This document shows, in pieces, positions 1 through 47,071 of a stretch of DNA of 47,071 nt. Source of the stretch: Oscillospiraceae bacterium (GTDB lineage: Bacteria; Bacillota; Clostridia; Oscillospirales; Acutalibacteraceae); contig SVPD01000018.1 in assembly GCA_015066045.1 (NCBI GenBank), positions 1 to 47,071 on the forward strand, read 5' to 3'. Numbering within the stretch: position 1 is the first letter of the stretch; each line of letters begins with the position of its first letter. Under the pieces are notes generated by a model. It was not told the DNA's origin and did no database searches. It saw only the letters and a program-made list of their open reading frames with translations. The position numbers and the translations under genes were made by a program.

Positions 1-126
1 CGCACCGTCAGTAAATTCTTCATAACTTAATACCGCTCCACAAGCTCGTCTTAGCAGCATACGGACTCCCGAGGGAAGTTTTACTGCTTTTTGCCTGTCT
101 TCAAACACAACCTTGAGTTTACCCAT
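1..126 (-). CDS. ybeY: Endoribonuclease YbeY, N-terminal fragment (gene runs off the left edge)
   Basis: Reading leftward from an ATG at 126-124 gives 42 codons that stay open to the window edge. The peptide begins MGKLKVVFEDRQKAVKLPSG and continues with an Arg-rich helix, which resembles the start of YbeY, the metal-dependent RNase used in 16S rRNA maturation and ribosome quality control. The catalytic His-rich motif would lie beyond the window. The start overlaps the end of phoH by 8 bases, and phoH-ybeY is a conserved gene order in Firmicutes, which supports both the start and the identity. The call rests mainly on position plus an N-terminal resemblance. Confidence 0.75.
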   Translation of the reverse strand, partial: MGKLKVVFEDRQKAVKLPSGVRMLLRRACGAVLSYEEFTDGA

Positions 127-1093
127 TCTTCTTTTTCCCCATTTCTGCATATTTTTCATAGGCTCTTATTATTTCTTGAACTAACCTATGTCTAACAACA
201 TCCTTATCACTGAATTTAACAGTAGCAATACCTTCAATTCCCTTGAGTATATGAGCAACCTCTTTAAGTCCTGATTTCTTTCCGTCGGGAAGATCTATTT
301 GTGTGATATCACCCGTAACTACCGCTTTAGAATTAACACCAAGTCTTGTTAAAAACATTTTCATCTGCTCAGAAGTAGTGTTTTGCGCTTCGTCAAGTAT
401 TATAAAACTATCGTCGAGAGTTCTTCCGCGCATATATGCAAGAGGGGCAACCTCTATATCCCCTCTTTCTTGGCATCTTTGAAAATTCTCGGCGCCAAGC
501 ATATCAAATAGTGCATCATATAGGGGTCTTAAATAAGGGTCAACCTTTTGCTGCAAATCTCCAGGCAAAAAACCTAATTTTTCACCCGCTTCGACCGCTG
601 GACGGGTTAAGATTATTCTATTAACTGTTTTTGCCCTAAAAGCATTTACTGCCATAGCGACCGCGAGATAGGTTTTTCCCGTACCTGCGGGACCCACACC
701 TATAGTGATAGTGTTATCCCTTATCGCATCGAGGTATTTTTTCTGACCTAAAGTTTTAGGCTTAATCGGTCTACCCCTTGAAGTGATGCAAATGCAATCG
801 TTATCGGTTAAATTCTCAATTTTAGCCGAATCGCCATCCGCTACTAAACACATAACATACCGAACATTCTGTTCGCCGATGCTTTCGCCTTTATTTATAA
901 GTACGGTAAGGGCATCTATTGCTTTTTCAGCAAGTTTGACATCCTCTTCTTCGCCTCTTATTTTAATAGTTTCATTATGTGAAGTAATGGTAACACAATA
1001 CTCCTTTTCCAGCATTTTAATATTTTCATCAAATGCTCCAAAAAGTTCAGATATTTGTTCAATACTTTTAATTACTATTGTTGCTTCTGCCAT
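119..1093 (-). CDS. phoH: PhoH-family ATPase
   Basis: 324 residues, the usual length for PhoH-like proteins. Residues about 25-65 look like the KH-like N-terminal nucleic-acid-binding region. The P-loop is GPAGTGKT at 134-141, and the Walker B motif FIILDEAQN has D234 and E235. Family knowledge: a PhoH/RNase-helicase-related ATPase found beside ybeY and probably linked to RNA metabolism; the exact cellular role is unsettled. It lies downstream of yqfC-yqfD, the order seen in Bacillus and Clostridia, and is separated from yqfD by 64 bases. Its last codons overlap the ybeY start, so translational coupling is likely. Confidence 0.92.
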   Translation of the reverse strand: MAEATIVIKSIEQISELFGAFDENIKMLEKEYCVTITSHNETIKIRGEEEDVKLAEKAIDALTVLINKGESIGEQNVRYVMCLVADGDSAKIENLTDNDCICITSRGRPIKPKTLGQKKYLDAIRDNTITIGVGPAGTGKTYLAVAMAVNAFRAKTVNRIILTRPAVEAGEKLGFLPGDLQQKVDPYLRPLYDALFDMLGAENFQRCQERGDIEVAPLAYMRGRTLDDSFIILDEAQNTTSEQMKMFLTRLGVNSKAVVTGDITQIDLPDGKKSGLKEVAHILKGIEGIATVKFSDKDVVRHRLVQEIIRAYEKYAEMGKKKNG

Positions 1094-1157
1094 AATTACT
1101 CCTTAGTTATCAACTTCATAATAATTCCAATTGTAATTATTATAGCATATATTTTAC

Positions 1158-2342
1158 TTAATTTACAGTATTTATTTGAATTTTTTCTGATATTGCGATG
1201 TTTTCTCTAAGCTTATAGCTCCTTTTAATAATTATTCTATCATTTTTATATTTCACATCATCTAAATAACTGATTATTTCTGCTCCCTTTAATTGCACAG
1301 CCTCCTCCTCTTTTAACATTTCCTCTCCTTCTTTTAATGCTTCTGTATATGAAAGACTTTTTATTCTTCTATCAACTTTATTGTATCCTACCTCAAAAAA
1401 ACAAATAGGTAAATACACATTATCTTTTTTATACTGTTTTTTAGAAACTGATTTTTCATACTCAAAATCAATCGGCGTATAACTAAGTGGAATTTTTATA
1501 CCAAAGAAATATAAAACGTACCTTTTTACTACATTTGGAGTAATTGAACTTACTTCTTTTTCTAAAGGAACCTCCAATGTTATCTCCTTTTGGGTTTCTG
1601 CGATTATTTCACCGGCACATTTTGTAAAATGTGTAGACCCGTCTTTATATTCCAAAACTCCCGTTGCGAGAAGCTCACCCTTTGTAACGGCCTGATCCTT
1701 TTTTACAACCGCCTTTCCACCGCTAACCTTTACCTTACTTACAATCCCATCTGATGAAGCGATAAAGTTTGTTGGTGTATTATCGGTTATCTGAGGGTTA
1801 TCTGTTTCGGATATATTAACGGTTAAATGTGACCCCTCTACGATAAAAGAACACCAAGAAAGCTCCTTATTATTCATAAGTAGCTGTAGCCTCGCCTCAT
1901 TTGTGTCGATACCTCTTGAAAATGTTCCCTCACCAATCCCAATTTTTTCACACATTTCAATAATATTTTCTTTCGGTATAGTTTTGTTTCCTATTACTTC
2001 AACATTCCAGATAAAAGATGATAGTATTATATTTATTATGAAAAACAAAAGCACTCCCACGGAAAGACCTTTTCTATTTAAATAAGGACGCACCAAAAAA
2101 TACAGTCCTCTTTTTGAAACAATTTTAATCCGTACCCTGCTTTTTCTTCTGAGAACCCTTATTTTTTTCGCATCACTTAAGCTAATATTAGCGTAAATAA
2201 GTTTTCCATGCCTTTTTATGTTCCAAAGTATTATATTGTTAACCGCGCAAATATTTATAAATCTTTCAGGAAAATCTCCTCCAATTTTTACCCTTATATA
2301 TCCTTTTAAGTATCTGAGAAGTAATATAAACACTTCTACCAC
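1158..2342 (-). CDS. yqfD: Sporulation protein YqfD
   Basis: 394 residues from the GTG at 2342. A second in-frame GTG at 2333 is better spaced from the AAGGGG-type ribosome binding site and may be the real start. An N-terminal domain (including GDFPERFINIC) is followed by a single hydrophobic membrane segment at about 93-115 and a long extracytoplasmic domain, the YqfD/SpoIV-like architecture. Family knowledge: expressed in the mother cell under sigma-E in Bacillus and needed for efficient sporulation. It follows yqfC by 5 bases, so the two form an operon. Base composition is very AT-rich (one 60-base line counted at 13 G+C). Confidence 0.9.
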   Translation of the reverse strand: MVEVFILLLRYLKGYIRVKIGGDFPERFINICAVNNIILWNIKRHGKLIYANISLSDAKKIRVLRRKSRVRIKIVSKRGLYFLVRPYLNRKGLSVGVLLFFIINIILSSFIWNVEVIGNKTIPKENIIEMCEKIGIGEGTFSRGIDTNEARLQLLMNNKELSWCSFIVEGSHLTVNISETDNPQITDNTPTNFIASSDGIVSKVKVSGGKAVVKKDQAVTKGELLATGVLEYKDGSTHFTKCAGEIIAETQKEITLEVPLEKEVSSITPNVVKRYVLYFFGIKIPLSYTPIDFEYEKSVSKKQYKKDNVYLPICFFEVGYNKVDRRIKSLSYTEALKEGEEMLKEEEAVQLKGAEIISYLDDVKYKNDRIIIKRSYKLRENIAISEKIQINTVN

Positions 2343-2347
2343 CCCTT

Positions 2348-2650
2348 TTATGTTTCAAAACTTATATTAGTAAACGTGCCCTTTATAATAGCGGTAGTAT
2401 CTTCCAGAGCTTGTAATGAAAGGGCTGCGCCTTCAAAAACAATTACTCCCCCTACTACATTTAAGCAAATTTTTGTATCACTATAATCCAAAACACCTTT
2501 ACATTCATCAATGATTGCCTCTTTATTAAACCTAAGCTCTATCTTGCAATTTAATACATCCGTACTCGATATATCAGATGACAATTCCCTAAATTTAATT
2601 CTCATTTTCTTTGTTTTAGAAAGAATATTAAGCTTTTTAGAAGATTTCAA
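2348..2650 (-). CDS. yqfC: Sporulation protein YqfC (YabP/YqfC family)
   Basis: 100-residue small protein of the YabP/YqfC family, recognised by size, by beta-rich repeats such as CKIELRFNKEAIIDECKGVL and by its place directly before yqfD. The start is a TTG at 2650-2648, ten bases after a strong GGAGG (2665-2661). An ATG inside that spacer is out of frame and stops after six codons, so the TTG decides the frame. Members are sigma-E-dependent sporulation proteins of unclear biochemical role. The gene is divergent from ylbJ, another sporulation gene, across a 67-base AT-rich gap. Confidence 0.85.
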   Translation of the reverse strand: MKSSKKLNILSKTKKMRIKFRELSSDISSTDVLNCKIELRFNKEAIIDECKGVLDYSDTKICLNVVGGVIVFEGAALSLQALEDTTAIIKGTFTNISFET

Positions 2651-2717
2651 AAAACATCACCCTCCGTATATAATTTATATATTGAAATTAAGTTTCATAT
2701 ACATATATCTGAGGAGA

Positions 2718-3761
2718 GTGATTTTTATAAAGCTTAAAATTTTTAGGTCGATTTTCGCCCTTATTATAATTTCTATTGCTATATTATCAATCATTTTTTC
2801 AAACGATATAGCTCAACATATAAAATCAGGTATTGATATTTGCCTAAATACAGTAATTCCTTCTCTCTACATCTTTACAATACTTTCGCTTTTCATAATC
2901 AAGTGTGATATTTTTAGCAATAATTTCTTTTCTTTTTTTACAAAAATAATCACAGGCTTTAGCGGAGATATAGGTATTGTATATTTTCTATCTCTTTTTT
3001 GTGGGTATCCCGTGGGGGCAAGGTTAATCAACGAGCTTTTTAAAAATGGGAGAATCACAAAAATATCAGCAGAGAAAATGCTTCTCTTTTGTGTAAACCC
3101 AGGTCCCGCATTTTGCATAACAGTAATAGGTTTAGGTTGTTATGGTAGCATAGAATTAGGTGCTGTTTTTCTAGTATCTTGTATTGCTTCTTCGCTTATA
3201 GGTATAAGAATATATCACCCTAAAATAAGAGAATCAGCATCAAAAAAGCCTTCACCGCAAAAATACGGTGAAGGCCTAATATCAGCGGTAAATGATGCTA
3301 ATAGGAGCATTTTATCTATTTGTGGTTGGGTTATTATTTCGGTAGCTATTATTAAAAGTTTATCAAGTTTCGAAAGCTTAAAATTCTTTCTTTGCACACT
3401 TGAAGTGACCTTTGGGGCTCAAACAGCTTCTCAATACTATTCAATCTACTTCGTTAGTTTTCTTCTGAGCTTTGGCGGCTTTTCGGTGCACCTTCAAGCA
3501 TTATCAAATGCTAAAGATTTTAGACCAAGTTATTTAAAGCTATTATTAAGTAGATTTGTATTTGGTATAATTTCGTCAATTTTTACTTTAATCTTTATTA
3601 AACTTTTCAAAATTGAAATACCTGTTTCTCAGCTTCATATATTGCCATCATCAAATGTAGAAAATCCACTTGCCTCTCTTTGTTTAGTTATTCTGGTTGT
3701 TTCTAGTTTTATTTACATACATAGCAAATTAGAGAGATTAAAAAATAAAATAAGAGGTTGA
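2718..3761 (+). CDS. ylbJ: Sporulation integral membrane protein YlbJ
   Basis: About 347 residues with many hydrophobic segments. Two Gly/Pro-rich signatures, FCGYPVGARLI and FCVNPGPAFCITVIG, are typical of YlbJ, a nucleoside-recognition (gate) domain membrane protein required for spore formation in Bacillus. The start is uncertain. A GTG at 2718 lies directly beside the only GAGGAG (2711-2716), which is too close for a normal ribosome binding site; a non-standard ATT or ATA a few codons later would be better spaced. Upstream in-frame codons overlap divergent yqfC and are unlikely to be used. The gene sits back to back with yqfC. Confidence 0.88.
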   Translation: MIFIKLKIFRSIFALIIISIAILSIIFSNDIAQHIKSGIDICLNTVIPSLYIFTILSLFIIKCDIFSNNFFSFFTKIITGFSGDIGIVYFLSLFCGYPVGARLINELFKNGRITKISAEKMLLFCVNPGPAFCITVIGLGCYGSIELGAVFLVSCIASSLIGIRIYHPKIRESASKKPSPQKYGEGLISAVNDANRSILSICGWVIISVAIIKSLSSFESLKFFLCTLEVTFGAQTASQYYSIYFVSFLLSFGGFSVHLQALSNAKDFRPSYLKLLLSRFVFGIISSIFTLIFIKLFKIEIPVSQLHILPSSNVENPLASLCLVILVVSSFIYIHSKLERLKNKIRG

Positions 3762-3798
3762 ATTTATTGATTTCTTAGGTAATTTCGTGAAGACATAT

Positions 3799-3831
3799 AA
3801 AATCCCGCCCACTTTTGTGAACGGGATTTTT
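3799..3831. terminator. Bidirectional terminator between ylbJ and the accessory island
   Basis: AAAATCCCG and CGGGATTTT flank a short inner CAC/GTG stem, with A-rich left and T-rich right tails, so it can end ylbJ from the left and the minus-strand gene from the right. Immediately to its right lies TGTGTTTACAGCT, repeated after the terminator at 4528-4556. Confidence 0.8.
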
Positions 3832-3872
3832 GTGTTTACAGCTCAATATCGCATTATATAAATTGGAATTGG

Positions 3873-4322
3873 TCAATGTACAAAATACAGTTCATTCCAC
3901 TTGATATTGCCTACGCTCAATCCTTGAATAAACTCGTCAAGACTGCACTCGTAATTCACCGTGTCATTAGATAAATCTTGCACCCTAAGTAATACTGCAA
4001 TTTTGTTAATTGGAGATTGTTCTATGTAGAACGAAAGAATGTTTTTTACATATTCACTCCACTTTGGAACTACTTGTACATAAGGAACCCCTTTCGCTGC
4101 AATATCAAAGAAGGAATCTTCACAGCGAATGGGATCAGGAAGGCAAACATTGTACCAACATCCCAATAGCTTGTCGGCTGTATGGAAATGATAGTTTTCA
4201 TTGTAAAATGGCTCTGAATCTTCGGTTCTTGCATAACCTTCAACGACAATATCATTCACATTGGAGGGGGCAGAGATCCGATCTTGTCCTATACAAATAA
4301 TTCCGAAGTCTATCCAAATCAC
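3873..4322 (-). CDS. Orphan hypothetical protein (about 149 aa)
   Basis: I do not recognise this protein. It is soluble, acidic and rich in aromatics (GYARTEDSEPFYNENYHFH near the start, GNIKWNELYFVH at the C-terminus), with two Cys around residues 55-65. No signal peptide or membrane segment is visible. The GTG at 4322 is preceded by GAGAG with 9-base spacing; a TTG at 4331 is the alternative. A promoter-like extended -10 lies about 40 bases upstream. It is the last gene of the island, between hairpin array A and the ylbJ terminator. The size and isolated setting would fit an immunity or defence accessory protein, but nothing in the sequence proves that. Confidence 0.6.
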   Translation of the reverse strand: MIWIDFGIICIGQDRISAPSNVNDIVVEGYARTEDSEPFYNENYHFHTADKLLGCWYNVCLPDPIRCEDSFFDIAAKGVPYVQVVPKWSEYVKNILSFYIEQSPINKIAVLLRVQDLSNDTVNYECSLDEFIQGLSVGNIKWNELYFVH

Positions 4323-4361
4323 AAAAATCAACTCTCAGTCAAATTCTTATTTTTAGAACTA

Positions 4362-4389
4362 ATTATAGCATATCATATATATTGTTAAA
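4362..4389 (-). promoter_or_regulatory. Extended -10 promoter for the 149-aa orphan gene
   Basis: Minus strand: TGC-TATAAT (-10 at 4367-4362) with a weak TTTAAC at 4389-4384 and a 16-base spacer. It sits between hairpin array A and the gene start. Confidence 0.55.
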
Positions 4390-4416
4390 TTTCAATGTTG
4401 AAGTTCCGTGAAAAAT

Positions 4417-4556
4417 CAAGGCAAAGCCTTGTATATCATCAAGCCGACAGAAATACACTCCTTCGGTGTGATGATTTACACGTTAGCGCGTGATGATATA
4501 TCAAGCCTATCGGCTTGGATAAAAAAACCGACAAGTCAAAACTTGTCGGATTTTTT
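4417..4556. repeat. Hairpin array A (modular tandem short hairpins)
   Basis: Successive short inverted repeats, each beginning CA and ending TG: CAAGGC-AAA-GCCTTG (4417-4431), an outer arm CAAGCCGACAG (4440-4450), an imperfect CACTCC/GGTGTG hairpin, CACGT/GCGTG, then CAAGCC-TATC-GGCTTG (4502-4517), and a terminator hairpin. Linkers are TATATCAT on the left and ATGATTTA or ATGATATA on the right. The outer arm is complementary, with one mismatch, to CTATCGGCTT at 4507-4516, so the whole can close into a branched structure. It is a shorter version of the array at 5334-5552. Confidence 0.85.
4528..4556. terminator. Terminator closing array A and the 112-aa gene unit
   Basis: CCGACAAGT-CAAA-ACTTGTCGG followed by seven T on the plus strand and preceded by seven A, so it works in both directions. 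The same stem recurs at 5523-5548. Confidence 0.85.
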
Positions 4557-4582
4557 GTGTTTACAGCTTAAAATAGCAACAA

Positions 4583-4921
4583 TCATAAATTATCAATGTC
4601 AGATTTGGAAATTTCAACATAACACTTACTACCATTATATAAACTGTCAGTTGTTGCTTCAATCTTTGACAATAGTTCGGTTGTATTTACATCAAATTGC
4701 AGATGCTCAAATTCTTCAGGAAGTTCGTTTCTCGCAATGCAAATAAATTCCCTTTTATCCCAATCAATATCGAAGCTTGTAACAATTGTTGTTCCGTCTG
4801 AAATATCGAAAAATTCTTCTTCATTGTCTATAAAAGATTCATACAAAAATTCAAATAATGCCTCTTTTCCGATTTTAATTATACGATATTTATCATCGGG
4901 TATTCTTTTGTTTTCATTCAT
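4583..4921 (-). CDS. Orphan hypothetical protein (112 aa)
   Basis: A small acidic protein (MNENKRIPDDKYRIIKIGKE at the start), without membrane segments or recognised motifs. An ATG at 4921 has AAGGTG upstream within the end of the preceding gene, only 4 bases away, so the two genes form one transcript with the four-helix-bundle gene. Alternating beta-prone stretches (TTIVTSFDIDW, EFICIARNEL) suggest a small alpha/beta domain. It is followed by a conserved tail (AAGCTGTAAACACAAAAA on the minus strand) and the array A terminator. Function unknown; the partner gene is the best clue. Confidence 0.65.
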   Translation of the reverse strand: MNENKRIPDDKYRIIKIGKEALFEFLYESFIDNEEEFFDISDGTTIVTSFDIDWDKREFICIARNELPEEFEHLQFDVNTTELLSKIEATTDSLYNGSKCYVEISKSDIDNL

Positions 4922-4925
4922 AAAA

Positions 4926-5285
4926 TCAACACCTTACTTTATCAATACTTTCCTTTAAAGTTTTACAACTTGAAATTAACATTCTTCTGATTCTACCACA
5001 AAGATTTCTATTCTTTTTATAAGTAAGCTCGTCTATTGCATTTGTATTAAATAGGAGTTTTAACCAGCCTTCTGTTTCACTGCATTCTTTCAAAGAAATC
5101 TCAAATTTAGAAAGCATATCAGCTTTGCTTTGACCATAATTTGCTTCACGAATATTCGCATAAACACTGCTTGAACTTTTGCGAATTTGAAATATAGTGT
5201 TTGACGAAGTTTTAATATTTTGGCAAAGTAATTCTATATCCGTCGCTAACCGTTCAGAATACATAAGCAGATAATTAGGAGACAT
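4926..5285 (-). CDS. Four-helix-bundle protein (S23/IVS-protein family)
   Basis: 119 residues from the ATG at 5285, which has a clear AAAGGAAGTGG upstream. The segment SSSSVYANIREANYGQSKAD followed by KFEISLKECSETEGWLKLL matches the signature of the four-helix-bundle family named after proteins encoded in 23S rRNA intervening sequences; the accessory protein Avd of diversity-generating retroelements belongs to the same fold. These proteins bind nucleic acid through a basic surface. The C-terminus here is basic (KKNRNLCGRIRRML). No reverse transcriptase or template repeat is visible nearby. It is the first gene of a two-gene operon, transcribed from a good promoter that begins inside the hairpin array. 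Confidence 0.75.
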   Translation of the reverse strand: MSPNYLLMYSERLATDIELLCQNIKTSSNTIFQIRKSSSSVYANIREANYGQSKADMLSKFEISLKECSETEGWLKLLFNTNAIDELTYKKNRNLCGRIRRMLISSCKTLKESIDKVRC

Positions 5286-5307
5286 ATAACCACTTCCTTT
5301 TATAGTG

Positions 5308-5336
5308 ATTATACTATAAAGTTTTGCTAAAATCAA
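5308..5336 (-). promoter_or_regulatory. Sigma-A promoter of the four-helix-bundle operon
   Basis: Minus strand: TTGATT (5336-5331), 17-base spacer, TATAAT (5313-5308). The -35 shares its first bases with the last bases of the first hairpin of array B (5334-5348). Confidence 0.8.
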
Positions 5337-5552
5337 TGCGTAGCATTGTATATCATCAATTCCAAAGGAATTGCATATCATCAAAACGAAGTTTTGTATA
5401 TCATCAAGCCGACAGAAATACACACCTGCGGTGTGATGAGATACAAGGACGGCATCGCCGCCCTTGATGATATACACGCTGAAGCGTGATGATATACCAA
5501 GCCTGTCGGCTTGGATAAAAAAATCCGACAAGTCAAAACTTGTCGGATTTTT
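5334..5552. repeat. Hairpin array B (eight tandem hairpins, palindromically arranged linkers)
   Basis: Stems in order: CAATGC/GCATTG (5334-5348), CAATTCC/GGAATTG (5357-5373), CAAAAC/GTTTTG (5382-5396), outer arm CAAGCCGACAG (5405-5415), CACACC/GGTGTG (5421-5435), CAAGGACGGC/GCCGCCCTTG with one mismatch (5444-5466), CACGC/GCGTG (5475-5488), CCAAGCC/GGCTTGG (5497-5514), then the terminator ATCCGACAAGT/ACTTGTCGGAT (5523-5548). Loops are 3-4 bases. Linkers of 8 bases read TATATCAT, CATATCAT, TATATCAT on the left and ATGAGATA, ATGATATA, ATGATATA on the right. The outer arm is perfectly complementary to CTGTCGGCTT inside the last hairpin. The array abuts the tRNA-Arg 3' end. Confidence 0.9.
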
Positions 5553-5629
5553 TGGCCCGCACGAAGGGATTCGAACCCCCGTTCTTCAGAATCGGAATCT
5601 GCTGCGTTATCCGGCTGCGCCACGTGCGG
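5553..5629 (-). tRNA. tRNA-Arg (anticodon CCG), CCA encoded
   Basis: A 77-base cloverleaf on the minus strand. The acceptor stem is CCGCACG/CGTGCGG (perfect, 7 bp) with discriminator G and encoded CCA. The T arm is GGGGG-TTCGAAT-CCCTT. The anticodon loop TTCCGAT gives CCG, reading the Arg codon CGG; the first pair of the anticodon stem is a G/A mismatch. A 3' terminator (5523-5548) is shared with hairpin array B. The 3' end of a tRNA is a common integration target, and the accessory island begins exactly here. Confidence 0.95.
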
Positions 5630-5639
5630 TTATCAAAAA

Positions 5640-5664
5640 AGCTGCTGCCCTTATGACACCAGCT
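5640..5664 (-). terminator. Weak terminator after the 97-aa gene
   Basis: Minus strand AGCTG...CAGCT followed by TTTTT. The five-base stem with a long loop is weak, so read-through into the tRNA is plausible, and I see no separate tRNA promoter. Confidence 0.4.
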
Positions 5665-5678
5665 CTTTCCTTTTTCTT

Positions 5679-5972
5679 TTATTCGGCGAGTGCTCTTTCG
5701 AGCCAAATTCTGCCGATGTCCATAGCGGAATAAAGACCTTTTTTCTCAGTTTTCTGTGCGATTCTGTCGTGAGGTCTTACATCCGGATCGGTGTTAATGA
5801 GCTGAACGGAAACCTTATCTGCCACTGCTAAGCCATCAACATCCTTTGTGCTTAAAATCTGGAACATAACTACAAATTTATCACTCATATTACCGTAGTA
5901 AAGAGTGTTTCCCTTTCTTACGAGGGGCTTGTCTTTATATGTGAGAAATTCGTTTTTCTTTTTAGCTGCCAT
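5679..5972 (-). CDS. Conserved-looking hypothetical protein (97 aa)
   Basis: A small soluble protein starting MAAKKKNEFLTYKDKPLVRK, with a beta-rich middle (NTLYYGNMSDKFVVMFQIL) and an amphipathic C-terminal helix. I do not recognise a named family. The ATG at 5972 is preceded by AGGAGG. It lies 16 bases downstream of ireB on the same strand and is very probably co-transcribed with it. Codon use matches the GC-richer genes to its right, not the AT-rich island to its left. Confidence 0.75.
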   Translation of the reverse strand: MAAKKKNEFLTYKDKPLVRKGNTLYYGNMSDKFVVMFQILSTKDVDGLAVADKVSVQLINTDPDVRPHDRIAQKTEKKGLYSAMDIGRIWLERALAE

Positions 5973-5988
5973 TTTTTACCTCCTGAAA

Positions 5989-6234
5989 TCAGCCTTTGAG
6001 ATAATTTTTCAAAAGCTCCTGTAAAAGCTCGTCCCTGTCTATTCTTCTGATAAGACTGCGGGCGTTATTGTGTGTGGTGATGTAAGTCGGATCCTCGGAA
6101 AGGATATAGCCGACAAGCTGGTTGATGGGATTATAGCCTTTTTCTACGAGGGCAGAATAAACCGTGGTCATAACTTCCTTCATTTCTTCGGGAGTACCTA
6201 CAGTAAGTTTGAATTGTATTGTTTTATCGCTCAT
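5989..6234 (-). CDS. ireB: IreB family regulatory phosphoprotein (UPF0297)
   Basis: 81 residues from the ATG at 6234, placed after GGAGGG. The sequence around [20 protein letters not shown] and the ending [18 protein letters not shown] are hallmarks of UPF0297/IreB. Family knowledge: in Enterococcus, IreB is a small dimeric phosphoprotein phosphorylated by the PASTA kinase IreK and acting as a negative regulator of cephalosporin resistance. The N-terminal Thr residues (TIQF, TVGTPEE) could be phosphorylation targets by analogy. In many Firmicutes it neighbours ruvX and alaS; here it heads a short unit with the 97-aa gene. Confidence 0.9.
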
Positions 6235-6271
6235 TTCTGAACCCTCCAATCAATTTAATATTATACGAATC

Positions 6272-6300
6272 ATTATATAACATTTTTTATAATAAAACAA
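6272..6300 (-). promoter_or_regulatory. Sigma-A promoter of ireB
   Basis: Minus strand TTGTTT (6300-6295), 17-base spacer, TATAAT (6277-6272), about 40 bases before the ireB start. Confidence 0.6.
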
Positions 6301-6345
6301 TGGTATTTTCAAATTTTTATAAAGTTTTTTTCGACATCCGACGAC

Positions 6346-7215
6346 TTATTTCTCTTTCTTTTTGTCTGTCAGGCACGAAAAGCTGTCCTTTAACGCTCCC
6401 GTAGGGCAGACCGAGACACACTCTCTGCAGCGGATACACTCGGCACTGTCGGGCTTCACGGCGGGGTTTACATTCATTTTGCAGGCTCTTTCGCACTTGC
6501 CGCAGCCTACACATTTTTCTTTATCAAGAGTGATTCTGAAAACAGATATCTTGTTAAAAAAGGAATACAAGGCTCCGAGAGGACAGATATATTTACAGAA
6601 GGGACGGTATATAATTACCGATAAAAGCACTGTAAGAGCCAATATAAGTATTTTCCACGTGTAAAGAAAGCCGACGGTTTCCCTTAACGCACTGTTCAGA
6701 AGCACCAGCGGCACTCCCCCCTCCAGCGTACCCGCAGGACAGATGTATTTGCAAAACCAAGGCTCACCCAGCCCCGTCACGTCAACCGCTACCATAGGTA
6801 AAAGAATAACAAACACGAGCAAAATGACATATTTCAGCTTTCTTAAAAGCCTGTCGCCCTTAAAGGTGGTGAGTTTTTTCGGGAAGGGTATTTTATTAAG
6901 CAGCTCCTGTATAAGACCGAAGGGACAGAGCCAGCCGCAGACATATCTTCCCATAACCGCACCGACAAAAATCAGAAAGCCCGAAACATAAAGGCTTATC
7001 TTGCCTCCACGTGAGGAAAAGGAGGACTGTAAGGCACCCACGGGACAGGAGCCAAGAGCACCCGGGCAGGAGTAGCAGTTAAGCCCCGGCAGACAGAGGT
7101 TTTTCAGCCTTCCCTGATAAATTTTGCCCTGTGCAAAGCCCACAAGGTAGCTATTGGTCACAAACGCCCATAAGCCCTGAAGGGCAAGGCGGAAATCAAA
7201 TTTTTTCTTACCCAA
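6346..7215 (-). CDS. 4Fe-4S polyferredoxin-type membrane protein (NapH/NosR-like)
   Basis: 289 residues with several membrane segments and repeated cysteine motifs: CLPGLNCYSCPGALGSCPVG near the N-terminus, CGWLCPFG, CKYICPAG and CKYICPLG in or near the membrane helices, and a C-terminal pair of 4Fe-4S ferredoxin motifs (CVGCGKCERACKMNVNP, CIRCRECVSVCPTGAL). This is the NapH/NosR C-terminal arrangement, which moves electrons across or along the membrane. The substrate cannot be deduced. The start is a TTG at 7215 that overlaps the last 8 bases of the upstream CXXC gene (TTGGGTAA), with GGAG ten bases before it. The two genes are surely co-translated. Confidence 0.88.
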   Translation of the reverse strand: MGKKKFDFRLALQGLWAFVTNSYLVGFAQGKIYQGRLKNLCLPGLNCYSCPGALGSCPVGALQSSFSSRGGKISLYVSGFLIFVGAVMGRYVCGWLCPFGLIQELLNKIPFPKKLTTFKGDRLLRKLKYVILLVFVILLPMVAVDVTGLGEPWFCKYICPAGTLEGGVPLVLLNSALRETVGFLYTWKILILALTVLLSVIIYRPFCKYICPLGALYSFFNKISVFRITLDKEKCVGCGKCERACKMNVNPAVKPDSAECIRCRECVSVCPTGALKDSFSCLTDKKKEK

Positions 7216-7354
7216 TTCCGATACACTCCAGACATATTCTTACTGCCTTTTCGAAAACCTCTCTGTGCTCATTCTCTGCCGCACCGAAAAGCATCATTAC
7301 CGCACCCACGAGAGCGATAACTGCTCCGATGAGTGCCCGTTTATCCTTTTTCAT
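7208..7354 (-). CDS. CD1871A family CXXC-type small membrane protein (48 aa)
   Basis: A short gene easily missed by gene callers. From the ATG at 7354 it gives MKKDKRALIGAVIALVGAVM, one membrane helix, then a short acidic linker and the ending KAVRICLECIGIG. This ending, CLECIGIG, is the signature of the CD1871A family of CXXC proteins found beside 4Fe-4S membrane proteins in Clostridia. The two Cys may receive or pass electrons or bind metal; that is inference. The stop codon overlaps the TTG start of the iron-sulfur gene. Confidence 0.85.
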   Translation of the reverse strand: MKKDKRALIGAVIALVGAVMMLFGAAENEHREVFEKAVRICLECIGIG

Positions 7355-7446
7355 TTTAATCACCGGATACATAATAACACAGATTTATTAAAATTTATAC
7401 CGTTTCAAAGAAAAAATATTATAAGTTATTTTTCTCTTTCGTAATT

Positions 7447-7472
7447 TTAACTCGACTGTTAAGAGCTATAAT
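7447..7472 (+). promoter_or_regulatory. azlCD promoter with overlapping inverted repeat
   Basis: TATAAT at 7467-7472 has no good -35, but an inverted repeat TTAAC/GTTAA (7447-7462) occupies the -35 area. That layout suits an activator or repressor site for this amino-acid transport operon, as an inference. Confidence 0.45.
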
Positions 7473-7517
7473 TGCTTTTGGATAAAGAGCTATGCAAAAG
7501 AAAGGAAGTGGAACGCT

Positions 7518-8249
7518 ATGGTGAAAAAGCTGACAAAGAAAAAAATAAAAGCACTCAGACGTGCCGCCTATGTAGCCTTCCCCCACTCACTGCCTATACT
7601 GGCAGGCTACGGCTTTCTGGGACTCACCTACGGCATCTGCATGAGTGTAAACGGTCTTCACCCTCTCTACACCTTTTTTATGTGCATTTTTCTTTTCGGC
7701 GGCTCCACACAGATAGTGGGCGTCAGTCTGCTGACGGCAGCCTTCGATCCGGTGAATGCTTTCATAATTACCTTTATCCTGTGCGCAAGACATATCTTTT
7801 ACGGCATATCTATGCTGGAAAATTATAAAGGTCTGGGACTTAAGAAAATATATATGATATTCGGTATGGTGGACGAAACCTTTTCCATAAACTACTCCGC
7901 TCAGCCTCCCTCTGATGTGGACAGAGGCTGGTTTATGTTTTTCGTTACCCTCTTTAATCAGCTTTACTGGATATTCGGCTCTACAGTGGGTGCTTTGTTC
8001 GGCACGATGATAAAATTCAGCACCGAGGGCATCGAATTCGTTATGACCTCCATGTTCGTGGTTATCTTTATCGAGCAATGGAAAAAGGACAAAAATCATC
8101 TGAGCGCTCTTTTAGGTCTGGGCGTTTCCGTCATAAGCCTGCTGATTTTCGGAGCGGATAATTTCATTATTCCCTCTATGATAGGCATTTTCGCAGTGCT
8201 TACCCTTTCAAAGGGCTACTTAGAAAAAAAGGTAGGTGACGAAGAATGA
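7518..8249 (+). CDS. azlC: AzlC family branched-chain amino acid exporter subunit
   Basis: 243 residues with several membrane helices. The N-terminal RAAYVAFPHSLPILAGYGFLG and the FGGSTQIVGVSLL and CARHIFYGISML segments are typical of AzlC, the large subunit of the AzlCD exporter for branched-chain amino acids and analogues. The ATG at 7518 has AAAGGAAG upstream. It overlaps azlD by 4 bases (ATGA), which is the usual coupling in this pair. Substrate preference cannot be read from the sequence. Confidence 0.93.
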   Translation: MVKKLTKKKIKALRRAAYVAFPHSLPILAGYGFLGLTYGICMSVNGLHPLYTFFMCIFLFGGSTQIVGVSLLTAAFDPVNAFIITFILCARHIFYGISMLENYKGLGLKKIYMIFGMVDETFSINYSAQPPSDVDRGWFMFFVTLFNQLYWIFGSTVGALFGTMIKFSTEGIEFVMTSMFVVIFIEQWKKDKNHLSALLGLGVSVISLLIFGADNFIIPSMIGIFAVLTLSKGYLEKKVGDEE

Positions 8250-8572
8250 GTACAAACCAGAAAATAATTACCATAGCAGTTATGGTGCTCGCCACGGTAA
8301 TAATGCGTTATCTTCCCTTCATTCTTTTCCCCGATAATAAGCCTACACCGCCCTTTATCCACTATATGGGTAAGGTGCTGCCCCCTGCCGTTTTCAGCTT
8401 TCTGGTCATATATGCACTTAAAAATGTCAGCATAACCGACGGCAGCCACGGCATACCCGAGCTTATCGCCATAGTAATCACCGCCGCTGCACACCTGTGG
8501 AAAAAGCAGATGCTCATTTCCATCGCCGCAGGCACCGTAAGCTATATGCTGATGGTACAGTTTATTTTTTAA
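8246..8572 (+). CDS. azlD: AzlD domain protein, small exporter subunit
   Basis: 108 residues with three to four hydrophobic segments. The RYLPFILFP motif near residue 25 and the TAAAHLWKKQMLISIAAGT end segment match AzlD. It forms a complex with AzlC in the membrane; the 4-base overlap with azlC indicates coupled translation. A third small gene follows 9 bases later. Confidence 0.93.
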   Translation: MSTNQKIITIAVMVLATVIMRYLPFILFPDNKPTPPFIHYMGKVLPPAVFSFLVIYALKNVSITDGSHGIPELIAIVITAAAHLWKKQMLISIAAGTVSYMLMVQFIF

Positions 8573-8581
8573 GGTGGAACA

Positions 8582-8887
8582 ATGAAAAGCTTTATTAAAA
8601 CCGAAAGATTTATATATATTGCGATAGGGGCAGCGTTTATAGCCGCTTTCCTTACGGTTTATCTTCTGACGGATAAAAAGACAGATGCACTGCTCGGTGC
8701 TGAGCCCGTGGTCATACACGATGTGACGTCAGAGGAAGCCGTCGGAGACCGTACGGTTTATGTGACACCCTCGGGCAAAAAATACCATCTGGACGGATGT
8801 GACTACCTGAGTGAAAGAGGAATGTCCGTTTCACGGAAGGATGCAGAAAAGGCAGGATATGAGGCCTGTAAATACTGTCAGCCATAA
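8582..8887 (+). CDS. Membrane-anchored small protein with C-terminal Cys/His motif
   Basis: 101 residues. One membrane helix at about 10-30 is followed by an extracytoplasmic linker and the end region YVTPSGKKYHLDGCDYLSER, then ...AGYEACKYCQP. The pattern H-x3-C ... C-x2-C looks like a small zinc-binding knot. Similar tails occur fused to secreted nucleases and lipoproteins in Firmicutes (general recollection, no family name assigned). AAGGTGG precedes the ATG. It is third in the azlCD operon, but a link to transport is not evident. Confidence 0.75.
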   Translation: MKSFIKTERFIYIAIGAAFIAAFLTVYLLTDKKTDALLGAEPVVIHDVTSEEAVGDRTVYVTPSGKKYHLDGCDYLSERGMSVSRKDAEKAGYEACKYCQP

Positions 8888-8893
8888 AAAAAT

Positions 8894-8930
8894 ACAGGGA
8901 ACGTACTCGTTAAAAGGAGTCATTCCCTGT
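8894..8930. terminator. Bidirectional terminator between azlCD operon and SGNH gene
   Basis: ACAGGGAA/TTCCCTGT outer stem with an inner ACTC/GAGT stem, T-rich on the right and A-rich on the left, in a convergent gap. Confidence 0.85.
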
Positions 8931-8936
8931 TATTTT

Positions 8937-10256
8937 TTATTTTATTAAGGTGTTATAGATTTCGAGTGCGGCCTCTGCTCTGGTTACTGTCCCGAAGCCC
9001 TGACCTGACACAATCAGCTTAAGCATACCGATAAGATAAGAGAAGAAATCGGTGATGCCCGTCTTACCCGAAGCTTTGTAAAGAACTGAGCTGAGCTTAA
9101 GAGCCGTAACTGCTGCAGTGCTCTCGTTTACTTCATAGCCGTTAAGCTTATTGAGCACAGAAGTAAGCTCGGTGACGGTCATTTTTTCCTCAGCACCGAA
9201 GGTAACTGCATCGGCAGCGGCCATAAGTCCGTTCAAATACATATATTCCACTGCCTTGTATCCGGCAGAGGAAACAGGAACATCGCTGAAAGTAAATCTG
9301 GCATCGGGAAGAGCCTCCAGAATTCTCTGACTTATGTGTCTGTGTCCCGCTACGGTAGGATGTGAAATCTCGACCACTGTGCCGTAGGTGTCCACATAAA
9401 TGTAGCCGTACTTTTCCTGATTGTCGAGCATATGCTTATTACCGTAGTCGATGATGGCATCCTCTACGAGCATTTTAAGAGCGTTTGGCTGAGCGATGTT
9501 TTCCGGCTCACCCTCGGGAGTCTGATAGTATGTGGGGAACATACCGATAGCCATTAAGGTTACATCGGGATTGTTTTCGTAAATGTATTCGATGATATAG
9601 TTCCAGTTTTCTCTGAGATTTGAGAAGGCATAGGTCATAGCCTCGGGAAGAGCCTTTGCCAGATCGTCGAGAGCATTAAGATAGTCAGCCAGCTCGATGA
9701 TTTTTGAAATAATGCCGTCCTCAAAGGTGGCGTTTGCCAGAAGCTTTCTGAGCTCTGCTTTGAAATCCTCGGGAAGATTATTTTCTAACTGCACATCAGC
9801 CATAACCCAGCCGAGATAGGCACCCCAGTCATTACCGCCGATACCGATAAGAATGATGTCTGTCTCTGCGATAGCCTGACGCAGAGCGGGAGCTTTCAGC
9901 AGGATTTCATCCTTTGGTGTGCGGGGAACCTGAGTAAAAAGATATTTGTCGTCAGGTCTGTAGCTGTCGTCGAGCATATAGCGCAGCTCGATGGTTCTGA
10001 AGCCGGGACAGGCCATAGGGATAAGCTCGGCACCGAGAGCATCTGCCACATAGGCGGCGTAGGAGTCATCCACACGGGTGAACTCACTCATTTCGTCGCC
10101 GTAATCGGTAAATCCGCTGGCTTCACTGTCACCGAGAAGAAGAACCTTGTCATAATCGTAATACTGCTTTTCGCCCTCAGCTGCATAGCAGACAAGAGAG
10201 CCCGAAAAAAGAACGAGTGAAAGAAGAAGAGCGGTTATTCTTTTTAAATTTTTCAT
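8937..10256 (-). CDS. Secreted SGNH/GDSL hydrolase with C-terminal SLH-like region
   Basis: 439 residues. A signal peptide (KNLKRITALLLSLVLFSGSL, likely cleavage near CYAAEG) is followed by the SGNH fold: block I LLGDSEASG with Ser44, block III IGIGGNDWG, and block V around EISHPTVAGH near residues 293-302. The usual DxxH dyad reads ExxH here. From about residue 318 the sequence FSDVPVSSAGYKAVEYMYLN, ...MTVTELTSVLNKL and VTRAEAALEIYN resemble one to two S-layer homology repeats, so the esterase may be held on the cell wall. It probably deacylates polysaccharides or lipids; substrate unknown. It has its own promoter at 10287-10315. Confidence 0.85.
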   Translation of the reverse strand: MKNLKRITALLLSLVLFSGSLVCYAAEGEKQYYDYDKVLLLGDSEASGFTDYGDEMSEFTRVDDSYAAYVADALGAELIPMACPGFRTIELRYMLDDSYRPDDKYLFTQVPRTPKDEILLKAPALRQAIAETDIILIGIGGNDWGAYLGWVMADVQLENNLPEDFKAELRKLLANATFEDGIISKIIELADYLNALDDLAKALPEAMTYAFSNLRENWNYIIEYIYENNPDVTLMAIGMFPTYYQTPEGEPENIAQPNALKMLVEDAIIDYGNKHMLDNQEKYGYIYVDTYGTVVEISHPTVAGHRHISQRILEALPDARFTFSDVPVSSAGYKAVEYMYLNGLMAAADAVTFGAEEKMTVTELTSVLNKLNGYEVNESTAAVTALKLSSVLYKASGKTGITDFFSYLIGMLKLIVSGQGFGTVTRAEAALEIYNTLIK

Positions 10257-10286
10257 AGTTTTACCTCCGCAAATTATTTACGCTCT

Positions 10287-10315
10287 ATGTTAACATTAAG
10301 CTTTTTATTTGTCAA
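10287..10315 (-). promoter_or_regulatory. Sigma-A promoter of the SGNH hydrolase gene
   Basis: Minus strand TTGACA (10315-10310), 17-base spacer, TAACAT (10292-10287). Confidence 0.7.
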
Positions 10316-10470
10316 TAATATATTTACAAAAAAGCAAACGGGTTTTTACCGTGCCCATCCGCTTAAAGCATAACCCCGAGAATAAAAGCCTTAACCTCCT
10401 TATGAAGCGTCGCCCTTTTACAGGTTTAGTTTTTAAAAAAATGCCCAATACTCTCTTTGAGGTGATGTAT

Positions 10471-11148
10471 GTGGTAAATATGCTCATAAGAGGTATCATA
10501 ATCTATGTAACGGTTATTTTTGCCGTCAGACTGATGGGAAAAAGGCAGATAGGAGAGCTGCAGCCCGCAGAATTAGTGGTTACCATCCTTCTTTCTCAGG
10601 TGGCATCAATGCCCTTCGAAAGTCTGGAGGTTCCTCTTTTAAGCATACTGTCCATCATCTTTCTGCTCATAGGGCTGGAGATTGTCTGCTCGGTGGCGGG
10701 AATGAAAATAAAGGGCTTCCGTAATCTTATTCAGGGCAACCCTATCCTCATAATAAAGGACGGAAAGCTGGTGCAGGAGCAGCTGAGCAACGTGCGCTAC
10801 AGTGTAGAGGACCTGCTGGAGGCGTTAAGGCTGAAGGATATTTTCGACATCAGCCAGGTTCAGTTCGCCTATATAGAAACAAACGGTGCCATAAGTGTTC
10901 TGCTGAAAAATAAATTCCGTCCCGTAACCATCGGTGACACAGACATCAGGACTGCGCCCTGCGAGCTGCCTTGTCTGGTAATCAGCGACGGCAAGATAGT
11001 GAAAAACCATCTGGAAATATGCGGTATGACGGAAAAACGGCTTCATTCCATAATGAAAAAGGAGCAGATAGCGGTAGAGGATATTATGCTTATGACTGCC
11101 GAAAGGGGCGGTAAATATTACATCGTGAGAAAGGATGGCAGCAAATGA
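10471..11148 (+). CDS. DUF421 (YetF-type) membrane protein
   Basis: 225 residues from the GTG at 10471, the best-spaced start after GAGGTGAT (10459-10466); the open frame reaches further upstream but that part lacks family resemblance. Three N-terminal helices precede the RLMGKRQIGELQPAELVVTI signature and a cytosolic tail with NPILIIKDGKL and the LLEALRLKDIFDISQVQFAY motif, all typical of DUF421/YetF. YetF relatives in Bacillus are tied to spore membrane properties; a general function is not established. It overlaps the DUF4363 gene by 4 bases, a pairing common in Clostridia. Confidence 0.88.
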   Translation: MVNMLIRGIIIYVTVIFAVRLMGKRQIGELQPAELVVTILLSQVASMPFESLEVPLLSILSIIFLLIGLEIVCSVAGMKIKGFRNLIQGNPILIIKDGKLVQEQLSNVRYSVEDLLEALRLKDIFDISQVQFAYIETNGAISVLLKNKFRPVTIGDTDIRTAPCELPCLVISDGKIVKNHLEICGMTEKRLHSIMKKEQIAVEDIMLMTAERGGKYYIVRKDGSK

Positions 11149-11525
11149 AAAGAGTTTTTCCGGCAATCGTGCTGCTGATTTTATGCATAGGTATATGCGT
11201 TTACGGCAGCATAGCCACCGAAAACAAAACCAAAGCACTGCTGAATATGCTGAATGAGGCTGAATATGCAATAAATATCGGTGAAAAGGAAGGTGCCCTC
11301 AGCAGCATCAGAAGAGTCGAGGAGGAATGGGAGCGCGCAGAAAGGTTTTTCAGCTCCGTTTCCGAGACTGCGCTCCTCGATGAAATAGACCTTTCTCTGG
11401 GCAGCATAGAAAAGCATATAGAGGCAGATATGAACGATGAAGCAACGGTGGTTATAGAGCAGTGCCGCATCGGCCTTGAGACCATACTCAGACGGCAGAA
11501 GCTCTCTTTAGACAACATACTGTGA
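11145..11525 (+). CDS. DUF4363 family membrane-anchored protein
   Basis: 126 residues: an N-terminal helix (FPAIVLLILCIGICVYGSIA) then an extracytoplasmic, highly helical, charged region with VEEEWERAERFFSS, the hallmark of DUF4363. These proteins almost always accompany DUF421 genes; the start overlaps the stop of the DUF421 gene. Function unknown, though the coiled helical domain suggests a partner of the DUF421 protein outside the membrane. Confidence 0.85.
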   Translation: MKRVFPAIVLLILCIGICVYGSIATENKTKALLNMLNEAEYAINIGEKEGALSSIRRVEEEWERAERFFSSVSETALLDEIDLSLGSIEKHIEADMNDEATVVIEQCRIGLETILRRQKLSLDNIL

Positions 11526-11594
11526 GCTTTTTCACCGGACCTCATATGACACATCCTCTGCAGAAGAGATACCTTCAGCCATAGCAGTTAAAGG

Positions 11595-11622
11595 TTGACA
11601 AAGGAACAAAGAATGATATAAT
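11595..11622 (+). promoter_or_regulatory. Strong sigma-A promoter of the EamA transporter gene
   Basis: TTGACA (11595-11600), 16-base spacer beginning AAGGAA, TATAAT (11617-11622). Both hexamers match consensus. Confidence 0.85.
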
Positions 11623-11654
11623 AAGGTTATCATTTTATTAATAGAGGATGTTAT

Positions 11655-12539
11655 ATGAAAAAATTAATGAACCCACGTCTGATGCTCATTGCATCCATGA
11701 CAATATTCGGCACGCTGGGTATTTTCGTGCGTAATATTCCCGTTTCCTCGGGTGAGCTCGCACTGTACCGTGCGGTGCTGGCGGCTCTGCTGATAGGTGG
11801 CTTTTTGCTCGTAACCGGACAGAAAATCCCCTTCGGCGGAATAAAAAAGGAGCTGCCTCTCCTTTTAGCCTCGGGTGTGGCTATGGGCATAAACTGGATT
11901 TTACTTTTCGAGGCCTACAAATACACCTCCGTTTCCGCGGCTACCCTGAGCTACTATTTCGCACCGGTCATCGTTACGGCGGTATGTCCCCTGCTTTTTA
12001 AGGAAAGGCTGACAGGAAAGCAGATTTTATGCTTCGTGATGTCTACGGTAGGTCTTGTTCTTATCACGGGTATCGGCGGCGGTCTTTCGGGCAGCAGAGA
12101 CATAATAGGTATTCTTTTCGGTCTCGGTGCAGCCTGCTTTTACGCTACGGTTATTCTGCTTAACAAGTTCATTAAAAACGTGGAGGGTATACACAGAACC
12201 TTTCTGCAGTTCATAGCAGCGATTATCGTTCTTTTACCATATGTGCTTTTCACGGGCGGTATTACTCTCAGCTCTCTCGACGGCAAGGGCTGGATAAATC
12301 TGCTCATAATAGGTCTGTTTCACACAGGTGTCACCTACTGTATGTACTTCTCCTCTCTTAAGGAGCTTCCCGGACAGAAGGCCGCTATCCTCAGCTACAT
12401 AGATCCGTTAGTGGCAGTGTTTATTTCAGTGACGGTGCTGAATGAGGCTATGACGCTTCCGCAGGTTATAGGCGGTGCGCTTATTTTAGGCTTTACGCTG
12501 ATAAATGAGCTTTCACCGAGGAAAGGCAAGGCTGATTAA
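11655..12539 (+). CDS. EamA family (DMT) transporter
   Basis: 294 residues with about ten hydrophobic segments arranged as two EamA repeats. FGTLGIFVRNIPVSSGELAL opens the first half, and the second contains YIDPLVAVFISVTVLNEAMT, the conserved helix of the second repeat. These are drug/metabolite exporters, often for amino acids or other small metabolites; the substrate is not predictable. It stands alone behind a consensus promoter with TAGAGGAT as ribosome binding site, and its transcript probably ends in MITE copy 1. Confidence 0.88.
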   Translation: MKKLMNPRLMLIASMTIFGTLGIFVRNIPVSSGELALYRAVLAALLIGGFLLVTGQKIPFGGIKKELPLLLASGVAMGINWILLFEAYKYTSVSAATLSYYFAPVIVTAVCPLLFKERLTGKQILCFVMSTVGLVLITGIGGGLSGSRDIIGILFGLGAACFYATVILLNKFIKNVEGIHRTFLQFIAAIIVLLPYVLFTGGITLSSLDGKGWINLLIIGLFHTGVTYCMYFSSLKELPGQKAAILSYIDPLVAVFISVTVLNEAMTLPQVIGGALILGFTLINELSPRKGKAD

Positions 12540-12547
12540 AAGATTAT

Positions 12548-12714
12548 TGCAGTAAGATGCAGCAGACGTATGATTATACTCCGAAAGGGCGAAAAATGCC
12601 TGAAAATCAAATATTTATTATTTGAAGCACCGTATTATTCCATATAATAATAATTAAAACAGATGTGTTTAAAGGTCACTTAAACACATCTGTTTTTTGC
12701 TTTGATTACTGCAG
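12548..12714 (-). mobile_element. MITE-like element, copy 1 (inverted orientation, internally deleted)
   Basis: The left end GCAGTAAGATGCAG and the right end TTACTGCAGC are near-complementary. Read on the minus strand it matches the copy at 28695-28893 over most of its length, including GAGTATAATCATACGTCT and the AATAAATATTTG block. It lacks the second half of that copy's large hairpin. The central hairpin AAACAGATGTGTTT/AAACACATCTGTTT is followed by TTTT on either strand, so it also works as a terminator for the EamA gene and the methyltransferase gene. Confidence 0.8.
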
Positions 12715-12723
12715 CAGCTTTTC

Positions 12724-13839
12724 TTATTTGAAATACATATAAAGCTGACATTTAATCATACCGTTATAAAGCTTACGGCGTTTGTCTGCCTTTCTGCCGA
12801 AGAAGATTTCGAAATCCTCCGAGGGGCTGATGATACTGTAGGACCAGCCCTTCTGCTGCCTGAAGCATTTACCCATAGACTTATATAATTCCTCCGCCTG
12901 CTTAAGGTCGAGAAGTCTTTCACCGTAGGGCGGATTACAGATAAGAGTGCCTCTGTCGGTTTTCGGCGTGAACTCCTTCACGTCACATTTTTCGAAGCTG
13001 ATGAATTTTGCCACACCTGCTCTTTCGGCATTGGCACGGGCGAGCTCGAGAGACCTTTCGTCGATATCGGAGCCGTAGGCAACGAACTGACTTTCGGTCA
13101 GAGCGAGGCTTTTCGCTCTTTCTCTCTCACTGCTCCAGATGCTTTCGGGAAGATTTGACCATCTTTCAGCGGTAAAATGACGGTTTATGCCGGGAGCCAT
13201 ATTATTGGCCAGAAGCGCACCCTCGATAAGGATGGTGCCCGAGCCGCACATCGGATCATAAAGAGTGTGATAAGGGCGCAGTCTCGACAGGCAGCAGAGA
13301 GAAGCGGCTAAGGTTTCCTTTATGGGAGCACCGTTTGACTCGAGACGGTAGCCTCTTTTATGAAGTCCGTAGCCCGAGGTATCAATAAGAAGGCTTACCT
13401 GATCCTTCATAATGGAGAACTGAATCTGATAAAGAGGGCCTGTTTCCTCAAACCACGAAATGTTATATTTGCTCTTCAGTCTTTCCACCACTGCCTTTTT
13501 TATAATAGACTGACAGTCACTTACGCTGAAAAGAGCGGAATTAAGAGAATAGCCCTTTACGGGGAAGGTATCGTATGCACCTATCCACTCCTCCCAGGGC
13601 AGAGCCTTGGTTCCCTGAAAAAGCTCCTCAAAGCTTTTAGCCTGAAAGCTACCGACCAGAATCTGTATTCTTTCGGCATAGCGTGAGCAGATGTTTGCTC
13701 TGGCCAAAAGATATTCGTCACCGGAAAAAAGCACTCTGCCGTTTTCGGAGACTACGTTTTCAGCCCCTAAGTTCTTCATCTCGTCAGCGATAAGCTTTTC
13801 GAGACCGAGAAGACAGGGAATAACAAAATTTATTTTCAT
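12724..13839 (-). CDS. THUMP-domain 23S rRNA (guanine-N2) methyltransferase, RlmL/YpsC-like
   Basis: 371 residues. An N-terminal ferredoxin-like and THUMP region (MKINFVIPCLLGLEKLIADE, about 1-160) precedes a Rossmann methyltransferase domain with DPMCGSGTILIEGALLA (SAM-binding loop), YGSDIDERSLELARANAERA (acidic ribose-binding motif), and the catalytic NPPYGERL near residue 300. NPPY marks exocyclic amino methylation, and the architecture is that of YpsC/RlmL N-terminal-type enzymes that make m2G in 23S rRNA. The target base is not shown. Convergent with the EamA gene across MITE copy 1. Confidence 0.9.
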   Translation of the reverse strand: MKINFVIPCLLGLEKLIADEMKNLGAENVVSENGRVLFSGDEYLLARANICSRYAERIQILVGSFQAKSFEELFQGTKALPWEEWIGAYDTFPVKGYSLNSALFSVSDCQSIIKKAVVERLKSKYNISWFEETGPLYQIQFSIMKDQVSLLIDTSGYGLHKRGYRLESNGAPIKETLAASLCCLSRLRPYHTLYDPMCGSGTILIEGALLANNMAPGINRHFTAERWSNLPESIWSSERERAKSLALTESQFVAYGSDIDERSLELARANAERAGVAKFISFEKCDVKEFTPKTDRGTLICNPPYGERLLDLKQAEELYKSMGKCFRQQKGWSYSIISPSEDFEIFFGRKADKRRKLYNGMIKCQLYMYFK

Positions 13840-13874
13840 AAATAACCTACTTTCTATAAGGTATATACGCTAAA

Positions 13875-13908
13875 AATCACCCTGCCGACACAGGTCAGCA
13901 GGGTGATT
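13875..13908 (-). terminator. Terminator of hpf
   Basis: Minus strand AATCACCCTGC/GCAGGGTGATT with an inner TGAC/GTCG stem, followed by TTTTT. Confidence 0.85.
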
Positions 13909-13930
13909 ATATCACATCTTTTCAGATAAA

Positions 13931-14458
13931 TCAATCAACATCGGGAATAATTAAGCCGTATCCTCCGTCTTTTCGGGCATAAACGACACAGATTTTCTCA
14001 GTGGTGCTGTCAAGGAACACATAGAACTGATGGTCGAGAAGATTCATCTGTAAAATCGCTTCCTCCACGCTCTGAGGCTTAAGGGTGATTTCCTTGGAAC
14101 GGATAACAGAGTAGTCATCCTCGGGCTCAAAGACGTCAATGGCTTCATAGGCATCAAAGGCTCCGCTGCGAAGTCTTTTTTCGACCTTGGTTTTATTTTT
14201 GCGGATTTGACGTACGATAGAGTCAGCACATCTGTCGAGAGCATCATTCATATTTACCGCTCTTTCCTGTGAACGGAAAATCATACCGTCATGGTAAATG
14301 GTAACCTCGACTATCTGTTCGTTTTTTTCGACAGTCGCAGTTATCTTTGCCTCTGCTTCGGCACCGAAAAACTTTTCAACCTTTTTGAGTCTTTTTTCGG
14401 CTCTTTCTCTGAATGAATCTCTGGGTGTGCATTTTCTGCCGATAACTGTAATTTTCAT
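13931..14458 (-). CDS. hpf: Ribosome hibernation promoting factor, long form
   Basis: 175 residues from the ATG at 14458, preceded by AAAGGAG. The N-terminal domain (MKITVIGRKCTPRDSFRERA to about residue 100) is the ribosome-binding beta-alpha fold. A linker leads to the C-terminal dimerisation domain (EITLKPQSVEEAILQMNLLD ... FYVFLDSTTEKICVVYARKD), which marks the long form that pairs 70S ribosomes into 100S dimers in stationary phase. Single gene with its own promoter and terminator. Confidence 0.95.
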   Translation of the reverse strand: MKITVIGRKCTPRDSFRERAEKRLKKVEKFFGAEAEAKITATVEKNEQIVEVTIYHDGMIFRSQERAVNMNDALDRCADSIVRQIRKNKTKVEKRLRSGAFDAYEAIDVFEPEDDYSVIRSKEITLKPQSVEEAILQMNLLDHQFYVFLDSTTEKICVVYARKDGGYGLIIPDVD

Positions 14459-14512
14459 ATCGTCAGCTCCTTTCTGTGGTTGAAAAAGAGTAGCATCTCC
14501 TTTTCTGTTAAC

Positions 14513-14540
14513 ATTATAGCATATATTCACATAAAAATAA
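14513..14540 (-). promoter_or_regulatory. Extended -10 promoter of hpf
   Basis: Minus strand TGC-TATAAT (-10 at 14518-14513) with a weak TTATTT (14540-14535) at 16 bases. Confidence 0.6.
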
Positions 14541-14589
14541 ATAGTTTTCGGAAAATTTTATTGAATATTTCCATATTTGTTAAAAGAAC

Positions 14590-14612
14590 GGAGCCGCACT
14601 AAGCGACTCCGC
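14590..14612 (-). terminator. Terminator after the kinase gene
   Basis: Minus strand GGAGTCGC/GCGGCTCC stem with one G-T pair, then GTTCTTTT. Confidence 0.55.
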
Positions 14613-14618
14613 AAATGA

Positions 14619-15734
14619 TTATTTAATAGCTTCGAGATAAATCTTCTCAACTATACTGTTCATTTTATCGAGGTTGTTCTCGATTTCCTCCACGAGCTTG
14701 AACTGATTTCTGGCTCTTACGAGGTTATGCTCGGGGTATTCCGTTCTGAAATAAACATCACCGTCGAGATAATCCGTAAGGAAACGGACTCCGCATTCGT
14801 AGGTCATAAGCTTGGCAGAGAATGCGAGATGGTCTACCTCCGCCTTGGTCAGAGCCTTGGCGCAGGTGCTTAAGAAGCCTCTGGTATAGCTTTTGAAAAG
14901 CTCGATGGAAATGTTCACGTTATCAAGGTCGGCATCGTCCTCCTTGGTGGTGTTTCCGCCGAAGCGGATGGCATCACCGAAATCGTAGAGAGAAAAGCCG
15001 GGCATAATAGTGTCAAGGTCGATAACACAGATAGCCTTGTTCGTTTCCTCGTCGAAAAGAACATTATTGAGCTTGGTATCGTTATGGGTAACTCTGAGGG
15101 GGATGAGACCTTCCTCATAAAGATTAATGAGCACCTCTGCATCCTTTTTTCTGTCGAGAGCAAACTTAATCTCCTGCTCTACATCCTTCGCTCTGCCCTT
15201 TACATCGGCAGCGACAGAGACCTCGAGAGCCTCCACTCTTTTAGGTGTGTTATGGAAATCCTTTATGGTTTCGTGCAGGGACTCCATAGGATAGCCGCTG
15301 AGATTTCTCTGGAAGCGTCCGAAAGCCTTGCCCGCACTTTCGAAAAAGCTGCGGTTTTTGATGTAGTTTATAGTGTAGGATTTATCGATAAAGCGGTAAA
15401 TCCTCCAGCATTTGTCATCACGGCAAAAATAATATTTACCTGTTTCAGCCTGTAAAAACTCGAGGCACTGTCTGGAGCTGTCCTTGCCCGATTCGTCGAT
15501 CTTTTCCTTAAGATACTTCGTTACATTGACCACATTTTCCATAAGCTGATCGGGATTTTTGAACACATGGGTGTTTATCCCCTGAACGATGTACTTATCT
15601 ATCCTGTCGCCGCTTTCGAAGGTGACACGGTAGGTGGAATTTATGTGTCCGTCAGTGTAAACGCTGAAATCAATAAGCTCGCCCTCTATGCCGAAATGAT
15701 TCGCAAGAGCCTTAATTTCATTTTTTATTGACAT
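14619..15734 (-). CDS. Phosphotransferase (APH/ChoK fold), N-acetylhexosamine 1-kinase-like
   Basis: 371 residues. The Brenner-type catalytic motif VTHNDTKLNNVLFDEE near residue 212 and the metal-binding IDLDTIMPG near 240, followed by YDFGDAIRFGGNTT, are close to the pattern of NahK-type anomeric sugar kinases. This gives ATP-dependent phosphorylation of a free hexosamine or hexose as the likely reaction. It lies 15 bases downstream of the alpha-galactosidase gene in one operon, so the substrate could be a sugar released by that enzyme. No phosphorylase is present nearby, so galactose itself as substrate is only a guess. Confidence 0.75.
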   Translation of the reverse strand: MSIKNEIKALANHFGIEGELIDFSVYTDGHINSTYRVTFESGDRIDKYIVQGINTHVFKNPDQLMENVVNVTKYLKEKIDESGKDSSRQCLEFLQAETGKYYFCRDDKCWRIYRFIDKSYTINYIKNRSFFESAGKAFGRFQRNLSGYPMESLHETIKDFHNTPKRVEALEVSVAADVKGRAKDVEQEIKFALDRKKDAEVLINLYEEGLIPLRVTHNDTKLNNVLFDEETNKAICVIDLDTIMPGFSLYDFGDAIRFGGNTTKEDDADLDNVNISIELFKSYTRGFLSTCAKALTKAEVDHLAFSAKLMTYECGVRFLTDYLDGDVYFRTEYPEHNLVRARNQFKLVEEIENNLDKMNSIVEKIYLEAIK

Positions 15735-15749
15735 TGGTTTCTCCGTCCT

Positions 15750-18098
15750 TTATTTATCGGTTTTCTTCAGATAATACATTCTGGAATCGTTATCGAAAAG
15801 CATTCTGGAGTTAGAGAAGTTAAAGCCGCTGTAATTGAAGGGCTGCTTGGGCTTGAAGCCGGAATTCATAAGTGCATCGCCGCCGATGGTATAATCCTCC
15901 TTTTCGTTGCGAAGCTTTACTGTTTTACACAGGAAGTCAAACATTTTGCCGTCCTCGAGATCCATTTTCTTAGGCAGAGGAACATTGATCATTTCACCGA
16001 AGTTTTTAAACTCGAGAATCTGTGTACGTACATTCATATCGTAGGTGAATTCCTCATTGAGGTCGTGGAATTTAATTACGTCATTACCCCAGTTAGGTCT
16101 TACTCTGTCTACGAAATAGCCGAGCATAGCCTCACTTTTATCCTTAGCCGTAATCTGCCACATAACCTTGTCATCTACGGTGATGTCACCTGTGCGTGAG
16201 TAGTCACCGAACTGTAAAAGCTTTCTGTGCTTTTTATAAAATTCGATCTGCTTTTTGACTCTGGCTCTGTCAAGGTCGGAAAGCATTGTAACATCCAGCT
16301 CGTAGCCGAGAACACCGAAGGCAGAAACATTGAAGCGATGGTCGATGCTCTGAGCTCTGAAGTTCGCAAAGCTCATGGATGCAGCCACGTGCATGGTGGT
16401 AACGGACTGAGGATAGCCGTAGGAGGTACCGCTCTGGATGTAAAGACGGTCGAGCACGTCAGTGTTATCACTGGTCCAGCACTGAGGCATATAGCAGAAG
16501 GTACCCAGATCGAAGCGGTTACCGCCGCTGGAGCAGGCCTCAAAGAGTATTTCGGGGAAGCGGCCGATAAGAGTGTCCCAGATTTCGTAAAGGCCTAAAA
16601 TGAATCTGTGGAAATATTCGCCGCTCTTGGCGCCCTTCTGACGGGAGAAGACATCAGAGAAGTGACGGTTATTATCCCATTTGATGTATTCGATATTACC
16701 GTAACGGAAAACATCGGTCATAGTATTGATGATATACTCACGCACCTCTCTTCTGGTAAGGTCGAGAGTAAGCTGATTTCTGCCCTGTGAGGGCTCATAC
16801 TTATCGGTAGTCATAGCCCAGTCGGGATGCTCACGGTAAAGGTCCGAATCCGGATTGACCATTTCGGGCTCTACCCAGAGACCGAACTTCAGTCCCATAT
16901 CGTTTACCTTTTTGGCAAGACCGCCGATACCGCTGGGAAGCTTTTTCATATTTACATACCAGTCACCAAGACCTGCCTTATCGTTGTTTCTTTTACCGAA
17001 CCAGCCGTCATCGAGAACGAACATTTCCGCACCGATATTCTTTGTAGCCTTGGCAATTTCGAGAATTTTCTTTTCGGTGAAGCTGAAGGTGGTGCATTCC
17101 CAGTTATTAACGAGAACGGGGCGCTCTCTGTTTTTCCAGTAGCCTCTGACGATGTGCTCATTTACGAAATCGTGCATATTATGGCTCATACCGTTAAGTC
17201 CCTCGTGGCTGAAGGTCATAACTGCTTCGGGAGTGTCAAAGGACTCACCTGCACCGAGATGCCATTCGAACTCAAAGGGATTGATACCGTTCTGTATTCT
17301 GACAAGACCGTGAGTGGACACCTCTGCTCTGGCAGTGTGGTTGCCCGAATAAACCAGATTAAAGCCGTAGCAGTTACCGGTGTATTCGGTGGCATCCTTT
17401 TCTCTGATGGCAAAGAAGGGATTATGACGGTTTGAGGAATAGCCGGCGATGGAGCCGATTTCACACACACCGGGAACGAGAGGTCTTTCGTTCTTATATC
17501 TTTCTCTGGCCCATGCGCCGTCGAAGGAAAGCATCACATAGTCCCCTCTCTGCAGGTCAAGCTGCATACTCATAAGAGAGTGGATTTTTATGGTGCTGTC
17601 GCCCTTGTTTATGAGACGTGCGCTTCTGGTAATTACATTACATTCGCTGAAAACGGTGTAGAAAAGATGAAGCTCAGCCTTTAATGCACTGTCCTCTAAA
17701 ATGACGGTGAGGGTGTCACTGTCACCGTAGCTGGAGGGAAGACCGTGAAGCTCGGGCTTTACCTTGGTTACGGCGTGGGATTTATATCTGAAATCCGTGG
17801 TAAAAATACCGTCCTCGGGCATAAGCTGCATAGCGGGGATGCGGTAGTCGCCCTTACCGTAAGCGGAATATTCGAGTGCAATGTGATCCAGAGAAAGAGA
17901 GGTATCCTTCTGGGTGTAGGGAGTGGAGTTACTGTAGCCCGAGGCGTGCTTGTCATAAAGATAGGTGAAATCGTCACTGTTTCTTACCTTTCTTCCGTAG
18001 TACATGCCCTCGAGCTGCCCCGTGGGAAGAGCTCTGAAAATATAGCTGGTTTTTTCGCTCTGCAGATGGAATACATTGTCTTTATTAATGTAAATCAT
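15750..18098 (-). CDS. Alpha-galactosidase, GH36
   Basis: 782 residues from the ATG at 18098, placed after GAGGAAGG. An N-terminal beta-sandwich leads to the TIM barrel with FVLDDGWFGKRNND, LKFGLWVEPEMVNPDSDL, the nucleophile motif YIKWDNNRHFSD (Asp near 472), and the acid/base region LFEACSSGGNRFDLG ... WTSDNTD (Asp near 545). All are GH36 landmarks. There is no signal peptide, so it acts in the cytoplasm on imported alpha-galactosides such as raffinose or melibiose. First gene of an operon with the sugar kinase; no transporter is in this operon, but a GPH-type symporter lies 9 kb away. Confidence 0.95.
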   Translation of the reverse strand: MIYINKDNVFHLQSEKTSYIFRALPTGQLEGMYYGRKVRNSDDFTYLYDKHASGYSNSTPYTQKDTSLSLDHIALEYSAYGKGDYRIPAMQLMPEDGIFTTDFRYKSHAVTKVKPELHGLPSSYGDSDTLTVILEDSALKAELHLFYTVFSECNVITRSARLINKGDSTIKIHSLMSMQLDLQRGDYVMLSFDGAWARERYKNERPLVPGVCEIGSIAGYSSNRHNPFFAIREKDATEYTGNCYGFNLVYSGNHTARAEVSTHGLVRIQNGINPFEFEWHLGAGESFDTPEAVMTFSHEGLNGMSHNMHDFVNEHIVRGYWKNRERPVLVNNWECTTFSFTEKKILEIAKATKNIGAEMFVLDDGWFGKRNNDKAGLGDWYVNMKKLPSGIGGLAKKVNDMGLKFGLWVEPEMVNPDSDLYREHPDWAMTTDKYEPSQGRNQLTLDLTRREVREYIINTMTDVFRYGNIEYIKWDNNRHFSDVFSRQKGAKSGEYFHRFILGLYEIWDTLIGRFPEILFEACSSGGNRFDLGTFCYMPQCWTSDNTDVLDRLYIQSGTSYGYPQSVTTMHVAASMSFANFRAQSIDHRFNVSAFGVLGYELDVTMLSDLDRARVKKQIEFYKKHRKLLQFGDYSRTGDITVDDKVMWQITAKDKSEAMLGYFVDRVRPNWGNDVIKFHDLNEEFTYDMNVRTQILEFKNFGEMINVPLPKKMDLEDGKMFDFLCKTVKLRNEKEDYTIGGDALMNSGFKPKQPFNYSGFNFSNSRMLFDNDSRMYYLKKTDK

Positions 18099-18163
18099 AT
18101 TTCCTTCCTCAGACAAATGAATGTCTTTACCTTTCTTGTTTTATAACAAAATTTAACATTATA

Positions 18164-18192
18164 ATTTTATACTATTTGCAGCCAAGTGTCAA
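18164..18192 (-). promoter_or_regulatory. Promoter of the alpha-galactosidase operon
   Basis: Minus strand TTGACA (18192-18187), 17-base spacer, TAAAAT (18169-18164). No obvious operator repeat is seen. Confidence 0.75.
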
Positions 18193-18264
18193 TAAAATAA
18201 CGACTAAAACTTAAAACACCTCCGTTTGTTAAAAAAAATTCAACAAATCGTGATATTTTCTGCA

Positions 18265-18293
18265 TTGTAAAAGGAAAAGTTTTATGTTAGAAT
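18265..18293 (+). promoter_or_regulatory. Promoter of the two-component system
   Basis: TTGTAA (18265-18270), 17-base spacer beginning AAGGAAAAG, TAGAAT (18288-18293). Confidence 0.65.
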
Positions 18294-18323
18294 ATTAATA
18301 AACTGTGAAAGGAGAACGCCTTT

Positions 18324-19004
18324 ATGGAAAACATAATTATCGCTGATGACGAATTAAGAATAAGAAAGCTGGTATCTGATTTTCTCAGACAGGCAGGCTA
18401 TAACGTAATCGAAGCAGAGGACGGAGACGAGGCCTATGCCCTTTTCGAAAAGCACAGAGACAGTCTCAGCCTCATCATTCTCGACATAATGATGCCCGGT
18501 CTGAACGGTTGGGAGGTTACCAAAAAAATCAGGGAAAGCTCTAACCTTCCCGTTATCATACTGACTGCCCGAAGCGAGGAGTTTGACGAGCTTATGGGCT
18601 ACGAATCGGGAGCAGACGACTATGTTACCAAGCCCTTCAGCCCCTCCGTGCTCGTAAAAAGAGTGGAGGCACTTTTAAGAAGAAGCGGCTCGAAGCCTGT
18701 TTCAAACAACGAAAAGAACTACAACGACCTTATTTTCAACGACGAAGCCCATGAGGTACGTCTGAACGGCAAGGAAATCGATCTCACTCTCAAGGAATAT
18801 AATATTCTCAAAAAATTCCTCGAGGCTCCCGGCAGAGTCTTTTCCAGAGAGCAGCTCCTCGACACCGTATGGGGCTACGATTTTACGGGCGACATCCGCA
18901 CCGTGGACTCCCATGTGGCCAGACTCAGAACCAAGCTCGGTGACTGGGGCGCAATGCATCTGAAAACCGTTTACGGTATAGGCTATAAAATAGAGGAAAT
19001 CTGA
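18324..19004 (+). CDS. OmpR/PhoB-family response regulator
   Basis: 226 residues. The receiver domain shows the acidic pair D8-D9, the phosphorylation site D54 in LIILDIMMPGLNG, Thr in ILTAR and Lys in VTKPFSP. A C-terminal winged helix follows (LTLKEYNILKKFLEAPGRVF, REQLLDTVWGYDF, RTVDSHVARLRTKLG, VYGIGYKIEE). AAAGGAG precedes the ATG. It is 2 bases upstream of its sensor kinase. The regulated genes are not evident; the alpha-galactosidase operon is divergent. Confidence 0.95.
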   Translation: MENIIIADDELRIRKLVSDFLRQAGYNVIEAEDGDEAYALFEKHRDSLSLIILDIMMPGLNGWEVTKKIRESSNLPVIILTARSEEFDELMGYESGADDYVTKPFSPSVLVKRVEALLRRSGSKPVSNNEKNYNDLIFNDEAHEVRLNGKEIDLTLKEYNILKKFLEAPGRVFSREQLLDTVWGYDFTGDIRTVDSHVARLRTKLGDWGAMHLKTVYGIGYKIEEI

Positions 19005-19006
19005 AA

Positions 19007-20482
19007 ATGAGAGTAAAAAGAAAAAGACCGCCTCTTAAACGGCGTACCTCCTTTGTGGTTATTCTCGTTTTCTGCTTTTCTCTGTACTTTTCCAGTGTGG
19101 TGCAGTTCGCATTTATGGACGACATTTATATTTACGCTACACGGAAAAGCATGATTTCAAGCTCAAAGCAGATCATGGAAATAGATTTCAAAGAGGATGA
19201 CTACAAAAGCATACTGTCAGACATCGAAGTAAATAAGGACATTTACATAGAGATATATTCTCCCCGTGAAACTCTCTTTTACACCACTGACAGTAACGAC
19301 ATCGTTTACGAGCCCGACGGTGAAGAGCACGAGGAGGCTATGAAGCCCCGTATTATGAAAATCAAATCGCATACGGATATGCCCGACGGAAGCTACCTCG
19401 AATTAAGACAGGAGTACTATACTTCGGCAGAATATATGGTTTACGGCGTTTTCTTCGGGCAGAATAACGGCATAGAGATTTACCGCTCCCTCGATGCGGT
19501 AAGAGCCAATGCACTGACAGCCAGCTGGGCGTTTTTCGTAACCACCATCATCCTTAGCCTTATCATTATTTCCATAACAGTGATTTACGCTTCTTCGGTT
19601 ATCAATCCCCTTCTTATTATCAATGATAAAACAAAAAGCATCATAAATATGGATTTCGGCGAAACCTGCCCTCCCTTTAAAATCAAGGAAATACACGAGC
19701 TCGGCTCAAACATAAACAGTCTTTCCGCATCTCTCAGCAGCGCTTTGGGTGAGCTGCAAAATGAAAACAGAAGACTCGAGATGGACATAGAGATGAAAAG
19801 ACGAATGGAAAAAACCATGCGCTCCTTTATGGCCAACGTCTCCCACGAGCTGAAAACACCCATTTCCATAATTCAGGGCTACGCCGAGGGAATGAAGTTC
19901 GGCATAGGCTGCGACTCCACAGAGGAATTCTGCGACATAATCATAGAGGAATCGGATAAAATGAACAATCTTGTCTGCAGACTGATGGAGTATCTGCAGT
20001 ACGGAAACGAAAATTACAGAGTAAACAAGATTACCTTTAATATCGCCTCCTTTATCCGTGAATGTGTGGACCTCAGAAGTCACCGCATAAAGGAAGCCGA
20101 TGCCGACATTACAGTGGACATAGACGAAAGGCTTTACGGCTACGGCGACACGGAGCTGCTGTCAAACGTTTTCAATAACTATCTGTCAAACGCTCTCAGC
20201 CATCTCGACTACGAAAAGAAAATCGTCATTACCTCCAAGGATATGGGCTCCTGCTGCAGAATAAGCGTTTTCAATACGGGCAGGCAGATACCCGGCTCAG
20301 ACATAGAGAACATCTGGCAGAGCTTTTACCGTGCAGACAAATCCCACTCACGTGCAGAGGGACGCTTCGGTTTAGGTCTTTCCATAGTGGCAAAGCTACA
20401 GGACCTCCACGGTCAGAGATACGGGGTTATGAACAGAGAAAACGGTGTGGAATTCTGGTTCGATATAGAGAAAAAAGCATAA
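19007..20482 (+). CDS. Sensor histidine kinase
   Basis: 491 residues. The first membrane helix (FVVILVFCFSLYFSSVVQFA) is followed by an extracytoplasmic sensor region of about 125 residues, a second helix (FFVTTIILSLIIISITVIYA), a HAMP-like linker, the HisKA motif FMANVSHELKTPISIIQGYA, and the HATPase with NNYLSNALSH, an NTG box in place of DxG, and FGLGLSIVAKL. The ligand is unknown; the sensor part is a small PAS-like or Cache-like alpha/beta stretch by appearance. The gene ends before MITE copy 2, which probably terminates the transcript. Confidence 0.93.
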   Translation: MRVKRKRPPLKRRTSFVVILVFCFSLYFSSVVQFAFMDDIYIYATRKSMISSSKQIMEIDFKEDDYKSILSDIEVNKDIYIEIYSPRETLFYTTDSNDIVYEPDGEEHEEAMKPRIMKIKSHTDMPDGSYLELRQEYYTSAEYMVYGVFFGQNNGIEIYRSLDAVRANALTASWAFFVTTIILSLIIISITVIYASSVINPLLIINDKTKSIINMDFGETCPPFKIKEIHELGSNINSLSASLSSALGELQNENRRLEMDIEMKRRMEKTMRSFMANVSHELKTPISIIQGYAEGMKFGIGCDSTEEFCDIIIEESDKMNNLVCRLMEYLQYGNENYRVNKITFNIASFIRECVDLRSHRIKEADADITVDIDERLYGYGDTELLSNVFNNYLSNALSHLDYEKKIVITSKDMGSCCRISVFNTGRQIPGSDIENIWQSFYRADKSHSRAEGRFGLGLSIVAKLQDLHGQRYGVMNRENGVEFWFDIEKKA

Positions 20483-20495
20483 AATCAGGTATTGT

Positions 20496-20632
20496 CGCAG
20501 TAAGCGCAGACCAAAAAGCAAAACAAAAACAGATGTGTTTATCAGACCTTTTAAAACACATCTGTTTTTATGTTATACGAATAATGCGATGTTGCATTAA
20601 CAGATATTTGCTTTTTCGAACGTTTTTGCAGT
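20496..20632 (+). mobile_element. MITE-like element, copy 2 (3' end shortened)
   Basis: It starts CGCAGTAAGCGCAGACC, the same end as copy 3, and stays nearly identical through the CAAAAAGCAAAACAAAAACAG block and the AGATGTGTTT/AAACACATCT hairpin. It then decays: AATAATGCGATGTTGCAT, ATATTTGCTTTTTCGAACGT, and it stops near TTTTGCAG without the large distal hairpin. It lies between the convergent sensor kinase and reductase genes. Confidence 0.8.
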
Positions 20633-20647
20633 CCCTTAAAGCTTTAT

Positions 20648-21655
20648 TCAGCAGAATTCAGACAGATTATCCGAATGAGATTTTCTTTTACCCTCTTCTA
20701 TTTCGTGTATCATTTTCACAAGTGCCGTGTTTACGGGAACTGGCACGGAGTATTCGGCACCCATACGCACGAAATAACCGTTAAGAATGTCTATCTCGGT
20801 TTTTTCGCCCTTTTCCAGCGACTGGAGAGTAGAGGGCTTTACATCGGAATAAAGTAGTCCTACGGCACGGACCACAAGCTTACAGAGAGAATTATACACT
20901 CTGCCGTTACTCAGCGAAAGAAGTCTGTATTCCAGAAGCATACCGTATTTAGGCACCTTTATACCCATAGCCTTTGCCACTGCCATACCCTCTCTGGCGA
21001 TGCTGAGGAAAAGGTCTCTCGCTCTCACATCCTTAAGTATTTCACCGAGAGCTTTACCCGTTATGCCCGCCACTGCATTTATGCAGGAATTAATGATGAG
21101 CTTAGAATACTGTCTGCCCTTTATGTCCATAGTAACCTCTGTGGGAAGAACCGCTTTAAGCATTCCGGCTAACTCATCCAGCAGCTTCGGACGTCTGCCG
21201 TCGAGCATACCCACATAAAATTCTCCCTTGGAGGTCATAGTCACATCGTTAGCAGCGTTTCTGGTGGCACCGAAGCCTATCATACATCCTACCGCCTTAT
21301 CTCTGCCGACCACCTCAGCCAGCTCCTCGGTAAGAATACCGTTTTGCATACCGACCACAAGTCCGCCCTCTGCCACATAGGGAAGAGCTGACCTGGCACA
21401 CTCAGCCATAGCGGCATATTTGGTGGCAATAATAACCAGTCCGAAGCGTTCGTCTCCCAGCTCACCGTAGCTGCCGTAGCAGGTGAAATCCTCACGGAAA
21501 TCACCCTTGGCGCCGTGAAGGAAAAAGCCCTCAGCCTCGATAAGCTCCTTCGGAGAAGCACCGTGACACATAAGCCGTATGTCATAGCCTGCATTTTTTA
21601 AAAGGACTGCCACAGTGCCGCCTATGGCACCTGCACCGATAAGTAAAATCTTCAT
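20648..21655 (-). CDS. Ketopantoate reductase family protein (PanE/ApbA-like)
   Basis: 335 residues from the ATG at 21655, with GAGGAGAG upstream. The NADP-binding GAGAIGG motif opens the protein. The middle shows IIATKYAAM and VVGMQNGILTEE, and the C-terminal helical domain contains KLIINSCINAVAGITGKALGE with the conserved Lys/Asn region of the family. PanE reduces 2-dehydropantoate in pantothenate synthesis, but the family has many paralogues acting on other 2-keto compounds. No pantothenate genes are nearby, so I keep the family name only. Confidence 0.82.
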   Translation of the reverse strand: MKILLIGAGAIGGTVAVLLKNAGYDIRLMCHGASPKELIEAEGFFLHGAKGDFREDFTCYGSYGELGDERFGLVIIATKYAAMAECARSALPYVAEGGLVVGMQNGILTEELAEVVGRDKAVGCMIGFGATRNAANDVTMTSKGEFYVGMLDGRRPKLLDELAGMLKAVLPTEVTMDIKGRQYSKLIINSCINAVAGITGKALGEILKDVRARDLFLSIAREGMAVAKAMGIKVPKYGMLLEYRLLSLSNGRVYNSLCKLVVRAVGLLYSDVKPSTLQSLEKGEKTEIDILNGYFVRMGAEYSVPVPVNTALVKMIHEIEEGKRKSHSDNLSEFC

Positions 21656-21796
21656 ATGCTTTCTCTCCTCATTTATAAGAGTTGCTTTAATTGTATAATG
21701 CAAATTTTAACAAAACAAGAAAGAAGTTTCTTTTCTATGTAATAGACAAATCGGCACCTTTGCTTTTGTGCATTTTTCCAAGTAAGACAAATAATA

Positions 21797-21839
21797 TTGA
21801 CAGAGGTGTATTTTTGATATAAACTTTTTATATCAAAAA
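21797..21839 (+). promoter_or_regulatory. Promoter with large inverted repeat before the acyltransferase-like gene
   Basis: TTGACA (21797-21802) and TATAAA (21818-21823) at 15 bases. A perfect 13-base inverted repeat, TTTTTGATATAAA and TTTATATCAAAAA around CTT, spans 21811-21839 and covers the -10. It could be an operator or a 5' leader hairpin. Confidence 0.6.
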
Positions 21840-21853
21840 CAGAGGATAAAAGA

Positions 21854-22732
21854 ATGAAAAACAAAGAACCGAAAACGAAAAATCTTCTCTGGCTCGGAGA
21901 ATTTTCACGCAGAATAGATCTGCCTCAGGAGTGCCTGAGAGAAATAACCGGCCTTTATAAAAAGGAAAGCAGACACATCGACAGACTTTCCGCAAAAAAG
22001 CTAACTGCCGCCACCTGCGGTAAGCTCCTGTTTACTGAAAGGCTTTTAAAAGGTGACAGAGCCTACACTTATCTTCTCTCAGCCGTACTTATTAAAGCAA
22101 GAGAAACGCATAAGATTTACCGTGAAAAAGGCATCAGCGATGAAATATTTTACGATACGATGAAGGACATAACGGTATGGAGTGAAAATTTCAGACAGGA
22201 AAGAGGCATTACGGGAATAGATAATCTGATGTGGATACAGAATCACCTGAACTGTAAAATCTTCAGGCTGGGCAGACTCCAGTTTCAGCCCTTTTCCTTT
22301 TATCTTCCGCCCTGTGTCAGTAAAGAAAAGAGAAAAAGTGCAGGGATAAAGCTCGGAGAAAGGGTGCTCAATGTTCACATTCCTCAGGGCGAAAAGCTTT
22401 TAAAAGAGGAATGTGAAAAATCCTTCGCTATGGCAGAGGAATTTTTCAGGGATATTTCCTATAAGGCTTTCATCTGTGATTCCTGGCTTTTATGCGAAAG
22501 GAACAGAGATTTTATGAGTGAGGACTCAAACATTATCCGCTTCGCAGAAATGTTCGAAATTCTCGGCTCAACGGATAATTCCGCTCAGACAGTGGAAAGA
22601 GTTTTTGGTAAAAAGGAAAGTGATCCCCGTCACTACCCTGAAACCACCTCTCTTCAGAGACAGTGCAAGAACTATATCCTATCGGGCGGTAACCCGGGTA
22701 CAGGCTTCGGAATTATCAGAATAAAAAAATAA
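21854..22732 (+). CDS. Acyltransferase-like protein (GNAT-type C-terminal domain)
   Basis: 292 residues, soluble. The N-terminal half is helical and charged. The second half includes LGERVLNVHIPQGEKLLKEE and FFRDISYKAFICDSWLLCER, which resemble Firmicutes proteins labelled acyltransferase domain-containing with a GNAT-like C-terminal domain. I know this group only by pattern and cannot name a substrate. It is a single gene with AGAGGATAAAAG before the ATG, and its promoter region carries a striking 29-base palindrome. Confidence 0.65.
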   Translation: MKNKEPKTKNLLWLGEFSRRIDLPQECLREITGLYKKESRHIDRLSAKKLTAATCGKLLFTERLLKGDRAYTYLLSAVLIKARETHKIYREKGISDEIFYDTMKDITVWSENFRQERGITGIDNLMWIQNHLNCKIFRLGRLQFQPFSFYLPPCVSKEKRKSAGIKLGERVLNVHIPQGEKLLKEECEKSFAMAEEFFRDISYKAFICDSWLLCERNRDFMSEDSNIIRFAEMFEILGSTDNSAQTVERVFGKKESDPRHYPETTSLQRQCKNYILSGGNPGTGFGIIRIKK

Positions 22733-22743
22733 CCTTATATTTC

Positions 22744-22772
22744 TTTACAAAAAAAAGAAAAAATGATATTAT
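22744..22772 (+). promoter_or_regulatory. Promoter of the SDR-epimerase operon
   Basis: TTTACA (22744-22749), 17-base A-rich spacer, TATTAT (22767-22772), then AAAAGGAG before the ATG at 22802. Confidence 0.65.
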
Positions 22773-22801
22773 ATAAAAAAACATAAAAGGAGAAATTCAC
22801 T

Positions 22802-23602
22802 ATGGGCTTTTTAACAGGTAAAACAGCGATTATCACAGGTGCAGGCAGAGCAGTCTTAAGCGACGGCAGATGCGGCTCCATCGGCTACGGTATCGCCACC
22901 GCATATGCAAAGGAAGGCGCAAACCTCGTAATCACAGGACGTAATGTGCAGAAATTAGAGGATGCCAAAGAAGAGCTGGAAAGACTCTACGGCATTAAGG
23001 TGCTCACCGTTCAGGCTGACGTAAATGACGGTGCAGACAATGAAGCAGTCGTTGGCAGCGTAATCAAGGCCGCTATAGACACCTTCGGCAGAATAGATGT
23101 TCTCATCAATAATGCTCAGGCCTCCGCCTCAGGCGTGAAATTAGAGGACCACACCACAGAGCAGTTCAATTTAGCTATGTTCTCAGGTCTTTATGCCACC
23201 TTCTACTATATGAAGGCCTGTTATCCCTACCTCAAGGAAACACAGGGTAGCGTTATCAACTTCGCCTCAGGTGCAGGTCTTTTCGGTAACTACGGACAGT
23301 GCTCCTATGCCGCCGCCAAGGAGGGCATCAGAGGTCTCAGCCGTGTTGCTGCCACAGAATGGGCAGCCGACGGCATTAATGTAAACGTAATCTGTCCCCT
23401 CGCATGGACCGCTCAGCTCGAAAATTTCGAAAAAGCATATCCCGAAGCCTTCAAGGCAAACGTAAAGATGCCTCCCGCAGGCCATTTCGGCGACAGTGAA
23501 CTGGAAATAGGCCGTGTATGCGTTCAGCTGGCAAACCCCGACTTCAAATATCTCAACGGCGAAACCCTCACTCTCGAGGGCGGCATGGGACTCAGACCGT
23601 AA
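22802..23602 (+). CDS. Short-chain dehydrogenase/reductase
   Basis: 266 residues. The cofactor motif begins TGAG and resumes as IGYGIA after an extra loop of about ten residues, longer than the classical TGxxxGIG. NNAQAS, the catalytic Ser in NFASGAG, and the Y-x3-K in YAAAKEGIRG are in place, and the C-terminus ends YLNGETLTLEGGMGLRP, as in classical SDRs. Substrate unknown. It sits 16 bases upstream of an aldose epimerase-like gene, so a sugar or polyol substrate is plausible, as inference. Confidence 0.9.
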   Translation: MGFLTGKTAIITGAGRAVLSDGRCGSIGYGIATAYAKEGANLVITGRNVQKLEDAKEELERLYGIKVLTVQADVNDGADNEAVVGSVIKAAIDTFGRIDVLINNAQASASGVKLEDHTTEQFNLAMFSGLYATFYYMKACYPYLKETQGSVINFASGAGLFGNYGQCSYAAAKEGIRGLSRVAATEWAADGINVNVICPLAWTAQLENFEKAYPEAFKANVKMPPAGHFGDSELEIGRVCVQLANPDFKYLNGETLTLEGGMGLRP

Positions 23603-23618
23603 GGACAGGGTGAAGAAT

Positions 23619-24473
23619 ATGATCCGTTATATAGAAAACGATTATCTTAAAATAGGAGTAAATGAGCTCGGCAGCGAGCTTACAAGCATCATCAATAAAA
23701 TAAACGGAGAGGAATATCTCTGGCAGGGCGACGAAAAATACTGGACAGGCCGGTCCCCCATTCTCTTCCCCATCGTGGGCAGACTTATCGAAGACTGCTA
23801 TTATCTCGACGGTAAGAAGTACACCATGCCCAAGCACGGCTTTGCACGCAGAATGCTCTGGAAATTCGGCGGTGCTGACGGAAGCTCTATGTTTTTCACG
23901 CTCTCTCAGACCGAGGAAACCCTCGCTATGTACCCCTATGATTTCACCGTAAAGGTCACCTTCACTCTCGACAGAAATGCTCTTAAGGTAACTCACGAAA
24001 TCATAAATGAAACCAGCGGTGTTATGTACGCCTCTCTGGGTGCCCATCCTGCCTTTAACTGCAGCATCGGTGACCGTCTCGTATTCAGTGAAAATGAGAC
24101 TCTCGACACAGTGAGAATCGATCTCGTAAATTCACTGAGACTTCCCGAAATGATTCCCGTACTGAATGACGAAAGAGTTATCACCGTAACCGAGGACATT
24201 TTCAATGAGGATGCTCTCATTTTCAGCGGTGTCAAATCCGACACACTCACTCTCGAAAGCGATAACCACTCACGCAAGGTTATCTTCCACCTGAATAATT
24301 CTCCCTGGCTCGGTATCTGGGCAAAGCCCGGTGCTCCCTATGTTTGCATTGAGCCCTGGTGCGGTGTCAATGACTCCACGGAAAAGAAGGAGGATTTCTC
24401 GCAGAAGGATGCCATCAATGCTATCCCCGCAGGAGAAAGCTTCGTATATAGCTGGACAGCCGAAATTATTTAA
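23619..24473 (+). CDS. Aldose 1-epimerase family protein (LacX-like)
   Basis: 284 residues from the ATG at 23619 with AGGGTGA upstream. RSPILFPIVGRL, MPKHGFARRMLW, the catalytic-type His in LGAHPAFNCSIG and the end region LGIWAKPGAPYVCIEPWCG match galactose-mutarotase-like proteins of the LacX branch. It is expected to interconvert anomers of a hexose or phospho-sugar in the cytoplasm. Second gene of the operon with the SDR. Confidence 0.88.
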   Translation: MIRYIENDYLKIGVNELGSELTSIINKINGEEYLWQGDEKYWTGRSPILFPIVGRLIEDCYYLDGKKYTMPKHGFARRMLWKFGGADGSSMFFTLSQTEETLAMYPYDFTVKVTFTLDRNALKVTHEIINETSGVMYASLGAHPAFNCSIGDRLVFSENETLDTVRIDLVNSLRLPEMIPVLNDERVITVTEDIFNEDALIFSGVKSDTLTLESDNHSRKVIFHLNNSPWLGIWAKPGAPYVCIEPWCGVNDSTEKKEDFSQKDAINAIPAGESFVYSWTAEII

Positions 24474-24486
24474 AAAGATCAAAAAA

Positions 24487-24515
24487 ATGCCTTCCCCGAC
24501 GGGAAGGCATTTTTA
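24487..24515. terminator. Bidirectional terminator
   Basis: ATGCCTTCCC-CGAC-GGGAAGGCAT with seven A to the left and five T to the right, between convergent genes. Confidence 0.9.
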
Positions 24516-24752
24516 TTAAACGTTCTTTTCTTCACGCCACTTTTTTGCCTTGTCAGCAGACATTCTGGTGATGTTTTCAGCGGGATGGATGGATTCTGCG
24601 CCGCCGTTGACATAAAGGAAATACTTGCCTGCAGCAGTAACGTAAAGACTCTCTTCGTAGCCGTCTGCGCTACCGAATTCGCCGCTGGTGAACTTCGCAA
24701 CAAGCTCTGCATTTTCGGTATCGTATTCGACCTTACAGATAATCTTTTTCAT
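24516..24752 (-). CDS. Small hypothetical protein (78 aa)
   Basis: MKKIICKVEYDTENAELVAK followed by a Gly/Ser turn, then YEESLYVTAAGKYFLYVNGG and a helical, basic C-terminus. The pattern looks like a small beta-sheet domain displaying one amphipathic helix; I do not recognise a named family, though its plain codon use suggests a real gene. It has GGAG before the ATG, its own promoter (24798-24826) and a terminator. Confidence 0.75.
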   Translation of the reverse strand: MKKIICKVEYDTENAELVAKFTSGEFGSADGYEESLYVTAAGKYFLYVNGGAESIHPAENITRMSADKAKKWREEKNV

Positions 24753-24797
24753 CTATAAAACTCCTTTCGGAAAATAATAAGCCTTTCAGCATTTGGT

Positions 24798-24826
24798 ATT
24801 ATACCCTAAAAAAGAAATTTTTTCAA
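24798..24826 (-). promoter_or_regulatory. Promoter of the 78-aa gene
   Basis: Minus strand TTGAAA (24826-24821), 17-base spacer, TATAAT (24803-24798). Confidence 0.75.
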
Positions 24827-24842
24827 GTACCCTGAGCAAATA

Positions 24843-26003
24843 TTATGTATTTGTCTTTTTTACGGTGATTTCGTTAAAAATAACCAGTGCAGTACACAGT
24901 CCGATAAGCACGAAGGGTGTAATGCCGAAGGTTATATTCGTAGCGGCAAAGCCGTAAATGAGCTGAATACCGAAGCCTATGGCATAGGCACCGCCCATAT
25001 GATAGCCCGTGATATCAGCCGAATATTTCGCACCGAAGCGCTCGGGCACACTGTGCAGAACGCTCGGGAAAACGGGGCCGAAGCCCATACCGATAAGGAA
25101 AAAGCCGAAAAGCGAAGCAGTGCCGAGAGGAAGTGCGAAGATAATAATGCCGATAAGTGCCACCACTACACCGCCTCTGATGAGGCCTTTGTCGCTGAGC
25201 TTTATGGAAAGGAAGCCCGAAATCACTCTGCCGACCATAATGCCGCCATAATAGAGAGACACCCATTTGGCCGCCACATCGGGTGAGACGGCAAAAACAT
25301 TTACCGCATAGCTGGCACCCCATGTGCCGAGCAGAAACTCCATACTGCAGTAGGCACCGAGGGAAAGAATACCCGTCAGCACACCCTTGATTTTAATAAT
25401 ATCTGCTATACCTGCCGAATCAGACTCATCGACGGTCTCTTCTTTTTCTGCCCTTTCTATGCCCTTCCATTTTTTCAGAGAGAATAAAACAAGAACAGCA
25501 ATAAGAAGCTGCAGCAGTGCCACCACTCTGTAGCCCTTTCTCCACTCAGATCCTCCGTCGCCTAAAAAGAGCGACATTATTAGGGGGCTTACCGTAACAC
25601 CCACGCCCCAGAAGCAGTGAAGCCAGTTCATATGCTGCGCTTTATAATGAAGGGAGACGAAATTATTGAGTCCCGTGTCGATGGCACCCGCACCGTAGCC
25701 CATAATAACAGAGCTTATCATCATTACGGCTATGTTCGGAGAAAAGCTGATGGCTACCAGTCCGAGCGCCGTGATAAGCACAGATACCAGAGTAACCCTG
25801 CTCGTGCCGAATTTTCTGATAAGCTTACCCGAAACGAAGCTGACACCGCCCGTGCAGACACCGATAATGATACTGTAAACAGATGCGAAGCTTTCGCTTA
25901 TACCGAACTCACTGTGTACCACCGGCCACGCCACACCGAAAAGCGAGTCGGGAAGACCGAGGGAGATAAAAACCACATAAATTACTATAAGAATAAAAAA
26001 CAT
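24843..26003 (-). CDS. MFS transporter (FucP-like branch)
   Basis: 386 residues with about twelve hydrophobic segments. The N-terminal YVVFISLGLPDSLFGVAWPV and the GAGAIDTGLNNFVSLHYKAQ segment with the HCFWGVG motif are typical of small MFS permeases related to FucP. The central loop is short and charged. Substrate not predictable; sugar uptake is common in the branch. It lies 13 bases downstream of the esterase gene and is co-transcribed with it. Confidence 0.85.
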   Translation of the reverse strand: MFFILIVIYVVFISLGLPDSLFGVAWPVVHSEFGISESFASVYSIIIGVCTGGVSFVSGKLIRKFGTSRVTLVSVLITALGLVAISFSPNIAVMMISSVIMGYGAGAIDTGLNNFVSLHYKAQHMNWLHCFWGVGVTVSPLIMSLFLGDGGSEWRKGYRVVALLQLLIAVLVLFSLKKWKGIERAEKEETVDESDSAGIADIIKIKGVLTGILSLGAYCSMEFLLGTWGASYAVNVFAVSPDVAAKWVSLYYGGIMVGRVISGFLSIKLSDKGLIRGGVVVALIGIIIFALPLGTASLFGFFLIGMGFGPVFPSVLHSVPERFGAKYSADITGYHMGGAYAIGFGIQLIYGFAATNITFGITPFVLIGLCTALVIFNEITVKKTNT

Positions 26004-26016
26004 ATTTTTCCTGCCT

Positions 26017-26955
26017 TTATTTATTTTCTGTCCTCAGGGCAAAGCTTTTTTTCATATAATCCGTTCTCTTTTTCACGGCTCTTACTGTTATGGGAGCTTT
26101 AAGAGCTATGTCGTAGCCGTGCATAGTACCCTTCGTCTGAAAAAGCTCCACCTCTGTCCCCTCTTTTTTCAGAAGGTCGGCATATAAAATGCCGTCATCA
26201 TGCAGGCAGTCAAACTCTGCAGTTTCGATGTATGCGGGAGGTAAATCGGAAAGGCTTTCGCTTTCCACGGGTGAAATGTAGGAAAGATTAACCTCACCGT
26301 CAGGCATAAGCATCGGCTTTATCTTGGCTGAAAGAACGGAATTCCACATAGGTGTGTCCGTATATTTACGTGCCGAAGCACTGTTATTCCGCATATCAAG
26401 AAAGGGATAAACGAGAAGCTGAAAGCGGACGGGTATTTCTCCGCCTCTGTCACGGTTCATAAGGCAGACTGCCGCCGAGAGAGTGCCGCCCGCACTGTCA
26501 CCGCCTACGGCCAGATTATCTCTGTCGATGCCGAGAGCCTCCGCATTTTCATAAGCCCAGCGAAGAACGGCATAGCAGTCCTCCATAGGCACGGGAAATT
26601 CATATCGGGGACCGAGACGGTATTTAACGTAAATAACTCTGCACCCCGCTCTTTTCGCATAAAGCATAGCCAGACGGTAATGATGAAATGCTCCCTCAAA
26701 GACGAAGCCGCCACCGTGATAATTCACGAGACAGGGACAAGGCTCCTTTATGCCCTTGGGCGAGATAAGATAAACCGTCAGCTCATATCCGTCATAGCTT
26801 TTAACCTTTTTTTCCGTTACATCGAGCTCATCATCCTTAAAAAGAAACGACGGGGCAGACAGAAATTTAGCCGCCACAGGAAAAACAGGAGCAAAGACGG
26901 GAGGTCTGAAAAAACGGAATATTCCATAGTCCTTACTGATAGGATACTTTGACAT
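26017..26955 (-). CDS. Alpha/beta hydrolase, hormone-sensitive-lipase-type esterase
   Basis: 312 residues. The oxyanion motif HGGGF, the nucleophile motif GDSAGG, the Asp in AEFDCLHDDG and the His in TKGTMHGYD make a complete HSL-type triad. There is no signal peptide, so it is cytoplasmic. Family members cleave short acyl esters, including acetylated sugars. First gene of a two-gene unit with the MFS permease; uptake of an acylated compound followed by deacylation is a reasonable inference. Confidence 0.88.
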   Translation of the reverse strand: MSKYPISKDYGIFRFFRPPVFAPVFPVAAKFLSAPSFLFKDDELDVTEKKVKSYDGYELTVYLISPKGIKEPCPCLVNYHGGGFVFEGAFHHYRLAMLYAKRAGCRVIYVKYRLGPRYEFPVPMEDCYAVLRWAYENAEALGIDRDNLAVGGDSAGGTLSAAVCLMNRDRGGEIPVRFQLLVYPFLDMRNNSASARKYTDTPMWNSVLSAKIKPMLMPDGEVNLSYISPVESESLSDLPPAYIETAEFDCLHDDGILYADLLKKEGTEVELFQTKGTMHGYDIALKAPITVRAVKKRTDYMKKSFALRTENK

Positions 26956-27076
26956 AATATCACCTTCCCGTGCTTTATAATATCACATTTTTATGCTGAA
27001 AGTAACCGTTTTAGCGTACTTTGTTCATTTTTTATTTCTATTATTAAAAAATTTACATCTTTTTGTGCATTTTACC

Positions 27077-27105
27077 TTGTATAAAAGGAACAAATAAAGT
27101 ATTAT
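27077..27105 (+). promoter_or_regulatory. Promoter of the GPH-type transporter gene
   Basis: TTGTAT (27077-27082), 17-base spacer containing AAAGGAA, TATTAT (27100-27105). Confidence 0.65.
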
Positions 27106-27147
27106 AGTATGGTAATATTTTTAAAATGTAAAAAAGGAGAAAGCTTT

Positions 27148-28641
27148 ATGTCAAACAGTTTAACAGGTGCTCCCGTTTATAACGAGGAGTCCGGAAAGCA
27201 TGTGGGAAAGGCTGAGTTTGCCCTTTATCTCGTCGGCGTATTTTTCTATACGACCATGACGGGTATGGTAGGCGGAAACAGAAACGCTTATCTGGTAAAC
27301 GTGCTTCGCCTTCCCGAGGAGCAGACCTCACTTTTCAATCTGCTCACAAGCGTCATTCCCTTCATACTGAATTTCTTTATCGTTATGTACATCGACGGAA
27401 GAAGAATGGGTAAGGGCGGAAAATTCAAGCCCATCACCACTCTGGTTATCATACCGATGTCCATAGTTATGATTCTTTCCTTCTGGGCGCCTCCCGGTCT
27501 CTCCGAATCGGTTCTTTTCATCTATGTTATCACCTTAGCCGTTTTATGGAGCGTTTTCTGCACCTTCGGTAACTCCATAAATATGATAGCAAACGTTATG
27601 ACTCCCAATCTTAAAGAGCGTGACCAGGTGCTTTCCTTCAGAAGTATTTCCTCTGCAGTAGGTAACTCTGCTCCCGTGGTTATTCTGCTGGTTATCGGTC
27701 TCATCTGGAGCAAGGATAACCCCGAGCTCATCGAAGCAGTAACGGGAACCAGCATCAGAAGCGTGGAGGGCTTACAGTACATAATTTCCGCCGCTCTCTG
27801 CTCTGTGGTAGGTATCATCACCGTGCTTGCAGGCATGAAGCTGGTCCGTGAAAGAATGGTTTACACCGAAAAAAAGCAGAATCCCCTTTTAGGCTTCAAG
27901 GATATAGTAAAAAACAAATATGCATGGACTATTATCCTCTCTGAATTTCTCAAGGCCTTCAGAGGTCTGGCTACATACATGGAAACCTTTATCGCTGCGG
28001 CAGTTTTAGGTGACGTTTCGAAAAAAATTCTTTTCGTGCTTCCCGTAGGTATCGGCACCGCAGTAGGTATGCTCGTAATCAATTTCCTGCTCAAAAAATT
28101 TGATGCCCGTCAGCTTTACATAGCCAGCGGCATCTACTCTCTCTGTGCCAACTGCATCGCCTTCGGTGTGGGCTACACCTACTTTAAAACAGGCACCGGA
28201 GTGCTGCAGATAGTCTTTATCGTTTTCCTTTTCCTCATCGGTCTCCAGTTCGGTGCATCAAACCTTCTTCCTTCAATGTTCCAGGCTGATGTACTTGAAA
28301 CCATAGAGCTTAAAACAGGTAAGCGCTTCGACGCCTCCTTCCCCTTCGTTATAGGCATAGGTACCCTCATCAGCGGTACCATAGCCAGCTCTCTCGCCCC
28401 GCTCATTCTCTACGGAGAGAACTCCATTATAGGCTACATCCAGCCCACCGACCTCGTGCCGAACCCTGTTCAGAGCCTCGAAACGAAGGTCACTCTGCTC
28501 TTCTTCTATACCATAGTTCACGGTATTATGATGTTTCTGGCCGGTGTTCCCTTCTTCTTTTATAAGCTTACGGGTAAAACCAAAGAGGATATCCACGCCG
28601 CAGTTCTCGAGCAGAGAGCGAGGATGGAAAAGGCCGAATAA
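27148..28641 (+). CDS. GPH-type MFS sugar:cation symporter (MelB-like)
   Basis: 497 residues from the ATG at 27148 after AAAAAGGAG. About twelve hydrophobic segments are seen; the FRSISSAVGNSAPVVILLVI and LQFGASNLLPSMFQADVLE stretches resemble the GPH (glycoside-pentoside-hexuronide) family, where the second precedes the central Asp-rich signature. It imports a glycoside with Na+ or H+. The alpha-galactosidase operon 9 kb to the left would be a natural partner, but this is inference. The transcript likely ends in MITE copy 3. Confidence 0.82.
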   Translation: MSNSLTGAPVYNEESGKHVGKAEFALYLVGVFFYTTMTGMVGGNRNAYLVNVLRLPEEQTSLFNLLTSVIPFILNFFIVMYIDGRRMGKGGKFKPITTLVIIPMSIVMILSFWAPPGLSESVLFIYVITLAVLWSVFCTFGNSINMIANVMTPNLKERDQVLSFRSISSAVGNSAPVVILLVIGLIWSKDNPELIEAVTGTSIRSVEGLQYIISAALCSVVGIITVLAGMKLVRERMVYTEKKQNPLLGFKDIVKNKYAWTIILSEFLKAFRGLATYMETFIAAAVLGDVSKKILFVLPVGIGTAVGMLVINFLLKKFDARQLYIASGIYSLCANCIAFGVGYTYFKTGTGVLQIVFIVFLFLIGLQFGASNLLPSMFQADVLETIELKTGKRFDASFPFVIGIGTLISGTIASSLAPLILYGENSIIGYIQPTDLVPNPVQSLETKVTLLFFYTIVHGIMMFLAGVPFFFYKLTGKTKEDIHAAVLEQRARMEKAE

Positions 28642-28694
28642 GGCGGCTTAAAAAAGTACAGACCGCATAAACCAAGACAAACAGAAGGAGCTGC

Positions 28695-28893
28695 CGCAGT
28701 AAGTGCAGACCAAAAAGCAAAACAAAAACAGATGTGTTTCTTCAGATTTAAAAAACACATCTGTTTTAATTGTTTACGGAATAATATGGTGTGGCATATA
28801 ATAAATATTTGCTTTTTTAGACGTTTTTTCGCCCTCTCGAAGTATAATCATACGTCTTCGGGGCGAAGAAAACGCCTTCTGCATCTTACTGCG
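28695..28893 (+). mobile_element. MITE-like element, copy 3 (most complete)
   Basis: 199 bases between terminal inverted repeats CGCAGTAAGTGCAGAC and TTCTGCATCTTACTGCG. Inside are the hairpin AAACAGATGTGTTT/AAACACATCTGTTT and a second large hairpin TTCGCCC...GGGCGAA with an inner CGAAG/CTTCG. No open reading frame is present, so it would need a transposase elsewhere. It lies between the convergent GPH transporter and HAD genes and fills most of this 300-base gap; the rest shows only a short AAAGGGG-type flank near 28915. Confidence 0.85.
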
Positions 28894-28943
28894 ACACCCC
28901 CTTTAAGCATTAAAAGAAAAAGGGGCTGAAAAATTCAGTCCCT

Positions 28944-29750
28944 TCATTTCAGTATATAGTCATATATGGCTGCGGCTACACCCTTTTCATCGTTTGTGGG
29001 AAGAATAGCCTTGGCTCGCTGCTTCACCGCATCGATGGCATTACCCATAGCCAGAGGAAGACCTGCCACATCAAACATAGAGATGTCATTTTCCTCGTCA
29101 CCTATGCAGGCTATCTCTTCGGCGGTGATACCGAGTGCTTCTCCGAGGGCTAAAAGTGCAGTGCCCTTGGAGCCTTTTTTATTATAGATTTCAGCATAGC
29201 CCTTAGAGTGTGCGACGGTTATTTCGGGATAAGAGGCGAGAATTTCCTTTATTTTTTTCCGATAGCCCTCGCCCTCTTTATAAAAGAACTGGAACTCCTC
29301 GATGGGCTTTCCTTTTTTCAAAATGTATTTTCTGAGATTTGAAACTCTAATTATGTTTGCCGTTTCATCATCGAAAAAGCGCTTCACCATATACTGCAGA
29401 ATACTGCCCTGAGTATAAAAATCACGGTCAATATGTGCTGCCTTAAAAATAAGCATCCTGCCCGTTTTTTTCAGTATTTCAGCGGCAGTAAGACTGTCTA
29501 TGCAGGCATCGAAGAGTATCTTGTCATCCTGAGTATCCACTACCAGAGAGCCGTTAGAGGAAATAATGTAACGGTAAAAGCTCTGATTTTTAAGTGCCTT
29601 CGGCAGGCAGTTCAGATTTCTGCCCGTGGTGGGAACCACCAATACCCCTCTGTCAGCAGCAGTTTTCAGTGCCAGCAGGGTTTCGGGTGCCATCTTGCCG
29701 TCGGAGCCGAGACAGGTGCCGTCCATATCCACTGCGAGTATTTTTATCAT
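28944..29750 (-). CDS. Cof-type HAD-IIB hydrolase
   Basis: 268 residues from the ATG at 29750 (AAAAGGATG upstream; an ATG three codons earlier is possible). Motif I AVDMDGTCLG, motif II PTTGRN, the C2-type cap between the motifs, the Lys of motif III in the NKKGSKGTAL segment, and motif IV CIGDEENDISMFDVAGLPLA are all present. Family members dephosphorylate sugar phosphates or flavin precursors in the cytoplasm. Substrate not predictable. Upstream is the start of a divergent promoter region for the Thr-rich protein. Confidence 0.92.
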   Translation of the reverse strand: MIKILAVDMDGTCLGSDGKMAPETLLALKTAADRGVLVVPTTGRNLNCLPKALKNQSFYRYIISSNGSLVVDTQDDKILFDACIDSLTAAEILKKTGRMLIFKAAHIDRDFYTQGSILQYMVKRFFDDETANIIRVSNLRKYILKKGKPIEEFQFFYKEGEGYRKKIKEILASYPEITVAHSKGYAEIYNKKGSKGTALLALGEALGITAEEIACIGDEENDISMFDVAGLPLAMGNAIDAVKQRAKAILPTNDEKGVAAAIYDYILK

Positions 29751-29896
29751 CTTAATCATCCTTTTATCCGCAAAATACATCTATATTATTACATATCGGC
29801 GCAGTAATTTCAATATACTTACGGGGCTTTTTTTCGGGAAAGTAATATATTACAAAAAAGAAGTTTACAAATAAGTAAAAAAAGTCAAAATAACAA

Positions 29897-29925
29897 TTGA
29901 CCTTACGGAATAAGTATGGTAAAAT
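29897..29925 (+). promoter_or_regulatory. Promoter of the Thr-rich protein gene
   Basis: TTGACC (29897-29902), 17-base spacer, TAAAAT (29920-29925), then CAAGGAG before the ATG. Confidence 0.75.
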
Positions 29926-29978
29926 GATAAACGGATTAAATCGTAAATTAAGTTTTTGAATATCAAGGAGAGTAAAAA

Positions 29979-30383
29979 ATGGATAAAAATAATTTACTTG
30001 TCAGAAAGACGATTATCATCGTCGTTACCGTGGCTATTCTTTTCACAAGCGGCTTCGTTTTAGGTGCCCTTTCTGCTGAGATAAAAGAGCTCGCCCCCGC
30101 CGTGGAGCAGGTTACGGAAAGCACCACCGAGTCCACCACTGTTACCACTACACAGGCACCCACCACACTGCCTCCCACTACCGCTGCTCCCACCACAGAG
30201 GCTCCCACCGAACCCTCCACAGAAGCTCCCTCAGAGTCTGACACTACCGAGGCAGCCACAGAGGAAACCACGGATGCAGCCACAGAAGAAGAGCCCTGCT
30301 GCCTCGTACAGATAGCTCTCACTATCCTCGAGCTTTGCAAAACAGTTATCGATGCAGTTATCTCCTTCCTCTCTTCCCTTTAA
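29979..30383 (+). CDS. Membrane-anchored Thr/Pro/Glu-rich small protein
   Basis: 134 residues. A membrane helix near residues 11-32 (TIIIVVTVAILFTSGFVLGA) is followed by a low-complexity Thr/Pro/Ala/Glu/Ser stretch (about 45-107) with TTEAPTEPSTEAPSE-like repeats, then CC and an amphipathic hydrophobic tail, LTILELCKTVIDAVISFLSS. No enzyme domain is present. The Thr-rich part could be a glycosylated stalk spanning the cell wall, holding the tail outside. Family unknown. Own promoter and terminator. Confidence 0.75.
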   Translation: MDKNNLLVRKTIIIVVTVAILFTSGFVLGALSAEIKELAPAVEQVTESTTESTTVTTTQAPTTLPPTTAAPTTEAPTEPSTEAPSESDTTEAATEETTDAATEEEPCCLVQIALTILELCKTVIDAVISFLSSL

Positions 30384-30420
30384 TACATAAAAGCTTTTTA
30401 AAGCAGTCAAGATAATAATT

Positions 30421-30465
30421 AAAACCATTGTAAAAGCTGAAAACTTCAGCCGATACAATGGTTTT
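30421..30465. terminator. Bidirectional terminator
   Basis: AAAACCATTGTA/TACAATGGTTTT outer stem with an inner GCTGAA/TTCAGC stem, between convergent genes. The following 80 bases hold a TTTTGCTTTTCAGCCGTTTT stretch that resembles the MITE 3' block. Confidence 0.8.
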
Positions 30466-30551
30466 ACATTTTCTTAATCGGTAAGATTACTGTTACACCG
30501 TAGAAAAATTTTGCTTTTCAGCCGTTTTCGTCTGCCTCTTTTCCCGAAAAC

Positions 30552-31475
30552 TTATCCTGCCTTTTCGACGGTGGGAAGAGTCTTAGCAGCCACGTCTGCG
30601 GGAGCATACTCCATCATCATATGTCCGCCCTCGGCGAGCTCATAAACCACCGTATCCGCAGGAGCGTTATCGATGATAGCCTGTAGATTATCTGCCATAG
30701 CCACCTTATCGTTGGCGGCGGTGATAATCACGCAGGGAATGTCAAGTGCTTTAAGCTTATCAAACTCGGGGCCACGGGTGTGAGTGGTCATTATAGACAC
30801 GCCTGCACCGGTGCCGGGAAGAGAGAGAGGTGCCGTAACACGGGTAAGGTCGTAATTTTTCGCATATTCCGCATCGCTGAAGCTCATAGAAACGAAAAGC
30901 TGCACTAAAAACGGGAACTTAAGGCAAATCTTAAGTATCACATTATAAAAGGTCTGCATCAGTGATGAAAGAACGGGATTTTGCTCTGTTTCCTCGGTCT
31001 GTGCAGAGGTCTGCGGTGCAAAAAGCACGAGGCCTGTCACTGTTTCGGGGTAATCGCAGGCAAGATTAAGAGCGATGCCACCGCCCATAGAATGTCCGCC
31101 GACTATCCATTTTCCGCCCAGTGAGGTCATAAGAGAGCCGATAAGCTCCTCTCGGGAAAGCAGCTCTGTGTCGTTGGCCTCTCTCGAGGAATAACCGAAA
31201 TTAGGAGCATCGACGAGCACCGTGCGGTAGCCCTTGGCGGCATACTCCTGTGCCACACCCTCGAGCGAAACGGTGGAAAGGCAGAAGCCGTGAATGAGCA
31301 TAATCTGCTTTTTGGCCGATGTGACAGGCTCGAATACTCTGTAATGGAGAGTGTAGTCCCCTACGGTGTAAAAGCTACTGTTTGCAAACGGAGCTTCTGT
31401 CTCTGCGGCAAGAACGGGAGTACACATACCGAAAAGCATAAGCACCGAAATAACGAGTGAGATTATTTTTTTCAT
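30552..31475 (-). CDS. Secreted alpha/beta hydrolase
   Basis: 307 residues. The signal peptide is MKKIISLVISVLMLFGMCTP with cleavage near LAAETEA. The hydrolase core has the HGF oxyanion motif, the nucleophile in GGHSMGGGIALNL, the Asp in ITAANDKVAMAD and the His in ELAEGGHMMMEY. It is likely an extracellular esterase or peptidase-type hydrolase; the substrate is unknown. It has AGGAGG upstream and its own promoter at 31498-31526. Confidence 0.88.
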   Translation of the reverse strand: MKKIISLVISVLMLFGMCTPVLAAETEAPFANSSFYTVGDYTLHYRVFEPVTSAKKQIMLIHGFCLSTVSLEGVAQEYAAKGYRTVLVDAPNFGYSSREANDTELLSREELIGSLMTSLGGKWIVGGHSMGGGIALNLACDYPETVTGLVLFAPQTSAQTEETEQNPVLSSLMQTFYNVILKICLKFPFLVQLFVSMSFSDAEYAKNYDLTRVTAPLSLPGTGAGVSIMTTHTRGPEFDKLKALDIPCVIITAANDKVAMADNLQAIIDNAPADTVVYELAEGGHMMMEYAPADVAAKTLPTVEKAG

Positions 31476-31497
31476 AGTTAAATTCCTCCTTTTTTAT

Positions 31498-31526
31498 ATG
31501 ATAACAGATTAAGTGCTTTTTTTCAA
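31498..31526 (-). promoter_or_regulatory. Promoter of the secreted hydrolase gene
   Basis: Minus strand TTGAAA (31526-31521), 17-base spacer, TATCAT (31503-31498). Confidence 0.65.
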
Positions 31527-31574
31527 GCGGAATTTATCCGAACTGACAAAGGACACGGCCCGTTAAGATAAAAA

Positions 31575-31601
31575 AAGTCGCTGTGCTTAGCACAACGACT
31601 T
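31575..31601 (-). terminator. Terminator after the secreted hypothetical gene
   Basis: Minus strand AAGTCGTTGTGC/GCACAGCGACTT followed by TTTTT. Confidence 0.85.
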
Positions 31602-31619
31602 CAGTATGTAGATTTAAAA

Positions 31620-32213
31620 TTAGCCGAGAATACCGCCGAGAAGCTCCTGTACGAAAGCAACGCCCTGCTCTGTGTCACCGTTAAGGAAGAGTAAGCCGTA
31701 GATAGCACCGAAGATTTTGCAAAGGATGTTTACTACAGTAGCCATAGTATCCTCTGTGGGTGCTGAAGCGGAACGGACGGTGGTGAAGCGGATGATGCCG
31801 TCATCGTCGAGCATTTCCTGTGTGATTGTTACAGTCTGACCGCCGGCTAATACATAATCAAAGGCATTGCTGCGCCAGCCGTCGAAGTCCTCTGTATCAG
31901 TGTCAAGTAAGTTGGGAAGAGTAAACTCGTAACCGACTCTCATATGATCAGCATTCATAGGAACGAGATAGAAGCTACCTGTGTGGCCGTTCTCGATGGT
32001 TTCAAATCTGCCTGTCTGAGAATCGTAGAGATTAATTCTGGTTTTGGTTGCAAAGGGACCGCAGTCAAAGAAAGCAACGAAATGGTCATCATCAAGATTT
32101 GCATCAATGTAATCGTCGATAGAGTCACCGTTTAAGTATGCTGCGGAAGCAGAGATGGACATTACACTGAAAAGCATAAGAACTGCTAAAAGTACGGATA
32201 TTAATTTTTTCAT
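31620..32213 (-). CDS. Secreted hypothetical protein (197 aa)
   Basis: The signal peptide MKKLISVLLAVLMLFSVMSI has cleavage near ASAAYLN. The mature part is acidic (DDYIDANLDDDHFVAFFDCG) with a beta-rich centre, and it ends in an amphipathic hydrophobic tail (VVNILCKIFGAIYGLLFLNG). I do not recognise the fold. The tail resembles that of the Thr-rich protein at 29979. The gene has AGGTAAATACTT-type spacing before the ATG and a good promoter at 32260-32288. Confidence 0.75.
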   Translation of the reverse strand: MKKLISVLLAVLMLFSVMSISASAAYLNGDSIDDYIDANLDDDHFVAFFDCGPFATKTRINLYDSQTGRFETIENGHTGSFYLVPMNADHMRVGYEFTLPNLLDTDTEDFDGWRSNAFDYVLAGGQTVTITQEMLDDDGIIRFTTVRSASAPTEDTMATVVNILCKIFGAIYGLLFLNGDTEQGVAFVQELLGGILG

Positions 32214-32259
32214 AAGTATTTACCTCCATTAGATAATTTTAGTTTCCTACTTTGATTTG

Positions 32260-32288
32260 ATTATATCACCACAGTTAATAAAATTCAA
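32260..32288 (-). promoter_or_regulatory. Promoter of the secreted 197-aa protein gene
   Basis: Minus strand TTGAAT (32288-32283), 17-base spacer, TGA-TATAAT (-10 at 32265-32260). Confidence 0.8.
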
Positions 32289-32421
32289 GTCTTTTTTCCA
32301 AGTTTTATTATAAATAATGTAAATATTAAAAAAATTTAACAGATTTTAATACTCATATAATATCAGAGTAACAGTATGTAAAAGTTATGTCCTTTATATA
32401 AAAAATTGCCGTCATATTCTG

Positions 32422-32451
32422 TTGACTAAAAAAGGAATAATATAGTATAAT
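32422..32451 (+). promoter_or_regulatory. Promoter of the glycoside hydrolase operon
   Basis: TTGACT (32422-32427), 18-base spacer containing AAAGGAA, TATAAT (32446-32451). Confidence 0.75.
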
Positions 32452-32485
32452 CAATCTATATATGAAAATTAAAGGAGACAGAAAT

Positions 32486-35245
32486 ATGCAGGATAAATTC
32501 GGCGTTTTCTGGGGCTGGGGCCCCTTCGGTAAAAAATACGCAGGTATTTCAAACATCGCAAAGCACGAAAGGTATGACGGCATACGCTTTGACCTGTGTA
32601 CCTGCCCTGCCGTTTCGGCTTTCGACATCAGAGTTCCCAATGTAACTCTTCCCTCCGCCTACCATCCCTGGCTTTCAAATGAGGACTACAGCTTTTACTC
32701 CTACAGACACGATCTGGAGTGGAAGGATAAGGTTTATGCGGATGTGTCCTATACCCGCATCACCGATGACAGTATTCTGGTCAGAACCGAAATAGTAAAC
32801 AATTCCGAAATTATTAAAAACTGCGTGGTAAACTATTTCTCCTCTGCCGAATATCCGCAGGATGCCTACACAGAGGTAAGTCTTCCCGAAAAATGCGACT
32901 TTATAAACGCCGTAAACTACAGTGAATATGAATATAACACCCGCCGCCCATGGGATGAACAGAATGCCGACGGCAGAAAAAAGGGTGAGTTTTTCGACAA
33001 ACGCTTCACGGCAGAAAAGGGACTCGGTGACAGAGCGGAAAAATGGCATATGCCCCACAGAGTCATAAAGCCCTTCGGCGGCGAAAAGAACGACAGAGTC
33101 AAATATAATCTTGACCTGAAAAACGACTACGAAAATGCCTGTCTGTCCATACGCTACAGAACCAGCGACATTTTTTATGAGCAGGGAAAGCAGGTAGGCG
33201 TTCATTACATAAACAGTGAAAACACGGCTACCTTCACTCTGAACGGAGAAAAGACTCTCATACTACGTCCCTGCGATAATCCGGAGATTATTTATGTGCC
33301 TCTCGGAAGGCTCAGCCGAGGCAGCTTCGTGCTTTCTCTCGTTTCCGAGGGTACGGGAGCGGCAGAGTTCGACTTTTTCGCCGTCACCGAGGCAGAGGAT
33401 AAGGAGAAAATCTCTGTCACTCTCGAAAGAGTGGATTTCGTGCCCGAAATCAGAAACGAAAAGCTGGACAGAGGCTTTCTGTCCGTTCTCAGATACAAAA
33501 AAATAGAGGGTGAATACCGTCTGCGTGTTTTCGACGGCAACACCCGCTTCAGAGAGATAGAAACAGGCGCTCTCGAGGACTGTATGACGGCGAGACTTTC
33601 CAATGCGGACGAGACCTTTGACGATGTAACGGAAAGCTTCACGGGTGCATTTAACAGAAAGCACAGTGATAACGGCTTTTTCCATAACGCCATCAGCCAC
33701 ACCATTTTCGTGGAGCCTCACGGTAAGGCAGTGCAGTATGCGGTAATCTCAAAGGGCGAAGCAGAGTATAAAACCGAAGAGGAATATGAAAAGCTCTACA
33801 CCGAAATGAAAAAGACCGCCATCGACATAAAGCTTAACAGTGATGGCGAAAAATACAAATTAAGCAATCAGATTCTGGCCGCTACGGTAATGACAAATGC
33901 GGTTTATCCCATTTATAAGCACGGCGAGTACATCATTCACCACACACCCGGTAAGCGTTGGGACTGCCTTTATACCTGGGATTCGGGCTTCATAGGTCTC
34001 GGAATGAACGAAATCGCACCTGCCTTTGCCGAATATATCATCGACACCTATCTCAGCACGGAGGATAATCCGGACTATGCCTTCCTGCATCACGGCTCCC
34101 CTGTCCCCGTGCAGATTTATCAGCTTTTTGAGATGCTGCAAAGCACAAACGATAAGGAGAGGTTCCTCTCCTATTACTCCAGAGCGAGACTTTATTATCT
34201 TTTCCTCAGAGGCAGGATAAGAGGCTCCACGACCGCCAAATTCAAAAGCGGACTGCTCACCACCTACGACTATTTCTATTCCTCGAGCGGTATGGACGAT
34301 TATCCGGCACAGATGGCTATGAAGGCAGACGAGCTGCGTGACAAGGCTGCACCCGTCATTTCCACCTCACAGGTTATCCGCTTCGGAAAAATACTGGCCA
34401 TTATGGCTGACAGGCTCGGCAAGGAAAAGGATATAGAGGAATACAGAAAGGACTGCGCCGACCTGACAGAGGCTCTTAATAAATACTCTTGGGACGAGGA
34501 AAGCGGATATTACAGCTATGTGCTGCATAACGAAAGCTATGAGCCTACAGTAAAATACACCACCCCCGAGGGCGAAAACCTTAATAAAGGTCTTGACGGC
34601 ATTTATCCCATCATAGCAGGTGTCTGCGACGAAAACCAGAAGAAAAAGATAATCGGTCACCTCACCAATGATAAAGAAATGCACACACCCTTCGGCATCA
34701 GTGCCGTGGATATGACTGCGAGCTACTACAAAATCAACGGCTACTGGAACGGCAACATCTGGTTCCCCCATCAGTGGTTTATCTGGAAGAGCATGCTCGA
34801 CTGCGGTGAAAGTGACTTCGCCTGCGACATAGCTCATCTTGCCCTCGACATCTGGAAAAGAGAGGTGGACGAAAGCTACTACACCTTCGAGATGGTGAAC
34901 ACCGTCACCGGCTGCGGAGGCTGGTTCCATAACTTCGGCGGTCTGTCCACTCCCATAAATATGTGGGCCAAGGCCTACTATTGCCCCGGCAAGGTAAACA
35001 CAGGCTTCGACACTTATCTGGACAGGGTAAGCTTTAACGAAGATAAAACCGAGGCTGAAATCGACTTCACCTACTACGGCACAAACGAAAAATTCACTAT
35101 GCTCTGCGTAATGAATGAAGTCTGCGACTACATCTGCACCGTAGACGGAAAAGAAGCCGACTGCAGACAGAATAAAGGTCAGCTTACTCTGACTCTTGCC
35201 TCCGGATACAAGGAAAGCCATAAAATAATAATCAAAAGAAACTAA
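32486..35245 (+). CDS. Glycoside hydrolase with (alpha/alpha)6 barrel (GH63/MGH1-like)
   Basis: 919 residues from the ATG at 32486 after AAAGGAGA. The N-terminal half is beta-rich. From about residue 480 the sequence shows barrel features: KRWDCLYTWDSGFIGLGMNE, YFYSSSGMDDYPAQ, YWNGNIWFPHQWFIWKSMLD and a late FEMVNTVTGCGGWFHNFGG. The W-D-x-x-Y-x-W-D and the Gly-rich aromatic patch resemble GH63/trehalase-like inverting enzymes acting on alpha-linked glucose or mannose units. There is no signal peptide, so it is cytoplasmic. The family is an informed guess. Followed after 16 bases by a metallophosphoesterase gene in the same operon. Confidence 0.75.
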   Translation: MQDKFGVFWGWGPFGKKYAGISNIAKHERYDGIRFDLCTCPAVSAFDIRVPNVTLPSAYHPWLSNEDYSFYSYRHDLEWKDKVYADVSYTRITDDSILVRTEIVNNSEIIKNCVVNYFSSAEYPQDAYTEVSLPEKCDFINAVNYSEYEYNTRRPWDEQNADGRKKGEFFDKRFTAEKGLGDRAEKWHMPHRVIKPFGGEKNDRVKYNLDLKNDYENACLSIRYRTSDIFYEQGKQVGVHYINSENTATFTLNGEKTLILRPCDNPEIIYVPLGRLSRGSFVLSLVSEGTGAAEFDFFAVTEAEDKEKISVTLERVDFVPEIRNEKLDRGFLSVLRYKKIEGEYRLRVFDGNTRFREIETGALEDCMTARLSNADETFDDVTESFTGAFNRKHSDNGFFHNAISHTIFVEPHGKAVQYAVISKGEAEYKTEEEYEKLYTEMKKTAIDIKLNSDGEKYKLSNQILAATVMTNAVYPIYKHGEYIIHHTPGKRWDCLYTWDSGFIGLGMNEIAPAFAEYIIDTYLSTEDNPDYAFLHHGSPVPVQIYQLFEMLQSTNDKERFLSYYSRARLYYLFLRGRIRGSTTAKFKSGLLTTYDYFYSSSGMDDYPAQMAMKADELRDKAAPVISTSQVIRFGKILAIMADRLGKEKDIEEYRKDCADLTEALNKYSWDEESGYYSYVLHNESYEPTVKYTTPEGENLNKGLDGIYPIIAGVCDENQKKKIIGHLTNDKEMHTPFGISAVDMTASYYKINGYWNGNIWFPHQWFIWKSMLDCGESDFACDIAHLALDIWKREVDESYYTFEMVNTVTGCGGWFHNFGGLSTPINMWAKAYYCPGKVNTGFDTYLDRVSFNEDKTEAEIDFTYYGTNEKFTMLCVMNEVCDYICTVDGKEADCRQNKGQLTLTLASGYKESHKIIIKRN

Positions 35246-35261
35246 AACGAGGTAGAAAATT

Positions 35262-36839
35262 ATGTACGAAAACATTAAACCCTTAAAGCTGAATATCATC
35301 TCCGATATTCACTACTACTCAAAGAAAACAGGTGTTTCAGGCAAAGGCTTCGAAAAGGAAAATGCGAAAACACCAAATGACCTTCTTAACTGTGAGGAAA
35401 TACTCACATCCCTTATGAATCAGCTGGCCGAGGACGAATGCGAGATAGTTCTGGTTTCGGGCGACGTGACCACTATGGCTGAGAGAGAGGCTCACGAGGG
35501 CGTTACGGGGCTTTTACGCTCATTAAAGGAAAGAGGAAAAAGAGTCTTTGTCATCACCGCTACCCACGATTATCACGACGGTGACGTAACGAGAAGATAT
35601 AACGGTGACGAAGCAGAAACCGTTCCCGCAGTGAAAAGAGACGAGCTGTGGGATATGTATTACGAATTCGGTCCCGAGGAGGCTATAGCCGTACACAGGG
35701 AAAGCATGAGCTATGTGGTGCAGCTATGCGACGGCTACCGTCTTTTCGCTCTCAACGACGACAGTAACCGCAAAAACGGAGCAGGCTTTTCCGAGGAATG
35801 CTTCGAATGGATTACAGAGCAGATAAAGGATGCAGAGAAAAACGGCCAGTTCATTATTCCCATGACTCACCATCCGATGCTCTCTCCCTCCCCCTTTTAC
35901 ACCATCATCGGCGGCGGAAATCTGATGAAGGATGCTGACCTGAGAATAGATCAGCTCACCGAAATGGGAGTTCACTATATGTTTACGGGACACACCCATA
36001 TGCAGGACATTTCCTACAAGGTCACGGAAAACGGAAAGGTTTTCTACGACATTACCACCGCTGCCGCAGTAGGCTACCCCGCTAACTTCCGTCAGGTTAC
36101 CTTCCTTCCCGCCGAGGGCAAGATAGATGTAGACACTGTAGATGTGAAATGTGATATCGGAGGCAGAAGGCTTCAGGACCATTTAGAGGATAAATTTTTC
36201 GGTATGATAAGAAGAGTTATCGATGCCGCAGGCAAGGACATTCCCGAGCTTGCCCGTCTGGCTACTGCCTTCAGCGTGAAGGAAAAACTCATTTATAAAA
36301 TCGGCTGGATAATAAAGCCCTTCGCTAAGCTTTTATCTAAGCTTAAAATCGGCACTGTCGCTAAGCTCGTTAAAAAGGAAAGCGGACTTAAAAAGAGCGA
36401 CTATGCACACATAAAGGATGAAAAGGTAGTTGACTTCATCGTTTCCCTCGTCAGAAATCTTTACGGCGGTGACTCACCCTATTCACCCGATACGGCAGAA
36501 TATAAAATCACTATGGGTGTACTCGCCGTTATCGACAGTATTCTTAAACTTTTCGGCATAAAGATAAGCAGTATACTCAAGGGTGCTGCATCCGTTCAGA
36601 GTCTCGTGGAGCCGCTTCTTTATAACCCCGGTATCTGCGATGCGAAAGCCGTGCTTAATCTTTACGATAAGCTTCCCCCGAAGGAGGGCCCGAAGGCAGG
36701 CTTCGTAAAGAGCAACAAGGGACTCGGTGTGGTTATCGGTCTGGCTCTGACGGTAATAATCTTCCTGCCTGTTATTCTCCTTCTTCTGCTTGGCGGATTC
36801 ATAGTCAATCAGATTAAATACGGAAAGAAAATGAAATAA
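35262..36839 (+). CDS. Metallophosphoesterase with C-terminal membrane helix
   Basis: 525 residues. Metal motifs are SDIHYYS (D-x-H), SGDVTTM (GD), THDYHDG where GNHD is normal, MTHHPML and FTGHTHMQD. The Gly-Asn of the third motif is replaced by Ala-Thr (ITATHDYHD). After the catalytic domain (to about residue 290) comes a helical, Lys-rich region, then a membrane helix near the end (GLALTVIIFLPVILLLLLGG) and a basic tail, so the enzyme is probably membrane-tethered. Substrate unknown. The operon partner is the glycoside hydrolase. Confidence 0.85.
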   Translation: MYENIKPLKLNIISDIHYYSKKTGVSGKGFEKENAKTPNDLLNCEEILTSLMNQLAEDECEIVLVSGDVTTMAEREAHEGVTGLLRSLKERGKRVFVITATHDYHDGDVTRRYNGDEAETVPAVKRDELWDMYYEFGPEEAIAVHRESMSYVVQLCDGYRLFALNDDSNRKNGAGFSEECFEWITEQIKDAEKNGQFIIPMTHHPMLSPSPFYTIIGGGNLMKDADLRIDQLTEMGVHYMFTGHTHMQDISYKVTENGKVFYDITTAAAVGYPANFRQVTFLPAEGKIDVDTVDVKCDIGGRRLQDHLEDKFFGMIRRVIDAAGKDIPELARLATAFSVKEKLIYKIGWIIKPFAKLLSKLKIGTVAKLVKKESGLKKSDYAHIKDEKVVDFIVSLVRNLYGGDSPYSPDTAEYKITMGVLAVIDSILKLFGIKISSILKGAASVQSLVEPLLYNPGICDAKAVLNLYDKLPPKEGPKAGFVKSNKGLGVVIGLALTVIIFLPVILLLLLGGFIVNQIKYGKKMK

Positions 36840-36845
36840 GAAAAG

Positions 36846-36885
36846 AAAATCCATTGTATGAGGTAAATCTCACACAATGGATTTT
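36846..36885. terminator. Bidirectional terminator
   Basis: AAAATCCATTGT/ACAATGGATTTT with an inner TGAG/CTCA stem, between convergent genes. Confidence 0.85.
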
Positions 36886-36889
36886 TTGC

Positions 36890-37222
36890 TCAGAAGCTGT
36901 TTTCAAATATCCACCATATTTCACCGAAGGCAGCTACGGTGTAAAAGATATGTAAAATAAGATTTCTGATTGAGTTCTTTTTAAAGAGCTCTCCCCTTTT
37001 CACCCATACAGTTATTTTTACTATAAAGGCTACTACAGAAAATACGCCGAAAATATGCCATGTGAAAAGGTCGATATAAAAGGGTATCAGAAACACTCCA
37101 TGAAATATATTAAATATCGGTGTTCCCCACCATAAAGGGAGAACAAATAAATTCGAAATGAAATAATATGTCGTTATCCACAGGCTGATTTTGGAGAATA
37201 ATTCAAATCGGTCTTTTTTCAT
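36890..37222 (-). CDS. Small membrane protein (110 aa)
   Basis: Four hydrophobic segments with short charged loops (MKKDRFELFSKISLWITTYY at the start), rich in aromatic residues. No family recognised. It is last in a three-gene unit on the minus strand, 11 bases after the GNAT gene. Confidence 0.7.
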   Translation of the reverse strand: MKKDRFELFSKISLWITTYYFISNLFVLPLWWGTPIFNIFHGVFLIPFYIDLFTWHIFGVFSVVAFIVKITVWVKRGELFKKNSIRNLILHIFYTVAAFGEIWWIFENSF

Positions 37223-37233
37223 ACTCTCACCTC

Positions 37234-37737
37234 TTATAATCTTTTCTCGTAGCCGTACTCCCTCAGAATAAGTCCGTCCTGATCTTTGATATAGATGCCC
37301 TCTGCCTTTCGGTAGCCGTTCTTTTCATAAAAGCAGATGGCAGGTGTGTTATAATCCACCACCAAAAGTCGAAGATACTCCCCGCCGCTTTCCTTGGCGA
37401 TTTTTTCCGCCTCCTTAAGCATATAAGCTCCTATGCCTTTATTAAGACAGTCGGGTGACACACCGAAGCGGAAAAGGTAAGCCCCTTTGGCATCGGGATT
37501 TTCCCATACTATACTCCCCTCGTCCTCCATAGGCTCACAGAGAGCAAAGGCGGAAATAAGCTTATCCTCCTTCTCGAGAATGAAGAGGCTTTTTCTTTTT
37601 ATATCCTCGGGAAAGGCACAGTCGGGATAAATCTCATCCCATATACGGATATTTTCACTGTCGAGCTTTTTCGTGATAGCAGAGAAAAGACGGCTGATTT
37701 CAGGTAAATCTTTTTCTGAAGCAAGGCGTAAATTCAT
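37234..37737 (-). CDS. GNAT family N-acetyltransferase
   Basis: 167 residues. The acetyl-CoA loop lies in the FRFGVSPDCLNKGIGAYMLK segment (the G-x-G-x-G/A variant of R-x2-G-x-G/A), followed by LRLLVVDYNTPAICFYEKNG, the classical motif B. The N-terminal MNLRLASEKDLPEISRLFSA is typical of the family. Substrate unknown. The start overlaps the region right after the neighbouring membrane-protein gene (1-base gap), so translation is coupled. Confidence 0.9.
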   Translation of the reverse strand: MNLRLASEKDLPEISRLFSAITKKLDSENIRIWDEIYPDCAFPEDIKRKSLFILEKEDKLISAFALCEPMEDEGSIVWENPDAKGAYLFRFGVSPDCLNKGIGAYMLKEAEKIAKESGGEYLRLLVVDYNTPAICFYEKNGYRKAEGIYIKDQDGLILREYGYEKRL

Positions 37738-37738
37738 T

Positions 37739-38074
37739 TTATGTCCTCTTTATTTTCTTTACTGCTAAGTTAATGAGTGAGCCTGCGCCTATACCAAGGG
37801 CTGAAATGACTAAATACCACAGAGCGTGCACCATAGCACTACCGTTATAATGAAGCATAACCGTGGGAATAAAAATGACAGAAATCACCGCAGGGTACAG
37901 ATATTTTATCTTATTATCGGAAAAGGCACCCAATACCAAAGAAAGTGTAAAGGTAGCGAAGATTAAAATGAACACTATGCCCATACCGTCCGTGGGGCCG
38001 CCGAAAAAGGGAAAGATGTAGAACATAAAGAGCTGCAGAACATAAATTATGATTTCTTTTATGTACTTTTTCAT
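37739..38074 (-). CDS. Small membrane protein (111 aa)
   Basis: Four hydrophobic segments. It begins MKKYIKEIIIYVLQLFMFYI and ends LAVKKIKRT. No family recognised. First gene of the GNAT-containing operon, with GGAGGAG before the ATG and a promoter at 38097-38125. Confidence 0.7.
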   Translation of the reverse strand: MKKYIKEIIIYVLQLFMFYIFPFFGGPTDGMGIVFILIFATFTLSLVLGAFSDNKIKYLYPAVISVIFIPTVMLHYNGSAMVHALWYLVISALGIGAGSLINLAVKKIKRT

Positions 38075-38096
38075 ATTTATCTCCTCCTTTGATTTC

Positions 38097-38125
38097 AGTA
38101 TAGCACCCGTGAGTTAAAATGTAAA
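38097..38125 (-). promoter_or_regulatory. Promoter of the GNAT-containing operon
   Basis: Minus strand TTTACA (38125-38120), 17-base spacer ending TGC, TATACT (38102-38097). Confidence 0.7.
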
Positions 38126-38150
38126 TAAAAATGTTATTAAAAAAGATTAC

Positions 38151-38181
38151 AACCCGAACAAAGGAATACTCTGTCCGGGTT
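38151..38181 (-). terminator. Terminator of valS
   Basis: Minus strand AACCCGGACA/TGTTCGGGTT (one G-T pair), then GTAATCTTTTTT. Confidence 0.65.
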
Positions 38182-38187
38182 TGATAA

Positions 38188-40809
38188 TTAGCCTAAGGAT
38201 GCGAGACTTTCGTCGATCATCTTGATTTTTTCGGTGAGCTTTTCAGCGTCTGCCTTCTGTCCGTCGATAACATTCTGAGGAGCCTTGGCGAGGAAGCCGG
38301 GGTTATTAAGCTTGCCGTTAATCTGTGCGAGCTTCTTTTCGGCTGCTTCCTTTTCCTTCATAAGGCGCTTTCTTTCAGCCTCGAAGTCAACGAGGTCACC
38401 CATGGGAATGTAAATCTTAGCGTCGGCAGTAACTATGCTTACGCTGCCGTCGATGGCGAAGCTGTCGCCTACTGTAACATCAGATGCGGAAGCGAGTCTC
38501 TGCATAAAGACTACTGCAGTCTCGAAAATATCCTTCTTATCCGTAGCGATGTAAACGTGAGCCTTTCTCGAGGGAGGTACGTTCATTTCAGCGCGTCTGT
38601 TACGGACTGCTCTGATGGCATCCATAATGATGCCCATTTTCTCCTCGTCCTCGGTGAAGACTAAAGCTTCACTGAAGGTAGGCCAAGCGGAAAGCATAAC
38701 GGTTTCGCCGTCGTGGGGAAGAGTCTGCCAGATTTCCTCGGTGATGAAGGGCATAAAGGGATGGAGAAGCTTCAGCGTTTCGCTCATTACATAAACGAGA
38801 ACTGCACGTGCCGTCTCTGCCTCTGCGCCGCCCTTCTGAAGTCTTATCTTGGCAAGCTCGATGTACCAGTCGCAGAATAAATCCCAGATGAAATCATAAA
38901 GCTTCTGTACGGCGATGCCGAGCTCGAATTTATCAAGATTATCAGTAACCTCTTTGGCCAGACTGTTAAACTGTGAAAGAATCCACTTATCCTCGAGGGC
39001 AAGGTCAGCAGGAATATGAGGTGCCTTTTCATCCTCGGTAAGGTTCATAAGGATAAAGCGGGCGGCATTCCAAATCTTGTTAGCAAAGTTACGGGAGGCC
39101 TCGACCTTCTTATCGGAATAACGCATATCGTTTCCGGGACTGTTTCCTGTGGCCAGAGTGAAGCGCAGGGCATCAGCACCGTACTTGTCGATAACGAGAA
39201 GCGGATCGATGCCGTTACCGAGAGATTTACTCATCTTTCTGCCCAGCTCGTCACGGACGATGCCGTGAATGAACACTGTGTCGAAGGGAACCTCACCCAT
39301 CTGCTCGCAGGCGGAGAAAATCATTCTGGCTACCCAGAAGAAAATGATGTCGTAGCCTGTAACGAGAGTGCTGGTGGGATAATAGTGCATAAGCTCGGGA
39401 GTCTTTTCGGGCCAGCCCAAGGTAGAGAAGGGCCAGAGTGCCGAGGAGAACCATGTGTCAAGAGTGTCGGGATCCTGAGTGATGCTTGTACTGCCGCATT
39501 TGCAGCACTTTTCGGGAGTTCCCTTTGAAACGGTGATTTCGCCGCAGTCAGCACAGTACCAGGCGGGAATTCTGTGTCCCCACCAAAGCTGACGGGAAAT
39601 ACACCAGTCACGGATGTTTTCCATCCAGTTATAATAAATCTTATCAAAGCGTTCGGGAATGAATTTGACCTTTCCGTCACGTACTACCTTGATAGCAGGC
39701 TTGGCAAGAGGCTCCATCTTAACGAACCACTGCTTGGACACTCTGGGCTCTACGGATGTGTGGCAGCGGTAGCAGGTGCCTACCTCGTGCTTGGTGGGCT
39801 CAATTTTTACTAAAGCACCCGCCGCATCAAGGTCAGCGATGATAGCCTTACGGCATTCCATAAGGTTCATTCCCTCATATTTGCCTGCCTTTTCGTTCAT
39901 AAATCCGTCGTCGGTCATTACATTGAGAACGGGAAGATTACAACGGAGACCTACCTCAAAGTCATTGGGATCGTGGGCAGGTGTGATTTTAACTGCGCCC
40001 GTACCCTTGTCCATTTTAGCATAGGTATCGGCTACGATGGGAATTTCTCTGCCGATAACGGGAATTACTACTGTTTTACCGATAAGGTCGGTATATCTTT
40101 CGTCATCGGGATGCACTGCTACGGCAGTATCACCGGGGATGGTTTCGGGACGTGTGGTTGCTACCTCGATGTAGCCGTCGCCGTCCTTAAAGGGATAACG
40201 GAAGTGCCAGAAGTTACCGTCCTGCTCCTCATATTCAACCTCTGCATCGGAAATGGAGGTCTTACAGTGAGTACACCAGTTGATAATTCTTTCACCGCGG
40301 TAAATGAGTCCCTTTTCATAAAGATTTACGAAAACCTCTTTAACTGCCTTTGAGCAGCCCTCGTCGAGAGTAAAGCGTTCTCTGTCCCAGTCGCAGGAGG
40401 AGCCCATTTTCTTAAGCTGCTCGATAATTCTGCCGCCGTACTGAGCTTTCCAGTCCCAGGCTCTTTCGAGGAAGCCCTCTCTGCCGAGGTCCTCTTTGGA
40501 AATGCCTTCGGCCTTCATAGCCTCTACGATTTTAGCCTCGGTAGCGATGGAAGCGTGGTCAGTGCCGGGAAGCCAGAGTGTGTCGAAGCCCTGCATTCTT
40601 CTGAAGCGGATAAGGATATCCTGAAGAGTGTTATCGAGGGCGTGTCCCATATGAAGCTGACCTGTGATGTTTGGTGGGGGTATTACGATAGTATAAGGCT
40701 TTTTGGTTTCATCTACCTTTGCGTGGAAGTATTTACCCTCGAGCCAAGAAGCATAGATTCTGTCTTCAACGTCCTTGGGATCATACTGCTTAGCAAGTTC
40801 CTTTGCCAT
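38188..40809 (-). CDS. valS: Valine--tRNA ligase
   Basis: 873 residues from the ATG at 40809 with AGGAG upstream. The class Ia motifs are clear: HMGH at 53-56 (HIGH) and KMSKS near 523. [20 protein letters not shown] is a ValS hallmark, the editing domain lies between, two CxxC pairs form a zinc site (CADCG, CCKCG), and the C-terminal coiled coil with many Lys/Glu ([20 protein letters not shown]) packs on the tRNA. It charges tRNA-Val and edits Thr-tRNA. It is controlled by a T-box leader (40848-41092). Confidence 0.98.
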
Positions 40810-40847
40810 TTTAATCATCTCCTGTATTTAAAGTAATATTTTATTAA

Positions 40848-41092
40848 ATAAAAAACTCCGTCCCGAAAAATCAGGACGGAGAAAAATACCGTGGTACCAC
40901 CTGAATTCGGTGCCAAAGCACCGCACTCGAAATCTTTAACGCAGAAATACGTCGGGTTCTAATCAGCCGCGGCCTTTCTTCCCGAAGCTACCGGACTACC
41001 TTCACACATCACCACCAAAGGCTTTCACCAGCCGCCTTTTCTCTGAGCGTGTCTCCGTGCTAATCCTTCCGGTCATAGCCGTAAACAAATAT
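40848..41092 (-). ncRNA. T-box riboswitch controlling valS
   Basis: The minus-strand leader carries the T-box AGGTGGTACCACGG (40902-40889), followed by the terminator CTCCGTCC/GGACGGAG (40881-40856) and a T run. The T-box sequence can pair alternatively to make an antiterminator when uncharged tRNA is bound. Stem I is closed by GCTA..CCGG and CCGG-TAGC. On its 3' side the specifier region reads GGTAGTCC (about 41000-40993), which offers GTA or GTC; both encode valine, consistent with the gene. Read-through rises when charged tRNA-Val is scarce. Confidence 0.95.
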
Positions 41093-41099
41093 CCTTTAG

Positions 41100-41128
41100 A
41101 TTTTAACATAAAGGAAAGGATAAGTCAA
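41100..41128 (-). promoter_or_regulatory. Promoter of the T-box/valS transcript
   Basis: Minus strand TTGACT (41128-41123), 17-base spacer, TAAAAT (41105-41100). Confidence 0.85.
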
Positions 41129-41147
41129 TAGCCTTTCGGATAAAAAA

Positions 41148-41176
41148 CAGGCATTTCACACGGAGTGAAATGCCTG
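41148..41176 (-). terminator. Terminator of the PPC/FN3 protein gene
   Basis: Minus strand CAGGCATTTCAC/GTGAAATGCCTG with TTTTTT after it, just upstream of the valS promoter. Confidence 0.9.
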
Positions 41177-41191
41177 AAGCTCAGTCTTTAA

Positions 41192-42925
41192 TTATTTAAC
41201 CTTTACAGACTTAACCTTACTGAGAGCACCGTAGATGTTCTTCTTTTTGAAGGTTCTGTAAGCTCTGACCTTGAAGTAGTATCTCTTACCCTTCTTAAGC
41301 TTTTTGATGGTCTTTGAGGTTGCCTTTGCATCCTTAACCATTTTGCTGCTTGCATAGTCAAAGTCTTTATCTGTGGTGTAGAATACACGGTAGCCGGTAG
41401 CGTTAGCTACTGTTTTCCAGGTAACGGTAGCCTTTTTGCTGCCTGCGGTAACCTTGGTGATGGTTGCCTTACCGGGAGTGGTAACTGCTTCTCTTTCAGC
41501 ACCGAGCTCGCCGTATACGATTACGCCGTTAAGCTTTTTGTAAGCTCTGATTTTAAACTTATAGGTAGCACCGCTCTTAAGGTTCTTAACCTTGAGAGAT
41601 CTTTTGGAGGTGGTGGAGCCGATCTTTACGTACTCTTTCTTTTCTGTGTCATATTTGTATACTTCGTAACCGCTTGCACCGGAAACCTTGGACCATTTGA
41701 GAGTAAGAGTGGTGGTGGTTCTCTCATAGCTTTTGATTTTGGGCTTACCTACGGTAACCTCATTTGAGAATACGAAGTTATATTTACCCTGACCGCCGTC
41801 AACTACGATAAAGTATTTACCTGCTGCAAGGTTAAGCTCGTGGAGGTCCTTACGGCTGGAAGCCTTTTCGTCTAATTTGTTGCTCTTGCTGCTCCATACT
41901 TCCTTGTTATCAGCATTAAGAACACGGATATTGTAGGAAGGAAGGTAAGATACGAAACCAATCATAAATGTGCCTTTTTTGCTGAGATTGATTTCGAAAT
42001 AGTCAGCACCGTCTGTCATAGAAAGGTGACCTGATACCTTTTTATCAAGAGAAATCTTATTGGGATTAACGATGGAGTTGTTAGGCTCTACAGAGGTCTG
42101 ACCTGCAGATTTGAAGGTAAGAGTAAAGCTATAGTTACCTTTAGAGTTTACGGGAAGCTTGATTATGGAGCCCTTTGAGCCGATAGCATTGACCTTGATA
42201 TAGTAGGTGCCGGCTGAAAGCTCATATTTGAATGTATCTGTTCTCTGCTTTTTGGAAGAATCCCACTGGTTATTGTCATCTGACCAGATAGAGTCACCGT
42301 TTGCATTGAGAAGATAGATGCTGTAGTATTCCATCTTTGAGGTGAGCTTAACGGTTACTGTACCGGATGAAGTGAGAACGAATTTGTAGAAGTCCTCTTC
42401 ACCCTCGTCGAGGATTTTACCTAACATGGTGTTACCGGCCTTTACGTCCTTAGCTGCTGCAAGATTATTGTTCTTATCAGCATCTGTTTCTGACTGACCT
42501 TTAACCTCAGGAGTAAAGGTGAGTCTGAAATCATAAGAGCCTGTGGATGCACCGATAGCACCTAAGAGGCCTTCACCTGTAACCTTGAGATAATATGTAC
42601 CGGCATCCATAGCATGGCTGACTACAACGTCACCGGAGGTAGAACGGGTAGTAACCCATGACTTCACTTCTTCACCCTTGGCATTATAGATACCCACGGT
42701 GAAAGGTCTCATGGATGTGGAAACATAGATACGGACTCTGCCGTACTGTGTAGTGGTAAATTTGTAGTAATCTTCACCGTCGTTTGAGGTGATGCTGTCG
42801 CTGTATGCTTTGTCTAATTCGATAGCTGCTGCAGTTTCAAAGGATGCAAATGCGGGAACGAAAAGAGTGAATACTACAGTAACAATCATAAGCATACAAA
42901 GAAGGCTTTTAAGATAATTTTTCAT
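41192..42925 (-). CDS. Secreted protein with PPC-like repeats and two fibronectin type III domains
   Basis: 577 residues. A signal peptide (MKNYLKSLLCMLMIVTVVFT, cleavage near PAFASFE) is followed by three repeats of the bacterial pre-peptidase C-terminal type: EDYYKFTTTQYGRVRIYVS, EEDFYKFVLTSSGTVTVKL and GADYFEINLSKKGTFMIGF, each ending in an AGTYYLKV-type strand. Two FN3 domains follow (VSGASGYEVYKYD and VANATGYRVFYTT as typical F-strand motifs). No catalytic domain is visible, so a binding or scaffold role at the cell surface is likely. It has AGGAGG before the ATG and its own promoter and terminator. Confidence 0.88.
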   Translation of the reverse strand: MKNYLKSLLCMLMIVTVVFTLFVPAFASFETAAAIELDKAYSDSITSNDGEDYYKFTTTQYGRVRIYVSTSMRPFTVGIYNAKGEEVKSWVTTRSTSGDVVVSHAMDAGTYYLKVTGEGLLGAIGASTGSYDFRLTFTPEVKGQSETDADKNNNLAAAKDVKAGNTMLGKILDEGEEDFYKFVLTSSGTVTVKLTSKMEYYSIYLLNANGDSIWSDDNNQWDSSKKQRTDTFKYELSAGTYYIKVNAIGSKGSIIKLPVNSKGNYSFTLTFKSAGQTSVEPNNSIVNPNKISLDKKVSGHLSMTDGADYFEINLSKKGTFMIGFVSYLPSYNIRVLNADNKEVWSSKSNKLDEKASSRKDLHELNLAAGKYFIVVDGGQGKYNFVFSNEVTVGKPKIKSYERTTTTLTLKWSKVSGASGYEVYKYDTEKKEYVKIGSTTSKRSLKVKNLKSGATYKFKIRAYKKLNGVIVYGELGAEREAVTTPGKATITKVTAGSKKATVTWKTVANATGYRVFYTTDKDFDYASSKMVKDAKATSKTIKKLKKGKRYYFKVRAYRTFKKKNIYGALSKVKSVKVK

Positions 42926-42970
42926 AGAAATTCCTCCTAATAATATACTTTTTCATAATTGTATATACTA

Positions 42971-42999
42971 ATACTACCACCTAATAACCGAAAAGTCAA
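42971..42999 (-). promoter_or_regulatory. Promoter of the PPC/FN3 protein gene
   Basis: Minus strand TTGACT (42999-42994), 17-base spacer, TAGTAT (42976-42971). Confidence 0.75.
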
Positions 43000-43048
43000 T
43001 AGATATAGTAAAAGTAAAATTCAAAACGGCAAATAACCGCTATTTATT

Positions 43049-44332
43049 TCAGTTTTCCTCCAGCAGCTTTTCGCAGGCGGCGAGCTTCACGCAGATGCAC
43101 AGAAGTCTGGTAGCCGTGAGCAGCTCATCGACGGGAGGATAAGAGGGAGCGATACGGATGTTTCTGTCATTGGGATCGTATCCGTAAGGGAAGGTGGCGC
43201 CTACCTTGGTAAGAGTCACGCCTGCATCTTTACAGAGCTGATATACTCTTTTGGCGGTGCCGTCCATAACATCGAGAGAGATGAAATAGCCGCCCTTCGG
43301 CTTGGTCCATGTGGCTACACCGTATTTGCCGAGCTGACTTTCAAACTCGTTGATAACCGCCTTGAACTTAGGTGCAAGAATGTTTTTATGGAGCTTCATA
43401 TGGCTTTTGATGCCCTTGACATCCTTATAGAATTTAACGTGTCTGAACTGATTAATCTTGTCATAGCCGATGGTCTGGATGCTCATACGGCCGATAATCA
43501 TTTCGATGTTTCTGTCAGAGGCTGCCAGAACTGCTACACCTGAGCCGGGGAAGGATATCTTGGAGGTCGAGGTAAACTCGATAACCATATCCTCGTGACC
43601 GTATTTTTTAAGCACATCAAAGATATTGTCGAGCTTTTCGGTTTCATCCGTAAGGTCATGGATTATGTAAGCATTATCCCAGATAATTCTGAAATCTTTG
43701 GCTGCAGGATTCATAGCGGCAAGTCTGTCCACGGTTTCAGCGGTGTAGGTAACACCGGTGGGATTTGAGTATTTGGGTACGCAGAACATACCCTTTACCT
43801 TCTCATCCTTTATAAGCTCCTCCACTGCATCCATATCAGGTCCCGAATCGGTCATTGCCACGGGAATGAGCTTTATACCGTAATATTCTGCGATAGCGAA
43901 GTGTCTGTCATAGCCGGGACAGGGGCAAAGGAATTTGATTTCGCCCTGATCCTTCCAGGGGGCTCCGCCCGAGCCCGTAAGCATACACTGAGTGATGTAG
44001 TCAAACATCATATTAAGGCTGGAGTTACCGCATACGATTACATTAGCGGTAGGCACCTTGAGAAGCTTGGCGAATATTTCCTTACATTCGATAATACCTG
44101 TAAGAAGACCGTAGTTTCTGTATTCAAGGCTATGATTGCTGGCGTCGTCCTCCCAGTCTCTGGATGTGATGGCATCCAGAAGCCCGTTTGATACGGCGAG
44201 CTGATCGGAGCCGGGCTTGCCACGGGACATATCGAGTGTGAGTCCCTGTGCCCTGAAGCTGTCATACTCCTCCTGAAGAGCAGCCTTCATATCGAGTAAT
44301 TCTTCCTTTGAATATGTTCTGAGTTCTGCCAT
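43049..44332 (-). CDS. Aspartate aminotransferase, class Ic type (Aminotran_MocR family)
   Basis: 427 residues. LDMSRGKPGSDQLAVSNGLL at the N-terminus, the Asn in VPKYSNPTGVTY, WDNAY for cofactor stacking, the PLP-lysine in FTSTSKISFPGSGVAV and the C-terminal Arg in NIRIAPSYPPVDEL match the PLP-fold I class Ic transaminases, whose known member in Corynebacterium is an aspartate aminotransferase. Cytoplasmic amino acid metabolism. It lies 36 bases downstream of asnS on the same strand, so an aspartate/asparagine theme is possible. Confidence 0.88.
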   Translation of the reverse strand: MAELRTYSKEELLDMKAALQEEYDSFRAQGLTLDMSRGKPGSDQLAVSNGLLDAITSRDWEDDASNHSLEYRNYGLLTGIIECKEIFAKLLKVPTANVIVCGNSSLNMMFDYITQCMLTGSGGAPWKDQGEIKFLCPCPGYDRHFAIAEYYGIKLIPVAMTDSGPDMDAVEELIKDEKVKGMFCVPKYSNPTGVTYTAETVDRLAAMNPAAKDFRIIWDNAYIIHDLTDETEKLDNIFDVLKKYGHEDMVIEFTSTSKISFPGSGVAVLAASDRNIEMIIGRMSIQTIGYDKINQFRHVKFYKDVKGIKSHMKLHKNILAPKFKAVINEFESQLGKYGVATWTKPKGGYFISLDVMDGTAKRVYQLCKDAGVTLTKVGATFPYGYDPNDRNIRIAPSYPPVDELLTATRLLCICVKLAACEKLLEEN

Positions 44333-44368
44333 AAAATATCACCCTTTATAAAGATTTTGCTTGATTTA

Positions 44369-45763
44369 TCAGAAATCTGCAGAGCCGGTGGTTCTGGGGA
44401 AGGGAAGCACATCTCTGATGTTTGAAATACCGGTAAGGTACATAACGAGTCTCTCAAAGCCGAGACCGAAGCCTGCGTGCTTGGTACCGCCGTATTTACG
44501 CAGGTCAAGATACCACCAGTAGTCCTCCTCTTTTAGACCGAGCTCTCTGATTCTGTCTGTGAGGACATCGTATCTTTCCTCTCTCTGGCTGCCGCCGACG
44601 ATTTCACCGATACCCATAACCAGCAGGTCACAGGCTGCTACGGTCTTTCCGTCGTCATTCAGTCTCATATAGAAGGCCTTGATTTCCTTGGGATAGTCGG
44701 TAACGAATACAGGCTTTTTGAAGATCTGCTCTGTGAGATATCTCTCGTGCTCTGTCTGAAGGTCGCAGCCCCAGTATGCCTTGAACTCGAATTCGTCGTT
44801 ATGCTCCTCGAGCATTTTAACGGCATCGGTATAGGAAACTCTGGCGAAGTCGGAGGAAGCGACTGCGGTAAGTCTTTCGATAAGTCCCTTATCCACGAAC
44901 TGATTAAGGAACTCGATGTCCTGCCTGCAGTTTTCCATAACGTAATTGATAACGAACTTAATCATTCTTTCAGCTAAGTCCATATCGTCGCAGAGGTCTG
45001 CAAAAGCGATTTCCGGCTCAATCATCCAGAACTCGGCAGCGTGACGCTGAGTGTAGCTTTTTTCCGCTCTGAAGGTAGGACCGAAGGTGTAAATCTTGCC
45101 GAAGGCCTGAGCCATAATTTCACCCTGAAGCTGGCCTGAAACGGTAAGAAATGCACTCTTGCCGAAAAAGTCCTGACTGTAATCGATGGCACCGTCCTCG
45201 GTTTTGGGCGGATTTTCCATATCGAGAGTGGTCACACGGAACATTTCTCCGGCACCCTCGCAGTCACTGCAGGAGATGAGAGGTGTGTGGGCATAGATGA
45301 AGCCCTCGCTCTCGAAAAAGCGGTGAATAGCCTGTGCGGCTACGGAGCGCACTCTGAAGGAGGCGGAATAAATATTCGTGCGGGGACGAAGATGAGCTAT
45401 GGTACGGAGATATTCCAGTGAATGTCTCTTTTTCTGCAGGGGATATTCGGGAGCGGAGGCACCCTCAAGCTCTACCTTGACTGCATTGATTTCGAAGGGC
45501 TGCTTTGCTTCGGGGGTAAGAATAAGATTACCCTCGACGATTACTGCGGCACCTACGTTATATTTGGCAACCTCGGCAAAATTATCGATTCTTTCCTTTT
45601 CGAAAACGATCTGCACACCCTTGAAGCAGGAGCCGTCATTGATTTCCATAAAGCCTAAAACCTTGGAGTCACGGTTGGTTCTTATCCATCCGCACACCTT
45701 GACGGTGCCCTCGGTATAGGCCGCAGCGTTCTCGTAAAGCTTAGCGATTTCTGTTCTTTTCAT
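44369..45763 (-). CDS. asnS: Asparagine--tRNA ligase
   Basis: 464 residues, the usual length. The N-terminal OB-fold anticodon domain begins [20 protein letters not shown]. The class II catalytic core has motif 1 near [13 protein letters not shown], motif 2 with [20 protein letters not shown] and motif 3 [20 protein letters not shown]. The ending [12 protein letters not shown] is typical of AsnS. No T-box sequence is seen before it. The gene heads the unit with the aminotransferase. Confidence 0.97.
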
Positions 45764-45885
45764 AATATATCTTTACCTCCATAGAGAGATTTTTACATAA
45801 TACCACATTTTATTCAGTATAGTATTATATCAGTTATAAAATCAAAAATCAATAGAAGAACAGATAAATTCTCTCTAAAAATACG

Positions 45886-45937
45886 AAACAGATGCGTTTC
45901 AGCTGAAATCAACCTTAACGCATCTGTTTTTGTTTTT
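45886..45937. terminator. Terminator hairpin resembling the MITE core
   Basis: AAACAGATGCGTT (45886-45898) and AACGCATCTGTTT (45917-45929) with T runs on both strands. It ends the minus-strand DUF4474 gene. The stem resembles the AAACAGATGTGTTT hairpin of the MITE copies, but flanking MITE sequence is absent. Confidence 0.75.
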
Positions 45938-45973
45938 ATTATCGCTCTTAGCTACGGGGACATTCCCCTGCCG

Positions 45974-46819
45974 TTAATGATAGGTAAACATTATGTCGAG
46001 ACCTTTTACACGGTAATCAACGCCCTGCTTTTTCATAGCCTGTGTAATGCCAGAAAGCATATCGTAGTCCTTAGCGGTGATTCTGGCATCGACACGGAGC
46101 TTATCAAACTCATCGTTTCTGTTTCCGGGAATGAAGCCTGTGCACCACCAGTAGTAGTCATAAGGTCTGGAGAATTTTTTATTCCATTCAGCCTTTTTGA
46201 AAAGCTTCTTTTCATACTCATAAAAGTCCATTGACATTTTAAGACGCTCACTGTCGTCTACCGAATCGTAATGTGCTATCTTACGGTCGGCAGGCTTTTT
46301 GTAAATGCCCATCTCAGCACCGTAGAAGAGAAGACCGTACTGTCCCTTCCAGATCTGAATCATCCAGTTTTCCTTTTTATAGTCAAATTTGAAGCGGACA
46401 GTATCGAAATCGATAAAGGCGATGCCTGAGAAAATGTCAAAAAGCTCATTATAGCCTACGATTCTCTGCCAGGGATCCGAAGCAGTATAAAAGCAGTTCT
46501 CTTTCGCATCGTAAAGATAACCTGCTATACCTGTCTCGCTCAAGTCCCTTTTACCGTCATCAGTGTTTGCGGGAGGAGTCTGCTCCTGACCGGCATTTTC
46601 CTGTTCGGCAAAATAGTCCTTTAATGCGACCACGATTTTACCTGCCACGTCGATAACCTCCTTGAGAACCTCGATAACCTCGCTTCCCTTATCGGTAGCT
46701 CCTACGATTTCGGTCTTAGAGGTGGTGGCGGCAAGAGTGTTTATATTTAAAGGTAAGGCACAGAAAAGCATTACTGTACACATAAGTAATGCAATTTTTC
46801 TCATAAAACTCTGTTTCAT
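45974..46819 (-). CDS. Secreted DUF4474 domain protein
   Basis: 281 residues from the ATG at 46819, preceded by GGAGGG. A signal peptide (RKIALLMCTVMLFCALPLNI) is followed by an amphipathic helix (VIEVLKEVIDVAGKIVVAL), a short linker, and the DUF4474 domain with RIVGYNELFDIF, FDTVRFKFDYKKENWMIQIW and KGQYGLLFYGAEMGIY, plus the closing WWCTGFIPG. The fold's function is unknown; members are often secreted by Clostridia. It has its own promoter. Confidence 0.82.
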   Translation of the reverse strand: MKQSFMRKIALLMCTVMLFCALPLNINTLAATTSKTEIVGATDKGSEVIEVLKEVIDVAGKIVVALKDYFAEQENAGQEQTPPANTDDGKRDLSETGIAGYLYDAKENCFYTASDPWQRIVGYNELFDIFSGIAFIDFDTVRFKFDYKKENWMIQIWKGQYGLLFYGAEMGIYKKPADRKIAHYDSVDDSERLKMSMDFYEYEKKLFKKAEWNKKFSRPYDYYWWCTGFIPGNRNDEFDKLRVDARITAKDYDMLSGITQAMKKQGVDYRVKGLDIMFTYH

Positions 46820-46849
46820 TGATTTTCCCTCCGTAATATACTTCATAAC

Positions 46850-46878
46850 ATCTTAACATATAATATTAAAAAAATCAA
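46850..46878 (-). promoter_or_regulatory. Promoter of the DUF4474 gene
   Basis: Minus strand TTGATT (46878-46873), 17-base spacer, TAAGAT (46855-46850). Confidence 0.7.
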
Positions 46879-46919
46879 CAACAAATGAATATTTTTCCGT
46901 TTATTTTTACGTATACAAA

Positions 46920-47071
46920 AAACCGGCACAGACACACGTCCCACAAGGGCGACACTTCATAAGGAATTTAAGCCTTAAAATTCGCCATTTTTGCGAATAA
47001 CTGCGTTAAAAATGCTCGTAATCCGCAAGGATTACTGCGCTTTTTGCCTTGTTCTTCATCAAAACTATCTG
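46920..47071. repeat. Hairpin-rich noncoding stretch at the right edge (possible repeat element)
   Basis: It contains GTCCC/GGGCGAC-like, ATTCGC/GCGAAT and GTAATCC-GCAA-GGATTAC hairpins in succession. On the minus strand an open frame of about 33 codons enters from the edge and stops near 46970, without a recognised domain. The layout looks like a small intergenic repeat element, but no second copy lies in this window. Confidence 0.4.

What the first reader, a model, noticed from the sequence alone, without database searches (positions are those of the whole stretch)
5334..5552. Modular array of tandem short hairpins with palindromically arranged linkers
Eight successive hairpins with different stem sequences share one grammar: each starts CA and ends TG, has a 3-4 base loop, and is joined by an 8-base linker. 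Linkers left of the centre read TATATCAT, and those to the right read its reverse complement ATGATATA, so orientation flips in the middle. An outer arm (5405-5415) pairs with bases in the last hairpin, enclosing the inner ones. The stems differ from each other but are internally complementary, which means compensatory constraint on structure. It is not a CRISPR array, REP element or attC site as I know them. It could be a structured RNA, a recombination substrate or a cruciform-forming DNA element.
Basis: seen in the sequence. Interest (0 to 1): 0.85.

Follow-up and report, generated by a model that had tools for sequence, protein, structure and literature searches.

The report
Mirror-image hairpin arrays beside tRNA genes
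A stretch of gut-bacterium DNA built from a row of short hairpins and its mirror image turns out to be one of a large family of such arrays, often placed just behind tRNA genes and matched to one lineage of a small protein (S23) of unknown function, which suggests an undescribed kind of mobile or maintained genetic element.

Summary
Window 5334-5514 holds seven hairpins joined by 8-nt linkers, TATATCAT on one side and ATGATATA on the other, then a terminator hairpin and tRNA-Arg. I extracted 105 distinct arrays with this linker; sister arrays use over a dozen other linkers, most with the same plan: terminator, hp1, L-hp-L-hp-L-hp, a segment complementary to hp1's 5' arm and loop, R-hp-R-hp-R-hp, promoter, gene. 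Stems vary but stay complementary; the hp1/centre helix covaries (92 of 103 arrays have at least 9 of 10 standard pairs). The two halves favour folding on opposite DNA strands (GNA against TNC loops 80:2 and 1:45), which argues against one long RNA. Array-linked S23/IVP proteins (PF05635) fall in one group of the tree, and linker type largely follows its subclades; in the window the S23 gene starts 48 nt from the array. About half of the arrays begin right after a tRNA. Some sister arrays match Rfam Gut-1 over one half; the window's does not. Best reading: the cis half of an S23-linked mobile element whose copies also precede other genes in cassette-like rows. No enzyme was found; excision and insertion were not seen.

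The parts
5553..5629 (-). tRNA-Arg (CCG); its encoded CCA abuts the array's terminator hairpin
   Evidence: ARAGORN; Rfam
5515..5553 (-). terminator-like hairpin with A-run/T-run (first piece of the unit; arms 5518-5533 and 5538-5553)
   Evidence: inverted repeat I4; letters
5497..5514 (-). hp1 (arms A/A', loop GACA on minus strand)
5489..5496 (-). linker L1 TATATCAT (minus strand)
5475..5488 (-). hp2
5467..5474 (-). linker L2 TATATCAT
5444..5466 (-). hp3
5436..5443 (-). linker L3 TATCTCAT
5421..5435 (-). hp4
5405..5420 (-). centre: TATTT then segment A'' CTGTCGGCTTG, complementary to hp1 5' arm plus loop
   Evidence: I12, 100%; pairing kept across 103 arrays
5397..5404 (-). linker R1 ATGATATA
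5382..5396 (-). hp5 (the strand with the GNA loop, GAA, is the window + strand)
5374..5381 (-). linker R2 ATGATATG
5357..5373 (-). second right-side hairpin CAATTCC..GGAATTG
5349..5356 (-). linker R3 ATGATATA
5334..5348 (-). last right-side hairpin
5286..5333 (-). promoter-like spacer (TATAGTATAAT) and RBS-like stretch (AGGAAGTGG) before the S23 gene
   Evidence: sequence; exact TATAAT in 45 of 101 arrays against 8.4 expected from shuffles, one mismatch allowed 78 against 67.8
4926..5285 (-). S23 / 23S rRNA intervening-sequence protein (IVP), four-helix bundle family, 119 aa
   Evidence: PF05635 E 5.3e-18; profile matches PDB 2rld and 2gsc
4583..4921 (-). 112-aa ORF without a Pfam match, in the same unit
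4558..4580 (-). tail motif GTTGCTATTTTAAGCTGTAAACA closing the first unit
4415..4557 (-). second, shorter array with its terminator-like hairpin
3873..4331 (-). 152-aa ORF without a Pfam match, behind the second array
3833..3855 (-). second tail motif (weaker match), again followed by an A-run

Best explanation
The array is the cis-acting, hairpin-forming DNA site of an S23/IVP-linked mobile element. A complete unit is terminator hairpin, two-armed hairpin array, promoter, S23 gene and, often, a tail motif. The S23 protein recognises its own linker/hairpin module; copies lacking the S23 gene carry other genes behind the same array and would depend on S23 in trans, so units line up behind tRNA 3' ends and other transcription-unit ends like gene cassettes. 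Each arm folds on one strand only, the left arm on one strand and the right arm on the other, when the DNA is single-stranded, and hp1 can switch between its own hairpin and a long helix with the centre. Shown: repeat family, architecture, kept pairing with changed letters, strand polarity of the arms, tRNA adjacency, S23-clade/linker match, cassette-like rows with diverse cargo. Inferred: that S23 binds the array, that the folded form is DNA, that units move or moved, and that S23 is the factor. Unknown: the enzyme that cuts and joins.
For: Family. S23 link: of 107 S23 proteins in the tree, the 51 labelled with an array all lie in one 59-row group (SH-aLRT 97), none of the 48 rows outside is labelled; array/none needs 7 changes against 35.9 in shuffles, linker types 20 against 49.0 (one of the 51, a row of L400, was labelled from its protein, its upstream DNA being cut off). 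The S23 clade at 57% identity or more is in 26 of 300 family genomes and 21 of these have the array pattern, against 42 of 300 overall, Fisher p 2.4e-16 (the 57% cut includes sister-linker proteins; at 75% or more it is 15 of 19, hand count from the same calls; shared descent of genomes is not corrected for). S23 start codon 62-63 nt after the last linker, last hairpin included, in 10 of 12. Pairing: mean 9.39 of 10 standard pairs between hp1 and centre against 7.31 with partners shuffled. Strand polarity. Target: 50 of 105 arrays begin 50-63 nt after a tRNA end, 13 isotypes. The same tRNA-Arg holds different occupants in related genomes. Closely similar arrays and S23 genes sit behind rplL in one genome and valS in another, and not there in the relatives printed.
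Against: No excision product, circle or clean empty site was found; downstream synteny at the tRNA-Arg is too scrambled for one. No recombinase, transposase or reverse transcriptase among 20 cargo proteins scanned of 43; in the own genome none of 7 tyrosine-recombinase hits and not the 1 Y1-transposase hit lies on the five contigs with a recognised array, other genomes not tested. Most arrays have no S23 gene: 12 of 105 do. Tail motifs also precede units that show no array in the sequence printed, so unit movement and array may be separable. The hp1/centre helix shows no G-T preference (GT 18, AC 23), and the near-relative linker families have GT 1, AC 2 on the favoured strand. Rfam's Gut-1 model is built on the strand with TNC loops, the opposite of the one my loop criterion favours. 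tRNA 3'-end repeats downstream reach 16 of 22 in only 6 of 41 loci, and two of these six are equalled or beaten by another tRNA's end in the same locus.
Confidence: 0.5

Rival explanations
1. Gut-1-like noncoding or leader RNA: the array is transcribed (tRNA read-through or its own promoter) and acts as an RNA, perhaps bound by S23.
For: Six of 16 sister loci tested match Rfam Gut-1 above threshold. G-T pairs are tolerated over A-C on the GNA strand (22:2 in this family, 26:4 with sister families), as for RNA. RNA parameters show the same strand preference as DNA parameters. S23 relatives sit in rRNA (PMC4990558, passages).
Against: The two halves favour opposite strands (GNA against TNC loops 80:2 and 1:45), so no single transcript suits both; in the remoter sister families the polarity is reversed (0:44 and 23:0). 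A terminator-like hairpin with a T-run precedes the array and a promoter-like stretch follows it. GNRA against GNYA loops 21:17 points neither to RNA nor to DNA.
Confidence: 0.2
2. REP/BIME-like passive repeat: hairpin arrays spread by copying at replication forks or by homologous recombination; S23 is a hitch-hiker gene.
For: Mirror-arranged hairpins recall REP-iREP pairs (recalled); most arrays lack S23; tandem near-identical units (L236, L114).
Against: Linker type largely follows S23 subclade (20 changes for 16 states against 49.0 shuffled; the TGATAT label alone does not, 4 changes for 5 rows, and several labels have one row), and a plan with the A/A'/A'' alternative is kept; no Y1 transposase beside the arrays in the own genome.
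Confidence: 0.15
3. Regulatory site: S23 is a DNA-binding regulator, and arrays are its operators or transcriptional insulators in front of a regulon of diverse genes.
For: Arrays sit directly before promoter-like stretches; 59-64 nt from last linker to ATG in 10 of 44 other cargo genes and 62-63 in 10 of 12 S23 genes; exact TATAAT in 45 of 101 against 8.4 expected.
Against: No shared theme in the 20 cargo proteins scanned; tRNA adjacency and tail motifs are not explained; a 180-nt paired structure is more than an operator needs.
Confidence: 0.15

Closest known systems
Gut-1 RNA (Rfam RF01706; Weinberg 2010, PMC2864571, passages seen)
   Same: Three hairpins with repeated TGAAAT-type linkers are hp1-hp3 of some sister arrays: 6 of 16 sister loci tested are over threshold. 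In five loci the other half gives a match on the opposite strand, one of them over threshold.
   Different: The window array does not match even at E 1. Gut-1 was listed as a ncRNA found in human gut sequence only; here it is one arm of a two-armed array next to a tRNA or terminator and an S23 gene.
23S rRNA intervening sequences (IVS) with S23 protein (PMC4990558, passages seen)
   Same: A structured insertion tied to a stable-RNA gene and carrying an S23-family gene; mobility has been proposed there.
   Different: Not inside 23S rRNA; multi-hairpin two-armed array; many copies lack S23. IVS proteins themselves were not put in the tree.
REP/BIME repeats with RAYT transposases (recalled)
   Same: Hairpins with a conserved foot in forward and inverted orientation, dispersed, with a cognate protein gene.
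   Different: Protein is a four-helix bundle, not a Y1 HUH transposase; longer arrays, fixed plan, no GTAG feet.
Integron gene cassettes and attC sites (recalled)
   Same: Single genes each with a folded site of variable sequence, stacked behind one fixed point.
   Different: No attC core boxes (0 of 105), no integrase found beside arrays in the own genome; array precedes the gene and the fixed point is a tRNA 3' end.
Group IIC introns (recalled)
   Same: Insertion just behind terminator hairpins.
   Different: No intron RNA found by Rfam in the window; no reverse transcriptase among the 20 cargo proteins scanned.

Membership tests
Gut-1 RNA RF01706 | covariance-model score of at least 50 bits | tested here: not met
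   window 4300-5700: no match at E<=1. Met by sister loci L370, L377, L382, L383, L389, L419; three others only below threshold (L417, L339, L349), seven no match at E<=0.05
S23/IVP protein family (PF05635) | Pfam curated cut-off 33.8 bits | tested here: met
   65.6 bits; PDB 2rld E 1.1e-14
23S rRNA IVS element | location inside a 23S rRNA gene | tested here: not met
   only a tRNA and a T-box were found in the window at Rfam thresholds
REP/BIME-RAYT | cognate Y1 transposase gene beside repeats | tested here: not met
   one PF01797 hit in own genome, on contig C51, where no array was recognised
REP/BIME-RAYT | GTAG foot 5' of each hairpin | tested here: not met
   one GTAG in the window array, inside a hairpin
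Integron attC | RYYYAAC ... GTTRRRY core boxes (recalled) | tested here: not met
   0 of 105 arrays, 1.8 expected in shuffles
Integron | IntI integrase at the platform | tested here: inconclusive
   none of 7 PF00589 hits lies on an array contig of the own genome; IntI was not tested as such, nor other genomes
CRISPR array | near-identical repeats with unique spacers | tested here: not met
   repeated parts are 8-nt linkers, variable parts are hairpins
Mobile genetic element | occupied and empty sites in relatives, excision or transfer | tested here: inconclusive
   different occupants at one tRNA and arrays behind rplL and valS absent in relatives printed, but no clean boundary pair

The most novel reading that the evidence does not exclude
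One lineage of S23 four-helix-bundle proteins is the recognition factor of an unrecognised class of genetic element. Each sublineage reads its own hairpin-linker code in mirror-image arrays that fold on opposite DNA strands, and so places single-gene cassettes behind tRNA 3' ends and terminators. The orphan Gut-1 'RNA' would be one arm of such arrays, and 23S rRNA intervening sequences a distant branch of the same protein-based strategy.
Probability: 0.35. Interest if true: 0.9.

Novelty: categorically new. Interest (0 to 1): 0.76.

Why it matters
S23/IVP proteins have no known function according to the 2016 paper whose passages I saw (PMC4990558); a protein-array pairing gives a testable partner. 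It places an orphan motif of 2010 (Gut-1) in context and suggests that it may not be a one-strand RNA at all. If the units move, these gut Clostridia have a cassette system at tRNA genes that would help to explain variable tRNA flanks. The strand polarity of the arms is an unusual signature that could be searched for elsewhere.

Tried and rejected
Rejected: CRISPR, attC, REP (see membership test). Rejected as first choice: one long structured RNA, because of opposite-strand polarity. Considered and left open: linker-to-linker pairing (left with right) forming a rod. It is in the computed fold; against it, the last left linker is TATCTCAT, which mismatches an ATGATATA partner, in 35 of 103 arrays, but it is TATATCAT in 48. 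Considered and dropped: GN(R/Y)A loops as a DNA-against-RNA discriminator; an early note counted 24 GNYA to 8 GNRA for one half, with both halves it was 21 GNRA to 17 GNYA. Considered: tyrosine-integrase attachment at tRNA ends; tRNA 3'-end repeats exist (L236 21/22, L089 19/22) but reach 16/22 in only 6 of 41 loci, against 1.0% of 1837 control comparisons, and in L196 and L227 a control tRNA end scores as high or higher. Looked for an empty site at tRNA-Arg in 14 relatives: upstream genes conserved in all, none of the six other downstream genes of the window found in the stretches fetched, an S23 relative at 42% in one. First strand-bias counts used cruder pairing and gave GT:AC 38:2 and 22:2 for the first half, 7:6 and 3:6 for the second. 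One search lumped all sister families; one search parted them and replaces its sister count (and the 27:3).

Literature: searches listed no paper joining S23 proteins with hairpin arrays or tRNA-linked units; of the long lists I saw only the first 15 (of 38, of 677); others returned none. The library lacks most subscription papers and all preprints.

Full report
WHAT IS THERE. Read on the window's minus strand, tRNA-Arg(CCG) ends in an encoded CCA at 5553. A terminator-like hairpin follows (5518-5553), then hp1 CCAAGCC-GACA-GGCTTGG, linker TATATCAT, hp2, TATATCAT, hp3, TATCTCAT, hp4, TATTT, centre segment CTGTCGGCTTG, then ATGATATA, hairpin, ATGATATG, hairpin, ATGATATA, last hairpin, a promoter-like spacer and the start codon of an S23/IVP protein (PF05635, 65.6 bits). 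The fold is about ten standard deviations below shuffles. A shorter second copy with one hairpin behind the centre and two between centre and hp1 lies at 4415-4555, followed by another ORF, and each of the two units ends in a tail motif (4558-4580; a weaker one at 3833-3855).

A FAMILY. In the own genome further copies lie on contigs C53, C52, C7 and, truncated, C3. A DNA search finds a match, some partial, in 16 of 34 same-genus genomes. From the loci in hand I extracted 105 distinct oriented arrays (115 before exact duplicates were removed). To orient them I required a T-run followed by ATCC before the first linker, so arrays without that end are not in this count.

STEMS AND COVARIATION. 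Stem sequences differ from array to array but stay paired: among 180 distinct left-side hairpins 1119 of 1151 counted pairs are Watson-Crick, among 75 right-side ones 469 of 483 (hairpins without a clear stem were not counted). The segment in the centre pairs with the 5' arm and the loop of hp1: 92 of 103 arrays have at least 9 of 10 standard pairs, mean 9.39 against 7.31 when partners are shuffled (highest of 2000 shuffles 7.92), over 21 different arm sequences; eight arrays have under 8; two of the 105 could not be parsed. The shuffles do not allow for relatedness. Because the hp1 loop changes along with the centre, the centre is more than a copy of the hairpin's 3' arm: arm A has two alternative partners, A' next to it and A'' in the centre.

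STRAND POLARITY. Left-side loops on the cassette top strand are GNA or GNNA in 80 of 180 distinct hairpins and the reverse type TNC or TNNC in 2; on the right side the figures are 1 and 45 of 75. Mismatches follow: on the GNA strand there are 22 G-T against 2 A-C, binomial p 4e-5. DNA and RNA energy parameters both make the GNA strand the more stable one on average. So the left arm is tuned to fold on one strand and the right arm on the other. Families with the near linkers TATGTAAT, TATGGAAT, TATGTCAT agree (left 5:0 of 14, right 0:6 of 11). The remoter sister families, in which the linker words run the other way, have the polarity exchanged (left 0:44 of 68, right 23:0 of 45). G-T against A-C on the GNA strand is 3:0 in the remote and 1:2 in the near families, 26:4 with this family, p 6e-5. 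A single transcript or single strand would not show this pattern. That GNA loops closed by C-G are unusually stable in DNA is recalled; I saw the search listing only. Against over-reading: GNRA and GNYA loops are about equal (21:17), the A/A'' helix has no G-T preference (18 GT, 23 AC), Rfam models Gut-1 on the TNC strand, and an old inverted duplication could have passed on the loop polarity.

WHERE. Of 105 arrays 50 begin 50-63 nt behind a tRNA gene on the same strand, 13 isotypes; of the 98 with at least 160 nt upstream it is 49, eight more follow the tail GTTGCYATTTTRAGCTGTAAACAC, and 41 neither by these tests, though by eye many of these follow a tRNA end or a piece of one. CCAAAA occurs in the 75 nt before the first linker in 75 of 98. 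The tail was found 20 times in the loci searched, four mismatches allowed; 19 times an A-run follows at once. Units are thus stacked: tRNA, unit, unit. L236 shows two arrays parted by a copy of the last 21 nt of its tRNA-Arg, and L114 a second unit preceded by a degenerate tRNA-Cys end. At the orthologous tRNA-Arg the upstream genes are conserved in 14 of 14 relatives while the window's other downstream genes are absent from the stretches fetched (about 10 kb, under 2.1 kb in two), and what follows CCA differs among the 27 loci printed: this family, sister arrays, or plain terminators (sorted by eye).

THE PROTEIN. PF05635 occurs in 31 of 34 genus genomes, in 0 of 14 control genomes. I fetched upstream DNA for 80 of these hits and used 30 more loci from a protein search. 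An automatic test for a word repeated forward and then inverted, plus reading by eye, labelled arrays. The tree of 107 proteins puts all 51 labelled proteins in one group of 59 (SH-aLRT 97); none of the 48 outside it is labelled. One of the 51 (a row of L400) was labelled from its protein alone, as its upstream DNA is cut off. Eight of the 59 are unlabelled; by eye several have partial arrays or a cut contig. Array against none needs 7 changes (shuffled mean 35.9), 16 label states 20 changes (shuffled mean 49.0, least possible 15); the TGATAT label needs 4 changes for 5 rows, so it does not mark one clade, and several labels have one row. Linkers include TATATCAT, TATGTAAT, TATGGAAT, TGAAAT, GTGATGC, ATGAAGC, GTGAAGT, TGAATTG and GTTATATT; for the TATTCATT type the common plan is not clear to me. 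It was a quick tree on 118 columns, with 43 of 104 inner branches open. The profile of 28 such proteins matches two solved structures, 2rld and 2gsc, five chains each. Of the 105 arrays 12 lead into S23, 44 into another clear gene, 38 into a doubtful ORF, 11 into none. Twenty of 43 distinct other cargo proteins were scanned: 16 have a Pfam match at E 0.001, three of them below cut-off only (YcxB, DUF386, zincin-like peptidase, acyltransferase, esterase, phosphoesterase, ankyrin, GIY-YIG-like T5orf172 and others) and none is a recombinase, transposase or reverse transcriptase. Several S23 copies in the family have stops inside, as expected for an element with turnover.

AWAY FROM tRNA. Three S23 genes with GTTTTATT/AATAACAC arrays lie behind different genes in three genomes; one follows rplL (L7/L12) and one valS. 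Of the relatives printed, 12 for rplL and 15 for valS, none has that array there; one (L468) shows a short stretch that looks like the remnant of another type. These units bring their own terminator-like hairpin. The target may therefore be the end of a transcription unit in general.

KNOWN RELATIVES. At Rfam thresholds the window has only a tRNA and a T-box; at E 1 the array region adds one chance-level sRNA hit (19.4 bits, threshold 229). Of 14 sister loci searched at E 0.05, four match Gut-1 (RF01706) above threshold, three only below it and seven not at all; two more, chosen because their linkers are alike, also pass. The matches cover hp1-hp3, and in five loci the other arm matches on the other strand. 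The 2010 paper lists Gut-1 as a ncRNA found only in human gut sequence, in the passages I saw. In the searched library RF01706 occurs in that paper only. S23 proteins are there said to have no known function, and mobility of the IVS has been proposed (PMC4990558, passages).

HOW IT MOST LIKELY WORKS. I hold at about 0.5 that the array is the cis site of an S23-linked element: S23 reads the linker/hairpin module, arms fold when single-stranded, and units with or without S23 accumulate behind tRNA ends. Binding, folding as DNA, and movement are inferred. The catalyst is missing: no integrase or Y1 gene sits on an array contig in the own genome. The main rivals are an RNA role, a passive REP-like repeat, and a regulon of S23. 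The recount sharpened the loop polarity and weakened the G-T figure; I left the odds as they were.

VERDICT. Real, far beyond chance, widespread in its family, partly touched by a known orphan motif, and as a protein-plus-two-strand-array system not found described in the listings I saw.

Noticed in passing
L260, L253, L256, L276 just behind tRNA-Arg; L087 and L093 (tRNA-Ser version): A roughly 170-bp fold-back insert begins with the reverse complement of the tRNA T-arm and ends with a copy of that same tRNA's 3' end; at tRNA-Arg the copy matches the tRNA it sits behind (by eye).
   Followed up: partly
L370, L377, L382, L383, L389, L419: Rfam Gut-1 RNA is one arm of two-armed arrays next to S23 genes, in several cases also tRNAs.
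   Followed up: partly
window 3833-3855 and 4558-4580; L076, L077, L086, L149 and others: Shared tail motif GTTGCYATTTTRAGCTGTAAACAC at unit ends, also before units that show no array in the printed stretch.
   Followed up: partly
window 40869-41085 (-): T-box leader upstream of the valyl-tRNA synthetase gene 38188-40818.
   Followed up: no
L330, L336, L339: Closely similar arrays plus S23 genes behind different housekeeping genes in three genomes.
   Followed up: partly
L363 against L354: Within one S23 subclade the linker direction and the loop polarity are both reversed (ACTTCATT first against GTGAAGT first); only six hairpins in L363.
   Followed up: partly
L356, L367, L400: AT-rich repeats of TATTCATT/AATGAATA with S23 genes look like decayed or divergent arrays.
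   Followed up: no
L185: One array-pattern hit is in a MAG titled Alphaproteobacteria; could be a transfer, chance or a binning error.
   Followed up: no
L091 537-1046, L228 4967-5476, L120: A P-loop kinase-like cargo protein (Zeta_toxin/CPT/AAA matches, all below cut-off) recurs behind arrays in different genomes (L120 by eye).
   Followed up: no
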